A stretch of 64,000 nucleotides of DNA from assembly GCF_006363815.1 (NCBI RefSeq), contig NZ_RRYT01000008.1, positions 1 through 64,000 on the forward strand, written 5' to 3'. The translations under genes were made by a program, and so were the position numbers. The notes under the pieces are model-generated. The model ran no database searches and was not told where the DNA came from. It worked only from the letters and a program-made list of their open reading frames with translations. Position 1 is the stretch's first letter. Every line of letters begins with the position of its first letter. Shown one piece after another: positions 1 to 64,000 of this stretch. Source of the DNA: Thermomonospora catenispora (GTDB lineage Bacteria > Actinomycetota > Actinomycetes > Streptosporangiales > Streptosporangiaceae).

Positions 1-42
1 GGCGGCCAGGGCATGGCCATGATCATCGAGCGGCTGAGCTGA
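1..42 (+). CDS. Acetyl-CoA acetyltransferase (thiolase), C-terminal tail only
   Basis: The window opens inside a plus-strand gene whose last 13 codons read GGQGMAMIIERLS and then TGA. Thiolases end with a conserved glycine-rich segment of this kind (GGGQG followed by a hydrophobic strand and ER-L), which carries part of the active-site loop, so this is very probably the end of an acetyl-CoA C-acetyltransferase acting in fatty-acid or butanoate metabolism. Nothing else of the gene is visible. A perfect hairpin follows 15 bases after the stop. Confidence 0.7.
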   Translation, partial: GGQGMAMIIERLS

Positions 43-56
43 CCTCGTTTTCGATC

Positions 57-85
57 GCGGCCCGCGTCCGATGGACGCGGGCCGC
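57..85 (+). terminator. Hairpin terminator after the thiolase gene
   Basis: A 13-bp perfect inverted repeat (GCGGCCCGCGTCC and its complement) closes on a 3-base loop 15 bases after the thiolase stop. There is no long T run, as is usual in high-GC actinomycetes, so this is an inferred terminator of the I-shaped type. Confidence 0.65.
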
Positions 86-200
86 TCGTCGTTCACGGCG
101 AATGATCTACGTTACGCACCGGATAGGTCCTCGTTGGGGGGTTGTCACCGGCCCTTCCCTGTTGCATTGTCGGCACAAGAGCCCGCCCCGGGAGGTGCCG

Positions 201-428
201 ATGTCCCTGAACCACTCGCCCGAAACGCACTCCAAGCTCCTCGAGCGCATCCCCCAGGTCACGGGACGTGACCTCGCCGAGTGGTTCAAGACCATCGAGA
301 ACGGACCGTCGTTCCTCCGCTGTGAGGAACGCTCGCACTGGCTGGCCGACGAACACGGGCTGTCCCACGGTTATGCCGCGGCGATCGTCCGCGAGCACGA
401 GCGCAGCCGCCGGCTCCGCCGGCTCTGA
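201..428 (+). CDS. DUF4287 domain protein, 75 aa
   Basis: This small soluble protein matches the DUF4287 family pattern: an N-terminal S-x-E-T-x-x-K-L-x-x-R-I-P-x-x-T-G-R motif, then E-W-x-x-x-x-E around residue 25, and a C-terminal H-G-L-x-H-G-Y-A-x-A-I-V segment. The family's biochemical role is unknown. Some members are fused to DUF5655 and are thought to handle stress or small ligands. The ATG at 201 is chosen because GGAGGTG sits just before it at 191-197. An upstream in-frame ATG at 102 lacks such a site. The gene stands alone, followed by a strong bidirectional terminator. Confidence 0.75.
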   Translation: MSLNHSPETHSKLLERIPQVTGRDLAEWFKTIENGPSFLRCEERSHWLADEHGLSHGYAAAIVREHERSRRLRRL

Positions 429-482
429 CCGACGGCCTCATCGCCCCCTGGATCCCATCGACGAAGCGCGCAAGGAACACTG

Positions 483-533
483 AAGACGCCGAGCGGCCCC
501 CGTCACGGCGTGACGGGGGCCGCTCGGCGTCTT
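483..533. terminator. Strong bidirectional terminator
   Basis: A 24-bp perfect inverted repeat (483-506 and 510-533) with a 3-base loop lies between the plus-strand DUF4287 gene and the minus-strand Bax-inhibitor gene. The arms begin AAGACGCC and end GGCGTCTT, so it can serve both converging genes. Confidence 0.85.
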
Positions 534-561
534 GCGCGTGTGGCGCCGGGGCTCTCCCCCG

Positions 562-1359
562 CTACTCGCGGAGGTAGGACAGCAGGCGCAGCAGCTCCAG
601 GTAGATCCAGACCAGGCTGAGCACCAGGCCGAAGGCGCAGTACCAGGCGAACTTCTCCGGCATGCCGGCGTAGACGCCCTGCTCGATGGTGTCGAAGTCC
701 ATCAGCAGGAAGAAGCAGCCCAGCAGGATGGCCACCACGCTGAAGGCGATGCCCAGCGGACCGCTCTCCCGGATGCCCAGGCTGGTGTCGGTGAACGCGG
801 TGAGCAGCAGGTTCACCAGCATCAGGCCCAGCATCGCGAATCCGGCGGCGACGACGAACCGGGCCAGCTTGGGCGTCATCCGGATGATGCGCAGGGCGTG
901 CACCGCCAGCGTGCCGCCGAACGCCAGCGCGGTCCCGATCACCGCCTGGAAGACGATGCCGTTGTAGAGCGTCTCGTAGTAGTGGCTGATCGCGCCGACG
1001 CCCACGCCGTACACCCCGGCGAACGCCAGCACCAGCGGCGCGTTGGCCTTCTGCCCGAAGCTGATGAACAGTCCCAGCCCGAGCTGAAGCACGAAGGCCA
1101 CCACGGCGATCGCCAGCGCGGTCTCCAACGGCACCAGCGCCCAGGTCAGCGCACCGGTCAGCATCAGCGTGCCGAGCGCCATGAAGCCCTTGACCACGAC
1201 ATCGTCGATGGTCATCGTGCGCTGTGCCGGAGCCGGGGGCGCGTAGGCCGGCCGGCCGTACATGTCATGAAGCTGCTGCGGGCCGGGCGCGTACCCCGCG
1301 CCGCCGCCCATGTGCCGACCGAAGCGGTCGCTCCGGAAAGCGGGGTTGTGGCTCTGCAT
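562..1359 (-). CDS. Bax inhibitor-1/YccA family membrane protein
   Basis: A 265-residue protein with about 50 Pro/Gly/Tyr-rich N-terminal residues and then seven closely spaced hydrophobic helices, the layout of the Bax inhibitor-1/YccA (UPF0005) family. The last helices contain the acidic residues typical of the family (LLMDFDTIEQGVYAG and the E-L-L-R-L-L end). Relatives are pH-gated calcium leak channels or modulators of membrane proteases such as FtsH; which applies here cannot be told. The ATG at 1359 has GGAGG six bases upstream. The long soluble N-terminus is common in actinobacterial members. Confidence 0.9.
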   Translation of the reverse strand: MQSHNPAFRSDRFGRHMGGGAGYAPGPQQLHDMYGRPAYAPPAPAQRTMTIDDVVVKGFMALGTLMLTGALTWALVPLETALAIAVVAFVLQLGLGLFISFGQKANAPLVLAFAGVYGVGVGAISHYYETLYNGIVFQAVIGTALAFGGTLAVHALRIIRMTPKLARFVVAAGFAMLGLMLVNLLLTAFTDTSLGIRESGPLGIAFSVVAILLGCFFLLMDFDTIEQGVYAGMPEKFAWYCAFGLVLSLVWIYLELLRLLSYLRE

Positions 1360-1517
1360 CCCTGGCCTCCGAACCTAACGTTCCTGCGACCAGTGTAGAC
1401 GTGCCAGGCCGCCCCGACGTTCCCGGCGAACATGACGGGTCGATATCGATGCCGGGCGGCTGCGGGCGGCGCGGGACCGCCCGCAGCCGCCCGAAAAAAG
1501 GAACTGCGACCGGTTCG

Positions 1518-1591
1518 TGCCCCCGGTCGGATTCGAACCGACACCGAAGGCCCTTTTAGGGGGCCTGCCTCTCCCGTTGGGCTACGGGGGC
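1518..1591 (-). tRNA. Short tRNA, isotype uncertain (anticodon loop CCTAAAA)
   Basis: A complete cloverleaf reads on the minus strand. It has a 7-bp acceptor stem GCCCCCG/CGGGGGC, D stem GCC/GGC with GG in the loop, anticodon stem GGCCC/GGGCC, a 6-base variable region, T stem GTCGG/CCGAC with loop TTCGAAT, and discriminator A. CCA is not encoded. The 7-base anticodon loop is CCTAAAA, which gives anticodon UAA (Leu, codon UUA). However, position 33 is C instead of the near-universal U, and the molecule lacks the long variable arm of leucine tRNAs. It may be a divergent or decayed tRNA. Isotype is left open. Confidence 0.7.
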
Positions 1592-1719
1592 GGTGTCAGC
1601 CTATCGAAACCGACGGGAAAATAAGGCACTCCCGTATTGGTCCGAGCCCGGCTTTTGCCCTTTCCAGGGGCAGACATTTCCCGGACTCCGACAATTCCCC
1701 GCAAATTCCCCGCCTCGGT

Positions 1720-3021
1720 TCAGCGGCCTCCGGAACGCGCGGCCAACGCGTCCGCCAGCGACTCCCCGGCCCGGCCGTCGCGATCCCGGCGCACGGCGTG
1801 GATCTCGTGCACCCCGATCCGACCGGTCTCACAGGCCAGCGCGGACGCGGCCAGATACAGCAGCCACACCCGGGCCCGGCCCGGAGTGGCCAGCTCGCCG
1901 CACTCGTCCCAGTGCCGGCGCAGATTGTCCGCCCAGGCGCGCAGGGTGCGGGCGTAGTGCTCGCGCAGCGCGGTGACCCGCCGGACCTCCAGTCCGGCCT
2001 CCTCCAGCAGCGAGATCACCTCGCCCAGCGGCCGCAGCTCGCCGTCCTCGGGGAACATGTAGCTGGTGGTGAACGTGCGGCGGACCTGATGCGGACCGGG
2101 CCGGCGCAGCGTCTGCTGCACCAGCAGCCGCCCGCCGGGGGCCAGCAGCTCGTGCAGCCGCTCGGCGGACAGCCCGGCCGTGCCGATCCCCCCGCCCAGC
2201 TCGGCGCCGCCCAGCCCCACGATCGCGTCGTAGGGCCCGTCCCCGGCCACGGTCAGATCCCCCAGCCGCGGCTCCACCCGGTCGACCAGCCCCATCTCGC
2301 CGGCGCGTTCCCGGATGTGGTCGGCCTGGGCGCGGGAGCGGGTCAGCCCCACCACCCGCACCGACTCCTTGCGCGCGACGTGGAAGGCGAACGCGCCCCA
2401 GCCGCAGTTCAGGTCCAGCACCCGGGCGCCGGGGAACAGGCCCAGCCGGTCGGCGACCGCCTCGCGCATGGCGCGCTGGGCCTCGTCCAGATCGTCGGCG
2501 CCCGTCCAGTCGCCGCAGCTGTAGGCCATGCTGTCGCCCAGCAGCAGCCGGAAGAACTCCGCCGACTCGCCGAACGGGCCGGCCCCCTCACCGCCCCGCC
2601 CGGCCGGGAACTCCTCCGCCGGCGGCTTGGGCTCGGGCCCCACCGCGCCCAGCATCACCGCGGTGCGGACGATCTCCCGCTTGTCGTCGCTGCTCAGCCT
2701 GATCGGCTCGTCCCCGCGCCGCATCACCGACTGCACCGCGCCCAGCGCGGCGAAGATGTCGCCCTCGATGTCCAGCTCGCCCGCCACATAGGCGCGGACC
2801 AGTCCCATCTCGCCGGGTTTCCACAGCAGCCGGCGCAGCGCCCGGCGGTGCCGGATCACGAACGCCGGAGCCGTGTCCGGGCCGATCGAACTGCCGTCCC
2901 AGGCCCGCACTCGGACCGGCAGCTTCGCGGCGTCCTGGTGCGGATCGCCCGAAGCACGGTCCGTGCCCAGCATGATCCTGGTCAGCAACGGCGCGAGCCG
3001 TACGGCGACACCATCTTGCAT
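1720..3021 (-). CDS. Cyclopropane-fatty-acyl-phospholipid synthase-like SAM methyltransferase
   Basis: A 433-residue protein of the CFA synthase/mycolic methyltransferase type, which transfers a methylene from SAM to unsaturated acyl chains of membrane lipids. It has the N-terminal lipid-binding-like domain (about 1-140), a YSC segment near residue 170, the SAM loop LDLNCGWG near 200, and the C-terminal FPEDGEL and HYARTLRAW segments of the family. The usual E-H active-site pair (FEH) reads AEL here, so the histidine is missing and activity is not assured. It lies 18 bases downstream of the NDH-2 gene, in one operon. The ATG at 3021 has GGTGGG upstream. Confidence 0.8.
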   Translation of the reverse strand: MQDGVAVRLAPLLTRIMLGTDRASGDPHQDAAKLPVRVRAWDGSSIGPDTAPAFVIRHRRALRRLLWKPGEMGLVRAYVAGELDIEGDIFAALGAVQSVMRRGDEPIRLSSDDKREIVRTAVMLGAVGPEPKPPAEEFPAGRGGEGAGPFGESAEFFRLLLGDSMAYSCGDWTGADDLDEAQRAMREAVADRLGLFPGARVLDLNCGWGAFAFHVARKESVRVVGLTRSRAQADHIRERAGEMGLVDRVEPRLGDLTVAGDGPYDAIVGLGGAELGGGIGTAGLSAERLHELLAPGGRLLVQQTLRRPGPHQVRRTFTTSYMFPEDGELRPLGEVISLLEEAGLEVRRVTALREHYARTLRAWADNLRRHWDECGELATPGRARVWLLYLAASALACETGRIGVHEIHAVRRDRDGRAGESLADALAARSGGR

Positions 3022-3039
3022 GCCCGGCCCACCTTCCTG

Positions 3040-4425
3040 TCATCGCCACAGCGAGGCCTCCCGGCGTCCCGCCGCCAACGAGAACTCCTCCCGCGGACGG
3101 TGAATCTCCCCCATGGAGACGATCTCACGCCGGAAGAACAACGCCAGCGTCCAGTCCGCGGTCACCCGCACCTTGCGGTTGACCGTAGGCATTCGAGACA
3201 GATGGTAAGTGCGATGCAGGAACCAGGCAGAATACCCCTTGAGCCTGATGCCATAGACGTTCGCCACGCCTTTGTAAAGCCCCAACCCGGCCACCGACCC
3301 GGCGTAAGCATGCCGGTACGGACGGCGGGGCCTGCCGTGCAGATCGGCCACCAGATTGTCGGCCAGCCGGCGGGCCTGCCGGACGGCGTGCTGGGCGTTG
3401 GGGGCGCAGAACTCGCCGGGCTTGGTCAGATCGGGCACCGCGGCGCTGTCGCCGGCGGCGTACGCCCCCTCCCGCCCGACCACCACCAGGTCGGCGCCGA
3501 CCTTGACCCGGCCGCGCTCGTCCAGCGGCAGGTCGGTGTCGGCCAGCATCGGGTTGGGCTTGACCCCGGCGGTCCACACCAGGGTCCCGGCCTCGAACTC
3601 CCGGCCGTCGCTGAGCACGATCCGGCCGTTCTCGGCCGACTCCAGACGGGTGTTCAGCGCGACCTCGATGCCGCGGCGGCGCAGCGCCTCCACGGTCCAC
3701 CGCCCCATCTCCGCGCCGACCTCCGGCAGGATCCGGCCGGTGGCCTCCACCAGCACCCACCGCATGTCGCCGGGGTCGATGGACGGGTAGTAGGCGCAGG
3801 CGTCGCGGGCCATGTCCTCCAGCTCGCCCAGCGCCTCCACCCCCGCGTAGCCGCCGCCGACGAACACGAACGTCAGCGCCCGGCGGCGGACGTCCGCACG
3901 CTGGGTGGAGGCCGCGATGTCCAGCTGGGACAGCACATGGTTGCGCAGGTAGATGGCCTCGCCGAGGCTCTTGAAGCCGATGCCGTGCTCGGCCAGGCCG
4001 GGGATCGGCAGCGTCCGGGAGATGGAGCCGACCGCCACCACCAGCCTGTCGTAGGGCAGCTCGCGGTCGCTCTCGCCGTCGTCCTCGGCGCCCGCCACGC
4101 GGACGGTGGCGCGCCGGACGGCGTGGTCGATCCGCACCGCCCGACCGTTGAGGATGGTGCAGCGGTGCAGCACCCGCCGCAGGGGGACGACCACGTGCCG
4201 GGGCTCCAGGTTCCCGGCCGCCGCCTCGGGCAGGAACGGCTGGTAGGTCATGTAGGACTGGGGCTCGACGACGGTGATCTGCACCCGCCCCCGGGAGATC
4301 TCCCGGCGGAGCCGGCGCTGCAGCCGCAGGGCGGTGTACATGCCGACGTAGCCGCCGCCGACGATGAGGATCCGTGTGGTGTTGCGCGTACGCGTAGCCG
4401 ACATGCGGGTCCGGTACCCCCGCAC
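3040..4425 (-). CDS. Type II NADH dehydrogenase (NDH-2 like), FAD-dependent
   Basis: A peripheral-membrane flavoprotein that passes electrons from NADH to quinone without pumping protons. Visible motifs are an N-terminal FAD-binding GGGYVGMYTA near residue 23, the NADH-binding GGGYAGVEALGE near residue 190, and the C-terminal FAD motif AYAAGDSAAVPD near 325, with KGY and WFLHRTYHL segments near the membrane-associated end, as in NDH-2. It is 461 residues from the GTG at 4425 or 454 from the ATG at 4404; neither start has a clear ribosome site, so the exact start is open. It precedes the CFA-like gene by 18 bases, linking respiration with membrane lipid modification. Confidence 0.85.
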   Translation of the reverse strand: MRGYRTRMSATRTRNTTRILIVGGGYVGMYTALRLQRRLRREISRGRVQITVVEPQSYMTYQPFLPEAAAGNLEPRHVVVPLRRVLHRCTILNGRAVRIDHAVRRATVRVAGAEDDGESDRELPYDRLVVAVGSISRTLPIPGLAEHGIGFKSLGEAIYLRNHVLSQLDIAASTQRADVRRRALTFVFVGGGYAGVEALGELEDMARDACAYYPSIDPGDMRWVLVEATGRILPEVGAEMGRWTVEALRRRGIEVALNTRLESAENGRIVLSDGREFEAGTLVWTAGVKPNPMLADTDLPLDERGRVKVGADLVVVGREGAYAAGDSAAVPDLTKPGEFCAPNAQHAVRQARRLADNLVADLHGRPRRPYRHAYAGSVAGLGLYKGVANVYGIRLKGYSAWFLHRTYHLSRMPTVNRKVRVTADWTLALFFRREIVSMGEIHRPREEFSLAAGRREASLWR

Positions 4426-4599
4426 GCGGACGCGTCACGTGACCCGGTGTCTCCGCGGCCGGCAGGGCCCCTCCCCCGGCAGGCCGGGGACCCTCCGAAG
4501 AAATCCCGTGAATCCGCCGAACCAGACCGGGCGCGGGCGCATCTCAACGGGTGAACGGGGGACACCGGCGGGTCAGGGCCCGACGGGGGCGCCCAGCGA

Positions 4600-5460
4600 T
4601 CACGCGTCGCTGGGCAAGGCCCTGGCCCGATCCGCGTCCTGTTCCGCGAGGCGGCGGGCGCGGGCGAACACGGCGTCCAGCATCTCCTCGGTGACCCGGC
4701 CGGTGAAGGTGTTCTGCTGACTGGGGTGGTAGCAGCCCAGCAGCGTCACCCGGTCCACGTCGGTCCCCTCCGGCGGGACCAGCGCGACCTCCACGCCGTG
4801 CCCGAACCGGGGACGGGGGCGCGGCAGGCCGTAGCCCGCCTTCCGCAGCGCCGGCCATACCCCCTGCCAGGCGAAGCCGCCGAGCGCGACGACGACGCGG
4901 ACCGATCCGGCGACCTCGGCGACCTCGCGTTCCAGCCACGGCAGGCAGGCGGTGCGCTCGGCGGGGGCGGGCTTGTTGTCGGGCGGGGCGCACCGGACGG
5001 TGGCCGCCATCCGGGCGCCGAGCAGCCGCTGGCCGTCTCCGGCGTGCACGCTGGTCGGCAGCGCCGCCAGACCGGTGCGGTGCAGGGACGCGAACAGCCA
5101 GTCGCCGCTGCGGTCCCCGGTGAAGATCCGGCCGGTGCGGTTGCCGCCGTGGGCGGCCGGGGCCAGCCCGACGATCAGGATGCGGGGCGCCTCCTCGCCC
5201 CAGCCGGGGACCGGACGTCCCCAGTACTCCTGGTCGGCGTACGCCCGGCGGCGCTGCACCGCGACCCGCTCGCGCCACTCCACCAGCCGCGGACAGGCCC
5301 GGCACACCGACTGGCGGGCGCACAGTTCGTGCAGGGTGGGGGCGGCGGCGGCCAGGGCGCGGACCTCATCGGGGGTGCGGGCGACGGGAGTGGCGGGGGT
5401 GGCCGGGTCGCCGGGCCACCCCGACCCCGGGGGAACGAAGGGAGCGTTGCCGGAGGACAT
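4600..5460 (-). CDS. Family 5 uracil-DNA glycosylase (UdgB type), iron-sulfur
   Basis: A 286-residue DNA repair enzyme that removes uracil and other deaminated bases. The family 5 motif [14 protein letters not shown] lies at about residues 99-112; its alanine in place of the polar residue of family 4 marks the UdgB class. The second motif HPSQQN lies at about 245-250. Cysteines at about 53, 56, 157 and 172 fit the 4Fe-4S cluster. The ATG at 5460 with GAGGA upstream gives the normal length. The open frame runs further upstream, but that part has no family residues. It is divergent from the DUF2510 gene. Confidence 0.92.
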
Positions 5461-5570
5461 GGCTCGATCCTCGCACGCGCGCCGGTCCCCCAGACCTGCT
5501 CGGCAGAACAGCGTTTGCGCGGTCGGGCGGGGGATACGATCAAGCCAGTGCGGGTGCTCGGAGGTGCGCG

Positions 5571-6257
5571 TTGAGTCAGCCGGGTTGGTACTCCGATCCT
5601 CTCGGCTCGGGCCGCCTGCGGTGGTGGGACGGGCAGCGCTGGACCGAGCACGTCCATCCGCCCGAGGAGCGGCCCGCCCAGCAGTCCCCACAGGCCCAGC
5701 AGGCGCACCAGGCGCAACAGGCCCAACAGCCTCAACAGCCCCAGCAGGGCGACGCCGACGCGGTGGTCGCGGACGTGCGCGGCTATCGCCTGCACGCCGA
5801 CCAGCGCGGCATCGCCTACGGCGCCATCTCGATGATCTGGGCGGTCGTCGAATGGGTGGCGTACTGGCCGACCGGCCAGGGCCAGTGGGTCTTCCAGGTC
5901 GGCCGCGAGCCGTTCCACGGAGGGGCGCGCGTGGAGGTGGTCTGCGACCAGGAGGACCTGTGGAGCCAGCTGGTGGAGCTGTGCCGTTCCCAGGTCGAGC
6001 CGCGGCTGGTCGCCGAGCTGGCCGGGCGGGTGCGCGCCGGCGAGCAGATCGACGTGGGCGCCGGGCTGGCCGTGCACCCCGACGGGCTGAGCGGCGGGCA
6101 GGTCTCGCTGAGCTGGGCCGAGGTCGGCGGCGCGAGCATCCGGGACGGCCGGGTGTGGCTGCACCGGGCCGAGTCGGAGACCCCGGTGCTCTACGTCCCC
6201 CAGCAGAACCCGAACGCGGTGATCATCCCGGCGTTGCTGAGCGAGCTGAAGCGCTGA
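5571..6257 (+). CDS. DUF2510 domain protein of unknown function
   Basis: The first 28 residues form a DUF2510 motif ([24 protein letters not shown]), a small tryptophan-rich module common at the N-termini of actinobacterial membrane or envelope-associated proteins. A Gln/Pro/Ala-rich linker (about 35-62) follows, then a soluble alpha/beta domain of about 165 residues that I do not recognise. No signal peptide or membrane segment is seen. The TTG start at 5571 is chosen because GGAGGTG lies five bases before it and no better start fits. Low-complexity CAG/CAA repeats encode the linker. Confidence 0.8.
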
Positions 6258-6365
6258 ACCGCCCCGCACGGCGGCTCGTGCGGCCCGCCGGCCCCGTCCC
6301 GCTCCGCAGGGGTCCGCCCCTCCCCCGCCCGAAGGGGGCCTCCTCGGAGGTCTCCGACGACCCGC

Positions 6366-6400
6366 GGTGCGTCCCGCCGCGGGTCACGCGGGACCGCACC
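6366..6400. terminator. Hairpin between converging DUF2510 and ppx genes
   Basis: A 12-bp stem with one bulged base (GGTGCGTCCCGC at 6366-6377 and its complement at 6388-6400) and a 10-base loop lies between two converging genes, 20 bases from the ppx stop. It fits a terminator acting on one or both strands. Confidence 0.5.
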
Positions 6401-6419
6401 GCCCGCGGACCGGCGTCCC

Positions 6420-7355
6420 TCAGACCAGCGACCAGGCCAGTCCGTCCAGGATGTCGTGCTCGCTGACCACCACCGCGCCGAACCCGTACTCGCGCATGAT
6501 CCGGTCCAGGATCAGCGCGCCCATGCCGATCACGTCGACCCGGCCGGGGTGCATCACCCCGATGGCCGCCCGCTCCTCGTGCGTCATCCGCAGCAGGTCG
6601 CGGGTGATCTGGTGGACCTGGGCGGCGGTGATCCGGGACAGGTGGATCCGGCTGGAGTCGTACTCGGACAGCCCCAGCGCGATCCCCGCCACCGTGGTCA
6701 CCGACCCGGCCAGCCCGACCAGCGTGCGGGCCTCGTCCACCGGGACGGTCTCGCGGACGGCGGCCAGCGCGGCGTCGATGTCGGCGACCGCGGCGGCGAT
6801 CTGCTCGGGGGTGGGCGGCGCGCCCGGCTCGGTCCGGCCGGGGCGGACGTGGCGCTCGGTCATCCGCACGCAGCCGATGTCCACCGACCGGGCGGCCTGC
6901 GCGTGGGAGGAGCCCACCACGAACTCCGTGGAGCCGCCGCCGATGTCCACCACCAGATAAGGCCGCGGAGGGCGCAGCCCGGCCAGCTCCCGGGTGGCGC
7001 CCAGGAACGACAGCTCGGCCTCCTCGTTCCCGGTGATGACCTCCGGCTCGACGCCGAAGATGTCCAGCACTCCGGCGGTGAACTCGTCCCGGTTGGCGGC
7101 GTCGCGGGTGGCGCTGGTGGCCGCCACCCTGACCCGCTCGGCGCCGTGCTGGTCGATCAGCTTGGCGTAGCCGCGCATCGCGGTGAAGGTGCGCTCCAGC
7201 GCCTGGGGGGCCAGCCGCCCGGTGCGGTCCACGCCTTCGCCGAGCCGGACGATCTCCATCCGGCGTTCCAGATCGGTCAGCCCGCCGTCGGCGATGTCGG
7301 CGATCAGCAACCGGACCGAGTTGGTCCCGCAGTCGACGGCCGCCACCCGGGTCAT
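6420..7355 (-). CDS. ppx: Exopolyphosphatase / ppGpp phosphatase family (Ppx/GppA)
   Basis: A 311-residue protein of the ASKHA fold that hydrolyses inorganic polyphosphate or pppGpp. It starts with the phosphate-1 motif AVDCGTNSVRLLIAD and carries GNEEAELSFLGA and VVDIGGGSTEFVVG (phosphate-2) near residue 140, and a C-terminal GAL-I segment. The length is that of the short actinobacterial two-domain Ppx2/GppA proteins, which lack the C-terminal HD part of E. coli Ppx. The ATG at 7355 overlaps the DUF501 stop by ATGA, so translation is probably coupled. Order eno-divIC-DUF501-ppx matches mycobacteria. Confidence 0.92.
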   Translation of the reverse strand: MTRVAAVDCGTNSVRLLIADIADGGLTDLERRMEIVRLGEGVDRTGRLAPQALERTFTAMRGYAKLIDQHGAERVRVAATSATRDAANRDEFTAGVLDIFGVEPEVITGNEEAELSFLGATRELAGLRPPRPYLVVDIGGGSTEFVVGSSHAQAARSVDIGCVRMTERHVRPGRTEPGAPPTPEQIAAAVADIDAALAAVRETVPVDEARTLVGLAGSVTTVAGIALGLSEYDSSRIHLSRITAAQVHQITRDLLRMTHEERAAIGVMHPGRVDVIGMGALILDRIMREYGFGAVVVSEHDILDGLAWSLV

Positions 7356-7891
7356 CGGTCTCCACCTTCCTGCTCGACCTGTACGCAGGGACCGTCCTGC
7401 CACCACTGCGGCAGGGCGTCCAGGGCCTCCCTGCCGAACGGATTGGCGCCCGGGACGGCCAGTTCATGGGCGACCAGCGCATGCAGGCACTTGACCCGCG
7501 TGGGCATGCCGCCGGCGCTCTGGGTGCCGGGCGGCAGCGGCTCGACGCCCTCCTGGCGCGCCGCCTCCTCTCGGCGTCGCAGATAGTCCTCGTGCGCGGC
7601 GGCGTACCGCTCGGCCAGCTCGGGGTCGTGGGCCAGCCGCTCCTGCATCCGGCGCATGACGCCGTCGGCCTCCAGGGTGCCGATCGCCGAGGCCGCCCGC
7701 GGGCAGGTCAGGTAGTACAGCGTGGGAAAGGGGGTGCCGTCGGGCAGCCGCGGAGCGGTCTCGATCACATCGGGCAGTCCGCACGGGCAGCGGTGCGCCA
7801 CCGCGCGGACCGCACGCGGGGTGCGGCCGAGCTGCTCGGCGACGACGGCCAAGTCCGCGGGGGTGGGTCCGTCCTGGCGTCGGTCGGTCAC
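7352..7891 (-). CDS. DUF501 domain protein
   Basis: A 179-residue soluble protein matching DUF501, a family found almost always between divIC and ppx in Actinobacteria. It contains the family features C-x-C-G-x-P-x-V-I-E near residue 40, a PFPTLYYLTCPRA segment, G-x-M-P-T-R-V-K-C-L-H near 135, and NP-G at the end. The conserved Cys and His residues suggest metal or redox binding, but no function is established. The GTG at 7891 has GAGGAAG upstream; an open stretch further upstream overlaps the divIC gene and is not used. The stop overlaps the ppx start. Confidence 0.88.
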   Translation of the reverse strand: MTDRRQDGPTPADLAVVAEQLGRTPRAVRAVAHRCPCGLPDVIETAPRLPDGTPFPTLYYLTCPRAASAIGTLEADGVMRRMQERLAHDPELAERYAAAHEDYLRRREEAARQEGVEPLPPGTQSAGGMPTRVKCLHALVAHELAVPGANPFGREALDALPQWWQDGPCVQVEQEGGDR

Positions 7892-7926
7892 GCCTTCCTC
7901 GCAATCGAGCCGGTCGATCCGGCCGG

Positions 7927-8352
7927 TCAGGGACGGTCGGCGGCCTGCACCGACCGCCACAGCGTCTCATACCAGGGGGGTTTGCGGGCGGGACCGGTCT
8001 GCCGGGGGGCGTCGTCGGCGTCGTCGTCCAGCACCACGTAGCACTTCTCCCCCGGCATGCAGTAGTGCAGCCGCCGCCGCGCCTCGCGTTTGATGTACGC
8101 CTCGTCCGACAGCCGCCGCTTGTGCTCGGCGAGCCGCTGCACCTCCCGGTAGGCGAGGCGCTCTCGGTGGCGCAGCTCGGCGATCTCCCGGCGCTGGGCG
8201 ATGTACTCGCGCACCGGATAGGCCAGGGTGAGCGCGATCGCGCACACCACCAGCGCCAGGATGGCCGCACGGCCGGTCAGATGGCCGCGGGGCCGCCGGT
8301 CGTCGTCGCGGACGACGTCGCCGGCGGCCCGGGGATCGCGTGCGCTCGGCAC
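7927..8352 (-). CDS. divIC: FtsB/DivIC-type septum formation initiator
   Basis: A 141-residue bitopic membrane protein with a short basic cytoplasmic N-terminus, one membrane helix at about 28-46, an extracytoplasmic coiled coil rich in Arg/Glu/Leu (about 50-90), and a short C-terminal segment with E-A-R-R-R-L-H-Y-x-x-P-G-E typical of FtsB/DivIC. It should bridge FtsL and FtsQ in the divisome. Two cysteines (HYCMPGEKC) flank the conserved PGE, as in many actinobacterial members. It follows eno by nine bases on the minus strand, the usual actinobacterial order. Confidence 0.92.
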   Translation of the reverse strand: MPSARDPRAAGDVVRDDDRRPRGHLTGRAAILALVVCAIALTLAYPVREYIAQRREIAELRHRERLAYREVQRLAEHKRRLSDEAYIKREARRRLHYCMPGEKCYVVLDDDADDAPRQTGPARKPPWYETLWRSVQAADRP

Positions 8353-8361
8353 GGCGGTCGG

Positions 8362-9648
<1,287 letters not shown>

Positions 9649-9789
9649 TCACTCCCTGTGGTGACGGCTGAGCTGTTTCGCCCACAGAGCCTATCGGGGG
9701 GCCGTCCGGCCCGCCCACCGGGCACGCCGCAGGGCATAGCGGACACCGATGAGCGAATCAGCGACGGCGGACCGCGCCCGGCGCACGAC

Positions 9790-9850
9790 TTGACCAATCC
9801 CTACCAGGATTGTCTACTATCCGCCTTAGCAAATAGACATGATTAGTAGG
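9790..9850 (+). promoter_or_regulatory. Promoter and nested inverted repeats ahead of ssuABC
   Basis: A TTGACC box (9790-9795) is followed 19 bases later by TACTAT (9815-9820), or 17 bases later by TCTACT, a plausible sigma-70-type promoter. Over it lie inverted pairs TGTCTA/TAGACA (9811-9816 and 9834-9839) and CTACTA/TAGTAG around 9814 and 9845. This AT-rich patch stands out from the surrounding sequence. It may bind a regulator of sulfur-source use, but no known motif is matched. Confidence 0.45.
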
Positions 9851-9861
9851 GAAACTGTCCA

Positions 9862-10908
9862 ATGCTACGCACATGGAAACGGCGCGCCGTCGCCGCCGCA
9901 CTCGTCCTGTTCGCCGGCACCGGGGCGCTGACGGCCTGCGGCGGCGGCTCCGAAGAGGGCGCCGGAGGGGCCGAAGAGATCAAGCTGGGCTTCTTCCCGA
10001 ACGTCACCCACGCTCCCGCGCTGGTCGGGATTGAGAAAGGCATTTTCACCAAGCACCTGGGCGTCGCCCCCAAGACCGCCACCTTCAACGCCGGCCCCTC
10101 GGCGGTGGAGGCGCTGTTCGCCAAGGGCATCGACGCCACCTTCATCGGACCCAACCCGGCCATCAACGCCTGGTCGCAGTCCAAGGGCCAGGGAATCAAG
10201 ATCATTTCCGGGGCGGCCTCCGGCGGCGCCATGCTGGTGGTCAAGCCCGAGATCAAGTCCCTCGAGGACCTCAGGGGCAAGAAGATCGCCACCCCGCAGC
10301 TGGGCAACACCCAGGACGTGGCGGCCCGCTCGTACTTCAAGTCCAAGGGCCTGAACGTGGGCAAGGACGGCAGCGGGGACCTCACGATCGTCCCGCAGGA
10401 GAACTCGCAGACCATCGAGACCTTCAAGCAGGGCGTCATCGACGGAGCCTGGGTGCCCGAGCCGCACGCCTCCCGGCTGGTGGTGGAGGCCGGCGCCAAG
10501 GTGCTGGTGGACGAGAAGGACCTGTGGCCGGACGGCAAGTTCGTGGTGACCCACCTGATCGTGCGGACCGACTTCCTCAAGGAGCACCCCGAGACGGTCC
10601 GCAAGCTGGTCCAGGCCACCGTCGAGGCCGTCGACTACATCAACGCCAACCCCGAGGACGCCAAGAAGGCGGTGAACGACCAGCTGGCCGAGCTGGCCGG
10701 CAAGCCGCTGGCGAAGGAGATCATCGACGCCTCCTTCAAGAACATCACCTTCACCGTCGACCCGGTGGCCTCCTCACTGATCACGGGCGCCAAGAACGCC
10801 GAGGCCGTGGGCCTGCTGAAGCCGGTGGACCTGAACGGCATCTACGACCTCACCATCCTCAACGACGTGCTCAAGGCGAGCGGAAAGGCTCAGGTCAACG
10901 CAGGATGA
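9862..10908 (+). CDS. ssuA: ABC transporter substrate-binding lipoprotein, sulfonate/nitrate type
   Basis: A 348-residue extracytoplasmic binding protein of the SsuA/TauA/NrtA family. The lipoprotein signal ends LTAC with the lipidated cysteine at about 26. The mature part contains the family pattern KLGFFPNVTHAPALVG, then IFxKHLG, the F-N-A-G-P-S-x-x-E-A-L-F segment and LGNTQDVAARSYF, all seen in aliphatic sulfonate or taurine receptors. The exact ligand cannot be read from sequence. It heads a three-gene operon with ATPase and permease overlapping downstream, and the nearby sulfur genes make an organosulfur ligand plausible. Confidence 0.88.
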   Translation: MLRTWKRRAVAAALVLFAGTGALTACGGGSEEGAGGAEEIKLGFFPNVTHAPALVGIEKGIFTKHLGVAPKTATFNAGPSAVEALFAKGIDATFIGPNPAINAWSQSKGQGIKIISGAASGGAMLVVKPEIKSLEDLRGKKIATPQLGNTQDVAARSYFKSKGLNVGKDGSGDLTIVPQENSQTIETFKQGVIDGAWVPEPHASRLVVEAGAKVLVDEKDLWPDGKFVVTHLIVRTDFLKEHPETVRKLVQATVEAVDYINANPEDAKKAVNDQLAELAGKPLAKEIIDASFKNITFTVDPVASSLITGAKNAEAVGLLKPVDLNGIYDLTILNDVLKASGKAQVNAG

Positions 10909-11723
10909 ACCAGGCCATCACGGCCGCCTCGAGCCGGGCCGCGACGGACGCCGTCGCGGTCCGGCTCAGTGGCGTCCGCAAAGCATTCGGTTCCGGCGAC
11001 ACGGCGCTGCTGGCGCTGGACGACGTCTCCCTCCAGGTGGCCCCGGGCGAGTTCGTGTGCCTGCTGGGCGCCTCGGGGTGCGGCAAGAGCACCCTGCTCA
11101 ACCTGGTGGCCGCCCTGGACGAGCCCACCGCGGGCAGCATCGACACCGGCGGCGCCCGGATCGCCCTGATGTTCCAAGAGCCCGCGCTGTTCCCGTGGCT
11201 GACCGTCACCGGGAACATCGAGCTGGCCCTGCGTCAGCGCGGCGTCCCCAAGGCCGAGCGCCGCCGGCGCGCCGCCGAGCTGCTGGCCTCGGTGCACCTG
11301 AGCGGCTTCGAGAAGAAGCGCCCCCACCAGCTGTCGGGCGGCATGCGCCAGCGCGTGGCGCTGGCCCGCGCGCTGGCGCTGACGGTGCCGGACGAGAGCC
11401 ACGACGACGGCAAGGGCACCGTGCTGCTGATGGACGAGCCGTTCGGCGCGCTGGACGCCATGACCCGCGACCTGCTGCACGACGAGATCGAGCGGATCTG
11501 GCGGGAGCGTGCGCTGACCGTGCTGTTCGTCACCCACAACGTCCGCGAGGCGGTGCGGCTGGGCGACCGGGTGGTGCTGCTCAGCAGCCGTCCCGGCCGG
11601 GTGGTGGAGGAGTTCCCGGTCACGTTGGAGCGTCCCCGCCGCATCGACTCCCCCGAGGTCGCCTCGCTGGCCGCCACCATCACCGACCGGCTGCGCGAGG
11701 AGGTCAGCCGCCATGGCTCTTGA
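10905..11723 (+). CDS. ssuB: ABC transporter ATPase, sulfonate/nitrate type
   Basis: A 272-residue ATP-binding subunit that powers import by the upstream binding protein and downstream permease. Walker A is GASGCGKST near residue 55, the Q-loop is in FQEP, the signature is LSGGMRQRVALARAL, Walker B is VLLMDEPFGALD, and the switch histidine is in VTHNV. About ten extra residues (PDESHDDGKG) sit between the signature helix and Walker B, a small insertion relative to most SsuB proteins. The start codon overlaps the ssuA stop (ATGA), so synthesis is coupled. Confidence 0.93.
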   Translation: MNQAITAASSRAATDAVAVRLSGVRKAFGSGDTALLALDDVSLQVAPGEFVCLLGASGCGKSTLLNLVAALDEPTAGSIDTGGARIALMFQEPALFPWLTVTGNIELALRQRGVPKAERRRRAAELLASVHLSGFEKKRPHQLSGGMRQRVALARALALTVPDESHDDGKGTVLLMDEPFGALDAMTRDLLHDEIERIWRERALTVLFVTHNVREAVRLGDRVVLLSSRPGRVVEEFPVTLERPRRIDSPEVASLAATITDRLREEVSRHGS

Positions 11724-12588
11724 GACCCACAAGTCCCCCGACCTGGACCGGCAGCTGGCCGGGCTGGACGCGCTGGAGCTGGCGACCGGGACCCGACGCA
11801 GCCCGCTGGCCAGGGCCTGGTCGGCGCTGTGGCCGATGCTCACCGCGGTGGCGATCGCGCTCACCGCCTGGGAGCTGGTGGTGCTCAGCGGCTGGAAGGA
11901 GCCGTGGGTGCTGCCCGGCCCGCGCGATGTGCTGCCGGAGTTCTGGAACGTGGTCAGCGAGGGCGACTTCTGGGCGGCGGTCGGGCTGACCATGCGGCGG
12001 GCGCTGGTCGGGTTCGCGGTGGCCATCGTGATCGGCGTGGTGATCGGCTCGCTGGTGTCCCAGTCGCGGATCCTGCGCCGGGCCTTCGGATCGCTGATCA
12101 CCGGGCTGCAGACCATGCCGTCGATCGCCTGGTTCCCGCTGGCCATCCTGTTGTTCAAGCTCAGCGAGAGCGCGATCCTGTTCGTGGTGGTGCTGGGCGC
12201 CGCCCCGTCCATCGCCAACGGGCTGATCACGGGGGTGGACTACACCCCGCCGATCCTGCTGCGGGTCGGCAAGGTGATGGGGCTGCGCGGCCTGGGGCTG
12301 TACCGGCACCTGATCATCCCCGCCGCGCTGCCGTCCTTCGTGGCCGGGCTCAAGCAGGGCTGGGCGTTCGCCTGGCGCAGCCTGATGGCCGGCGAGCTGC
12401 TGGTGATCATCAACAACACCCAGTCGGTGGGAACCCTGCTGCACTACTCCCGGGAGCTGTCCGACACCCCGCGGATGATCTCGGTCATGATCGTGATCTT
12501 GATCATCGGCATCCTGATCGACCAGCTGTTCGGGCTGGCCGACCGGACGCTGCGCAACCGCTGGGGCCTGCGCACCGAGACCGGCTGA
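11713..12588 (+). CDS. ssuC: ABC transporter permease, sulfonate/nitrate type
   Basis: A 291-residue inner-membrane permease with about six membrane helices. The family contact motif for the ATPase is present as L-F-G-S-L-x-x-x-L-Q-T-M-P and later G-x-x-x-A-x-R-x-L-M-A-G-E (around LKQGWAFAWRSLMAGELL). The N-terminal 40 residues are soluble. The start overlaps the ssuB end by 11 bases, completing a minimal ssuABC operon. The gene converges with the alcohol dehydrogenase with only three bases between stops, so there is no room for a separate terminator. Confidence 0.92.
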   Translation: MALETHKSPDLDRQLAGLDALELATGTRRSPLARAWSALWPMLTAVAIALTAWELVVLSGWKEPWVLPGPRDVLPEFWNVVSEGDFWAAVGLTMRRALVGFAVAIVIGVVIGSLVSQSRILRRAFGSLITGLQTMPSIAWFPLAILLFKLSESAILFVVVLGAAPSIANGLITGVDYTPPILLRVGKVMGLRGLGLYRHLIIPAALPSFVAGLKQGWAFAWRSLMAGELLVIINNTQSVGTLLHYSRELSDTPRMISVMIVILIIGILIDQLFGLADRTLRNRWGLRTETG

Positions 12589-12591
12589 GCC

Positions 12592-13680
12592 TCAAAAGAC
12601 CAGCACCGGCTTGACCGCGTCGCCGCCGTGGGCGGCGAACACCCGGTCGATGTCGGTGAAGGAGTAGGTGCGCACCAGCCGCTCCAGCGGCAGCTCGCCG
12701 AAGCGGTAGTGCTCGATCAGCCGGGGGATGAAGCGCTGCGGGATGCCGTCGCCCTCGATGCAGCCGCGGATGCCCCGGCCCATCATCAGCAGGCGCTGGT
12801 CCAGCTCGACGGGGTTGGCCGGACCTCGGAAGCCGAGGGTGACGCACATGCCCGGGGCGGTCAGCGAGGCGACCGCCGCCTGCACCGCCTCGGGCCGGCC
12901 CACGCACTCCACCGACTGGTCCACCCCGCCGGTCCGGGCGAGGATCTCCGCCGCCGGATCGCCCTCGGCCGGGTCGAGCACGACGGTGGCGCCCAGGGAC
13001 TCGGCCAGGGCGCGACGGCGCGGATCGGGGTCGACCGCGATGATCGTCCCGCAGCCGGCGATCCTGGCGGCCATCACCGCGCTCAGCCCCACCGCCCCGG
13101 CGCCGAACACCGCGATGGAGGAGCCCCGCCGGGGCCGCAGCACGTTGAGCACGGCCCCGGCGCCGGTCTGCACGCCGCAGCCCAACGGGGCCAGATGCTC
13201 CAGCGGCAGGTCGGGGTCGACGCGGATCACGTTGCGCTCAGTGGTCACCGAGTGGGTCGCCCAGGAGGACTGGCCGAAGAAGTGGGAGCGGATCGGCCGG
13301 CCGTCCCGGCTCATGGCGGTGCTGCCGTCCGGCCTCGTCCCGGTGTAGTTCAGCTTCAGGAAGGACTCGCAGTAGGCCATCGCGCCCCGGCCGCAGTTGG
13401 CGCACAGCCCGCACCAGCCGTAGCTGAGCACCACATGGTCGCCGGGCTCCACCGCCCCGACGTCCTCGCCCACCGCCTCCACGATCCCCGCGCCCTCGTG
13501 GCCGAGCACCAGCGGCGGCGCCTCGGGGTCGTGACCGGCGGCCGTCACCAGATCGGTGTGGCAGATCCCGGCGGCGACCATGCGCACCAGCACCTCGTCG
13601 GGCCGGGGCTCGCCCAGGTCGACCTCCTCCAGCCTCGGCGGTCCGGCGGGATCGCGCAGCACGGCGGCGGTGATCTTCAA
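12592..13680 (-). CDS. Zinc-dependent alcohol dehydrogenase (MDR superfamily)
   Basis: A 362-residue NAD(P)-dependent alcohol dehydrogenase. The N-terminal catalytic domain has the zinc ligands in GICHTDL and GHEGAGIV, and the structural zinc site is reduced to C-x-x-C-x-x-C...C in YGWCGLCANCGRGAMAYC. The Rossmann domain has VFGAGAVGLSAVMAA. It resembles aryl-alcohol or NDMA-type dehydrogenases; substrate is unknown. The TTG at 13680 is chosen because GGAGGAGG precedes it and it overlaps the upstream stop (TTGA), so it is coupled to the BtuF-like gene. A longer reading frame upstream is the shadow of that gene. Confidence 0.88.
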   Translation of the reverse strand: MKITAAVLRDPAGPPRLEEVDLGEPRPDEVLVRMVAAGICHTDLVTAAGHDPEAPPLVLGHEGAGIVEAVGEDVGAVEPGDHVVLSYGWCGLCANCGRGAMAYCESFLKLNYTGTRPDGSTAMSRDGRPIRSHFFGQSSWATHSVTTERNVIRVDPDLPLEHLAPLGCGVQTGAGAVLNVLRPRRGSSIAVFGAGAVGLSAVMAARIAGCGTIIAVDPDPRRRALAESLGATVVLDPAEGDPAAEILARTGGVDQSVECVGRPEAVQAAVASLTAPGMCVTLGFRGPANPVELDQRLLMMGRGIRGCIEGDGIPQRFIPRLIEHYRFGELPLERLVRTYSFTDIDRVFAAHGGDAVKPVLVF

Positions 13681-14450
13681 CGGGCCTCCTCCAGTTGCGC
13701 GCGCAGCACCTGCGGCGCGGTCACCAGCGACGGTCCGTACCAGGTCAGGTGGCGTCCGCTGACCAGGGCGCACGGGATGCCGGGAAAGCTCTCCGGGCCG
13801 TCGTCGGCGGTGAAGCGGTAGGGCTCGTCCGGCAGCACGACCAGGTCGGGACGGGCCGCCACCAGCTCCTCCAGGGCGACCTTGGGATAGCGCTCGGGAT
13901 GGCCGGCGTAGAGGTTGTCCACGCCGAGCCGGGCCAGCACGTCCCCGGCGAAGGTGTCGCGGCCCACCACCATCCACGGCCGCCGCCACACGGGGATCAC
14001 CGCGCCGCGCCGCCGCCGCGGCCGCGGCCGGGGCCGCGCCGCCCAGGCCCGCCGGGCCTCCTCCAGCCAGGAGGGGGCGGGCAGCCGGCAGGCCTCGGTG
14101 AGGACGCGGCGCAGCGAGACCAGCGCCTGGTCCACCGTGCGGATGTCGGTCACCCAGACCGGCAGCCCGGCGTCCCGCAGCGCCGCCAGGTCGGCGGGCC
14201 GGTTCTCCTCGGCGTTGGCCAGCACCAGGTCGGGGCGCAGCGCACCGATCAGCTCCACGTCGGGGTTCTTGGTGCCGCGCACCCGGGTGACCTCCAGGCC
14301 GGGCGGGTGGTCGCACCAGTCGGTGGCGCCGATCAGCAGCTCGGGATCGGAGGCGGCCACGGTCTCGGTGAGCGAGGGCACCAGCGACACCACGCGCCGC
14401 ACCCGATCCGGCACGGGGACCACGGCCCCGGTGTCGTCCCGCAGCACCAT
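13677..14450 (-). CDS. BtuF-like helical-backbone metal receptor, cytoplasmic form
   Basis: A 257-residue protein with the fold of vitamin B12/iron-siderophore binding proteins: VRRVVSLVPSLTETV, LIGATDWCDHP, GTKNPDVELIGALRPDLVLAN and PDLVVLPDEPY are typical BtuF/FepB segments. It starts directly with the mature part and has no signal peptide or lipobox, so it is probably cytoplasmic, and no permease or ATPase lies beside it. A poly-Arg patch (about residues 140-150) replaces the usual helix linker. It is co-transcribed with the alcohol dehydrogenase. The role of such cytoplasmic forms is not known. Confidence 0.8.
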   Translation of the reverse strand: MVLRDDTGAVVPVPDRVRRVVSLVPSLTETVAASDPELLIGATDWCDHPPGLEVTRVRGTKNPDVELIGALRPDLVLANAEENRPADLAALRDAGLPVWVTDIRTVDQALVSLRRVLTEACRLPAPSWLEEARRAWAARPRPRPRRRRGAVIPVWRRPWMVVGRDTFAGDVLARLGVDNLYAGHPERYPKVALEELVAARPDLVVLPDEPYRFTADDGPESFPGIPCALVSGRHLTWYGPSLVTAPQVLRAQLEEAR

Positions 14451-14462
14451 GCGTTCTCCCGG

Positions 14463-14492
14463 TTGACCTCAAACAGAATGCGATTCTAGTGT
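14463..14492. promoter_or_regulatory. Divergent promoter with small palindrome
   Basis: Between the divergent BtuF-like and DUF4334 genes, TTGACC (14463-14468) is followed 16-18 bases later by TCTAGTGT, a plausible plus-strand promoter that would start transcription at or just before the ATG at 14499 (no ribosome site is visible, so a leaderless message is possible). AGAATGCGATTCT (14475-14487), a 5-bp inverted repeat around GCG, lies between the boxes and could be an operator. Confidence 0.4.
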
Positions 14493-14498
14493 CAGCCC

Positions 14499-14945
14499 AT
14501 GAATGCGGAACAGCGGCTTGCCAAGATCATCGAATCCGGCGGGACATGCGACCGGGACACCGTGGAGGAGCTGTACGACCGCCTGGCGCCGGTGTCCGTG
14601 GACTTCATGCTGGGCACCTGGCGGGGCGGCCTGTTCAACCGGGACGACGCGCTGGCCGGGATGCTGCTGGGGATGAACTGGTACGGCAAACGGTTCGTCG
14701 ACCCCGACCACGTCGAACCGCTGCTGTGCCGCTCCCCCGACGGCTCGATCTACTCCTATGAGAGGCTCGGCCTGGCCAGGCTGCGCGAGGTCGCCCTGCG
14801 CGGCACGGTGTCGGCGGCCATGGTCTACGACAAGCAGCCCATCATCGACCACTTCCGCCGGGTCGACGACCGCCTGGTGGTGGGCGCCATGGACGCCAAG
14901 GGCCAGCCCGACATCCTCTACTTCCACCTGACCCGGACCCGCTGA
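14499..14945 (+). CDS. DUF4334 / GXWXG family protein
   Basis: A 148-residue soluble protein. Residues about 20-50 carry the GXWXG module (FMLGTWRGGLFN) and residues about 85-148 the DUF4334 module (LREVALRGTVSAAMVYDKQPIIDHFRRVDD with an LYFHLTR end). Proteins with this pair occur in many actinobacteria and have been proposed to bind lipids or small hydrophobic ligands; the function is not settled. The length is normal. The gene is alone on the plus strand between two minus-strand groups. Confidence 0.85.
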   Translation: MNAEQRLAKIIESGGTCDRDTVEELYDRLAPVSVDFMLGTWRGGLFNRDDALAGMLLGMNWYGKRFVDPDHVEPLLCRSPDGSIYSYERLGLARLREVALRGTVSAAMVYDKQPIIDHFRRVDDRLVVGAMDAKGQPDILYFHLTRTR

Positions 14946-15069
14946 ACCCCCGCCGCCCGTCCGCACCCGGCGATCCCCGCCCTCTGCGCCCCGGGCGCCG
15001 CAGAGCGTCCGCGCACGCCCGGCGTCCCGCCGCGGCGGGACGCCCGGGTCCGCCGCGGCGGGGCGATGC

Positions 15070-15107
15070 GGTCACACGTTCCGGCGATGGTCACACGTTC
15101 CGGCGAT
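15070..15107. repeat. 19-bp perfect tandem duplication at the icmF 3' end
   Basis: GGTCACACGTTCCGGCGAT occurs twice head to tail (15070-15088 and 15089-15107). The second copy contains the last codons and stop of icmF; the first lies just past the stop. It looks like a recent slippage duplication. Confidence 0.9.
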
Positions 15108-18100
15108 ACTGGCCGCCGGCCTCGAAGAAGGTCTGGGTGATCTGGCCGAGCGAGCAGACCCGGGAGACGTCCATCAGCACCTCGAAGACGTTCTCCTCGG
15201 ACATGGCGGCCTCCCGGAGACGGCGCAGGGCGGCGGGGGCCTCGGCGGAGTGCGCGGCGTGGAACTCGGCCAGGCGGCGCAGCTGGCTCTGCTTCTCGGC
15301 CTCGGTGGCGCGGGACAGCTCCAGCGGGCCGCGCCCGGTCTCGGCGCCGTCGGGCCGGGTGAAGGTGTTGACCCCGATGATCGGCAGGCTGCCGTCGTGC
15401 TTGCGCTGCTCGTACAGCATCGACTCGTCCTGGATGCGGCCCCGCTGGTAGCCGGTCTCCATGGCGCCGAGCACCCCGCCGCGCGCGCTGAGCCGCTCGA
15501 ACTCGGCGAGCACGGCCTCCTCCACCAGGTCGGTCAGCTCCTCGATGATGAACGAGCCCTGGTTGGGGTTCTCGTTCTTGGCCAGTCCCCACTCCTTGTT
15601 GATGATCAGCTGGATGGCCAGGGCGCGGCGCACCGAGTCCTCGGTGGGGGTGGTGATCGCCTCGTCGTAGGCGTTGGTGTGCAGGCTGTTGCAGTTGTCG
15701 TAGAGGGCGATCAGGGCCTGCAGCGTGGTGCGGATGTCGTTGAAGTCCATCTCCTGGGCGTGCAGCGACCGCCCCGAGGTCTGGACGTGGTACTTGAGCT
15801 TGCAGCCGCGCTCACCGGCCCCGTACCGCTCGCGCATGGCGATCGCCCAGATCCGGCGGGCCACCCGGCCCAGCACCGTGTACTCGGGGTCCATGCCGTT
15901 GGAGAAGAAGAACGACAGGTTGTGGGCGAAGTCGTCGACGTGCATCCCGCGCGCCAGGTACGCCTCCACATAGGTGAAGCCGTTGGCCAGCGTGAACGCG
16001 AGCTGGGTGATGGGGTTGGCCCCGGCCTCGGCGATGTGGTAGCCGGAGATCGACACCGAGTAGAAGTTGCGGACGCCGTTGCGGACGAACCACTCCTGGA
16101 TGTCGGCCATCATCCGCAGCGCGAACTCGGTGGAGAAGATGCAGGTGTTCTGGCCCTGGTCCTCCTTGAGGATGTCGGCCTGCACCGTGCCGCGCACAGT
16201 GTGCAGCACCTGGGCGCGCAGCGCGGCGGCCTCCTCCTCGGAGGGCGGGCGGCCGTGCTCGGCGGCGAACCGCTCGATCGCCTGGTCGATCGCGGTGTTG
16301 AGGAAGAACGCCAGGATCGTCGGGGCCGGCCCGTTGATCGTCATCGACACCGAGGTGGTCGGGGCGCTCAGGTCGAATCCCGCATAGAGCGCCTTCATGT
16401 CCTCCAGCGTCGCGATCGACACCCCGGACGTGCCGATCTTGCCGTAGATGTCGGGGCGCTCGGCCGGGTCGTGGCCGTAGAGGGTGACCGAGTCGAACGC
16501 GGTGGACAGCCGCGCCGCCGGCATCCCTTCGGAGAGCCTCTTGAACCGCCGGTTGGTGCGGAACGGGTCGCCCTCCCCGGCGAACATCCGGGTCGGGTCC
16601 TCATCCTCCCGCTTGAACGGGAACACCCCGGCGGTGAACGGGAAGAAGCCGGGCAGGTTCTCCGAGCGCAGGAAGCGCAGCAGGTCGCCGTCGTCGGACA
16701 GCCGGGGCAGCGCCACCCGCGGGATGCGGGTGCCCGAGAGGGTCTCCCGCCACAGCGGCGTGTGGATCTCCTTGTCGCGGACCCGGACCACCAGCTCGTC
16801 GCGGGAGTAGTCGTCGCGGATGCGCGGCCAGCGCTCCAGCAGGGCGCGGGCCTCCTCGCTGATCCGCTCCTCGGTCTCGGCGAGCAGCCGGTCCAGGTCG
16901 GCGACATCCCCGCCGCTCTGGGCGACCAGCTCGCGGGCGGTCCGCAGCCGCTGGCGCCGGCGCACCAGCTCGGCCTGCTCGGCGGTCTCGGCGTGATAGG
17001 CCCGCACGGTGCGGGCGATCTCGGCCAGGTAGCCGGAACGCTCCGGGGGAATGACCGTCTGGATCTTCGAGGAGGCCTTCACCGACACCCGCGGCAGCGC
17101 CCCGGGCTCATAGGGCAGCCCGTGGTCGGCGAGCCGCGCGCGCAGCTCCTGGTACAGGGCGGTGACGCCGTCGTCGTTGAAGCGGGCGGCGATGGTGCCG
17201 AACACCGGCATGTCCTCCGGCCTGGCGCCGAACGCCTCCCGGTTGCGCACCAGCTGGCGGCGCACGTCCCGCAGCGCGTCCTCGGCGCCGCGGCGCTCGA
17301 ACTTGTTGATCGCCACCGCGTCGGCGAAGTCCAGCATGTCGATCTTCTCGAGCTGGGAGGCGGCGCCGAACTCCGGCGTCATCACATACAGCTTGACGTC
17401 GGCGTACGGCACGATCGCGGCGTCGCCCTGGCCGATGCCGGGGGTCTCCACGATCACCAGGTCGTACCCGGCGGCCTTGCAGGCGGCGATCACGTCGGGC
17501 AGGTGCTCGGGCAGCTCGTGGGCGCCCCGGGTGGCCAGCGACCGGAAGTAGACGGTGTCGCCGTCCAGGGAGTTCATCCGGATCCGGTCGCCCAGCAGCG
17601 CACCGCCGCTGCGGCGCCGGGTCGGGTCGATGGCGATCACCGCGATCCGCAGCTTGTCCTCGGTGTCCAGCCGGAACCGGCGCACCAGTTCGTCGGTCAG
17701 CGAGGACTTGCCCGATCCGCCGGTCCCGGTGATCCCCAGCACCGGCACCTGACGGCGTCCGGCGGCCTCGCGGACCGTCCGCAGGTCCTCCTCGGCGGCC
17801 CCGCCCGCCTCGATCACCGTGATGGCCCGTGCCAGCGCCCGCACGTCGCCCGTGGTCAGCGCCTCGCCGAACGCCTCGCCGGGCTGCGCCGCCAGGTCCA
17901 CGTCGCAGGCCTCGATCATCGTGTTGATCATCCCGGCCAGCCCGAGCCGCTGCCCGTCCTCGGGCGAGAAGATCCGCGCCACCCCGTGCCGGTGCAGCTC
18001 CTCGATCTCCTCGGGCACGATCACGCCGCCGCCCCCGCCGTACACCTTGATGTGCCCGGCGCCGCGCTCGGCCAGCAGGTCCACCAGGTAGCGGAAGAAC

Positions 18101-18327
18101 TCCATGTGGCCGCCCTGGTAGGAGCTGACCGCCACACCCTGCACGTCCTCCTGGATCGCCGCCTCGACGATCTCGGCGACCGACCGGTTGTGGCCCAGGT
18201 GGATCACCTCGGCGCCCTGCGACTGCAGGATCCGCCGCATGATGTTGATCGCCGCGTCGTGGCCGTCGAACAGCGCCGCCGCGGTGACGAACCGGACATG
18301 ATGCTCAGGACGGTGCAGGGTACCCAT
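15091..18327 (-). CDS. icmF: Fused isobutyryl-CoA mutase IcmF with built-in G-protein chaperone
   Basis: A 1078-residue enzyme that interconverts isobutyryl-CoA and n-butyryl-CoA with adenosylcobalamin. Domain order is that of IcmF: B12-binding domain first (FDGHDAAINIMRRILQSQGA, with the cobalt-ligating histidine), a MeaI-type GTPase (Walker A GTGGSGKSS near residue 205, NKFE), a linker, and the mutase TIM barrel with ENLPGFFPFTAGV and TSGRSLHAQEMDFNDI. The ATG at 18327 fits the family start; no ribosome site is clear, and a promoter-like TGGACG-18-TAGCAT just upstream could give a near-leaderless message. A MarR gene lies 69 bases upstream. It serves valine and fatty-acid carbon flow. Confidence 0.95.
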   Translation of the reverse strand: MGTLHRPEHHVRFVTAAALFDGHDAAINIMRRILQSQGAEVIHLGHNRSVAEIVEAAIQEDVQGVAVSSYQGGHMEFFRYLVDLLAERGAGHIKVYGGGGGVIVPEEIEELHRHGVARIFSPEDGQRLGLAGMINTMIEACDVDLAAQPGEAFGEALTTGDVRALARAITVIEAGGAAEEDLRTVREAAGRRQVPVLGITGTGGSGKSSLTDELVRRFRLDTEDKLRIAVIAIDPTRRRSGGALLGDRIRMNSLDGDTVYFRSLATRGAHELPEHLPDVIAACKAAGYDLVIVETPGIGQGDAAIVPYADVKLYVMTPEFGAASQLEKIDMLDFADAVAINKFERRGAEDALRDVRRQLVRNREAFGARPEDMPVFGTIAARFNDDGVTALYQELRARLADHGLPYEPGALPRVSVKASSKIQTVIPPERSGYLAEIARTVRAYHAETAEQAELVRRRQRLRTARELVAQSGGDVADLDRLLAETEERISEEARALLERWPRIRDDYSRDELVVRVRDKEIHTPLWRETLSGTRIPRVALPRLSDDGDLLRFLRSENLPGFFPFTAGVFPFKREDEDPTRMFAGEGDPFRTNRRFKRLSEGMPAARLSTAFDSVTLYGHDPAERPDIYGKIGTSGVSIATLEDMKALYAGFDLSAPTTSVSMTINGPAPTILAFFLNTAIDQAIERFAAEHGRPPSEEEAAALRAQVLHTVRGTVQADILKEDQGQNTCIFSTEFALRMMADIQEWFVRNGVRNFYSVSISGYHIAEAGANPITQLAFTLANGFTYVEAYLARGMHVDDFAHNLSFFFSNGMDPEYTVLGRVARRIWAIAMRERYGAGERGCKLKYHVQTSGRSLHAQEMDFNDIRTTLQALIALYDNCNSLHTNAYDEAITTPTEDSVRRALAIQLIINKEWGLAKNENPNQGSFIIEELTDLVEEAVLAEFERLSARGGVLGAMETGYQRGRIQDESMLYEQRKHDGSLPIIGVNTFTRPDGAETGRGPLELSRATEAEKQSQLRRLAEFHAAHSAEAPAALRRLREAAMSEENVFEVLMDVSRVCSLGQITQTFFEAGGQYRRNV

Positions 18328-18396
18328 ACGCAAAATGCTAGGACGTCCAACTATCTGGCGTCCACACATCGGGCGCCCGGGCGGGCAAAGAACAGG

Positions 18397-18930
18397 TCAG
18401 TTCGCCGGAGATGCCCACGGATCGGCGACTTCGGGGCCGAAGTCCCCCGCCGCCTGCCGGATCTTGCGCAGCAGCCCGCTCAGCCGCACCGCGTCCTGCT
18501 CGGTCAGCGCGCCCAGCCCGAAGGAGATCCCGTTCAGCACCTCGGTGGCCTCCACCGCCACCTTGCGCCCCCGTTCGCTGATCTCCGCCAGCACCCGCCG
18601 CCGATCCGCCGGATCGGGCACCCTCCGCACCAGCCCGGCCGCCTGCAGCCGGTCGATGGTGTTGGTGATGCTGGTCGGGTGCACCATCAGCCGCTCGCCC
18701 ATCTTCCCCAGCGGCAGCCGTCCGGCCCGGCTGAAGTGCAACAGCACCAGCGCCTCGTAACTGGCGAACGTCAGCCCATACGGCTTGAGCGCCCGCTCCA
18801 CCTCGGCCAGCAGGATCTGCTGCACCCGCATCACCGAGGTGATCGCCGCCATGTGCTCAGCCTGCTCGGGCCACCGGTGCAGCCACTGCCGGCGGGCCTC
18901 TGCGATCGGATCCAAGGGGGCCGTCATCAC
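18397..18930 (-). CDS. MarR family transcriptional regulator
   Basis: A 177-residue winged-helix regulator. The recognition helix and wing are clear (MVHPTSITNTIDRLQAAGLVRRVPDPADRRRVLAEISERGR, residues about 80-125), with flanking dimerisation helices. It lies directly upstream of icmF in the same direction, so it probably controls icmF and itself; a CoA-thioester or aromatic ligand would be usual for the family, but none can be named. The ATG at 18930 gives a slightly long N-terminus. The 69-base gap before icmF contains GGACGTCC and two GTCC-AA/GG repeats that could be operator halves. Confidence 0.88.
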   Translation of the reverse strand: MMTAPLDPIAEARRQWLHRWPEQAEHMAAITSVMRVQQILLAEVERALKPYGLTFASYEALVLLHFSRAGRLPLGKMGERLMVHPTSITNTIDRLQAAGLVRRVPDPADRRRVLAEISERGRKVAVEATEVLNGISFGLGALTEQDAVRLSGLLRKIRQAAGDFGPEVADPWASPAN

Positions 18931-19094
18931 CGGTCACCGTACAGCCCTCCGGCGGACGAACGCCCCCGACACCCGCGGGCAGCCCCCGCCGCGCACGCCC
19001 CGGCCCGGCGTCCACCCGCCCTCCGGCCGACCGGAACGCCGCCCGGGCACCGCGCTCCCGGGCCCCGTCCCCCCAGGTCACCGGACCCTTCGGA

Positions 19095-19310
19095 TCACGC
19101 CTCCTCGAGCCGGTCCTTGAGACGGTCCCGGATCGCCTCGAGGTTGGCGATCATGGTGTCGCGCTCCTCACGGGCGGCCAGATCCGCACCGGCGTCCCCG
19201 AAGTCCTGAGGCTCGCCGGTGGGGGGATCGCGCTGGGCGCGCAAGGCGGCCAGATCGGCCTCGATCTCACGCAACCGGGCGCGCAGGCGATCGGTGTCCT
19301 CGTCGCTCAT
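19095..19310 (-). CDS. Small coiled-coil protein, 71 aa, unknown
   Basis: A 71-residue acidic protein made mainly of two predicted helices with heptad-like Leu/Ile spacing (RLRARLREIEADLAALRAQR and MIANLEAIRDRLKDRLEEA) separated by a Pro/Gly-rich turn. The ATG at 19310 is preceded by GGGGGG; longer upstream frames lack support. Codon bias is normal for the genome, so it is likely a real gene, perhaps a small helical hairpin. No family is recognised. Confidence 0.6.
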   Translation of the reverse strand: MSDEDTDRLRARLREIEADLAALRAQRDPPTGEPQDFGDAGADLAAREERDTMIANLEAIRDRLKDRLEEA

Positions 19311-19461
19311 ATCGGCCCCCCGTTCTGGCACTGACTGCCGCGAAGGGCACATTCCCTGCGAGAGGGCGACCAATCGAAGACCCCCGCCGCCTCAGCGCGC
19401 GGCCGGGCCGCGCGGCCCGCGGCCTCCGGCCCCCCCGTCCCGCGGCGGCGGGTCGCCGGCG

Positions 19462-21843
19462 TCACGGCTCCCGGGGCCGGCGCGGGGACCGGTCCTGCGG
19501 CTCGTCGGAGACCTCCTCGGGGTCCGGCCCCTCCTCCGGCTCCTCGTCCGCCGCGGGCCGTCCGCTGCTCGGCCGGATCGTCACGATCGTGCCGGGCTCG
19601 TGCGCGGTGCCCGGCCCCGGCTCGATCACGGCGACCCGCCCCTTGGGCTCGTCGGAGTCCACCGGCTCGCCGACATCGACCCCGAACCCGGCCGCGCGCA
19701 GCCGGGCGATGGCGGCCGGCAGCCGCAGCCCCCGCACGTCCGGGACGCGGACCCGGTCCTCGCCGCTGCCCCGGCTGAAGTACCGGGCGGGCGGCCGGTG
19801 GAAGGAGCCCGCGGGCCGTCCCGCCAGCGCCCCGATCATGCTGTCGCGCCAGATCGGGGCGGGGATGGTGGCGCCGAACACCGGTCCGTAGCAGCGGCCG
19901 TCCATGCACAGGTTGGACATCGGGTACTTGTAGCCGCCGCGCGGATCGCCGACCCACACCGCCGCCGCCAGGTCCGGGGTGTACCCGGCGAACCAGGCGG
20001 CCGAGAAGTCGTCGACGGTCCCGGTCTTGCCCGCCGCCGGGCGCCCGATGCCCATCCCGCGGGCGGTGCCGCGGGTCAGCACCCCCCGCAGCACGTAGTT
20101 GACGGCGTCGGCGACGCCCTCGTCCATCACCTGCCGGCAGTCGGCGGACGGGACCTTGAGCCTCCTGCCGCTGCTGTGGGTGACGGAGGTGATGGCGATC
20201 GGCTTGCAGTACCTGCCCCGGGCGGCGAACGCGGCGTAGGCGGCGGCCAGGCGCAGCGGCGAGACGGTGTTGGCGCCGAGCGTGAAGGAGGGGACCTGCT
20301 CCAGCGGCTTGCCGTCGGCCCGCTTCATGCCCAGCCGCTGGGCCATCTTCACGGTGTCGCACAGCCCCACCTCGCGCTGCAGCGCGAGGAAGAACGTGTT
20401 CACCGAATGGTGGGTGCCGGTGACCAGGCTGAAGCTGCGCCCGCCCTCGCTCTCCGCGGAGTTGCGCAGCCCCACCGAGGGGTCGCCGACCGGCTCCCCG
20501 TCGCAGTTCCGGTAACCGGTGGGGACGAACCGGCGCGGCGCCGTCAGCCGGGTGCCGAACGGCATCCCCTCCTCCAGCGCCGCCGCCAGCGTGAAGACCT
20601 TGAACGTGGACCCGGCCTGCATGCCGATGCTGGAGCCGTGGCTGGCGTCGGCGGCGAAGTTGATCCAGGTCTTGCCGCGCTCGGAGTCGGGGCCGAGCTC
20701 GCGGTCGATCACCATCCCCCTGATCTTGCCGGTGCCCGGCTCGATGAGGACCTCGGCGGCGGCCTTGCCGGCGGAGTTCTTCGGCGGGACGTACCGGTCG
20801 ACGGCGCGCTGGGCGGCCCGCTGGGTCTGCGGGTCCAGCGTGGTGCGGATGGTCAGCCCGCCCTGCTTGAGCAGCCGCTCGCGCTCTGCGGCGGTCTTGC
20901 CGAACACCGGATTGGTGAGGATCTCCCGCAGCACGTAGTCGCAGAAGAACGGGGCCTTGCTCTCGGTGCAGCCGTTGGGGGTCTGCGTGACGTTCAGCTC
21001 GATCGGGCGGGCGGCGGCCCGGCGGGCCTGCTCCCGGTCGATCCACCCCAGCTCGACCATCCGGTTCAGCACCAGGTCGCGGCGCTTGCGGGCGGTCCCG
21101 GGATGCAGCCGCGGGTTGTAGGCGTTGGGGTTGCGGATCACCCCGGCGAGGGTCGCCGCCTCGCCCAGGTCCAGCCGCGCGGCGGGCTTGCCGAAGTACC
21201 GGCGGGCGGCGGCCTCGATCCCGTACGCCCCGTCCCCGAAGTAGGCGATGTTGAGATAGCGCTGCAGGATCTCGTCCTTGGACAGCCGCTTCTCCAGCGC
21301 CACCGCGTACCGCAGCTCGTTGATCTTGCGGGCCGGCGTGACCTCCAGCGCCCGGCGCTGCTCGGCCTCGGTCTCGGCCTGCCCCAGCAGCAGGTTCTTG
21401 ACGTACTGCTGGGTGATGCCCGAGCCGCCCTGGGTGATCTCGCCGGAGTTCAGATTGCTGACCAGCGCCCGCAGGGTGCCGCGGACGTCCAGCGCGCCGT
21501 GCTCGTAGAACCGGCTGTCCTCGATGGCCAGCACCGCCTTGCGGACCACGGGCGCGACCTGGTCGAGCCGCACCTCGATGCGGTTCTGGTAGTAGAACGT
21601 GGCGATGGTGGAGCCGTCGGCGGCCAGGATCCGCGACCGCTGGGGCGAAGAAGTCAGGGCGAGGTCGTCCGGCTCCCGCTGGAACCACTCGGCCCCGTCC
21701 CGCGCGCTCACCCCGACGGTGCCGACCAGCGGCAGCGCCAGCAGCGCCACCAGCACCCCGGCCAGCGCGCCCATGCCGACCAGGCCGCGCACCGCCTCCG
21801 CGGCGGTGGCGTGCCGGTCGCTGTCGAACAGTCGTGGCGGCAC
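19462..21843 (-). CDS. Class A penicillin-binding protein with C-terminal PASTA domain
   Basis: A 793-residue bifunctional peptidoglycan synthase. A cytoplasmic N-terminus and one membrane helix (about 20-45) lead to the GT51 glycosyltransferase (EDSRFYEHGALD, GGSGITQQYVKN), then the transpeptidase with all three motifs: STFK (AGSTFKVFT), SVN (HHSVNTFF) and KTG (AAGKTGTVDDF). A single PASTA module (VRVPDVRGLRLPAAIARLRAAGF to TIRPSSG, about 685-755) follows, then an acidic disordered tail. PASTA domains sense peptidoglycan fragments or beta-lactams. It resembles actinobacterial PonA. It is a single gene, with mazG upstream in the same direction. Confidence 0.95.
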   Translation of the reverse strand: MPPRLFDSDRHATAAEAVRGLVGMGALAGVLVALLALPLVGTVGVSARDGAEWFQREPDDLALTSSPQRSRILAADGSTIATFYYQNRIEVRLDQVAPVVRKAVLAIEDSRFYEHGALDVRGTLRALVSNLNSGEITQGGSGITQQYVKNLLLGQAETEAEQRRALEVTPARKINELRYAVALEKRLSKDEILQRYLNIAYFGDGAYGIEAAARRYFGKPAARLDLGEAATLAGVIRNPNAYNPRLHPGTARKRRDLVLNRMVELGWIDREQARRAAARPIELNVTQTPNGCTESKAPFFCDYVLREILTNPVFGKTAAERERLLKQGGLTIRTTLDPQTQRAAQRAVDRYVPPKNSAGKAAAEVLIEPGTGKIRGMVIDRELGPDSERGKTWINFAADASHGSSIGMQAGSTFKVFTLAAALEEGMPFGTRLTAPRRFVPTGYRNCDGEPVGDPSVGLRNSAESEGGRSFSLVTGTHHSVNTFFLALQREVGLCDTVKMAQRLGMKRADGKPLEQVPSFTLGANTVSPLRLAAAYAAFAARGRYCKPIAITSVTHSSGRRLKVPSADCRQVMDEGVADAVNYVLRGVLTRGTARGMGIGRPAAGKTGTVDDFSAAWFAGYTPDLAAAVWVGDPRGGYKYPMSNLCMDGRCYGPVFGATIPAPIWRDSMIGALAGRPAGSFHRPPARYFSRGSGEDRVRVPDVRGLRLPAAIARLRAAGFGVDVGEPVDSDEPKGRVAVIEPGPGTAHEPGTIVTIRPSSGRPAADEEPEEGPDPEEVSDEPQDRSPRRPREP

Positions 21844-21947
21844 GCCACGATCGTAGACCGGAGGAAAAACCCGCCCTCAGCGCCTCGCCGATGCTCCACC
21901 GAACGGTGACCGCCCCCGACGGGCCGGCCGCGGCGCCGGGGCGCCGT

Positions 21948-22943
21948 TCAGTCCTCCCCGTCCGCCCGGCGGTCGCGCTCGCGCGACTCCCAGGCGCGGA
22001 TGCGGTCGGCGTACCGGCGGGCGACGGTGCGCAGCGCGGCCTCGGGGTCGACCCCGTCCCGCTGGGCGCGGCGGGCCGCCGCGAACAGCTCGGCGCCGAC
22101 GCCCTCGCCGAGGTCGGCGTGCAGCTCCTCGGGGGCCTCGGCCCGGAGGGCCCGCCGGTAGAGCTGCGCGGCCAGCGACAGCGCGGGCTGGCCCATCGCG
22201 ACCCCGTCCAGGATCGACCGCTCGCCGCCCTTGGCGGCCCGCTCGGCGGCCTTGATCCGCTCCCAGTTGGCGTTGACCTCGTCGGCGTCGGCGACCGACA
22301 CGTCCCCGAACACGTGCGGATGGCGGCGCACCAGCTTCTCGACGATCCCGGCGGCCACGTCGTCGACGGTGAAGCGGGTCTCGTCGGTGCGCTCCTCGGC
22401 CACCCGGGCGTGGAAGACCACCTGCATCAGCACGTCGCCGAGCTCCTCGCGCAGCGCCGCGTGGTCGCCGTCCTCCACCGCGTCGGCCAGCTCGTAGGCC
22501 TCCTCCAGCAGGTAGGGGACGAGGGTGGCGTGGGTCTGCTTGCGGTCCCAGGGGCACTCACGGCGCAGCCGGTCCATCACCGACACCAGGTCCAGCAGCC
22601 GCGCCCCCGGCAGGTCGTAGGAGCCGTGCAGCACCTCCACCTCCACCGGGTCGGCGGCGTGCACCACCAGCTCCCCGACCCGGCGCATCAGCGGCTCGTC
22701 GCCGTCGGGGTCGGCCACCCACACCACCGTGCCCGCGGCCGCGGCCGCCACCAGCTCGGCGGCCAGCTCCGGCGCCTCCCGGTCGACGACCTCCACCGCG
22801 ACGCCGGCCTCCCGCAGGTACGGCAGCTGCGGCTGGTCGCCGCGGGCCAGCACCCGGTCCGCCGACCGCAGCGTCTCCCACGCCCGCCAGCTCAGCAGGC
22901 CCGCCGCCACCCGGTGGGTGGTCGCCAGCATGATCAGCCCCAT
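21948..22943 (-). CDS. mazG: Nucleoside triphosphate pyrophosphohydrolase MazG
   Basis: A 331-residue housecleaning enzyme that hydrolyses (d)NTPs, including oxidised ones, to monophosphates. The catalytic MazG domain starts at LDLVSVMDRLRRECPWDRKQTH and has the acidic helices LLEEAYELADA and LREELGDVLMQVVFHARV. The N-terminal 110 residues form an alpha/beta domain found on actinobacterial MazG proteins. It begins one base after the SurA-like lipoprotein stop and belongs to the mfd-lipoprotein-mazG operon. Confidence 0.93.
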   Translation of the reverse strand: MGLIMLATTHRVAAGLLSWRAWETLRSADRVLARGDQPQLPYLREAGVAVEVVDREAPELAAELVAAAAAGTVVWVADPDGDEPLMRRVGELVVHAADPVEVEVLHGSYDLPGARLLDLVSVMDRLRRECPWDRKQTHATLVPYLLEEAYELADAVEDGDHAALREELGDVLMQVVFHARVAEERTDETRFTVDDVAAGIVEKLVRRHPHVFGDVSVADADEVNANWERIKAAERAAKGGERSILDGVAMGQPALSLAAQLYRRALRAEAPEELHADLGEGVGAELFAAARRAQRDGVDPEAALRTVARRYADRIRAWESRERDRRADGED

Positions 22944-22944
22944 G

Positions 22945-23625
22945 TCAGCTCGCGTCCTCCGGCGGCTCCCCGGTGCCGGTCTCGCCGCGCGACAGGCCGT
23001 ACACGGTGGGCATGACGGCCAGCCGGGAGACGTCGAACTCGCCGTAGCGAGGGTTGATCTTGACCTTCAGCCGGCGGGCGGCGTCGGCGTACAGCCGCAC
23101 CACCTGTTGCTGGACCTGCCTGATGCGGTCGCGGGAGGCGTTCGGCTCGAAGCCGTGGCGTGTCAGCACCTCCTGCTGGATCAGCTCCTGCCGCGCCAGG
23201 TCCCGGGTGTAGCGCACCGGCAGCCCGTTGGCCAGCGTGATGGACCCGGCCCGCCGCTGCCCGCCGGCCTGCTCGATCAGCTCGTCGACCTGGCCCGTGG
23301 AGACGTCGATCCGCTCGGTGCGGGCCACCTCGTCCGCCAGCCGGATCATCACCAGCCGGGTCAGCGCCTCCCGGATCTGCGACTCGGAGATCGCGTCGAT
23401 CGGCAGGCGCTGGTCGGGGGCCAGCGAGCCGACGCGCCGCATGTTGGCCTCCGGGTCGGCGCGGAACTGCTCGTTCCACTCCTCCACGGTGCGGTGCAGC
23501 GCGGCCGTGGTGATCCGCTCATCGCCGATGATGGCCGCCGAGCCCATCTTCATCGGCTGGCAGCCGGTCAGCACCATCGCGGCGGCCCCGGCGGCCAGTG
23601 CCGTCTTGACAGCGGTACGGAACAC
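22945..23625 (-). CDS. SurA-like N-terminal domain lipoprotein
   Basis: A 226-residue secreted lipoprotein. The signal peptide ends L-T-G-C with the lipidated cysteine at about 22. The mature part is helical with the SurA/parvulin N-terminal chaperone pattern (AAIIGDERITTAALHRTVEEW, then LTRLVMIRLADEVA and helices rich in Gln/Arg) but no PPIase domain. It may help fold secreted proteins. In mycobacteria a lipoprotein gene (lpqU) occupies the neighbouring slot in the mfd-mazG-eno region, though the two need not be orthologs. It sits between mfd and mazG. Confidence 0.85.
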   Translation of the reverse strand: MFRTAVKTALAAGAAAMVLTGCQPMKMGSAAIIGDERITTAALHRTVEEWNEQFRADPEANMRRVGSLAPDQRLPIDAISESQIREALTRLVMIRLADEVARTERIDVSTGQVDELIEQAGGQRRAGSITLANGLPVRYTRDLARQELIQQEVLTRHGFEPNASRDRIRQVQQQVVRLYADAARRLKVKINPRYGEFDVSRLAVMPTVYGLSRGETGTGEPPEDAS

Positions 23626-23700
23626 GAGGCTCCCATCGTCGAAGATCGTCCGAAGAACGGTCCTGCGACCGTGCGGACCCGTCCTGGGGTCCGCGCCATC

Positions 23701-27222
<3,522 letters not shown>

Positions 27223-27418
27223 CCAGGGTTCGGCCCGGTGCCCGGCCGACGGCCCCGATCCCGTGTCGGGGCAGCCCGAAGACCCGGGACGGGCGTCGAC
27301 CCCCGGGTCGGCCCCAGTCTACGCCGGGCCGGCCGGAGACCGGCGCGGCCGCCGCGGTCACGGAGGGTTGCCATGAGACACGTCAAGATGAGGCAAATGG
27401 CGGACGCTGCGGAGTCGA

Positions 27419-28138
27419 ATGGCTACTCTGCGAAACGTGACCGATCTGCGTACGCCGCCGGTCAACGACGGCGATCTGTTCTCCGCACGAGCCCGCCAAT
27501 ACGCCCTCGAGCGTCGCGGGCAGACCATCGAGATCCTGGAGGCCGGCTGCGGCTGGGGCCACGGATTGGGGCTGACCGATCTGGACTGCCAGGTCGTCGG
27601 GGTGGACGCGGATCTGCCGGCGCTGCGCGCGCACGCCGAGGCCCGCACCGACCTGCACGCCCGCCATCTGGGCGACCTGCGCACCGTGCCGATGCCGCCG
27701 CGGACCTACGACATCGTGCACGCGCCGTACCTGATCGAACGGGTGCCGCACGCCGAGCTGGTGCTGGACCGCATCGTGGCCGCGCTCAAGCCCGGTGGGC
27801 TGCTGCTGGTGCGGCTGCGGGACCGCGGCACCGCCTACGGCCTGGTGGACCGGCTGCTGCCGGGCCGCCAGCGGCGCGCCCGCAACGCCGGCGGCCTGCC
27901 GCCGGCCGTCTACGACGAGATCGCCTCCCGCAAGGGCATGCAGTGGTACTGCATGATGCGCGGGCTGGTCATCACCGAGGAGCACGCCTCCGCGCAGATG
28001 CTGACCGCCGCCGGACGCGCCACCGCCACGCTGTGCCGGCTGATCGCCGCGGTCACCCGGGACCGGCTGCCGGGCGGGCACAGCGAAGTGGCGATGGTGA
28101 TCCGCAAGCCGGAGAGCCGGTTCGCCCGGGTGATCTGA
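27419..28138 (+). CDS. Class I SAM-dependent methyltransferase, substrate unknown
   Basis: A 239-residue soluble methyltransferase. Motif I is EAGCGWGHGL near residue 41 with the acidic end of strand 2 in VVGVDADLPAL; YDIVHAPYLIERVP and LKPGGLLLVRLRDRG are motifs II-III. The C-terminal part is cysteine- and methionine-containing and helical. Substrate cannot be inferred. The ATG at 27419 has GGAG close upstream; a GTG six codons later is a possible alternative. It is divergent from mfd and precedes the cysC region on the same strand by 230 bases. Confidence 0.82.
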   Translation: MATLRNVTDLRTPPVNDGDLFSARARQYALERRGQTIEILEAGCGWGHGLGLTDLDCQVVGVDADLPALRAHAEARTDLHARHLGDLRTVPMPPRTYDIVHAPYLIERVPHAELVLDRIVAALKPGGLLLVRLRDRGTAYGLVDRLLPGRQRRARNAGGLPPAVYDEIASRKGMQWYCMMRGLVITEEHASAQMLTAAGRATATLCRLIAAVTRDRLPGGHSEVAMVIRKPESRFARVI

Positions 28139-28278
28139 ACCGTGATCCGCATCACGGCGGGGACGCCCCGGACGCCGGTGCGCGCATCGGCCGCGAACGC
28201 AGTATTTTTTGGCGCGTACCCCATGAACCCTTTTTTCAACGCGCGGCCTCGGCCCTGCTGTGGAGGGAGCGAACCCGC

Positions 28279-28371
28279 ATGGGCATGACCGGCGACAGGA
28301 GCGTTGAGAGAGGATTCGCCGACTTGGCCGGCCCGATGAAGAATCCGGGCCGGGAACGGAGACTGCGGTGA
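28279..28371 (+). CDS. Possible 30-aa leader ORF before cysC
   Basis: An ATG at 28279, well placed behind GGAGGGAG (28262-28269), opens a 30-codon frame whose TGA overlaps the GTG start of the cysC fusion (GTGA). The peptide is basic, without Cys, so it is not a typical cysteine-attenuation leader. Overlap and ribosome site suggest translational coupling. It could instead be chance. Confidence 0.35.
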   Translation: MGMTGDRSVERGFADLAGPMKNPGRERRLR

Positions 28372-29885
28372 CCGCCGAAGCCGGCCATCTTGACCAGCTG
28401 CCCGACACGTTGCGCGACCTGCCGTCCTGGACCCCCGACCCGGTCGAGCTGGCTGATCTGGAACTGCTGCTCACCGGGGCGTACCGTCCGCTGACCGGGT
28501 TCCTCGGCGCCTTCGACGCGGCCATGGTGATCGCCGGAGGCCGACTGGCCGACGGGACCCCGTGGCCGGTGCCGGTCACGCTGACGGTCCCTCAGGACCT
28601 CACCTCCCATGAACGGCTGGTGCTCCAGGACCCCGAGGGCGTCCCGCTGGCGGTGCTGCAGGTCACCGAGGCCTGGCAGGACCCCACGACCTCCGACTGG
28701 CGGCTGGCCGGCCCGCTGGAGCCGCTGCGCGCCCCCGCGCACGGCCCGTTCCACCGGCTGCGCCGCCGCCCCGACGAGGTGGCCGCCGAGCTCCCCGAGG
28801 GGGCGGTGCTGGCGGTGGCCACCCGCGAGCCGCTGCACCGCAAGCAGCTCGGCCAGCTCCGCCAGCTCGCCGAGAAGCTGAACGCGACGGTGCTGGTGAT
28901 GCCGCTGCTGGGCGGCGCCCACGACGAGTCGCTGGTGCGGGCGCTGCTGGCGGTGCGCCGCGACCTGCCCGACGGCGCCCGGATCGTGCCGGTGCCGCTG
29001 CCGCCGCGCCCCGGCGTGGACGACGAACGCGATCTGCGGCTGCGCTCCCATGTCGCGGCGGCCTACGGGGCCACCCATCTGATGGGCGCCGAGGCCGACG
29101 AGGCGAGCGAGGAGACCGAGGACGCCACCACCGCGATCCCCGTCGTCCGCCCCGAGCCGTGGGCCTACGACGCCGACGTGGAGGTGTGGCGGCCGGTCGC
29201 CCGGATCGAGCCCGACCATGTGCAGGCCGAACTGACCCGGGCCGAGCTGGAGGACCTGCTGGACCGCGGGGAGCCGATCCCCGAATGGTTCACCCCGCCC
29301 GCGGTGGCCGCCGAGCTGGCCGTGGCGCGCCCGCCGAAGCTGCGACGCGGGCTGACGGTGTTCTTCACCGGCCTGTCGGGGTCGGGCAAGTCCACGGTGG
29401 CGCGGGGGCTGTCCGACGCCCTCATCGAGCGCGGCGGCCGCACCGTCACGCTGCTGGACGGGGACGTGGTGCGGCGGCTGCTGTCGGCCGGGCTGTCGTT
29501 CTCCAAGGCCGACCGGGACCTGAACATCCGCCGGATCGGCTACGTCGCCGCCGAGATCACCCGGCACGGCGGGGTGGCGATCTGCGCGCCCATCGCCCCG
29601 TACGCCGAGACCCGCGCCGAGGTGCGGCGGATGGTGGAGGCCACCGGGGACTTCGTGCTGGTGCACGTGTCCACTCCGCTGGAGGAGTGCGAACGCCGCG
29701 ACCGCAAGGGCCTGTACGCCAAGGCCAGGGCCGGCCTGATCCCCGACTTCACGGGCATCTCCGCCCCCTACGAGGAGCCCGACGACGCGGATCTGGTGCT
29801 GGACACCTCGCAGCTCACCCCCGAGGAGGCGGTGAACAAGGTGCTCGACCTGCTGGTGGCCGGAGGTTGGGTCCGCCCCGAGTGA
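28368..29885 (+). CDS. cysC: APS kinase fused to a degenerate ATP-sulfurylase-like domain
   Basis: A 505-residue protein. The C-terminal 190 residues are a full adenylyl-sulfate kinase (P-loop GLSGSGKST, LLDGDVVRRLLS, the FS-x-x-D-R-x-x-N-I-R-R-I-G segment, KGLYAKARAG, FTGI-x-x-PYEEP) that phosphorylates APS to PAPS. The N-terminal 300 residues resemble ATP sulfurylase (PUA-like fold start with LTGAYRPLTGFLG), but the catalytic QTRNP-x-H-R-A-H motif reads VATREPLHRKQL and the GRDH motif is absent, so that half is probably inactive. The locus CysN lacks a kinase domain, so this is likely its PAPS-forming partner. TauE follows. Confidence 0.9.
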   Translation: MTAEAGHLDQLPDTLRDLPSWTPDPVELADLELLLTGAYRPLTGFLGAFDAAMVIAGGRLADGTPWPVPVTLTVPQDLTSHERLVLQDPEGVPLAVLQVTEAWQDPTTSDWRLAGPLEPLRAPAHGPFHRLRRRPDEVAAELPEGAVLAVATREPLHRKQLGQLRQLAEKLNATVLVMPLLGGAHDESLVRALLAVRRDLPDGARIVPVPLPPRPGVDDERDLRLRSHVAAAYGATHLMGAEADEASEETEDATTAIPVVRPEPWAYDADVEVWRPVARIEPDHVQAELTRAELEDLLDRGEPIPEWFTPPAVAAELAVARPPKLRRGLTVFFTGLSGSGKSTVARGLSDALIERGGRTVTLLDGDVVRRLLSAGLSFSKADRDLNIRRIGYVAAEITRHGGVAICAPIAPYAETRAEVRRMVEATGDFVLVHVSTPLEECERRDRKGLYAKARAGLIPDFTGISAPYEEPDDADLVLDTSQLTPEEAVNKVLDLLVAGGWVRPE

Positions 29886-29959
29886 GACGCGGGCACGCCC
29901 CGTCGTCTATCGTGGGCGTGCTTTGCCCAACTTTCCGACCTACCAGGTAGGACATCCCG

Positions 29960-30940
29960 ATGCACTTCGACTACTCGATGGCCCTCGGCTCCTTCCTGGT
30001 CGCCATCGTGGTCGGGCTCACCGGCATGGGCGGCGGGGCCCTGATGACCCCGATGCTGGTCACGTTCTTCGGGGTGTCACCGCTCACCGCGGTCTCCAGC
30101 GACCTGGCGGCCGCCGCCGTCATGAAGCCGGTCGGCAGCGCGGTGCACTACCGCCACGGCACCATCCACATGCCGCTGGTGCTGTGGCTGTGCGTCGGCT
30201 CGGTGCCGGCGGCGTTCTGCGGAGTGCTGGTCGCCCGCGCCCTCGGCGACGGGGAGGGGGTCCAGGACGTCATCCAGACCTGCATGGGGATCGCCCTGCT
30301 CATCGCCGCCGGCGGCCTGACCGTGCGGATCTACCAGGCGATGGTCGACCGGGCGGCCCGCCACCCCGACGCCCGCCGCCGCACCGCCCCGCCCGGCGAG
30401 CCCGCCGCCGTCGCCCCGCCGCAGATCACGGTCAAGCCGGTGCGGACCGCCCTGGTCGGCGCGATCGGCGGCCTGATGGTCGGGATCACCTCGGTCGGCT
30501 CCGGCTCGCTGATCATCGTGGCGCTGCTGGCCCTGTACCCCACGCTCAAGGCCAACCAGCTGGTCGGCACCGACCTGCTCCAGGCGGTGCCGCTGGTCGT
30601 CTCCGCCGCGCTGGGCCATCTGCTGTTCGGCGACTTCCACCTGGAGGTCACGCTGGCGCTGCTGGCCGGCTCAATCCCGGGCGTCTACCTCGGCTCGCGG
30701 ATCTCCTCACGCGCCCCCGGCGGCCTGATCCGCCGGGCGCTGGCCCTGGTCCTGCTGGCCTCCGCGTTGAAGATGTTCGGCCTCGGGCCCGTCCCCATGG
30801 CCTGGATCCTCCTGGGCTTCGCCGCCGCCGGCGTCCTCACCTGGCTGTGGGTCCGGCACCGCCACGGGCTGCCGGTCCTGCCGGTGCGCGGCGGCCAGGA
30901 GCCGCCGGCCCGGCGGGCCGCGGTCGACGCGGACCTGTGA
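29960..30940 (+). CDS. TauE/SafE family anion exporter (sulfite/sulfoacetate type)
   Basis: A 326-residue membrane protein with eight or so helices in two repeats, each opening with the family G-x-x-x-G-x-x-G-G-G/S motif: VGLTGMGGGALMTP near residue 17 and VGITSVGSGSLII near 175, followed by LTAVSSDL and NQLVGTDLL. The family exports or imports sulfite, sulfoacetate and related anions. It lies 74 bases after the APS kinase, so it may discharge sulfite or another by-product of sulfate activation. The central loop (residues about 130-155) is Pro/Ala-rich and cytoplasmic. Confidence 0.88.
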   Translation: MHFDYSMALGSFLVAIVVGLTGMGGGALMTPMLVTFFGVSPLTAVSSDLAAAAVMKPVGSAVHYRHGTIHMPLVLWLCVGSVPAAFCGVLVARALGDGEGVQDVIQTCMGIALLIAAGGLTVRIYQAMVDRAARHPDARRRTAPPGEPAAVAPPQITVKPVRTALVGAIGGLMVGITSVGSGSLIIVALLALYPTLKANQLVGTDLLQAVPLVVSAALGHLLFGDFHLEVTLALLAGSIPGVYLGSRISSRAPGGLIRRALALVLLASALKMFGLGPVPMAWILLGFAAAGVLTWLWVRHRHGLPVLPVRGGQEPPARRAAVDADL

Positions 30941-31007
30941 GACGGATCCACGGCCCCCGGGGCGCGGTCTCGGGGCACGGCCCCGTGAGGTCCCGGACCG
31001 CCGCGGC

Positions 31008-31805
31008 TCAGCCCACCGCGAAGAAGACCTCGTCCAGCTCCCCGTGGAACTGGTCGTTGCGGATCGCCGCGTTCGCCGCTCCGGCCACCACCGGCATCCC
31101 GGCCGGGGCGACGACGAGGCCGGGCGCGACCGCCGCGGCGCCGACGACCTCGCCGTCCACCAGGATCTGCAGCTCCCCGGCGGTGCGGCGGCAGACCACC
31201 TCGTGCCACCGGCCGTCGGCGACCCCCGCGCGCGCCCGGACCAGCGTGAACGGCGCGCCGCCGGCCGCCCGCACCACGCAGCTGGGCCGTCCGCCGCGGG
31301 CGTCGTCGATCTGCAGCTTCCACTGGGAGGTCAGGGAGGAGCCCTTCTGCATCAGGTTGGAGCCGTGGGCGGGGGTCAACTCGGCGCGCTCCACCCGGAC
31401 CCGCACTCCGAACGTGAACGGCGCCGTCCCCGGATCCAGCGCCGGATCGGCGGGCCCCTGAATCGCCGCGCGGGGGCATCTGCCGTCGACCTCGATGCAC
31501 ACGGCCGGGAAGCGCACCGCTCCGCCCACGCCGTCATGTCCCGGCCGCACCGCCTCGACCCGCCCGCCGGAGGAGGCGATCGCCGTGCCCGTCCGGCCCT
31601 CCCCGCTGGCGTCGGCCACCTCGGTCACCGGGTCGGTCACCTCGTCGAACCGCCAGTGCAGGCGCAGCTCGGCCGACCGCGGCACCGCGCCGGGACGGGA
31701 CGTGGAGGGCGCGGCGGTCGGCGCGGCGCCGGAGCCCCCTTCGCACCCGGCGATCAAGATCAGGGCCGCTGCCGCGGCGCCGGCCGTCCGGCCGCATCCC
31801 TGCAT
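31008..31805 (-). CDS. LamG-domain lipoprotein, carbohydrate-binding-like
   Basis: A 265-residue secreted lipoprotein. The lipobox IAGC puts the lipidated cysteine at about 21. After a Ser/Thr/Pro-rich linker comes a LamG/concanavalin-A-like fold: LRLHWRFDEVTDPVTEVADASG..GRTGTA, FTFGVRVRVE, then GRWHEVVCRR and LQILVDGEVVGAAA, and ending in FHGELDEVFFAVG, which are the standard LamG strands. Two cysteine pairs probably form disulfides. Such domains bind glycans, so it may anchor or sense the polymer made by the neighbouring locus. It is on the minus strand, opposite to the polysaccharide operon. Confidence 0.82.
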   Translation of the reverse strand: MQGCGRTAGAAAAALILIAGCEGGSGAAPTAAPSTSRPGAVPRSAELRLHWRFDEVTDPVTEVADASGEGRTGTAIASSGGRVEAVRPGHDGVGGAVRFPAVCIEVDGRCPRAAIQGPADPALDPGTAPFTFGVRVRVERAELTPAHGSNLMQKGSSLTSQWKLQIDDARGGRPSCVVRAAGGAPFTLVRARAGVADGRWHEVVCRRTAGELQILVDGEVVGAAAVAPGLVVAPAGMPVVAGAANAAIRNDQFHGELDEVFFAVG

Positions 31806-31988
31806 GCGTCGACGCCCTTTCCCAGCACGCGAGCCGGATGCCGCCGGCCCTCTCCGAGCACGGAATGTATCCCATCGCCCACTGAGACGGGCATGCTCGG
31901 CACCACTGTGCGGATCCGCAGGATACGGCGCGATCCGGGCGAGTAACGTATCCCCCCGGATCAGTCACCAAGAGGGAGATCAGTCCCG

Positions 31989-32864
31989 GTGAAGCACTAC
32001 CTCGGCCCGTCTCGCATCTCGCTGCGCCGCATCTGGGCGCTGCTCGCCGCCGGCGCGCTGCTGCTGCTCGGCCCGCTGTCGGGCCCCGTCGGCGCCGCGC
32101 CCGTGGCCGACGCGCAGACCATCGTCGACTCGCTGCTGGAGCATGAGGGTCTGTACGTCCACTCGCAGGCGAGCCGACGGTTCGACGACGCCGTGCTGGA
32201 GCGGCTGCGGACCGCCCGCGACTCCGGGCGGCTGCCGGTGTACGTGATCGTGCTGCCGACCAAGGCCGCCCCCGCCGACGCCGCCGCGCAGGACGAGCTG
32301 CTGCGCCAGGTGGCCCAGGGGATCGGCCGGTCCGGCACCTACATCCTGCAGGCCGGGCCCGCCCTGCGGGTCCACTCCACGGCGCTGACCCAGCAGACCG
32401 TGGACCGGCTGACCGCTCAGGCCAGGTCCACCGGGCGGGGCGGCGCGGTGCAGACGCTGATCGCCTTGACCGGCCTGGCCGCCCAGGCCAAGCAGGAGAC
32501 CTCTGCGCCGGGCCCGCACGCCGACGGCGGCAAGGTCATCCCGCCCGCCCCGAAGGAGGACGACGGCGGCGGCCTGGTCCTGCTGCTGGCCGCGGGCGGG
32601 GTGCTCGTGGCGGCCCTCGCCGGCATCGGGTTCTGGCTGCTGCGCAAGCGCGGCAAGGACGGCAAGGGCGGCGCCCCCGCGGCGGGACGGCCCGCCGACG
32701 CCCCGCAGCCCGACGCCCCGCAGCCCGGTGCGCCCGCTCCGGCGGCCGGGCAGGGCCCCGCCCCGGCTCAGGTCCCGGCCTCCGGTCCCGCCCAGGCCCC
32801 GGCGGCGCCCCAGGGGCCCCCTTCCGCCTCCGGCCCCGACGGCGCTCCGCCCGCGGGCCGCTGA
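31989..32864 (+). CDS. Membrane-anchored secreted protein of unknown function
   Basis: A 291-residue protein with a signal peptide (about 1-36, ending in GAA-P), an extracytoplasmic domain of about 150 residues (VYVIVLPTKAAPADAAAQDELLRQVAQGIGRSGTY... suggests a TPM-like or Rossmann-like mini-domain), one membrane helix at about 197-218, a basic stop-transfer patch, and a 70-residue Pro/Ala/Gly-rich cytoplasmic tail. No confident family. GTG start at 31989 with GGGAG upstream. It precedes the chain-length gene by 153 bases on the same strand and may be part of the envelope assembly. Confidence 0.65.
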   Translation: MKHYLGPSRISLRRIWALLAAGALLLLGPLSGPVGAAPVADAQTIVDSLLEHEGLYVHSQASRRFDDAVLERLRTARDSGRLPVYVIVLPTKAAPADAAAQDELLRQVAQGIGRSGTYILQAGPALRVHSTALTQQTVDRLTAQARSTGRGGAVQTLIALTGLAAQAKQETSAPGPHADGGKVIPPAPKEDDGGGLVLLLAAGGVLVAALAGIGFWLLRKRGKDGKGGAPAAGRPADAPQPDAPQPGAPAPAAGQGPAPAQVPASGPAQAPAAPQGPPSASGPDGAPPAGR

Positions 32865-33017
32865 CCGTGCGGTGCGGCGCCGGTGAGGTGACCGCACCGC
32901 GCGGGCGAGTCTGCGCTCACCCCCGCGCCGGACAAAGGTCAAGGTAATGTAATCTCGGCTTTTCCGGCCCGCTCCCATGCCCTGTGCGCCCCGTCGATCG
33001 AGGAGTTCGCGCAACCG

Positions 33018-34832
33018 ATGGACCCGTCACCCAGGCCGGACACGACCGAGATCACCGACTACGCAGCGATGCTGCGCCGCCGCTGGCGGTTGATCGCGGC
33101 CTGCACCCTCGGCACCTTCCTGGTCTCGCTGCTGGCCTTCCTGCTGACGCCGAAGTCCTACACGGCGCAGGCGTCGGTGCAGGTCACCCGTACCGGCGCG
33201 GAAGAGGTCGGCGCCAACAACGGGCGCACCAACGACGGCATCAACCTCGACACCGAGGCCCAGCTGGTGCGCTCCGCCGAGGTCGCCAACCGGGCCAAGG
33301 CGCTGCTGAAGTCGTCGGAGTCGGCCGGCGCCCTGTCCAAGAGGGTCTCGGTCACCGTTCCGCCGAACTCCACCATCCTCGACATCGCCTACAGCGGCGA
33401 CTCGCCGCAGGCCGCCCGGGCGGGGGCGGACGCGTTCGCGCAGGCCTATCTGGACCACCGGCGCGGCAGCGCCGAGGCCCGGCTGCGCGAGAGCATGCAG
33501 ACCATCAACGAGCGGATCACCAAGATCTCCGCCGAGCTCCAGGAGCTGACCGCCAAGATCCGGGTGCTGCCGCGCGGCTCGGCCGAGCGCGGCGCCGCCG
33601 CCACCCGCCATCAGCTGCTCAGCGACGAGCTGGAGAAGCTGAACAACCAGCTCTCACAGGCCAGCGTCACGGCCGCCAACCTGACCCCCGGGACCGTCAT
33701 CACCAAGGCCAGCGCCCCGCGGCGCCCCTCGTCCCCCAAGGCCCAGCTCTACCTGCCCGGCGGGCTGATGGCCGGGCTGCTGATCGGGCTGCTGGGCGCG
33801 GTGATCCGGGACCGGATCGACAAGCACGTGCGGCACCCCGCCGACATCGAGCGGGCCACGGGGCTGCCGGTGCTGCTGGCCACCCCGTTCGGCCGCAAGC
33901 CCGCCCCGGTCGGCCTGTACGACGCGCGCAGCCGCATCGGCCAGCGGGTCAACCAGCTGTGTCATCTGATCTCCGCCACCCTCGGCCACGGCCATCACGT
34001 CATCTTGGTCACGGGGGCCAGCGACGGCGCGGGCACCGGCATCGCCGCGGCCAACCTGGCCGCCGGGTTCGCCCGCACCGAGTCGCGGGTGCTGCTGCTG
34101 TCGGCCAACCTGCACAGCACCGCCAGCTGCCGGCTGCTGGGGGTGCGGCCCGGCCCCGGCCTGGCGGAGGTGCTGCTGGGCCGCAAGGGCCCCGGCGCCG
34201 TGGTGCAAGAGTCCCCGGCGGTGCCGAACCTGCAGGTCATCCAGCCCGGCACGGACGTGGAGGAGGCCGCCGAGCTGCTGCAGCGCAGCGCGATGGAGCA
34301 GCTGCTCAACCGGCTGCGCAAGACCGCCCGCTACATCATCGTGGAGACCGCCTCCCCGGTGGAGAGCGCCGACGCCCAGGCCGTCGCCGACGTGGCGGAC
34401 GCCGCCGTGATCGTGGTGGAGATCCCGCGCGCCCGCTATGAGGACATCTCCGACAGCGTCCGCCAGCTCGACCGGATGGGCAGCGCGGTGCTCGGCGCGA
34501 TCGCGATGCCGGTGCAGGAGCAGGTCCTCGCGCCCGCCGGGCGGGCGTCCGCCCCGACCCGGTCGTCCGGCCACGGCCGCGGGGCGCAGCCGGGACGCGG
34601 CTCGACGGGCCGCGCCGCGGGGAGCCGCGCCAAGCCGGGCCGGCGGGCGCTGCCGACGCCTCCCGCCGCAGAGCCCGCCGAGCCGGGCGACACGGTCGTG
34701 TGGACGGGGTCCTCCGCAGGCGATCCCACCTCCACCGCACCCGATGCCGGTGCGTCGGACACCGAGCTCCGGCCGGAGTCCGGAACCGTCGACCGGGTCA
34801 ACCGGCCGGCCGACCCGGCCCCATGGTCGTAA
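33018..34832 (+). CDS. Wzz/BY-kinase-like polysaccharide co-polymerase with degenerate ATPase site
   Basis: A 604-residue inner-membrane protein that should set the chain length of a surface polysaccharide. It has the Wzz layout: membrane helix 1 at about 25-47, a coiled-coil periplasmic-type domain, helix 2 at about 245-265, then a MinD/BY-kinase-like domain. All three ATPase motifs are altered: Walker A reads GASDGAGTG without lysine, A' reads LLLSANLHS instead of D-x-D-x-R, and Walker B reads IIVETAS. The disordered Pro/Gly/Arg-rich C-terminal tail (about 100 residues) has no tyrosine cluster. It heads the plus-strand operon; stop overlaps the next start by ten bases. Confidence 0.85.
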   Translation: MDPSPRPDTTEITDYAAMLRRRWRLIAACTLGTFLVSLLAFLLTPKSYTAQASVQVTRTGAEEVGANNGRTNDGINLDTEAQLVRSAEVANRAKALLKSSESAGALSKRVSVTVPPNSTILDIAYSGDSPQAARAGADAFAQAYLDHRRGSAEARLRESMQTINERITKISAELQELTAKIRVLPRGSAERGAAATRHQLLSDELEKLNNQLSQASVTAANLTPGTVITKASAPRRPSSPKAQLYLPGGLMAGLLIGLLGAVIRDRIDKHVRHPADIERATGLPVLLATPFGRKPAPVGLYDARSRIGQRVNQLCHLISATLGHGHHVILVTGASDGAGTGIAAANLAAGFARTESRVLLLSANLHSTASCRLLGVRPGPGLAEVLLGRKGPGAVVQESPAVPNLQVIQPGTDVEEAAELLQRSAMEQLLNRLRKTARYIIVETASPVESADAQAVADVADAAVIVVEIPRARYEDISDSVRQLDRMGSAVLGAIAMPVQEQVLAPAGRASAPTRSSGHGRGAQPGRGSTGRAAGSRAKPGRRALPTPPAAEPAEPGDTVVWTGSSAGDPTSTAPDAGASDTELRPESGTVDRVNRPADPAPWS

Positions 34833-36355
34833 CGGAACGGCGCGACAAGGCCCCGCAGGCCATCCAGTCGCTGGAGGGGGGCAGCCTCCCCGGCCTGCGG
34901 CGAATGCCCGTCTGGCCGCTGTACGCCCTGTTCCTGGGCTACCCGCTGTGGTGGGCGCTGGGGCTCACCTCGGTGATCTGGGTGCTGGCCGCGATCCCGA
35001 TGACGGTCGCTCTGGCCCGCCGGGGCCGGATCCGGGTGCCGCGCGGGTTCGGGCTGTGGCTGCTGTTCCTGCTGTGGGTGCTGGTCGGGGTGACCGCCCT
35101 CGGCATGGTCGCGCCGGACACCATGCCGGACTCCGGCGGGTTCCTGGGTTATGCCCACCGGCTGGTGCTCTATCTGACGGCCACCGTCATGCTGCTGTAC
35201 GTCGGCAACCTCACCGAGGAGGAGATGCCGCAGTTGAAGGTGGCCGGGCTGCTGGGCTTCCTCGGCGTGGTGACGGTCGTCGGCGGGCTGGCCGGGGTGC
35301 TGGTGCCGTCCCTGGAGTTCACCTCGCTCCTGGAGATGCTGCTGCCGCAGCGGCTCACCAAGGACAAGTGGATCGAGGAGATGGTCCACCCGGCCGTCGC
35401 CCAGCTCCACCAGGTCATCGGCAGCGCCCCCGAGCCGCGACCCAAGGCCCCCTTCGAGTACACCAACACCTGGGGCAACAACCTGTCGGTGCTGCTGATC
35501 TGGGCGGTGGTGGCCTGGTGGGCGCACGGCTCCCCCCGGCGGCGGTGGCTGACCGGGCTGCTGGTGGCGGTGGCGATGATCCCGATCGTCTACTCGCTCA
35601 ACCGAGGCGTGTGGGTCGGGCTGATCATCGCGGTGCTGTACGTGGCGTTCCGGATGGTCCTGCAGGGCCGGGTCATGGTGATCGGGGCGCTGATGGTCGC
35701 CGCCCTGCTGGCGATACCGGCGTTCGCGGTGACCCCGCTGGGGGGCCTGGTGCAGGCCCGGCTGCAGAACGGGCACAGCGACAGCATCCGCACCACACTG
35801 GCGATCAAGTCGGTGGAGGCCGCCCGCAGCTCCCCGATCATCGGGTACGGCACCAGCCGGGCCATGCGCGGCAGCGCCCGGTCCATCGCGGTCGGCCGCT
35901 CCCCCACCTGCCGGCAGTGCGGCAACGCCCAGATCGGCAGCACCGGGCAGCTGTGGCTGGTGCTGATCTCGCACGGGCTGGTCGGCACCGTGCTGTACTT
36001 CGGGTTCTTCGTGCACGCCATGTGGCGGTACCGGCGGGACGACTCCGCCATCGGGATCGCCGGGTCGCTGGTGGTGCTGCTGTCGTTCTGGTACGCCACC
36101 ACCTATCCGTCCGCGGGCTCTCCGCTGTGCCTGACGTTCATCGCGATCGCCCTGCTGTGGCGCAACGACCTGGCCCGCCGGGAACGGCTGGCCGCCGAGC
36201 GGGCGGAGCGGTGGCGGCGGCTCAAACGGGCGCGGACCGAGCACCCCCGCGGCCTGCAACCGGTCAAGCCGCCTCCCGGGCCCGCCGGGCGCACGAGGAT
36301 CGGGACGACCGTCCCGTTGGTCAAGGACAGGAAGACGCGGGTGAGCGTCACGTGA
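34823..36355 (+). CDS. Wzy/O-antigen-ligase-like polysaccharide polymerase
   Basis: A 510-residue membrane protein with about ten helices and a large extracytoplasmic loop (between about residues 160 and 215 and again near 330-375), the Wzy_C/O-antigen ligase plan. The central region carries SLNRGVWVGLIIA, similar to the polymerase R-G-x-x-x-G/A signature (arginine in the loop), followed by HSDSIRTTLAIKS. A small C-x-x-C (CRQC) is in the loop. It would join polyprenyl-linked repeat units outside the membrane. ATG at 34823 overlaps the chain-length gene; the stop overlaps the next start (GTGA). Confidence 0.85.
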   Translation: MVVTERRDKAPQAIQSLEGGSLPGLRRMPVWPLYALFLGYPLWWALGLTSVIWVLAAIPMTVALARRGRIRVPRGFGLWLLFLLWVLVGVTALGMVAPDTMPDSGGFLGYAHRLVLYLTATVMLLYVGNLTEEEMPQLKVAGLLGFLGVVTVVGGLAGVLVPSLEFTSLLEMLLPQRLTKDKWIEEMVHPAVAQLHQVIGSAPEPRPKAPFEYTNTWGNNLSVLLIWAVVAWWAHGSPRRRWLTGLLVAVAMIPIVYSLNRGVWVGLIIAVLYVAFRMVLQGRVMVIGALMVAALLAIPAFAVTPLGGLVQARLQNGHSDSIRTTLAIKSVEAARSSPIIGYGTSRAMRGSARSIAVGRSPTCRQCGNAQIGSTGQLWLVLISHGLVGTVLYFGFFVHAMWRYRRDDSAIGIAGSLVVLLSFWYATTYPSAGSPLCLTFIAIALLWRNDLARRERLAAERAERWRRLKRARTEHPRGLQPVKPPPGPAGRTRIGTTVPLVKDRKTRVSVT

Positions 36356-37566
36356 ACGACAACGATGCGCGGCTTTCCGGCCGGGTCCGCTATCTCCGCC
36401 AGATCGGGGCGCTGCTGTGGCCCGGCCAGCAGGTCACGATCGGCCGGGAGCGCTCGGGACGGCCGGTCCGGGAGTATCTGCTGGTCCCCCACGCCCGGGA
36501 GCCCAGGCTGATGCTGCCCGCCCCGCGGCGGGCGGCGGCCGCCGCGGTGATGGGCTTCAACAAGGGCCGCTCCCGCAAGGCGGCGGCGCTGTCCCGGGTG
36601 CTGTGGGCCGCTCTGCGGTCGGGGGCGGCCGGTCCGCTGCTGCGGGACCGGCTGCGGGTGTACGGCGACGGTTCGGGCATCGAGGCCCATCTCGGTCGGG
36701 TGCTGGGCCGGGAGGTGCTGATGGGGCTGCACGTGGGCCCCGACCGGGCCAACCGCAAACCCGTCGCCCAGCTGCTCACCCCCCGCGGCGTCACCGTCGG
36801 CTACGCCAAGATCGGCTTCAATCCGCTGACCCGGGAGCTGGTGCGGGCCGAGCGGACCGCGCTGGAGGTCCTGGCGGAGCGGCCGCTGCGGACGCTGCGG
36901 GTGCCGCGGGCCGTGCACGCCGGCCGCTGGAACGACCTGGAGATCCTGGTGCTGGAGCCGTTGCCGGTGTGGAACCGGCAGGTCCCCCTCGACCGGGACC
37001 GGCTGCACGCCGCCATGCGCGAGGTCGCCGAGGCCGGCGGGGTGGAGCGGCATCGCCTCACCGGCGGCCCGTACTGGAAGGACCTGCGAGAGCGGCTCGA
37101 CGGGCTGGACGGCCCGCAGGCGAGCGGCATCCGCGGCGCCTTGGAGCGGCTGGCCGCCGCGCACGGCGACCGGGAGGTGCCGCTGGGGGCCTGGCACGGC
37201 GACTGGACCGCCTGGAACATGGCGGTGCTAGCGGACACGATGCTGGTGTGGGACTGGGAGCGGTTCACCCAGGGCGTCCCGGTCGGGTACGACGCCGTCC
37301 ACTTCCACATGTGGGACGCGCTGACCGAGCGCGGGGTGGAGCCGAGGAGGGCCGCCGACGAGGCGGTCGCGGCGGCGCCCCGCCTGCTGGCCTCCTTCGG
37401 CCTGGACGCGCCGACGAGCACCGTGGTGGCGCTGCTGTACCTGGCCGAGCTCGGCACCCGCTATCTGATCGACCGGCAGGACGAGGCGGGCGCGGCGCTG
37501 GGCCGGCTGGACACCTGGCTGCTGCCGGTGCTGACCGACCGCACCGCCCGGGTCGCCGAGCGCTGA
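36352..37566 (+). CDS. Aminoglycoside-phosphotransferase-like kinase in the polysaccharide operon
   Basis: A 404-residue soluble protein with the APH/choline kinase fold. The catalytic loop H-G-D-W-T-A-W-N near residue 280 and the metal motif V-W-D-W-E-R near 300 are intact; LVRAERTALEVL provides a kinase-like N-lobe glutamate. The first 140 residues are Arg/Ala-rich without recognised fold. Such kinases in actinobacterial glycan loci are proposed to phosphorylate a sugar or lipid precursor; drug resistance is unlikely from context. GTG start overlaps the preceding stop. It is the last gene before a strong terminator. Confidence 0.8.
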   Translation: MNDNDARLSGRVRYLRQIGALLWPGQQVTIGRERSGRPVREYLLVPHAREPRLMLPAPRRAAAAAVMGFNKGRSRKAAALSRVLWAALRSGAAGPLLRDRLRVYGDGSGIEAHLGRVLGREVLMGLHVGPDRANRKPVAQLLTPRGVTVGYAKIGFNPLTRELVRAERTALEVLAERPLRTLRVPRAVHAGRWNDLEILVLEPLPVWNRQVPLDRDRLHAAMREVAEAGGVERHRLTGGPYWKDLRERLDGLDGPQASGIRGALERLAAAHGDREVPLGAWHGDWTAWNMAVLADTMLVWDWERFTQGVPVGYDAVHFHMWDALTERGVEPRRAADEAVAAAPRLLASFGLDAPTSTVVALLYLAELGTRYLIDRQDEAGAALGRLDTWLLPVLTDRTARVAER

Positions 37567-37644
37567 CCCGCCGGGCCCGGGGACCGCGGGGCCCGTGGGC
37601 CCCGGTCCGCCGGACCGCAGAGTCCGCCGAGCCCTGAATCCGCA

Positions 37645-37691
37645 CGGAGCCGGGCCCGAGGCCGCCGGTCGCGGCCTCGGGCCCGGCTCCG
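37645..37691 (+). terminator. Strong hairpin terminator ending the chain-length/polymerase operon
   Basis: A 21-bp perfect stem (37645-37665 and 37671-37691, CGGAGCCGGGCCC... and complement) with a 5-base loop lies 79 bases after the kinase gene. Confidence 0.8.
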
Positions 37692-37738
37692 CTCATGGGG
37701 GCGTCTCACGTGCGCGTGATCGGCCGCCCGGAACGCAC

Positions 37739-37766
37739 GAGCGGGGCCGCCGCGGCGGCCCCGCTC
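37739..37766 (-). terminator. Hairpin terminator for the secreted propeller gene
   Basis: A 13-bp perfect inverted repeat (GAGCGGGGCCGCC at 37739-37751 and its complement at 37754-37766) lies 18 bases past the stop of the minus-strand propeller gene. Confidence 0.75.
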
Positions 37767-37783
37767 TCAGGCGTCTCCCCGGG

Positions 37784-40594
37784 TCACGGGGCGGGGTTCA
37801 GCACGATCGTCCACATCAGGCCGTTGTTGGCGGCCACGTTCGCGGTCGCCGTCAGCCCGCCGTAGGACCCGACCGGGACGGACCCGCCGGAGTCGGCGAC
37901 GAGCGTGCTGATGCTGGCGGTCGTGCCGCTGCCGCTACCGGCCCGGCGGGTCACCGCCGAGGGGGCGGTCCACGAGGTGGTGGTGCCCTTGTCGGACCAG
38001 TAGGAGACCACCCAGCGGCCCGCGCCGGTCACGTTGACCGTGGGGGTGGTGCGGACGGTGCCCTGGGGGTCCATCCGCGAGACCGCCTGCGCGATCGGGT
38101 TGCCGCCGTCGACGTTGCGGTACACCAGCAGCCGCAGGTCGGTCTTGATGATGGCGCTCAGCGGGATGGTCACATCCGTGCCGGCGTCGGCGGCGGTGGC
38201 GGTGCGACGCCACACCCGGCTGTTCATCGCCGCGTTCCCGGCGGTGGCGACCTGGGTCCAGCCCGACGGCGGGGTCACCGTGGCGCTGGTGTTGTTGGCC
38301 GTCAGGATCAGCAGCATCTGGTCACCGGGCTGGACACTGGTCGGCACGGTCACCTTGGGCGCGTTGCTGTTGCCGTTGTAGCCCGCGGTGGCCCGGTAGC
38401 CGATGGAGCTGTCGAGGACCTGGACCTGCTTGCTGGTGGTGCCGATCGCCCCCTTGTTGTCGGTCACCGTGAGCTTGACGGTGTAGGTGCCCGCCTGCTT
38501 GTAGGTGTGGTCGGGCGAGACCCCGGTGCCGGTCGAGCCGTCGCCGAAGTCCCACGAGTAGGACTCGATCTTGCCGTCGGGGTCGGTGGAGGCGGCGGCG
38601 TCGAAGGAGCACTTGACGGCCTGGCAGGACGCGGTGAACGCGGCGTTCGGCGCGGAGTTGGGGGTCCCGTCGAACAGGAACAGGGCGCGGGCCCGCCAGT
38701 CCCCGGTGGCGACGGTGGTCGCGGTCCCGGCGACGGGCTTGCCGTTGGTGAACTGCACGCTGCGCAGCGCGCCGTTGTTGCTGCGGCTGGCGTAGTAGAG
38801 CTTGTTGCCGGCCTTGAACATGCCCTGCACGTCGGACCAGTTCACCCCGGTGATGGAGCCGGAGGCGGTGTAGGCCTCGGCGCCGACGATGTCGGACTCG
38901 GGCTCGAAGTACCGGTAGTACAGCTTCGAGTCGCCCGACTTGGTGTAGTAGATCCGGCCGTTGTCGAAGAACATGCCGGTGATGGACTTCACCTCAGAGT
39001 GCCAGGTGGTCATCCGGACCAGCTGGTCGGCGGTGTCCACCTTGCTCGCGGCGCCGTAGCTCTGGCCGTTGTAGGTCCGCTTGTACAGCTCGCCGTCCGA
39101 CATGCCGTAGTACAGCGTGCCGTCCAGCATGAACCCGCCGCGGACCGAGGACCAGTCGATCCCGCCGTTCGCCACGGAGGCGGGCGCTCCGGCGGTGGTG
39201 CCGTCGAAGGAGCGCTTGTCGACGTTGTCGTCGGGGTTGAAGGTCTGCACCCCGCCCGCCAGGTACACGTCGCCGGGCAGCGTGGGCGGCGTGGGCTGGC
39301 GGATCTGCTTGCCGCCGGCCAGCGGGAACTTGGCGATCTTCTGGTGCAGCTCGCCGGCCACCCGGTCGGTGTCGCTGCCGATCCACAGCCCGTCGCTGGT
39401 GGGCACGATGTCCTCGACGGCGTGCCCGCGGTCACGGCCCGGGTTCCAGCTGTAGGGCAGCCCGTTGATCGGGTTGACGGCGGCGATGCCCGGCCGGCTG
39501 ACCGCCCCCTGGCAGGCCTTGTCGCCGCAGAAGGGGTTGTTCAGCCAGCGGTTGTGTCCGCCGACGTAGATGACGTCGCCGGTCAGCGCCACGTTGGTGA
39601 GGGTGTCGCCGCCGGTGTAGTTGATCCAGGTCGGCTGGATGTCGGTGCCGGAGGCGTTGGTCTCCCAGCGGGTCAGCGTGTCGCACAGCTGGCCGGCGCG
39701 GTAGGCGCCGGTGGTGGCGACCACGAAGTACTCCCCGCTGGGGGCGAACTCCACGTCCCGCATGTAGGTCTCCACCGCGGTGGAGCAGGCCGCCTCGAAG
39801 CGCTTGGTGTAGTAGTTGGCGACGGTGGCCTTCTGCCCGGTCAGGTCGAGCACCGCGAACTGGTCGCGCAGCTGCCCGCCGACCCGGGTGAAGTTGCCGA
39901 TCATGACCAGCTTGCGCTCGTCAGGGGAGATGGCGAACTGCCACACCTTGGTGGTGCCGCCGTTGTGCAGACCGGAGACGTTCAGGTCGACGAAGTCGTC
40001 GCGGGCGCCGGTCTGCGGGTTCAGCGTGGCCAGGCCGGTCCGGGAGACGCCGCCGACGGTGGTGAAGGTGCCGCCGATGTAGAGCCGGCCGCCGGCCAGC
40101 TCCAGGTCGCGGACCTGACCGTCGAGCGCGGCGGGCGTGAACGAGGCCACCCGGTTGCCGTTGGTGACGTTGATCCGGGCGACGCCCTTGCTGCGCACGC
40201 CGCCGACGGTGCTGAAGTTGCCGCCGATGTAGACGGTGTCGCCGTCGGGCGCGACCAGGATGTCGCGCACCGGCTTGTCCACATCCGGCCGGAAGGCGGT
40301 GTCCAGCTTGCCGGTGGTCGCGTTGAAGGCCGCCAGGTAAGGGCGAGTGACGGCGGTGTTCGAACCGGCTTCCTTGATCTGCGTGAAGGTGCCGCCGATG
40401 ATGACTTTGTCGCCCACCTGGGCGATGGCGTACACGGTGCCGTCCACCACGTTGGGCGACCAGTCCACCGGATTCGGATTGACCAGTCGGTCCTGCGGCA
40501 GCCGCTCGGCCTGGGCGGGCGTCGACAGGCCGACCATCCCGGCCAATGTCAGCGCCCCGGCGAGCAGCAGGCTACGCGCTCGTCCAGCTATCAA
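37784..40594 (-). CDS. Large secreted beta-propeller/PKD surface protein
   Basis: A 936-residue secreted protein. A TTG start at 40594 is chosen because AGGAG lies five bases upstream and the first 29 residues then form a clean signal peptide ending A-Q-A; a GTG at 40681 would bury it. The first half has repeated VYIGGTFTTVGGV / IIGGTFTQI blades of the DUF5122-like propeller type, followed by a middle region of further blades (YYRYFEPES, WSDVQGMF). A PKD domain (WDFGDGSTGTG, TYTVKLTVTD) occupies about 640-725, and a C-terminal jelly-roll-like domain the last 190 residues. It probably binds cell-surface glycans. Confidence 0.85.
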   Translation of the reverse strand: MIAGRARSLLLAGALTLAGMVGLSTPAQAERLPQDRLVNPNPVDWSPNVVDGTVYAIAQVGDKVIIGGTFTQIKEAGSNTAVTRPYLAAFNATTGKLDTAFRPDVDKPVRDILVAPDGDTVYIGGNFSTVGGVRSKGVARINVTNGNRVASFTPAALDGQVRDLELAGGRLYIGGTFTTVGGVSRTGLATLNPQTGARDDFVDLNVSGLHNGGTTKVWQFAISPDERKLVMIGNFTRVGGQLRDQFAVLDLTGQKATVANYYTKRFEAACSTAVETYMRDVEFAPSGEYFVVATTGAYRAGQLCDTLTRWETNASGTDIQPTWINYTGGDTLTNVALTGDVIYVGGHNRWLNNPFCGDKACQGAVSRPGIAAVNPINGLPYSWNPGRDRGHAVEDIVPTSDGLWIGSDTDRVAGELHQKIAKFPLAGGKQIRQPTPPTLPGDVYLAGGVQTFNPDDNVDKRSFDGTTAGAPASVANGGIDWSSVRGGFMLDGTLYYGMSDGELYKRTYNGQSYGAASKVDTADQLVRMTTWHSEVKSITGMFFDNGRIYYTKSGDSKLYYRYFEPESDIVGAEAYTASGSITGVNWSDVQGMFKAGNKLYYASRSNNGALRSVQFTNGKPVAGTATTVATGDWRARALFLFDGTPNSAPNAAFTASCQAVKCSFDAAASTDPDGKIESYSWDFGDGSTGTGVSPDHTYKQAGTYTVKLTVTDNKGAIGTTSKQVQVLDSSIGYRATAGYNGNSNAPKVTVPTSVQPGDQMLLILTANNTSATVTPPSGWTQVATAGNAAMNSRVWRRTATAADAGTDVTIPLSAIIKTDLRLLVYRNVDGGNPIAQAVSRMDPQGTVRTTPTVNVTGAGRWVVSYWSDKGTTTSWTAPSAVTRRAGSGSGTTASISTLVADSGGSVPVGSYGGLTATANVAANNGLMWTIVLNPAP

Positions 40595-40935
40595 GGTCAC
40601 TCCTGAAAGACGCCCGATGAGGGCCGGCCAAGGCGCGTTTCGGTGCGGTCTTCCCCCTGTCGTCCGCGATCGCCGCGCCACCTAGCGGCGGCCAGACTAT
40701 CGTCTGACGGGGCGATCACCTACCCGTTCGTCCAGTTTCGTGACCATTGCCGAGGGAGTCGGTCAGAAGTCCATAACATTCGGCGCACGGTTGATTCACC
40801 GGGTAAACTCATCCGACCTTTCAGACGTCCCCTCTCATCGGCCGGGTGCGGGCGGAGCGGCGCGCCGCTCCTCCTCCGGCGCCGTGCGCACCCGCGTCCG
40901 TCACCCCCTGACGACGGAGGGACCCGATCCACACC
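40595..40935. other. Divergent intergenic region, 341 bp
   Basis: This holds the promoters of the minus-strand propeller gene and the plus-strand GH26 operon. An inverted repeat CAGAC-N4-GTCTG lies at 40693-40706. An AT-rich patch around 40755-40810 (CATAACATT, GGTAAACTCATC) is the most promoter-like part. The ATG of the GH26 gene is preceded by GGAGGG only at a distance of 15 bases. No gene is seen. Confidence 0.4.
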
Positions 40936-41922
40936 ATGGCAGCGCGTCGTCGCCTTCGCGTCGTATGGCTGCTCCTTCCGGTGCTGCTGGTGACGGCCGT
41001 GATCGTGGCCGTGGCCCGGAAGTCCGACGACCCCGACGACCTCCCGGCCGACGGCGGCCCCCGGCAGCCGGAGCACGGCGCCTGGTTCGGCGCGTACGTG
41101 GACCCCCTCGACGGCGACTTCAGCCAGCGGGGGCTGATCGAGGCGCTGGCCGACTACGAGCGCCGCATCGGCGGGCCGCTGGACCTGGTCCGCACCTACT
41201 ACCCGTGGGACAAGGAGTTCCCCCGCCGGATCGACCGGCAGGTCGTCGAGGACGGCCGGATCCTGATGATCGGCTGGGGCGGCACCCGGCTGACGAAGAT
41301 CCTCTCCGGCGGGCAGGACGAGCTGATCAGGGAGCGCGCCCGCGGCCTGGCCGGGCTGCGGCGCCCGGTGCTGCTGGCCTGGCGGGGCGAGATGGACCGG
41401 CCCAACCTGCGCGACCAGATCCGCGATCCGCAGGAGTACATCGCCGCCTGGCGGCGGATCCGGCGGCTGTTCGCCGAAGAGGGCGCCCGCAACGTCGGCT
41501 GGGTGTGGTGCCCCACCGCCGAGGGGTTCGCCGACGGCCGGGCGCAGCGCTACTACCCGGGCGACGACCAGGTGGACTGGCTGTGCGCGGACGGGTACGC
41601 CTTCCCCGAGCTGGTGCCGCCGGAGCGGATCTTCGACGCGTTCCTCGGCTGGGCGCGGGGACGCCCCGGCAAGCCCGTCGTCATCGGCGAGTACGGCGCC
41701 GAGTCCAACCAGGGGCGGCGGGCGGAGTGGCTGCGCTCCTTCGGCGCCTACGTCAAGCGGAATCCGCAGATCAAGGGCATCGCCTACTACGACCGTCACC
41801 ACCGGCACAGCGCGCAGACGATGATGTACTACTCACTGCGCGATGATCCGACCTCCATGGCGGCGTTCCGCGCGTTGGCCCACGACCCCTACTTCGATCC
41901 TCACAGGAGACGACGTGGCTGA
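40936..41922 (+). CDS. GH26-like glycoside hydrolase, membrane-anchored
   Basis: A 328-residue protein with an N-terminal signal-anchor helix (about 8-27) and an extracytoplasmic TIM-barrel of the GH26 (beta-mannanase-like) type. Both catalytic carboxylates are visible: the acid/base in W-R-G-E-M-D (Glu about 152) and the nucleophile in V-I-G-E-Y-G (Glu about 252), with WVWCP and DGYAFPE between as in the family. It may trim or release the polymer made by the locus. It overlaps the sulfotransferase start by eight bases, so the two are made together. Confidence 0.85.
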   Translation: MAARRRLRVVWLLLPVLLVTAVIVAVARKSDDPDDLPADGGPRQPEHGAWFGAYVDPLDGDFSQRGLIEALADYERRIGGPLDLVRTYYPWDKEFPRRIDRQVVEDGRILMIGWGGTRLTKILSGGQDELIRERARGLAGLRRPVLLAWRGEMDRPNLRDQIRDPQEYIAAWRRIRRLFAEEGARNVGWVWCPTAEGFADGRAQRYYPGDDQVDWLCADGYAFPELVPPERIFDAFLGWARGRPGKPVVIGEYGAESNQGRRAEWLRSFGAYVKRNPQIKGIAYYDRHHRHSAQTMMYYSLRDDPTSMAAFRALAHDPYFDPHRRRRG

Positions 41923-42784
41923 TTCCCTGCCGCTCACCCGGCCGCTCAAGAACGCCGCCCGGCGGGGCGTGCGGACCTTCGGCAGGCTCACCCACGAGGC
42001 GCGGATGACCCCGGACTTCCTCATCGTGGGCGCACAGCGCTGCGGCACCACGTCCCTGTTCCGCTATCTGCGGCGGCATCCGGCGATCCTGCGGGACCGG
42101 CTCGACAAGGGCGTGCACTACTTCGACATGCACTACGACCGGGGCATGGCCTGGTACCGGTCGCACTTCCCGCTGACGGCCACCGCCCGGATGGTGGAGC
42201 GGCGGCTGGGGGTGCGGCCGCAGACGTTCGAGGCCAGCCCGTTCTACATGTTCCACCCGCTGGGACCGGAGCGGATCGCCCGCGACCTGCCCGGGGTGAA
42301 GCTGATCGCGATGGTGCGCGACCCGGTGGAGCGGGCGTTCTCCGCGCACGCCCAGGAGGTGCGGCGCGGGTTCGAGACCGAGCCGTTCGAGCGGGCGCTG
42401 GAGCTGGAGGAGACCCGGCTGGCCGGCGAGATCGACAAGATGCTGGCCGACCCGGGCTATGTGAGCTTCAGCGTGCAGCACCACGCCTACCGCGCCCGGG
42501 GCCGCTATGTGGAGCAGCTGGAGCGCATGGAGCGCCTGGTCGGCCGCGAGCGCATCCACGTGATCGACAGCCACGAGCTGGCGACGAACCCCACCGCCGT
42601 CTACGACCGGCTGCTGGAGTTCCTGGGGTTGCCGAACCTGGGCTACCCGGAGTTCGAACAGCACAACGCCGCCCCGCGCCCCGCGCCCATGCCGGAGTCG
42701 GTGCGACGGGAGCTGACCGAGTACTTCGAGCCCTATGACGCCCGCCTGGCGGACTGGCTCGGCCGGGAGCCGTCCTGGCGATGA
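41915..42784 (+). CDS. PAPS-dependent sulfotransferase (carbohydrate type)
   Basis: A 289-residue cytoplasmic enzyme that transfers sulfate from PAPS to a hydroxyl or amine, probably on a sugar. The 5'-phosphosulfate loop is FLIVGAQRCGTTSLFRYL (residues about 35-52) and the 3'-phosphate site is MVRDPVERAFSAH (Arg about 135, Ser about 143), the heparan/carbohydrate sulfotransferase pattern. The GTG at 41915 has AGGAGA upstream and overlaps the GH26 stop. The stop overlaps the flippase start (ATGA). PAPS can be supplied by cysD, cysN and cysC in the same window. Confidence 0.9.
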   Translation: MADSLPLTRPLKNAARRGVRTFGRLTHEARMTPDFLIVGAQRCGTTSLFRYLRRHPAILRDRLDKGVHYFDMHYDRGMAWYRSHFPLTATARMVERRLGVRPQTFEASPFYMFHPLGPERIARDLPGVKLIAMVRDPVERAFSAHAQEVRRGFETEPFERALELEETRLAGEIDKMLADPGYVSFSVQHHAYRARGRYVEQLERMERLVGRERIHVIDSHELATNPTAVYDRLLEFLGLPNLGYPEFEQHNAAPRPAPMPESVRRELTEYFEPYDARLADWLGREPSWR

Positions 42785-44325
42785 CGGTCACCGGCACCCC
42801 CCAGCCCGCCCGGAGCCGCGCCGATCTGCGGTCGCTGGCGCGCGGCGGCACCCTCAACATGGTCGGCGCCGCCGTCACCGCGGCCGCCCAGTTCCTGGCG
42901 GTCGCGGTGGTCACCCGCGGGTTCTCCCCGCGCGAGGCGGGGATCTTCTTCGCCGCCACCACGGTGTTCCTAGTGGGGCTGGCGCTGTCCCGCCTGGGCA
43001 CCGACATCGGCCTCGTCTACCACATCGCCCGGGCCCGAGCGCTGGAGGCGACGGGCCGGGCCACGGCGTTCGTCCGCACCGCCGTCCCCCCGGTGCTGGC
43101 GGCGGCGACGCTGACCGGGGCGGCGCTGTGGGCGTTCGCGCCGCAGGTGGCGCGATGGTCGGTGGACGGGGACCCGGGCCACTTCGTCGGCTACCTGCGG
43201 GTGCTGGCGATCTTCCTGCCGATCGCGGCGATGTCGGACACGGCGCTGGCGGCCACGCGCGGTTTCCGCCAGATGCGCCCGACGGTGCTGGTGGAGAACA
43301 TCGGCCGGCAGACGCTCCAGCTCACCGCCCTGGTGGCGGTGTCCCTGGCGGGCAGCGGGGCGCTGCTGGGGCTGGCCTGGGCGGGACCGTACGCGTGCAC
43401 GGCGGTGGCGGCGTCGCTGTGGCTGCGGGCGATGGTGCGGCGGCACACCGCCGACGCGCCGCCGGCGCCCCGGGCGGGGGCCGCCCGGGAGTTCTGGGGC
43501 TACACCTGGCCGCGGGCGGTGGCGGCGCTCGCCCAGCTGATCCTGCTGAGGTTCGACATCGTGCTGGTCGCGGCGCTGCTGGGGCCGGTGGAGGCCGCCG
43601 TCTACACCGCCGCGACCCGCTACATCCTGGTCGGCCAGGTCGGCAACCAGGCCCTCGGGCAGGCGGTCGCCCCGCAGCTGTCGGAGGTGCTGGCGCGCGG
43701 GGACCGGCGGGCCGCCGCCGACCTCTACCAGACCGCCACCGCCTGGCTGGTGCTGATCACCTGGCCGCTGTACCTGATGCTGGCGTCGTTCGCGCCGTTC
43801 GTGCTGCGGCTGTTCGGGGACGGCTACCAAAACGGCGCGGACGTGGTGCTGGTGCTGTCGCTGACGATGCTGCTGGCCACCATCTGCGGGCAGGTCGACA
43901 CGGTGCTGATCATGGCCGGGAAGACCACCTGGAACCTGGTCAACATCGTCACCGCGATGGGCGTCAACATCCTCGCCGACCTGATCCTCATCCCCAGGAT
44001 CGGGATCATCGGCGCCGCGGCCGGATGGGCGATCGCGCTGGTGGTCAAGAACCTCGTGCCGCTCGCCCAGATCGCGGTCACGCTGGGGCTGCATCCGTTC
44101 GGCCGCGGCACCCTCACCGCCGCCGCGCTGGCCGCGCTGTCCTTCGGGGCGCTGCCGCTGGCGGTGCGGCTGACCGCCGGGGACGGCTTCGCGGCCGTGC
44201 TGGCGGCGGGCACGGCCGGCCTCGCCGTGTACGCGACGGGCTGCTGGCGGTGGCGCGAGACGCTGAAGCTGCGGGAGCTGCGCCGGGCCCGGCGGCGCGC
44301 ACATCGGCCAGAACCGGCATCCTGA
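42781..44325 (+). CDS. Wzx/MATE-type polysaccharide flippase
   Basis: A 514-residue membrane protein with about 12-14 helices, of the MOP/PST superfamily (RfbX/MviN relatives): first helix LARGGTLNMVGAAVTAAAQF, repeated R/K-containing helices, and GNQALGQAVAPQLSEVLARGD, typical of Wzx where the lipid-linked oligosaccharide passes. It would turn the undecaprenyl-linked repeat unit across the membrane. It overlaps the sulfotransferase (ATGA), implying that sulfation and export are linked. The basic C-terminal tail is cytoplasmic. Confidence 0.88.
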   Translation: MTVTGTPQPARSRADLRSLARGGTLNMVGAAVTAAAQFLAVAVVTRGFSPREAGIFFAATTVFLVGLALSRLGTDIGLVYHIARARALEATGRATAFVRTAVPPVLAAATLTGAALWAFAPQVARWSVDGDPGHFVGYLRVLAIFLPIAAMSDTALAATRGFRQMRPTVLVENIGRQTLQLTALVAVSLAGSGALLGLAWAGPYACTAVAASLWLRAMVRRHTADAPPAPRAGAAREFWGYTWPRAVAALAQLILLRFDIVLVAALLGPVEAAVYTAATRYILVGQVGNQALGQAVAPQLSEVLARGDRRAAADLYQTATAWLVLITWPLYLMLASFAPFVLRLFGDGYQNGADVVLVLSLTMLLATICGQVDTVLIMAGKTTWNLVNIVTAMGVNILADLILIPRIGIIGAAAGWAIALVVKNLVPLAQIAVTLGLHPFGRGTLTAAALAALSFGALPLAVRLTAGDGFAAVLAAGTAGLAVYATGCWRWRETLKLRELRRARRRAHRPEPAS

Positions 44326-44397
44326 CCATGTCCGGGCAGGTCACGAGATAGAGTCTGGTGTCCTCCCCCGCCTCCCCCCGCATGATGAGGAGCCTTT

Positions 44398-44859
44398 GTG
44401 CCTTCCGGTACGCATGTCCTTCTCGTGGGATCCACCGGCGGCCATCTCACCCAGCTGCTGGCGCTCAAGCCCTGGTGGGAACGGCATGAGCGGTCCTGGG
44501 TGACGTTCAAGTCCCGGCACGCCGAGTCGCTGCTGGCCGGTGAGCGGATCGCGTGGGCCTACCATCCGACGACCCGCAACATCCCCAACCTGATCCGCAA
44601 CACCTGGCTGGCCTGGCGGCTGCTGCGCCGCGACCGTCCCGACGTCATCGTCTCCACCGGGGCCGGCGTGGCGTTCCCGTTCTTCCTGCTGGGCCGGCTG
44701 TGGCGGATCCCCACGGTCTTCATCGAGGTCTACGACCGGATCGACTCCCCGACCCTGACCGGCCGGCTGGTCCGCCCGTTGGCCTCCCTGTTCCTGGTCC
44801 AGTGGGAGGAGCAGCGCCGTTTCTTCCCGAACGCCGTCGTCGTGGGGAGCCTCCTGTGA
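44398..44859 (+). CDS. PssD/Alg14-like glycosyltransferase partner subunit
   Basis: A 153-residue protein matching the PssD/Cps14F/Alg14 family: N-terminal VLLVGSTGGHLTQL, STGAGVAFPF near residue 85, and a C-terminal amphipathic segment. In these two-part glycosyltransferases this subunit docks the catalytic PssE/Alg13 partner to the membrane and the lipid acceptor. GTG start with GAGGAG upstream. It overlaps the next gene (GTGA), which begins with the PssE-like half, so both parts are made together. Confidence 0.9.
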   Translation: MPSGTHVLLVGSTGGHLTQLLALKPWWERHERSWVTFKSRHAESLLAGERIAWAYHPTTRNIPNLIRNTWLAWRLLRRDRPDVIVSTGAGVAFPFFLLGRLWRIPTVFIEVYDRIDSPTLTGRLVRPLASLFLVQWEEQRRFFPNAVVVGSLL

Positions 44860-46370
44860 GCGATCGTCCGCTGGTGCTGGTGACCGTCGGCACCGACTTC
44901 CACAAGTTCGACCGGCTGATCGGATGGGTGGACCGGTGGTTCCGCGACACCGGGGCCGACCGGGTGCGGTGCATCGTGCAGCACGGCGCGTCGGCGGCGC
45001 CCGAGCACGCCGAGGCGCGCGACATGCTCGATCACGAGGAGCTGCTGCGGCTGATGGGCGAGGCGGCGGTCGTCGTCACCCACGCCGGGGCGTCCACCAT
45101 CGGCGAGGCGCGGCGGCTGGGACGGCTGCCGGTGATCGTGGCCCGCGACCCCGGGCGCGGTGAGATCGTCGACGGCCACCAGATCGACTTCGCCCGCCGA
45201 GTCGCCGCCAAGGGCCTGGTCGAGCTGTGCGAGGACGAGGCGGCGCTGCGCGAGCGGCTGGACCGGGTGCTGACCGACCCCCAGGCGTTCCGCCTGGCCG
45301 AAGGGGACGACGCGGCGGCGCAGGCCGAGGCGGTGCGGCGGACCGGGGAGCTGATCGACACGCTGGTCGCCGCGCACCGGGGCGCGGCCGTCGCCTCGGC
45401 TGGCGACGGCGCGGCGACCGCCCGGGACGCCGAGGGCGACGGGGACGGCGAGGACGGCGACTGGCCCTCGGTGACGGTGGTGATCGCCACCCGGAACCGG
45501 CCCGAGCTGCTGCGCACCGCGCTCGACTCGGTGCTCGCCCAGGACTACCCGGGCGATGTGCGCTGCCTGGTGGTGTTCGACCAGAGCGACCCGGACAAGG
45601 AGCTGGAGTCCGGCGACGCCCACCGAGGTGTGCGGGTCATCGTCAACGAACGCGCCCCCGGGCTGGCGGGGGCCCGCAACACCGGGATCCTGGCCGCCGA
45701 CGGAGAGCTGATCGCGTTCTGCGACGACGACGATGTGTGGCTGCCGGGCAAGCTCCGCGCCCAGGTCGCGGTGCTGCGCGCCGATCCCGCCGCCGAGCTG
45801 GTGTGCTGCGGCATCCGGGTGGACTACGACGACACCGCGATCGACCGGACGCTGGACCGCACCGCGGTGACGTTCCCCGAGCTGCTGCGCTCCCGGGTGA
45901 CCGAGCTGCACCCCTCGACGTTCCTGATGCGCCGCCGGGCGCTGCTGGAGGGGATCGGGCTGGTCAGCGAGGAGGTGCCGGGCAGCTACGGGGAGGATTA
46001 CGAGTTCCTGCTGCGCGCCGCCCGCCGCACCCCCGTCCGCAACGTGCCCGAGGTCCACGTGCGGGTGCTGTGGCACAAGAGGTCCTACTTCGCGCAGCGG
46101 TGGCGGACCATCGCCGAGGCGCTGGACTGGCTGCTGGAGCGGTATCCGGAGTTCCGGTTCGTGCCGCGCGGCTACGGGCGGATCGCCGGGCAGATCGCGT
46201 TCGCCGAGGCCGCGTCCGGGCGGCGGCGGGCCGCGCTGCGCTGGGCGCGTCGCACGCTGCGCGCCAACTGGCGGGAGCCGCGCGCCTACCTGGCGCTGGC
46301 CGTCGCCGGACGGGCGCTGAACGCCGACAAGGTCGTGCAGCGGCTGCACCGGCGAGGCCGCGGCATCTAG
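44856..46370 (+). CDS. Fusion of PssE/Alg13-like transferase with family 2 glycosyltransferase
   Basis: A 504-residue fusion. Residues about 1-160 are PssE/Alg13-like (LVLVTVGTDFHKFDRL, VVVTHAGASTIGEA, RDPGRGEIVDGHQIDFA), the catalytic half that pairs with PssD upstream. An acidic Asp/Gly linker (about 190-203) leads to a GT-A family 2 glycosyltransferase (VTVVIATRNRPELL, the DDDD metal motif in FCDDDDVWLPGKL, EDYEFLLRAA). One protein thus adds two sugars in turn. It ends the plus-strand operon; its stop overlaps the stop of the converging gene by CTAG. Confidence 0.88.
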   Translation: MSDRPLVLVTVGTDFHKFDRLIGWVDRWFRDTGADRVRCIVQHGASAAPEHAEARDMLDHEELLRLMGEAAVVVTHAGASTIGEARRLGRLPVIVARDPGRGEIVDGHQIDFARRVAAKGLVELCEDEAALRERLDRVLTDPQAFRLAEGDDAAAQAEAVRRTGELIDTLVAAHRGAAVASAGDGAATARDAEGDGDGEDGDWPSVTVVIATRNRPELLRTALDSVLAQDYPGDVRCLVVFDQSDPDKELESGDAHRGVRVIVNERAPGLAGARNTGILAADGELIAFCDDDDVWLPGKLRAQVAVLRADPAAELVCCGIRVDYDDTAIDRTLDRTAVTFPELLRSRVTELHPSTFLMRRRALLEGIGLVSEEVPGSYGEDYEFLLRAARRTPVRNVPEVHVRVLWHKRSYFAQRWRTIAEALDWLLERYPEFRFVPRGYGRIAGQIAFAEAASGRRRAALRWARRTLRANWREPRAYLALAVAGRALNADKVVQRLHRRGRGI

Positions 46371-47587
46371 CCGCCGGGCCGCCGCTGGTTGACGTAAGGG
46401 TCCTGACCGGCCCGTGCGAAGGCCTCCACCTCGGCGGGCCGGTCGAAGATCCGCCACGGGCACCTCATGCCCTTCGGCGGCTGCCACAGCTGCACGGCCT
46501 TGATCTGGGGATAGCGCCTGAGGGTGGCGGGGATCTCCCGGTACCAGCGGGCCGACAACGCCGGGTCGGTGTAGCGGACCGCGCCCAGCCCGTTGATCAT
46601 GTAGGGCTTGCGCGGGTCGATCCCGGCCTTGACGCCCTCGCTCTTGAGCCAGTCGTGGAACGGCTTGAGCGTGTCCTCGAACGAGGCGTACTTCTCGGCC
46701 CGCCAGATCCGCCCGTCGCACAGGTACGCCTGGTAGGCCTCCCAACCGATCCAGTCGACGTACCGGTCGCCGGGGTAAAAGCCCGCGGCGCGCGGGAAGT
46801 TGCCCGGGTAGCCGGTCAGCACCCACACCCACACCGCGTTGTCGGCGCCGTTGCGCCGGTACACGTCGTGGACGCGCCGCCAGGCGGCCACGAAGTCCGC
46901 CCCCGTCCCCCGGGTGCGGAGCTTGGGCGGGGTGTCGGGCTCGTGGTCGAAGGTGACGAACACCGGCGCGCCCAACGCGGCGATCCCCCGGGCCTGCCGG
47001 GCGAGGGTGCGGTCCCAGCGGCCCTCGGCGATCTGCCGCCACCGCACCCGCCCGCCGCCGAACGCCCGACCGGCGATGTTGATGTGCAGGATCCGGCCCT
47101 GCCGGGCCAGCCTGCGCGCCGCGGCGTCGGGGACGTCGACGGAGTCGATCCCGTACCAGAAGTGCACCAGGTCGAACCGGCGTCCGAACCGGGACTCCAT
47201 GTACTCCAGCGAGTCGACGCCGGGACTGACCCCCCACCACGCCCCGCAGGAGGGCACCAGATCGGCGCTCACCGCACCGCAGCCGTCTCCCCCGGTCACG
47301 CCGGCCGTCGCGTCCCGCCGGGCGGGCCGCCGTGGGCGGGGCGAGCCGGTGATCTCGGCCTCGGCCCGCAGCGGCGGTCCGACGGGATGCAGCGTGCGGT
47401 ACGGGCCGGGGTCCCCGGCCCGGCGGGCCGGGGCGGGCGCCTCGTGATCGGCGGTGAGGACGGCCGTCCCCGCCGTGACGGCCGCGAGGACCGCCGCCGC
47501 GACGACCCTCCGCCGGATCCGGGGCGGGGGCTCGACCCCCAGCGGTCCTCTCCGGCGGTCCCGGAAGGCCCTCGGGAGACGGCTCAT
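46367..47587 (-). CDS. GH26-like secreted protein lacking the nucleophile glutamate
   Basis: A 406-residue protein with a signal-anchor helix (about 27-46), a disordered linker, and a GH26-like barrel. The acid/base carboxylate is present (FVTFDHEPD, Glu about 216), and GWEAYQ and WVWVLTGYP match the other GH26 protein of the locus. At the position of the nucleophile, where the other protein has V-I-G-E-Y-G-A, this one reads M-I-N-G-L-G-A, so the glutamate is replaced by glycine (about 333). It may bind rather than cleave the glycan. Start ATG at 47587. It is last in the minus-strand operon. Confidence 0.75.
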   Translation of the reverse strand: MSRLPRAFRDRRRGPLGVEPPPRIRRRVVAAAVLAAVTAGTAVLTADHEAPAPARRAGDPGPYRTLHPVGPPLRAEAEITGSPRPRRPARRDATAGVTGGDGCGAVSADLVPSCGAWWGVSPGVDSLEYMESRFGRRFDLVHFWYGIDSVDVPDAAARRLARQGRILHINIAGRAFGGGRVRWRQIAEGRWDRTLARQARGIAALGAPVFVTFDHEPDTPPKLRTRGTGADFVAAWRRVHDVYRRNGADNAVWVWVLTGYPGNFPRAAGFYPGDRYVDWIGWEAYQAYLCDGRIWRAEKYASFEDTLKPFHDWLKSEGVKAGIDPRKPYMINGLGAVRYTDPALSARWYREIPATLRRYPQIKAVQLWQPPKGMRCPWRIFDRPAEVEAFARAGQDPYVNQRRPGG

Positions 47588-47696
47588 CCGGCCCGCGTCC
47601 CGTCGGCGTCCCGCCGCGTCTCCTCGTCCCTGCCCACCGCGCACGGTGCGACAGTAGCCGCCTCCGGCGTCCCGGGTGAACGGGATGTCGCGATGG

Positions 47697-48650
47697 TTAT
47701 GACCGCCCGGTGACCGGACGGTAACCGTAGCGGGTCATCGTCGGCAGCGTCAGCGCCGTGACCAGGGCCTGCTGGGCGGCGGGGAACGCGGTCCGCCACG
47801 CCTCGTCGCGGCGCAGCTCGACCCGGCCGGTGCGGAACCGCATCGGGTTGCCCGCCACCTGGTGGTTGGCGCTCAGCTCCACCGTGACCTCGTCCACGAA
47901 CGGCGCCTTGGCGTCCGGCAGCCCGGCGAACGCGGCGATCTCGGCGACAGTGTCGGCGGGCGCGGCGACGAAGTCCTCATACCGCACCCGCAGGGTCGGC
48001 ACCCCGGCCCGGGCCAGCAGGTCCATGCCCATGTTCTGGGCGTTCCAGTGCGCCGCCGTCTTGGCCGGAGACCAGCGGGCCATGAACTCGCCTTCGGCGG
48101 AGCCCTCGGCCGCCTCGGGGCGCCTGACCACCTTCGACCACGAGTAGGCCACCGCCCGCGGGTCCCGCACCACGTGCACCGCCCGCAGGTCCACCCCCTC
48201 GCACCAGCGCAGGCAGTGCGCCAGCGACGCCGACTTGCTGGAGTCCACCAGCACCTCGGCCCCGCTGACCCGCTCGACCGCCGCGTACAGCCGCCGGTAC
48301 AACTCGTTGTGCCGCTCCACCCGTTCCCGCATGTCCGGGCGGAGCCGGGCGCGGGCCAGCGCCGGGATGAACCGGGTCCGGTCGGCCGCCGCCTTGCGGG
48401 CCAGCGCGTCGGCGGCGTCCAGCCGGTCCCAGCCGCCGAACGCCTCCCGCCCGACCCGGGTCCACAACGGGCACTCCCCGAACGGCACGCCGCAGCCGCA
48501 GCGTTCCCCGTCGACGACGCCCCGCTGCCACAGATGCACGACCTCGCCCATCGCGAACGCGCCCGGCAGCTCGCCGAGCAGCCGCTCCAGCAGGGTCGAG
48601 CCGCTGCGGCCCAGGCCGCCGATGTACAGCACGCGCACCGGGCCGGTCAT
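47697..48650 (-). CDS. Second PAPS-dependent sulfotransferase
   Basis: A 317-residue enzyme of the Sulfotransfer_3-like group. The PAPS loop is GGLGRSGSTLLERLL (residues 11-25) and the 3'-phosphate site VVRDPRAVAYSW near 160; DSSKSASLAHCLRW lies between. Several cysteines (CGCGVPFGECPLW, about 51-63) could bind a metal. It follows cysN by seven bases, with its ribosome site on the cysN stop, so it is co-expressed with PAPS synthesis. Its acceptor is probably the same glycan as for the first sulfotransferase, at another position. Confidence 0.88.
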   Translation of the reverse strand: MTGPVRVLYIGGLGRSGSTLLERLLGELPGAFAMGEVVHLWQRGVVDGERCGCGVPFGECPLWTRVGREAFGGWDRLDAADALARKAAADRTRFIPALARARLRPDMRERVERHNELYRRLYAAVERVSGAEVLVDSSKSASLAHCLRWCEGVDLRAVHVVRDPRAVAYSWSKVVRRPEAAEGSAEGEFMARWSPAKTAAHWNAQNMGMDLLARAGVPTLRVRYEDFVAAPADTVAEIAAFAGLPDAKAPFVDEVTVELSANHQVAGNPMRFRTGRVELRRDEAWRTAFPAAQQALVTALTLPTMTRYGYRPVTGRS

Positions 48651-48657
48651 CGGTCGC

Positions 48658-49926
48658 CTACCTGGCGTCGGTGATCATGCCGGCCGCGACGGTGCCGTGG
48701 GTGGCCTCGTCGATGAGGATGAACCCGCCGGTCAGCCGGTTGCGCGAGTAGTCGTCGACGAACAGCGGCTGGGTGACGCGCAGGGTGATGCGGCCGATCT
48801 CGTTCAGCCCCAATCCGTCGGCCCGCTCGTCGCGGTGCAGGGTGTTGACGTCCAGCCGGTAGTGCACGTCCTTGACCATCGCCCGGGCGGTGCGGGTGGT
48901 GTGCTTGATGATCAGCTTCATCCGCGGGGTGAGCCGGCGGGCGTCGGTCATCCAGCACACCATCGCGTCCAGGTCCTGGGCGACCCGCGGCTGGTTGTGG
49001 GGGCGGGCGATCATGTCGCCCCGGGAGATGTCGATGTCGTCGGCCAGTCGCAGCGTCACCGACATCGGCGGGAACGCCTCCTGGACCGGCCCGTTGGGGC
49101 CGTCGATGTGGGTGATGGTGGTGGTCAGCCCGGACGGCAGGTGCACCACCTCGTCCCCGGGCTTGAGCACCCCGCCGGCGACCTGCCCGGCGTAGCCGCG
49201 GTAGTCGTGCAGCTCCGGGTCGGTGGCCTTGTGCGGGCGGATCACGTACTGCACCGGGAAGCGCACGTCGATGAGGTTGCGGTCGGAGGCGATGTGCACG
49301 TGCTCCAGGTGGTGCAGCAGCGACGGCCCGTCGTACCAGGGCATGTTGTTGGAGCGCTCGACCACGTTGTCGCCGTGCAGCGCCGAGATCGGGATGAACG
49401 TCAGGTCCCCGATCTCCAGCTTGGTGGCGAACGCGGTGAACTCGTCGACGATCCGCCGGTAGACGGCCTCGTCGTAGTCGACCAGGTCCATCTTGTTGAT
49501 CGCCACCACCAGGTGCGGCACCCGCAGCAGCGTGGCCAGGAACGCGTGCCGCCGGGACTGCTCCAGGATGCCCTTGCGCGCGTCCACCAGGATGACCGCC
49601 AGGTCCGCGGTGGACGCCCCGGTCACCATGTTCCGGGTGTACTGGATGTGCCCGGGGGTGTCGGCGATGATGAACTTGCGCCGCGGGGTCGCGAAGTAGC
49701 GGTAGGCGACGTCGATGGTGATGCCCTGCTCCCGCTCGGCCCGCAGGCCGTCGGTCAGCAGGGCCAGGTTGGTGTACTCCTCGCCGCGGTCGGCACTGGT
49801 GCGCTCCACCGCCTCGAGCTGATCCTCGAAGATCGACTTGGAGTCGTACAGCAGGCGGCCGATCAGCGTGGACTTGCCGTCGTCGACGCTGCCCGCGGTG
49901 GCGAACCGCAGAATGTCCATCACCAT
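48658..49926 (-). CDS. cysN: Sulfate adenylyltransferase large (GTPase) subunit
   Basis: A 422-residue translation-factor-like GTPase that drives ATP sulfurylase. P-loop TAGSVDDGKSTLIGRLLYDS near residue 10, DTPGH near 90, NKMD near 145, followed by two beta-barrel domains. It stops at the length of CysN and does not carry the fused APS kinase of NodQ/CysNC, so APS phosphorylation must come from elsewhere, most likely the cysC fusion at 28-30 kb. It lies two bases after cysD. Confidence 0.95.
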   Translation of the reverse strand: MVMDILRFATAGSVDDGKSTLIGRLLYDSKSIFEDQLEAVERTSADRGEEYTNLALLTDGLRAEREQGITIDVAYRYFATPRRKFIIADTPGHIQYTRNMVTGASTADLAVILVDARKGILEQSRRHAFLATLLRVPHLVVAINKMDLVDYDEAVYRRIVDEFTAFATKLEIGDLTFIPISALHGDNVVERSNNMPWYDGPSLLHHLEHVHIASDRNLIDVRFPVQYVIRPHKATDPELHDYRGYAGQVAGGVLKPGDEVVHLPSGLTTTITHIDGPNGPVQEAFPPMSVTLRLADDIDISRGDMIARPHNQPRVAQDLDAMVCWMTDARRLTPRMKLIIKHTTRTARAMVKDVHYRLDVNTLHRDERADGLGLNEIGRITLRVTQPLFVDDYSRNRLTGGFILIDEATHGTVAAGMITDAR

Positions 49927-49928
49927 GG

Positions 49929-50849
49929 CTAGAAGTAGCCCTCCTTCTTGCGGTCCTCCATCGCGGCCTCACTGGTGCGGTCGTCGGCACGGGTCTGGCC
50001 GCGCTCGGTGATCCTGGTGGCGGCGATCTCCTCGATCACCTCGTCCAGCGTGGCGGCGGTGGACTTGACCGCGCCGGTGCAGGACATGTCGCCGACCGTG
50101 CGATAGCGCACCATCGCCTCGAACACCGGCTCGTCCTCGCCGCGGTTGGCGTAGGGGTTGTCGTCCAGCAGCAGCCCGTCCCGCTCGAACACCCGCCGGG
50201 TGTGCGCGAAGTAGATCGAGGGGATCTCCAGCCCCTCCCGCCGGATGTAGTCCCACACGTCCAGCTCGGTCCAGTTCGACAGCGGGAACACCCGCACGTG
50301 CTCACCCGGCCGGATCTTGGTGTTGTACAGGTTCCACAGCTCGGGCCGCTGGTTCTTGGGGTCCCACTGGCCGAACTCGTCGCGGAAGGAGACCACCCGC
50401 TCCTTGGCGCGGGCCTTCTCCTCGTCGCGCCGGGCGCCGCCGAACGCCGCGTCGAACCGGTGCTCCTCGATGGCGTCCAGCAGGGTGGTGGTCTGCAGCC
50501 GGTTGCGGCTGGCCCACCGGCCGGTCTCCTCCACCACCCGGCCCTTGTCGATCGACTCCTGCACCGACGCCACGATCAGCCGGACCCCGAGCTCGGCCAC
50601 CCGCCGGTCCCGGAACTCGATCACCTCGGGGAAGTTGTGCCCGGTGTCGACGTGCATCACCGGGAACGGGATGGCCGCCGGCCAGAACGCCTTCTTCGCC
50701 AGATGCAGCATCACCACGCTGTCCTTGCCGCCGGAGAACAGCAGGACCGGCCGCTCGAACTCGGCGGCCACCTCGCGGATGATATGGATCGACTCGGCCT
50801 CGAGAACGTCGAGTTGAGACAGCAGATAGTCACTGCGCTGCATTATCAC
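49929..50849 (-). CDS. cysD: Sulfate adenylyltransferase small subunit
   Basis: A 306-residue PP-loop enzyme that joins sulfate and ATP to APS, with CysN. The PP-loop is LFSGGKDSVVMLHLA near residue 38; GGARRDEEKARAKERVVSFRD and WTELDVWDYI are family hallmarks. Start is GTG at 50849 or ATG at 50843; neither has a strong ribosome site. It sits in the operon sugar transferase-cysQ-cysD-cysN-sulfotransferase-GH26-like. Confidence 0.96.
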   Translation of the reverse strand: MIMQRSDYLLSQLDVLEAESIHIIREVAAEFERPVLLFSGGKDSVVMLHLAKKAFWPAAIPFPVMHVDTGHNFPEVIEFRDRRVAELGVRLIVASVQESIDKGRVVEETGRWASRNRLQTTTLLDAIEEHRFDAAFGGARRDEEKARAKERVVSFRDEFGQWDPKNQRPELWNLYNTKIRPGEHVRVFPLSNWTELDVWDYIRREGLEIPSIYFAHTRRVFERDGLLLDDNPYANRGEDEPVFEAMVRYRTVGDMSCTGAVKSTAATLDEVIEEIAATRITERGQTRADDRTSEAAMEDRKKEGYF

Positions 50850-50868
50850 GGGCTTTCTGTGGGGCTGA

Positions 50869-51711
50869 TCAGCCTGACAGACCTGGCGAGACGTCCCGGA
50901 TGCCGGCCAGCATCATCGGCGCCGACACGGGATGGCAGACAAGGATATCGGGCAGCAGCACGTCACGGTTGTTGTAGGTCGGCGCCGTCCCGTCGATCCT
51001 GGTGGCGTGCGCCCCGGCGGCCAGCGCCACCGCGGCGGGCGCGGCGTTGTCCCACTCGTACTGACCGCCGGCATGGACGTAGGCGTCCACGTCCCCGAGC
51101 AGCACCGCGGAGATCTTCGCCCCCGCCGAGCCGATCGGGACCAGCTCCACCTTGGCCTCCAGCCGCTCGGCCAGCCGCTGCACGAACCGGGGCGGGCGGG
51201 TGCGGCTCACCGCGATCCGCAGCACTCCCGGCGTCGGCTCGGGCACCGTCAGCGGGGTCCGGCCCGATGCGACGGACACCACGGCGCCGCCGTCGGCCGC
51301 GGTGTGCAGGGTGCGCCCCTGGGCGGGCAGTGCGACCGCCCCGGCGACCAGCCGGCCGCGTTCCCACAGCGCCACGTGCACCGCCCAGTCGGTGCGGCCC
51401 TCCTCGGAGAACTCCCGGGTGCCGTCGAGCGGGTCGACGATCCACACCCGTTCGGCCTCCAGCCGGGCCGGGTCGTCCTTGCCCTCCTCCGAGAGCACCG
51501 CGTCGGCCGGGCGGGCCTTGGCCAGCTCGGCCGTCAGGAACTCGTGCGAGCCCCGGTCGCCGGCGTCCTTGAGGGCCTTGCCGTCGGCGTGCCCCACCCG
51601 CGCGCGGATGTCCAGCAGCACCCGGCCGGCGGCGGTCGCCAGCTCGGCGGCCAGATCGTGGTCGGCGCTGTCGGGGGCGGGTTCGTATGCGGCCGTGAGG
51701 TGGGAGGGCAT
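50869..51711 (-). CDS. cysQ: 3'(2'),5'-bisphosphate nucleotidase CysQ
   Basis: A 280-residue member of the inositol monophosphatase fold that hydrolyses PAP, the product left by sulfotransferases, to AMP and so prevents product inhibition. The metal site is seen in LSEEGKD, WIVDPLDGTREFSEEG and YEWDNAAPAAV. ATG at 51711 with GGAAG upstream. It lies 19 bases before cysD, so the operon both makes PAPS precursor and clears PAP. Confidence 0.94.
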   Translation of the reverse strand: MPSHLTAAYEPAPDSADHDLAAELATAAGRVLLDIRARVGHADGKALKDAGDRGSHEFLTAELAKARPADAVLSEEGKDDPARLEAERVWIVDPLDGTREFSEEGRTDWAVHVALWERGRLVAGAVALPAQGRTLHTAADGGAVVSVASGRTPLTVPEPTPGVLRIAVSRTRPPRFVQRLAERLEAKVELVPIGSAGAKISAVLLGDVDAYVHAGGQYEWDNAAPAAVALAAGAHATRIDGTAPTYNNRDVLLPDILVCHPVSAPMMLAGIRDVSPGLSG

Positions 51712-51814
51712 GAATGTCGACTTCCAGACTCGGTTTGGTGGGTCGCCACCCCATTGTCCATCATGAGGCGCTCATGCGGCCGGCGGGGCGGCGGGATGGG
51801 GCCGAAAGCGGCGG

Positions 51815-53290
51815 TCAGTACGCGCCGGAGGCCCGGATCACCGCCGACCAGGTCTTCCACATGATCTGCAGGTCCATCACCAGCGACCAGTTCTCCACAT
51901 ACCGCAGGTCGAGCCGCACCGACTCCTCCCACGACAGGTCCGAACGGCCGCTGATCTGCCACAGCCCGGTCATCCCGGGTTTGACCACCAGCCGGCGGCG
52001 CACGTCGTCCCCGTACCGCGCCACCTCCTCCGGCAGCGGAGGACGCGGTCCCACCAAGGACATGTCCCCGCGCAGCACGTTGAGCAGCTGGGGCAGCTCG
52101 TCCAGGGAGTAGCGGCGCAGCACCCGGCCCACCCGGGTGACCCGCGGATCCTCCCTGATCTTGAACAGCACTCCGTCGTGCTCGTTGCGCTCGGCCAGCT
52201 GGGCCTTGAGGATCTCGGCGTCGTCCACCATGGTGCGGAACTTGATCATGGTGAACGGGCGGCCGTCCCGGCCCACCCGGGTCTGCCGGAACAGCACCGG
52301 CCCGCCGTCGCCGATGCGGATCGCCAGCGCGACCCCGGCCATCACCGGGGCGGCCAGCAGCAACAGCACCAGCGCCCCGATCCGGTCCGACAGCTCCTTG
52401 ACCAGCCGGCGTCCGCCCGACAGCTCCGGATGCTCCACGTGCAGCAGCGGCAGCCCCGCCACCGGGCGGATGGAGATCCGGGGGCCGACCACGTCCATCA
52501 GCGCCGGCGCCACCACCAGCTCCACGTCGTCGGCCTCGATCTGCCAGGCCAGCCGGCGCAGCGCCACCCCGTCCATCTCCGGACACGCCAGCACCGCCAC
52601 CGAGTCGGCCCGGGCCGCCTTGACCACCTGCGCCGCCTGCCCGAAGTCCCCCATCACCGGCACGCCCTCGACGTGCTCGACGGCGTCCTCACCGTGGCTG
52701 AGGGCGGGCGGCAGGCACACCCCCACGATGTGCATGCCGTGGTAGCGCTGCTTCTCCAGCAATTTGATCAGGTCGGCCACCGCGCCGCGGTGCCCCACCG
52801 CGATCACCCGGCGCATGCACTCGCCGTGCCAGCGCCGATAGTGCAGCCGCTTGCGCAGCCGGTACCGCATCACCAGGGTCAGGAAGGTGCCCAGCGGCAG
52901 CGCGATCAGCACGTATCCGCGGGCGACCTCGGTCTTGGTGGCGTACGCCGCGGTCGCCACGATCGCGGTCATCACCCAGCCGGAGCGGATGACCCTGCGG
53001 AACTCCTCCGACCCCACCCCCACGAAGCGCGGGTCGTAGCCGCGCAGCACCGACAGCACCGCCACCCACACCACCGGCAGCGCCACGGCCAACCCCACGT
53101 ACGGCAGCGTGTAGTCGTCCGGAACCGGTGTGAAGCGCACCGCGAACGCCACCAGCCCGGCCACCAGCATGGCGACGAAGTCCAGCGTGAAAGCCCAGTG
53201 CAGATAGCGCCTGAGCCAGGTGGCGGGCCTGCGGCGCTCACGCGCGGCGCGCGGCGCGCTCCTCACTCCCACTTCGTCGACGACGGCCAT
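51815..53290 (-). CDS. Initiating polyprenyl-phosphate sugar-phosphate transferase
   Basis: A 491-residue WbaP/WcaJ-type enzyme that loads the first sugar-1-phosphate on undecaprenyl phosphate. Four membrane helices (about 35-150) precede a Rossmann-like CoA-binding_3 domain and the catalytic part: LVLLLLAAPVMAGVALAI, the FRQTRVGRDGRPFTMIKFRTM segment, RRYSLDELPQLLNVLRGDMSLVGPRP and VKPGMTGLWQISGRS. The ATG at 53290 with GAGGA upstream gives a normal N-terminus; a longer frame is less likely. It leads the minus-strand sulfation operon, linking initiation of the glycan to PAPS supply. Confidence 0.93.
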   Translation of the reverse strand: MAVVDEVGVRSAPRAARERRRPATWLRRYLHWAFTLDFVAMLVAGLVAFAVRFTPVPDDYTLPYVGLAVALPVVWVAVLSVLRGYDPRFVGVGSEEFRRVIRSGWVMTAIVATAAYATKTEVARGYVLIALPLGTFLTLVMRYRLRKRLHYRRWHGECMRRVIAVGHRGAVADLIKLLEKQRYHGMHIVGVCLPPALSHGEDAVEHVEGVPVMGDFGQAAQVVKAARADSVAVLACPEMDGVALRRLAWQIEADDVELVVAPALMDVVGPRISIRPVAGLPLLHVEHPELSGGRRLVKELSDRIGALVLLLLAAPVMAGVALAIRIGDGGPVLFRQTRVGRDGRPFTMIKFRTMVDDAEILKAQLAERNEHDGVLFKIREDPRVTRVGRVLRRYSLDELPQLLNVLRGDMSLVGPRPPLPEEVARYGDDVRRRLVVKPGMTGLWQISGRSDLSWEESVRLDLRYVENWSLVMDLQIMWKTWSAVIRASGAY

Positions 53291-53531
53291 CAGCGTCCTC
53301 ACAGACTGGGCGACGAAGGCCCCCCATGTTGGCTTACATCCCAGGACGCCCATCTGTCACCTGCGGTTCACACGCCGTCCCGCAAAATCCCCCCGATCAT
53401 GGGCGTCCCGTGTCGGATCGGCGAACGTCTCAGGACTTCACGACAACCAGGGATCTCTCGGCATTCTTAGCACACCGCGCCGATCCGCCACACGGGCCAC
53501 CCGGAAAAGTGTCCGAAAGGTCGGAGAAGGG

Positions 53532-54119
53532 TCACGAGGCGGATCGGGAGTGGTAGACGTTCTGGGTCGCCTCCAGCCCTTTGGCCAGCAGGTGCTCCAC
53601 CGCGTCCGCCACCAGCTCGACCTGCAGGTCCAGCTCCTTGCGCTCGGCGGCGGAGAAGTCCTGCAGCACGAACGTCGCCGGATCGGTCCGGCCCGGCGGG
53701 CGCCCTATTCCAAACCTAACCCGTAGGAATTCTGCAGTTCCCAGGGATTTCGTAATCGACCGCAGCCCATTGTGGCCGCCCGTGCCGCCGCCGCGCTTCA
53801 ACCGGACCGCCCCGAAGGGGATGTCCAGTTCGTCGTGCACCACCACGATTCGTTCGACGGGGACCTTGAAAAAATTCCGCAATCCCGCTACCGGGCCCCC
53901 CGACTCGTTCATATACGACCGCGGCTTGGCGAGCACCACCCGCCGCCCCGCCAGCCGTCCCTCCACCACCTCGGCCCGGGCCCGGTGGGCCTTGAAGCGC
54001 CCTCCGGCCCGCGCCGCCAGCGCGTCCAGCACCATGAACCCGGCGTTGTGCCGGTTCCCGGCATAGCGGGGGCCGGGGTTCCCCAGCCCGACCACCAGCC
54101 ACAGCTCACCGTCGTCCAT
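53532..54119 (-). CDS. pth: Peptidyl-tRNA hydrolase
   Basis: A 195-residue enzyme that frees tRNA from prematurely released peptidyl-tRNA. The family residues are all present: [22 protein letters not shown] (Asn and catalytic His), [21 protein letters not shown] (Asp) and the [13 protein letters not shown] loop. The ATG at 54119 gives standard length. It is part of the glmU-prs-rplY-pth group, all on the minus strand. Confidence 0.97.
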
Positions 54120-54252
54120 CACGCCCGCCCGACCGGCACGTCCACCACCGAGTCCACCACCGATACGCTTCCACCAACGTCGCAGCATCACCGCAGCACC
54201 CCCGGATCCCCGTGACGCCGCCCGGTCCCGCCGCGCCGGCGACCCCCGCACA

Positions 54253-54296
54253 CGCCGACGGCCCCCGGCGGGTGCGCACCGCGGGGGCCGTTGGCG
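54253..54296 (-). terminator. Nested hairpin terminator after rplY
   Basis: A 15-bp stem with one G-U pair (54253-54267 and 54282-54296) encloses a second small palindrome GGTGCGCACC. It lies 23 bases past the rplY stop, before pth. Confidence 0.65.
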
Positions 54297-54318
54297 GAAA
54301 GCCGTTGCGAAGAGGCCG

Positions 54319-54927
54319 TCACTCGGCGGCGGCCGCGGAGTCCTCGGCGGACTCGCCCTCGGCCTCCTCCGCGGCCGGGCCGGTCGCCGCGGAGGCGTCC
54401 ACGATCTGGAGGATCAACGTCTCCTCGTCGGCCGCCAGCGACACGCCCGCGGGCAGCTTCAGGTCCTTGGCCAGCACCGAGTCGCCGATCTGGAGCCCCG
54501 TCACGTCCACTTCCACCGCCTCGGGGATGTGGGTGGCCTCGGCCTCCACGGCGACCTCGATGACCGGCTGCTCGATCCGGCCGCCCGACGCCACGTCACC
54601 GGTCGCGTTGACCGGGATCTCGACGGTGACCTTCTCCCCTCGCTCCACCAGCAGCAGGTCCACGTGCTCCAGGAACCCCTTGATCGGGTCCCGCTGCACG
54701 TCCTTCGGCAGGGCCAGCGCGGGTCCATCCGCCAGGCCCTCCACCCGCAGCAGCACGTTCGGCGTCTTGAGGGCCAGCATCAGGGCGTGGCCCGGCAGCG
54801 TGATGTGCTGCGGAGGGGTGCCGTGACCGTAGAGGACGGCAGGCACCTTGCCGGCCCGGCGGGCGCGCCGAGCTGCGCCCTTACCGAACTCGGTGCGCGG
54901 CTCGGCGACAATACGTACCTCGGACAC
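54319..54927 (-). CDS. rplY: 50S ribosomal protein L25/Ctc
   Basis: A 202-residue 5S-rRNA-binding ribosomal protein of the long (TL5/Ctc) type: N-terminal L25 barrel ([28 protein letters not shown]), the second beta domain, and an acidic Ala/Glu-rich C-terminal tail. GTG start with GAGGAG eight bases upstream. It follows prs after a 387-base spacer. Confidence 0.95.
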
Positions 54928-55314
54928 GGCGAAGTCTCCTCATGTTGCGATCCACGGCCGTCCACACAGGACGTCCGTTACGGACAGTGCGTATCAAGGC
55001 GAAGGCTCGATTGCGGCAAGCGCCTCGTCAAAGATCCAGATGCGATCCCCGGGGAGTGCGAGTCCACCGTCGGAGCCGTACTGAACGACCCGGGGCGCAC
55101 ACGGCGCACCAAGTCTAACCGATCTCAGGCCGTCCCGATGCCACGAGCCCGGCGCGCCGCCCGCCCGGCGCAGCGTGCGCCGGGCCACGAGACCGACCCG
55201 CGACGCCCGCTGCACGGGGCGCCCCCACGGGCGAGACGTCCCCGCGCAGCACGCCCCCGCACGGCGCGCCGGGACCGCCGCACGGGCGGCCCGGCACGCG
55301 GCCGGCGGCCGGCC
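54928..55314. other. Spacer between prs and rplY, 387 bp
   Basis: No gene is visible. The right part (55130-55310) is GC-rich with several overlapping small inverted repeats (for example around CGCGCCGGG and GGCCGGC) that may end prs transcription. The AT-richer centre carries a minus-strand TAGACT box (complement at 55113-55118), a possible -10 for rplY, without a good -35. Confidence 0.4.
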
Positions 55315-56292
55315 TCAGCTGTGCCCGCCGAACAGGCTGGTCACCGACCCGTCGCTGAACACCTCGTGGATCGCCTGCGCGATCAGCGGAGCGATCGACA
55401 GCACCGTCAGCTTGTCGAACCTCTTCTCCTCCGGGATCGGCAGGGTGTTGGTGAGGATCACCTCAGAGATCCGGGAGTTCTTCAACCGGTCCACCGCCGG
55501 GCCCGACAGCACCCCGTGCGTGGCCGTCGCCACCACGCGCGCCGCGCCCTTCTCGAACAGCGCGTCGGCCGCCTTCACGATCGTGCCGCCGGTGTCGATC
55601 ATGTCGTCCACGATCACGCAGGTGCGGCCTTCGACCTCGCCGACCACCTCGAAGACCTTGACCTCGTTGGCGACCTCGGGGTCCCGGCGCTTGTGGATGA
55701 TCGCCAGCGGGCAGCCCAGCCGGTCGGTCCACCGCTCCGCCACCCGCACCCGGCCCGCGTCGGGGGCCACCACCGTCACCTGCGAGGTGTCCAGCTTGGA
55801 CTCCACGTGGCTGGCCAGCAGCTCCAGCGCGAACAGGTGGTCCACCGGGCAGTCGAAGAACCCCTGGATCTGCGCCGTGTGCAGGTCCACCGTGATCAGG
55901 CGGTGCGCCCCCGCCGTCTTGAACAGGTCGGCGATCAGCCGCGCCGAGATCGGCTCCCGGCCCCGGTGCTTTTTGTCCTGTCGCGCGTACCCGAAGAACG
56001 GAGCGACCACCGTGATCCGGGCGGCCGACGCGCGTTTGAGCGCATCGACCATGATCAGCTGCTCCATGATCCACTGGTTGATCGGCGAGGTGTGCGACTG
56101 GATCACGAACGCGTCCGAGCCGCGCACCGACTCCAGGAACCGCACGAAGGTCTCGCCGTTGGCGAAGTCATAGGCCGCGGTCGGCGTCAGCTCCACGTGC
56201 AGGTTGTCGGCGACCTCCTTGGCCAGCTCCGGGTGCGCCCGGCCGGAGAAGAGCATCAGCTTCTTCTCACCGCTCGCCTTGATCCCACTCAC
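55315..56292 (-). CDS. prs: Ribose-phosphate diphosphokinase (PRPP synthetase)
   Basis: A 325-residue enzyme making PRPP from ribose-5-phosphate and ATP. Family features: LMLFSGRAHPELAKEVA, the FANGETFVRF loop, FGYARQDKKHRGREPI, VDLHTAQIQGFF, and the PRPP loop DDMIDTGGTI. The GTG at 56292 is chosen over an earlier in-frame ATG because GGGGGAG precedes it and the length becomes normal. It lies 28 bases downstream of glmU. Confidence 0.96.
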   Translation of the reverse strand: MSGIKASGEKKLMLFSGRAHPELAKEVADNLHVELTPTAAYDFANGETFVRFLESVRGSDAFVIQSHTSPINQWIMEQLIMVDALKRASAARITVVAPFFGYARQDKKHRGREPISARLIADLFKTAGAHRLITVDLHTAQIQGFFDCPVDHLFALELLASHVESKLDTSQVTVVAPDAGRVRVAERWTDRLGCPLAIIHKRRDPEVANEVKVFEVVGEVEGRTCVIVDDMIDTGGTIVKAADALFEKGAARVVATATHGVLSGPAVDRLKNSRISEVILTNTLPIPEEKRFDKLTVLSIAPLIAQAIHEVFSDGSVTSLFGGHS

Positions 56293-56320
56293 CTGAGAAA
56301 ACTCCCCCTCGAAGGAAAAT

Positions 56321-57787
56321 CTATGCACCCGTGTCCTGGCCGGCGGCGGGCTCGTCCGCCCGACGCTCGGCCGCCCGGCGCGCCGCCTCCGCGGCAGGGG
56401 TTCCGGGGCGCTTGCGCTCGACCCACCCCTCGATGTTGCGCTGCCGGCCCCGCGCCACCGCCATCGCCCCGGGAGGGACGTCGCTGACGATCACGGAACC
56501 CGCCGCCGTATAGGCCCCATCGCCTATGTGCACCGGAGCGACCAGCATGTTGTCGCTGCCGATGCGCACGTGGTCGCCCACGACGGTGCGGTGCTTGCGC
56601 ACCCCGTCGTAGTTGACGAACACCGACCCGGCGCCGATGTTCGAGCCCTGCCCGATCTCGGCGTCGCCGACATAGGTGAGGTGGGGCACCTTCGCCCCCT
56701 CTCCCACCACGGCGTTCTTCATCTCCACATAGGTGCCCGCCTTGGCCTTGCGGGCCAGGCGGGTGCCCGGTCGCAGATAGGCGAACGGCCCGACCGTCGC
56801 CTCCGGGCCGATCTCGGCCCGGTCCGCCACCGCGTTGACGACCACCGCGCCGGCGCCCACCACCGTGTCGGTCAACGTGGTGTTGGGGCCGACCTCGGCA
56901 CCCTCCTGCAGCCGGGTGCTCCCGCGCAGCTGGGTGTTCGGATGGATCACCACGTCGGGCTCGGTGACCACGTCCACATCGATCCAGGTGGTGGCCGGAT
57001 CCACCACCGTCACGCCGGCCCGCATGTGCTCCCGGACGATCCGCTCGTTGAGCAGCCTGCGCGCCTCCGCCAGCTGCACCCGGTCGTTGACGCCCAGCAT
57101 CTCCACCCAGTCCGGGGCGGTGAACGCCCCGATCCGGTGGCCCTGCTCGCGCAGGATCGCCGGGACGTCGGTCAGGTACTCCTCGCCGCCGGCGTTGTCG
57201 GTCGTCACCTGCTTGAGCGCGGACTCCAGCAGCTCGCCGTCGAAGGCGTACATGCCGACGTTGATCTCGCGCACCGCGCGCTGGGCCTCATCGGCGTCCT
57301 TGTGCTCCACGATCGCGGTCACCGCGCCGTCCGGACCGCGCAGGATCCGCCCGTATCCGGTGGGGTCGGGGACCTCGGTGGTCAGGACGGTCGCCGCGTT
57401 CTGCTCCCGTTCGTGGGTGCGCACCAGTTCCGCCAGCGTGGCGCCGCGCAGCAGCGGATGGTCGCCGTTGGTGACCACCACCGTCCCCTGCAGCGTTCCG
57501 ACCTGCTCCAGCACGGTGCGCACGGCGTGTCCGGTCCCGCCCTGCCGCTCCTGGACCACCGGCTCGGCGTGCGGGGCGTGCTCGGCCAGGTGCTCGATCA
57601 CCTGCTCACGGCGGTGCCCCACCACCACGAGCAGCCGCTGCGGCTCCAGCTCGCGGGCGGCGGCCAGCACATGACCGAGCATGCTGCGTCCGCACAGCTC
57701 GTGCAGGACCTTGGACTTGCGGGACTTCATGCGGGTGCCCTCACCCGCGGCGAGGACGATCACGGCAGCCGGGCGGCGCGCACTCAC
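56321..57787 (-). CDS. glmU: Bifunctional UDP-N-acetylglucosamine pyrophosphorylase/acetyltransferase
   Basis: A 488-residue enzyme for the last two steps to UDP-GlcNAc, the precursor of peptidoglycan and of glycans like that of the neighbouring locus. The N-terminal uridylyltransferase has [23 protein letters not shown] and the C-terminal half is a left-handed beta-helix with hexapeptide repeats, ending in the GKKRPG-like tail. The GTG at 57787 has GAGGAG six bases upstream. A Pro/Ala-rich 30-residue C-terminal extension is typical of actinobacteria. It heads glmU-prs. Confidence 0.97.
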
Positions 57788-57946
57788 GGAGGCTCCTCGG
57801 CATCGCGGACTGGGTCGGATGATCGGGCACCGGCGAACGCTATGGAGCTGAAACACTCACGACCTGCATCGACGCAGGCGACCAGCACAGGCCCGACAGC
57901 TGCAGGATACCGCCCCGCCTCGTCCTGTCACCCCCGCGGGGTTCCC

Positions 57947-57980
57947 GGCCCCGCCAGGCCGGGCGTCGCCTGGCGGGGCC
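57947..57980 (-). terminator. Hairpin downstream of tRNA-Gln
   Basis: A 12-bp perfect stem (GGCCCCGCCAGG at 57947-57958 and its complement at 57969-57980) with a 10-base loop lies 14 bases past the tRNA 3' end on the minus strand. Confidence 0.65.
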
Positions 57981-57993
57981 GCTCTTCGTCCTG

Positions 57994-58064
57994 CTCCCGG
58001 GGAAGGAATCGAACCCTCATTAGAGCAACCAAAATGCCCTGTCCTGCCGTTAGACGACCCGGGA
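57994..58064 (-). tRNA. tRNA-Gln (anticodon UUG)
   Basis: The minus strand folds as a full cloverleaf: acceptor TCCCGGG/CCCGGGA, anticodon stem GGGCA/TGCTC with loop TTTTGGT (U33 present, anticodon UUG), T loop TTCGATT, and discriminator G as usual for glutamine. CCA is not encoded. It lies upstream of glmU on the same strand. Confidence 0.95.
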
Positions 58065-58991
58065 AGGACCGGTCCCTGTCATCGAGACCGACGTGTCCAA
58101 GGATACCGACTGACGCTGCTCGCGGCCTCCCCTTAAAACAGCGCCTCCCGCGGCGGCGGGCGCCGCCGGAGGCGCGGTCCGGTCCGTTCGCGGACGTCTT
58201 GCGGACATGCCGTCGGCGCCGTGCCGCGGTGCGGGCGAAGAAGCGGACGACGATGCGGGCGGAGAAGATCGCGGCGGGTCTCCTCGATGCGCGGATCCCC
58301 CTCTCCACGACGCCGTTCCCGGCGTCCGCCGCGGTGCCCGGGCGTGTTCGCTCCGCGGTCCGCGGCGTCCGTGGGCGAAGGCGCCGAGGACGGCCCCTCC
58401 GGCCCGTCGCCGCCTCCGCCGGAGCCCGTGGGACGGGCTCGCCGCGCCCTCCCCGATCTCCCCGGCCGCGAAGGGACGGAGATTCCTTCTCGCCACCCCT
58501 TTCTCCCCGGTTTCTCATCCGCCGTGTCGGCCCGAGGAAAGGACCCGGTCGACGGCGACGCGTCGTCGACCGGGAGGCTCCGGTTTCGCGCATCGCCACC
58601 GTTTTCCGCCCATCAGCGGACGAGTGCCGAGATATCTCGCTATCCAGGACTGAGAAGAAGCATTTCACATGCGGTCTCCCGCGCCGATCGGGCGTCGGAG
58701 GGCTCAGGGCCCGCCGGACCCCTCGGTCCCGCCCTCCGGTCGCCGGCCGGCGCACCACCGGCCGGCGCCGCGCGGCCCCTGCGCCCCGTCCTCCCCGGAA
58801 GTGCCCGTCACGCGCGCGGCCTCCCGGGTGCTCTCCCGGCGGCCCCATGGGCCGCCTCCGACGGGTGGGCGCCCGTCCCGGCGGCGCCGCACCGACGCCC
58901 TCCGCGTCCGGCCGCGGGCCGATCCGCAGCCGCCGATCGGGCCGGCGCTCATCGCCGGATGCGCTCCGGAAAGGTCTCCGCCGAACCCCTC

Positions 58992-59033
58992 TGTGGACCA
59001 CCCTGTGGATAACACTTTCTCGATTGTGGAAAA
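58992..59033 (+). promoter_or_regulatory. Three DnaA-box-like nonamers in tandem
   Basis: TGTGGACCA (58992-59000), TGTGGATAA (59004-59012, the exact complement of the E. coli consensus TTATCCACA) and TGTGGAAAA (59025-59033) lie in one orientation, 12 and 21 bases apart. The other two differ by one base from known box variants. The function is inferred. Confidence 0.5.
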
Positions 59034-59086
59034 CCTTCCTCTCAAGGGATCGACGGGCTTTCCGGCGAAGCCCTCTGCGGTCACCG

Positions 59087-59128
59087 GGGATCCCGGCGCC
59101 CGCCCTCATGGCGCGGCGCCGGGATCCC
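59087..59128. repeat. Long inverted repeat in the gene-free region
   Basis: GGGATCCCGGCGCC (59087-59100) and its exact complement (59115-59128) flank a 14-base spacer that itself pairs (CGCC/GGCG), giving a hairpin of about 18 bp. It could be a terminator or structural element. Confidence 0.75.
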
Positions 59129-59246
59129 GCGGACCGAAAAGGCGCGCGCCGTAGGAAGAGAACACGGCGGCGGCTCTCTCGGCCGGCCCGCTTTGCAGTC
59201 GATCTCCCGTTTCGAAGGAGGAAACGGCCCGGCTCCCGCCTCGTCA

Positions 59247-59287
59247 CCGGTCCGCGCACGAAAGGTCGCCGGTCCGTGCGCGAAAGG
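59247..59287. repeat. Two 19-bp near-identical direct repeats, 22-bp period
   Basis: CCGGTCCGCGCACGAAAGG (59247-59265) and CCGGTCCGTGCGCGAAAGG (59269-59287) differ at two positions and start 22 bases apart, about two helical turns. Confidence 0.75.
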
Positions 59288-59881
59288 CGGCCGTCCGCCG
59301 TTCCCGCCGCCGTGCGCCCGGACGCCATAAGGCCTTCCCGATCCGAGCCGAAGGTGCGTCGGATCCCCCGCCGTTCGCCCGCCCGGACCGATCTGGAATC
59401 CACGACGCGGAAGGCGAGCGTCACCGGGCGCGCACATCCGGTAGCCGGCGGGCCGGATATGTGTGCGCAATGTCATAGCGCCATGGCGGACCGGGGCCTT
59501 CTCCGGATCGGCTCCGGCCGCGCCGGTGCCCTTTCCGGCGCCGTGACGGCGCGGTCACGGCAATGCGGAGCAGGGCGGTTCAGAACGCGCCTCATCGAGC
59601 ACGCCGTCTGCACCGTCCGCCGTGGGGCGGGCGGCGGGAGGACGAAGGCGTGCGGTTTCGGATGTCCCACAGGAGGTATCGATCCCCGGCATGCGAGCGA
59701 TCGGCGAACTCGGGACGCCCGCCGGGCGTTGGCCTCAGAGAGGTCGGCCCCGCCGGGCGCAGGCCCGTCCTCGGCGTCGTCGGGGCCGCCGGCCCGGAGT
59801 CGGCGCGCGAGGGGCGGGCGGGTGGATCGCTCGCACATGTGACCGGGAAGACAGCACCGGTTTTACCGACGAGGTCTGTCC

Positions 59882-59901
59882 AACCTACGGATCCGTAGGT
59901 T
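59882..59901. promoter_or_regulatory. Perfect 20-bp operator palindrome before the desaturase gene
   Basis: AACCTACGGATCCGTAGGTT is a perfect palindrome, and a further CGTAGGT half-site lies at 59909-59915, 15 bases from the one inside it. The position 43 bases before the desaturase start and the TetR gene behind it make a TetR-family (FasR-like) operator likely. Confidence 0.75.
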
Positions 59902-59943
59902 ACGGTGGCGTAGGTAAGGGTTCCCGACATGGAGAGCGTTCGT

Positions 59944-60888
59944 ATGACTACTGCCCCGGTTCTTGACCGGCCACGCGCCGGCTCACGGCCCGAACTCGAG
60001 TCCGAGCAGACCCCCTTCGGCAAGAAGGTGCTCGTCGCCGTCTTCACCGGCGTCCCGTTCCTGGCCCTGCTCGCCGCGGTCCCGATGGCCTGGGGGCGCG
60101 TCCTGGGCTGGACGGACGTGGCGCTGGCGGCGGTGTTCTACCTGGTGACGGCGGCCGGCATCACGATCGGCTACCACCGGCACTTCACGCACGGCTCGTT
60201 CAAGGCCAAGCGACCGCTGCGCATCGCGCTGGGCATCGCGGGGAGCATGGCCATCGAGGGCCCCGTCATCACCTGGGTGGCCGACCATCGGCGGCACCAC
60301 AAGCACTCCGACAAGGAGATGGACCCGCACTCGCCCTGGCGGTTCGGCGACGACTGGAAGGCGCTGGCCAAGGGGCTGGTGTGGGCGCACTACGGCTGGC
60401 TGTTCGACGGCGCCCAGACCTCCAAGCGGCGGTTCGCCCCGGACCTGCTGGCCGACAAGGACATCGTGCGGATCCACAAGGCGTTCCCCGCGCTGGTGGC
60501 GGTCTCGTTCCTGCTGCCGGCGGTGCTCGGCGGCCTGCTGACCATGTCCTGGCAGGGCGCGCTGACCGCGTTCTTCTGGGCCGGACTGGTGCGGATCGGC
60601 CTGGTGCAGCACGTGACCTGGTCGATCAACTCCATCTGCCACACCTTCGGCAAGAAGGACTTCGAGGCCCGGGACGAGTCGCGGAACGTCTGGTGGCTGG
60701 CCATCCCGTCGCTGGGCGAGTCGTGGCACAACCTCCACCACGCCGACCCCACGTGCGCGCGTCACGGCGTCCTCAAGGGTCAGGTGGACGTCTCCGCCCG
60801 GGTCATCTGGGCGTTCGAGAAGCTGGGGTGGGCCTACAACGTCCGCTGGCCGAACCAGGAGCGGTTGGCCGCCAAGAGGCTGAGGTGA
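59944..60888 (+). CDS. Membrane acyl-CoA/acyl-lipid delta-9-type desaturase
   Basis: A 314-residue di-iron membrane desaturase. The three histidine boxes are intact: HRHFTH (residues 78-83), DHRRHH (115-119, with D-H before) and HNLHH near 258. Hydrophobic helices flank them in the usual pattern. It introduces a double bond into saturated acyl chains, controlling membrane fluidity. The ATG at 59944 is chosen because GGAGAG lies seven bases upstream; the ATG at 59929 is less well placed. It is followed 26 bases later by a TetR gene on the same strand, so the two form a unit under the palindrome. Confidence 0.92.
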   Translation: MTTAPVLDRPRAGSRPELESEQTPFGKKVLVAVFTGVPFLALLAAVPMAWGRVLGWTDVALAAVFYLVTAAGITIGYHRHFTHGSFKAKRPLRIALGIAGSMAIEGPVITWVADHRRHHKHSDKEMDPHSPWRFGDDWKALAKGLVWAHYGWLFDGAQTSKRRFAPDLLADKDIVRIHKAFPALVAVSFLLPAVLGGLLTMSWQGALTAFFWAGLVRIGLVQHVTWSINSICHTFGKKDFEARDESRNVWWLAIPSLGESWHNLHHADPTCARHGVLKGQVDVSARVIWAFEKLGWAYNVRWPNQERLAAKRLR

Positions 60889-60914
60889 TCCCGTCTTCGC
60901 GGGATGATTGATGA

Positions 60915-61745
60915 GTGACTGAACCCGCCCCACGGTCCCGCCGCAAGAGGATGACCGGTAAGGAACGACGTGAGCAGCTTCTCGAGATCGGGCGGACCCT
61001 GTTCGCCGAGCGAGGACTCGACGGCACCTCGGTAGAGGAGATCGCCGCCGCGGCCGGGGTCTCCAAGCCGGTGGTGTACGAACACTTCGGCGGCAAGGAG
61101 GGTCTGTACGCGGTCGTGGTGGACCGCGAGTTCGAGAAGCTGCTCCGCCTCATCACCGATGCCCTGATGGCGGGCACGCACTATCGGCAAAAACTGGAGA
61201 AGGCGGCGCTGGCGCTGCTGGAATACATCGAAGAGTGCAGCGACGGGTTCCGCATCCTGGTGCGCGATTCGCACGGCGGCACCGGCACCGGCAGCTTCGC
61301 CAGCCTGCTCAGCGAGATCGCCAGCCAGGTCGAGCACGTGCTGGCCGAGGAGTTCGACCGGCGCGGGTACGACGACAAGCACGCTCCGATGTACGCGCAG
61401 ATGCTGGTGGGCATGGTGGCGCTGACCGGCCAGTGGTGGCTGGACGTGCGCAAGCCCAAGCGCGCGGAGGTCGCCGCCCACGTGGTGAACCTCGCCTGGA
61501 ACGGCCTGTCCGGGCTGGAGCCTCGCCCGACCCTGGACCCCAAACGCCGTCACAAGGAGCGCGAACGCCTCAGGCGTCTCCGCGAGAAGGAGGCGGCCAA
61601 GGCCCTGAAGGCCGAGGAGAAGGCCGCCGCCCGGGCCGAGAAGGCCCAGCGCAAGGCACGCCGCGAACAGGCCGAACGCGAACAGGCCGAAGAGGACGCC
61701 CCGTCCGCCGAGCAGCCGTTCGCCCCGTCCTCGGACCTCTCCTAG
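60915..61745 (+). CDS. TetR family regulator, FasR-like
   Basis: A 276-residue regulator. The N-terminal HTH is very close to actinobacterial FasR (EEIAAAAGVSKPVVYEHFGGKEGLYAVVVDRE, residues about 37-68). FasR proteins sense long-chain acyl-CoA and control fatty-acid synthesis genes. The ligand domain continues to about residue 210, then a 55-residue Lys/Glu/Ala-rich helical tail. It follows the desaturase and probably binds the 20-bp palindrome upstream of it, giving feedback control. GTG start at 60915. Confidence 0.85.
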   Translation: MTEPAPRSRRKRMTGKERREQLLEIGRTLFAERGLDGTSVEEIAAAAGVSKPVVYEHFGGKEGLYAVVVDREFEKLLRLITDALMAGTHYRQKLEKAALALLEYIEECSDGFRILVRDSHGGTGTGSFASLLSEIASQVEHVLAEEFDRRGYDDKHAPMYAQMLVGMVALTGQWWLDVRKPKRAEVAAHVVNLAWNGLSGLEPRPTLDPKRRHKERERLRRLREKEAAKALKAEEKAAARAEKAQRKARREQAEREQAEEDAPSAEQPFAPSSDLS

Positions 61746-61929
61746 CGATTTCGGGTCGCCCCCGCGGCCCGGCCCGCCGGTCGGCGGCGACCGGGGCAGG
61801 GTCCCCGCGGCCGGGCGGGAAGGTCGAGGGACGAGCGGCGGATCGACGGGCGCGATCTGAGACGCGATCTGGGACGCGGTCGCACGGGCGGGCCTCAGCG
61901 CTGTATTCCGTCACTTCCCCTCTCTAGAT

Positions 61930-61945
61930 TCGAACATACGTTCGA
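61930..61945. promoter_or_regulatory. Perfect SOS (LexA) box
   Basis: TCGAACATACGTTCGA fits the actinobacterial LexA consensus CGAAC-N4-GTTCG with symmetric outer bases. It lies 20 bases before the start of the next plus-strand gene, where bound LexA would block transcription. Confidence 0.85.
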
Positions 61946-61965
61946 CATCGAGAGGAGGGATCCCG

Positions 61966-62304
61966 ATGATCTCGCTCATGGACACCGGGCCGGCGACGTC
62001 CTGGCGCCGTCGAGCACGGCGTTCCGGCGACCGGGACCGCCCGGGAGGACGACCGCCCTGGGGAGCGGGCGCACGAAGAGGGGCGAGGAGAGGGGCGACG
62101 GCCTCCGACACCGTCGCCGACGAGCGCATCGCCGAGTCCCTGACCGCGCTGGAGGACGCCCTCTGGCTGCTGACGGAGAGCGAGCGCACGCCGGCCTGCG
62201 CACTGGAGAACGCGGTCCGGCGCCACGACCACGTCGCGGATCTGCGCAGGCTCGTGCACCGGCTGCAGGAGCTGTTGCTGCGCTGGGAGGGGACTCCTCC
62301 GTGA
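61966..62304 (+). CDS. Small SOS-controlled protein of unknown function, 112 aa
   Basis: A 112-residue protein with an Arg/Gly-rich N-terminal half (about 12-45, strongly basic, possibly nucleic-acid binding) and a helical C-terminal half (TVADERIAESLTALEDALWLLTESERT and VADLRRLVHRLQELLLRWEG). No family is recognised. The ATG at 61966 is preceded by AGGAGGGA; a second ATG at 61978 is possible. The perfect LexA box just upstream implies induction by DNA damage. It could be a division inhibitor, a repair accessory or a regulator; nothing in sequence decides. Confidence 0.7.
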   Translation: MISLMDTGPATSWRRRARRSGDRDRPGGRPPWGAGARRGARRGATASDTVADERIAESLTALEDALWLLTESERTPACALENAVRRHDHVADLRRLVHRLQELLLRWEGTPP

Positions 62305-62468
62305 AGTGCGGATCGCGGCGGCCGTCCGGAGTTCGTCCGGACGGCCGCCGACCAGGGCCACCGGCTCGGATCACGAGACCGGAGCTCGACACGGGTGTCG
62401 CCCGCCGCATGGAAGTCGCACCGCAGGGGAACGAGAACGCCTTGTTCACACGGCGGGCGGCACCCCGC

Positions 62469-63302
62469 TCAGGGAGGCGGCTCGCCGCCGTCCTCGGGGC
62501 GGCGGGCCACCACGAAGATCCGCCGGAAAGGGAAGACCGTTCCGTGCGGGCCGGGCGGATAGGCCGCACGGAGGGCGGCGCCGTACTCGGCGAGGAAGTC
62601 GCGGGCGGCCTCGGGGTCGAGGGCCGAGAGGACCGGACGCAGGGTGGTGCCCTTGACCCACTCCAGGACGGCGTCGTCGCCGCCGAGCACCTGGATGTAG
62701 GTGGTCTCCCAGGCGTCCACCGCGCAGCCCAGGTCGGCCAGCAGCGTGAGGTAGCCGGCGGCGTCGCGGACCGGCTCGGCCTCCAGCAGGCCGCCCAGCC
62801 GGTCGCGCCAGCGCGGCGACTCGCACAGCTCGCGCAGCAGGACGTGGCTGGGCGCGGCATGGTTGCCGGGCACCTGGAAGGCCAGGCAGCCGCCCGGGGC
62901 CAGATGGTCCGCCCAGCGGGCGAGCAGCTCCTCATGGCCGGGGATCCAGTGCAGGACCGCGTTCGAGATGATCACGTCCACCGGGCGGGCGGGGCGCCAC
63001 CGCCGGACGTCCTGCACGGTGAAGCGCACGGATGCGCCGGCGGCGGAGGCGGCCCGCCGGGCGGCGGCGATCATCTCGGGAGAGGAGTCGAGCCCCTCGA
63101 CGACGGCGCCGGGCCAGCGCCGGAGCAGCGTCACGGTGCGCTCGCCGGATCCGCAGCCGAGGTCGACCACATGACCGGGATCTCGGACGGGGACCCGCGC
63201 GAGGAGCTCGTCGAACGGACGGCCGCGCTCGGCGCCGAAGACGCCGTACTGCGCGGGGTCCCAGACGGCGGACCCGCGTGCGGCGGCCAGTTCTCTCGAC
63301 AT
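62469..63302 (-). CDS. tam: Trans-aconitate 2-methyltransferase
   Basis: A 277-residue SAM enzyme that methylates trans-aconitate, a spontaneous inhibitor of aconitase formed from cis-aconitate. Family features are WDPAQYGVFGAERGRPFDELLARV at the N-terminus, VVDLGCGSGERTVTLLRRWP (motif I), VDVIISNAVLHWIPGH, and the C-terminal FPFRRIFVVARR. ATG at 63302 follows a good promoter by eight bases, so a leaderless message is likely. It is divergent from a MarR regulator that matches TamR. Confidence 0.93.
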   Translation of the reverse strand: MSRELAAARGSAVWDPAQYGVFGAERGRPFDELLARVPVRDPGHVVDLGCGSGERTVTLLRRWPGAVVEGLDSSPEMIAAARRAASAAGASVRFTVQDVRRWRPARPVDVIISNAVLHWIPGHEELLARWADHLAPGGCLAFQVPGNHAAPSHVLLRELCESPRWRDRLGGLLEAEPVRDAAGYLTLLADLGCAVDAWETTYIQVLGGDDAVLEWVKGTTLRPVLSALDPEAARDFLAEYGAALRAAYPPGPHGTVFPFRRIFVVARRPEDGGEPPP

Positions 63303-63307
63303 CAAGA
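63294..63307. promoter_or_regulatory. TamR operator site 1, over the tam start
   Basis: TCTCGACATCAAGA overlaps the tam start codon and expected transcription start. It is the exact reverse complement of site 3 over 14 bases, and a CTYGA-YR-TCRAG palindrome. Confidence 0.7.
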
Positions 63308-63310
63308 CAT

Positions 63311-63339
63311 ATCATGGCCGGAAAATATCTTGATGTCAA
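63311..63339 (-). promoter_or_regulatory. tam promoter
   Basis: On the minus strand a perfect TTGACA (63334-63339) is followed 17 bases later by CATGAT (63311-63316); the tam ATG begins nine bases after that. This predicts a leaderless transcript. Confidence 0.6.
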
Positions 63340-63340
63340 A
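63329..63340. promoter_or_regulatory. TamR operator site 2, over the tam -35 box
   Basis: CTTGATGTCAAA is a variant of the same palindrome and contains the complement of the TTGACA box, so binding here would block tam transcription. Confidence 0.65.
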
Positions 63341-63428
63341 CATTCCGCCGCGTCCCGCCCGCGTCGCCCCTGCGGACCGCCCCTCCGGCCCCGCCCGCGA
63401 CCAGGTCGCGGCGCCGTCGGACCAGACA

Positions 63429-63442
63429 TCTTGATGTCGAGA
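63429..63442. promoter_or_regulatory. TamR operator site 3, before tamR
   Basis: TCTTGATGTCGAGA lies 17 bases before the tamR start and is identical in reverse to site 1, suggesting autoregulation. Confidence 0.7.
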
Positions 63443-63458
63443 AAGGTAGGCTCCTGCC

Positions 63459-63947
63459 ATGGAGGATGAGGTCGATCGGCTGGTCGCGGCATGGCGGGCC
63501 GAACGCCCGGACCTGGACGTGCAGCCGCTGCACGTCCTCAGCCGCATCTCCCGTCTGGCCCGTCACCTGGACCGCGCCAGACGCGCGGTGTTCGCCGCCC
63601 ATGACCTGGAGCCCTGGGAGTTCGACGTGCTGACGGCGCTGCGCCGCGCCGGCCGTCCCTATCAGCTCAGCCCCGGCCGGCTGCTGCGCGCCACGTTGGT
63701 CACCTCCGGCACCATGACCAACCGGATCGACCGGCTGGAGGCCGCCGGGCTGGTCCGCCGACTCCCCGACCCCACCGACAAACGCGGCGTCCTGGTGCGG
63801 CTCACCGACAAGGGCCGCACCCGGGTCGACGCCGCGTTCGCCGACCTCCTCGCCCGCGAGCACGACATCCTCGCCGGCCTGTCCCCCGCCGAACGCGACA
63901 CCCTCGCCGGTCTCCTCCGCACCCTCCTGGCGCCCTTCGACCTGTGA
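63459..63947 (+). CDS. tamR: MarR family regulator TamR
   Basis: A 162-residue winged-helix regulator (LVTSGTMTNRIDRLEAAGLVRRLPDPTDKRGVLVRLTDKGR, about residues 82-125). It is divergent from tam. In Streptomyces coelicolor the MarR protein TamR, divergent from tam, binds the shared region and responds to aconitate and citrate, linking the TCA cycle to oxidative damage of aconitase. The three matching operators here support the same circuit. ATG at 63459. Confidence 0.88.
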   Translation: MEDEVDRLVAAWRAERPDLDVQPLHVLSRISRLARHLDRARRAVFAAHDLEPWEFDVLTALRRAGRPYQLSPGRLLRATLVTSGTMTNRIDRLEAAGLVRRLPDPTDKRGVLVRLTDKGRTRVDAAFADLLAREHDILAGLSPAERDTLAGLLRTLLAPFDL

Positions 63948-64000
63948 CGCCCTCCCGGCCCGCGGACCGGAGCGCTCAGCCGGCGGACGGGGTCACTCCA
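63948..64000. other. Window end, no confident gene
   Basis: A minus-strand frame could end with TGA at 63974-63976 after GVTPSAG, but only a few codons are visible. Confidence 0.25.

Follow-up and report, generated by a model that had tools for sequence, protein, structure and literature searches.

An orphan gene, here named Y, likely belongs to the LexA (SOS) regulon as a lineage-restricted member; it would be repressed by LexA, perhaps activated by PafBC, and may encode a small adaptor or inhibitor. It lies in the window, the whole 64-kb stretch of Thermomonospora catenispora DNA that was analysed. Because a LexA operator precedes Y and is common to several relatives, DNA damage very probably induces the expression of Y. 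The product belongs to a protein family that the searched libraries do not describe and would be an addition to a known regulon; gene Y was not found described in the literature on Thermomonospora with the SOS response or LexA, or on Actinomadura with DNA damage or LexA.

Results

A perfect LexA box overlaps the promoter of Y

The features of the Y locus in the window are as follows.

61909-61930, plus strand: core promoter CGTCACTT-N8-TAGATT, RecA-NDp-like; [TC]GTC-N12-TAnnnT in 19/19 orthologous promoters
61925-61930, plus strand: -10 element TAGATT, part of the core promoter
61930-61945, no strand: LexA (SOS) box TCGAACATACGTTCGA, an exact palindrome starting with the final T of the -10 element
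61950-61959, plus strand: ribosome-binding site GAGAGGAGGG, read from the sequence
61966-62304 including stop, plus strand: orphan gene Y, 112 aa; homologues in 19/341 family genomes, pN < pS in the core in 14/14 pairs
61966-62106, plus strand: Y codons 1-47, variable, Arg/Gly-rich, predicted disordered (pLDDT ~50); length and composition vary
62107-62301, plus strand: Y codons 48-112, conserved core, two-helix hairpin by alignment and model (helices 44-74 and 86-109)

An earlier note on this DNA had claimed a perfect LexA box 20 bases 5' of a 112-codon gene with a good ribosome site. We confirmed both claims: the box is exact, and a gap of 20 nt separates it from the ATG start codon at 61966. 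TCGAACATACGTTCGA was the sole zero-mismatch match to TCGAACNNNNGTTCGA in the window. The probability that a given 60-bp stretch contains a perfect box by chance is ~2e-5 to 4.5e-5. When up to one mismatch was allowed, the window held two matches (61930 and 47172; shuffle mean 0.05), the second being a LexA-like site at 47172-47187 with one mismatch. The 5.35-Mb genome contained four perfect boxes, compared to none for the reversed control pattern. For comparison, the S. venezuelae LexA consensus in the available part of its source is tCGAAC-N4-GNNCGa (PMC9380542). Y is a real gene.

The LexA box lies across both the end of the -10 element and the expected start site, and this arrangement was repeated in 8/19 orthologous promoters. 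In all eight box-bearing promoters the box starts 5-6 nt past the TA of the TAnnnT -10 element. LexA bound at this position would block RNA polymerase or initiation. DNA damage would then lead to RecA filaments, LexA self-cleavage and the release of Y.

The other three perfect-box genes of the genome encode an AlkB-like 2OG-Fe(II) oxygenase, an AAA_16 ATPase and a small protein without a family match. A partial further LexA box adjoins the perfect box of the AAA_16 ATPase gene (L166:6275-6290 in G000, contig C54; also L006 and L008). The two boxes precede this gene in the window genome and two congeners, and it is another uncharacterised SOS candidate.

Y homologues occupy a fixed locus in five genera

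A first scan of genome contigs found no relative, and tblastn with the window protein matched 5/60 relatives, two of them weakly. A profile search with 17 aligned sequences found homologues in 19/341 family genomes from five genera: Thermomonospora (3 of 5 genomes), Actinoallomurus (7), Actinomadura (5), g56 (2) and g58 (2). As damaged proteins, those of G078 and G079 were excluded from the alignment. Weak extra matches (19 further genomes in one search; G005 and G020 by tblastn) were not recovered by this profile and were set aside. Among 394 genomes sampled across the class, Y's own genome gave the only strong match, and G413 gave two weak ones (E 3e-5 and 5e-4). Phage records gave no tblastn match and viral contigs no relative, and a phage origin was rejected on these searches.

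One tetR gene lies directly upstream of the Y locus in 19/19 genomes. Within the fetched stretches we also observed a desaturase gene (17/19), a convergent methyltransferase gene (14/19) and a MarR gene (13/19); at three Actinoallomurus loci (L032-L034) MarR was seen and the methyltransferase was not. Two Thermomonospora genomes (G001 and G003) have intact flanks and neither Y nor box, with tetR followed directly by a conserved hairpin region and then the methyltransferase gene. G077 (g57), which groups inside Thermomonospora in the tetR tree, also has neither Y nor box and carries a different ORF at the site. A deletion in G079 fused the start of the neighbouring gene X (described below) to the end of Y. 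In G078, Y is out of frame near its end. Because Y is absent from two of five congeners and damaged in G078 and G079, it is dispensable. The Y family is young, variable in architecture and dispensable.

The box is conserved in part of the family

The earlier note looked to homologues with conserved upstream boxes, and these were found for part of the family. A perfect box is present at the Y locus in seven of 19 genomes (G000, G004, G068, G074, G076, G078 and G079) and a one-mismatch box in G002. The other 11/19 lack it, including all five Actinomadura and six of seven Actinoallomurus genomes. The note would have counted close relatives without box and frame against its proposal. Here the outcome was mixed, as two congeners (G001 and G003) lack both and the three others (G000, G002 and G004) have both. 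Beyond the genus, Actinomadura and most Actinoallomurus retain the frame without the box.

LexA specificity shows no visible change in the five box-less genomes scanned (G066, G070, G276, G323 and G324), as each of them carries 4-6 perfect boxes at other sites. Given the 11/19 box-less orthologues and the other boxes retained in those five genomes, LexA control is not essential to Y. In the tetR tree, several forks of which are weak, boxes occur in Thermomonospora, g56 and g58, and the box-less Actinomadura are nested among these groups. For this reason an ancestral box that was later lost is the simplest reading. The G068 box, inside Actinoallomurus, may have been either retained or gained.

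The core promoter resembles the PafBC motif

[TC]GTC-N12-TAnnnT was present 5' of Y or its first cistron in 19/19 genomes, within 90 nt in 16 of them and with longer leaders in three Actinoallomurus. For L028 the start used was CGA, which is no start codon; its distances are slightly off and the motif is unaffected. In the available parts of the sources, the RecA-NDp consensus is tTGTCRgtg-8nt-TannnT (PMC5656591) and is the motif of PafBC (PMC6789036, PMC8223512). The spacing at Y is exactly the published one. The window promoter matches 8/12 consensus letters (shuffle p 0.12) and that of G004 matches 11/12. Most Y-family promoters have TGTCACAC instead of TGTCRGTG, with CAC where the consensus has GTG.

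TGTCASWS-N8-TANNNT gave 34 matches in four genomes, compared to one for the reversed control. We read 18 of these loci: one is Y, others head UDG, HD-dGTPase-like, RadA-like, gyrase-B-like, WYL and SWIM genes, and the remainder are transposase-like or unidentified ORFs. In the window genome a pair of adjacent WYL genes, one of them encoding WYL and WCX domains, precedes a tatC-like gene, the arrangement expected for pafBC. The odds that the core promoter is of the PafBC (RecA-NDp) type are about even; PafBC would then act through [TC]GTC-N12-TAnnnT as a second, LexA-independent damage input that could persist where the box is missing.

Only slightly less probable is that Y is purely LexA-controlled and that GTC-N12-TAnnnT is either its normal housekeeping promoter or a site for some other regulator. 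This would fit the observation that, across the four scanned genomes, TGTCACAC-N8-TAnnnT was confined to Y (matches in G068 and G323), whereas position 8 is mostly G at the remaining RecA-NDp-like sites. It would also fit a negative motif search in S. venezuelae, where the available part of the source reports that the RecA-NDp motif was not found conserved (PMC9380542). Against pure LexA control, the published spacing is kept in 19/19 promoters and the G004 promoter is a near-complete match; box-less species would, moreover, be left without damage control.

In G068, ORFs at L117 and L137 lie behind TGTCAGTG-N8-TAnnnT, and there are more TGTCAGT[GC] copies in this genome. These ORFs presumably resemble IS200/IS605-type transposon proteins, and G068 may contain mobile elements with a damage-type promoter.

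Y encodes a small, predicted helical protein with a constrained core

The earlier note described a basic Arg/Gly half and a helical half. We found both in the Thermomonospora catenispora protein, and only the helical half is a family feature. The N-terminal half spans 10-53 residues with 6-33% R+K in the 17 aligned homologues and is predicted to be disordered, and any weight on it was not supported; as it is not conserved across the family, it was rejected as the working part of Y. The core follows the pattern DT.ADDCA..FL..LD.AL..L ... AFE.A.RK.DHV.ELRR.L ... DWE, and the alignment has eight invariant columns, counting the start Met. In the AlphaFold2 model, blocks of residues 51-110 have pLDDT 84-97 and the start of the protein is disordered.

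The earlier note had matched Y to no SOS protein familiar to it. In the libraries searched (Pfam, NCBIfam, PADLOC, PHROGs and PDB sequences) Y had no significant relative among known SOS, defence, phage or solved-structure families. All matches were weak, such as those to DUF7553 (E 0.098) and, for a single homologue, to Serglycin (E 0.0013, taken as chance). A PDB fold search with the Y model gave no match. A HEPN motif was rejected, as its residues are not conserved in the alignment. The product is probably a small cytoplasmic helical-hairpin protein; from its fold class one may guess at a dimer that serves as adaptor for, or inhibitor of, a partner. Small SOS proteins usually target division, replication or repair factors.

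Core dN/dS was 0.17-0.60 over 14 pairs and ~0.5 within Thermomonospora; by this measure the core is constrained, but loosely. It is improbable that Y is a decaying gene, with a working operator and a relic protein of little or no function that is being lost in the genus. Its absence from G001 and G003, the lesions in G078 and G079, and the dN/dS within the genus would suit decay. The frame, start, ribosome site and core are nevertheless intact in G000, G004 and G002, pN was below pS in 14/14 core pairs, and the operator register is kept.

A second gene, X, shares the box in some genomes

In g56 and g58 a second gene, X, lies between the box and Y. X encodes an all-helical protein of ~158-159 codons without a family match (model pLDDT 67), and a PDB fold search with its model gave nothing below E 0.001. 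X and Y were compared and rejected as relatives. X was located at four loci.

L027:1019-1495: X
L031:1028-1504: X
L030:1752-2216, minus strand: X
L078:1501-1971: X

In G074, G076 and G078, X overlaps Y (GTGA) and a single LexA box precedes the two, as it might in a LexA-controlled toxin-antitoxin or other two-gene unit. Such a unit is very unlikely, as toxin-antitoxin operons are expected to be obligate pairs whereas, of the 341 genomes, 19 carry Y and 4 carry X, X stands behind a one-mismatch box without detectable Y in G075, and no PADLOC or Pfam family matched. At three Actinomadura loci, read by eye, a short ORF overlaps the Y start in place of X.

Other elements lie downstream of Y

A G+C-rich inverted repeat just 3' of Y (62318-62350) is kept in congeners with and without Y and is probably a terminator common to Y and the tetR gene. 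A conserved structured element (62382-62478) lies where Y and the methyltransferase gene converge, between their ends. It has a long covarying stem and the loop CACCGCAGGGGAA, which belonged to the search pattern by which copies were gathered. It was also present in L002, L003, L024-L026, L028-L030, L038, L052, L054, L079-L084 and L086, with one copy each in 6/60 relatives and in 5/5 genomes of the genus. Its covariation score was 0.239; shuffles gave 0.157, and sliding gave no more than 0.105. Rfam gave no match, with chance-level scores only. A.C cells outnumber G.T cells in the stem (24 and 13), which hints at a minus-strand RNA, on the same strand as the methyltransferase gene. The element is possibly a new RNA family.

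Between the methyltransferase and MarR genes, ATCTTGATGTC occurs three times, once with a mismatch (63298-63308, 63327-63337 and 63428-63438; 0.24 expected). These copies are probably a MarR operator.

Discussion

Outside the model genera, few actinobacterial SOS genes have been characterised. Y is a well-bounded case, with a clear operator, a fixed locus, and natural species with the box, without the box and without the gene. This species set would allow a study of how control of a damage gene shifts between LexA and PafBC, and the compact protein is suited to structural work. A wider reading is possible but rather doubtful: Y, with X where present, would form a new family of damage-response effectors, limited to Thermomonospora, Actinomadura, Actinoallomurus and their near relatives and wired to both LexA and PafBC through one compact promoter. 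Lineages would switch between dual and single control by operator gain or loss, and the protein would be a checkpoint or repair adaptor.

The small SOS effectors ChiZ, DivS, SosA and SidA are short, fast-evolving, lineage-restricted and SOS-controlled. Y shares the first three traits and probably the fourth, a likeness of general description. It differs from them in that no membrane segment or known domain was apparent and in its predicted soluble helical hairpin.

The Y operator has the 16-bp type and promoter-overlapping position of the actinobacterial LexA regulon, as described for S. venezuelae in the available part of the source (PMC9380542) and for mycobacteria. Several lineage-specific hypothetical proteins are, like Y, among the S. 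venezuelae members listed there. The Y family, limited to five genera, is not described in that part of the source. Genes under dual LexA and PafBC control offer a further comparison, again within the available parts of the sources (PMC5656591, PMC8223512). In mycobacterial recA the operator is on a separate promoter, P2, whereas at Y it lies on the core promoter itself, which matches RecA-NDp only in part. Both genes nevertheless combine a LexA box with a core promoter, which is of RecA-NDp type in recA and resembles that type at Y.
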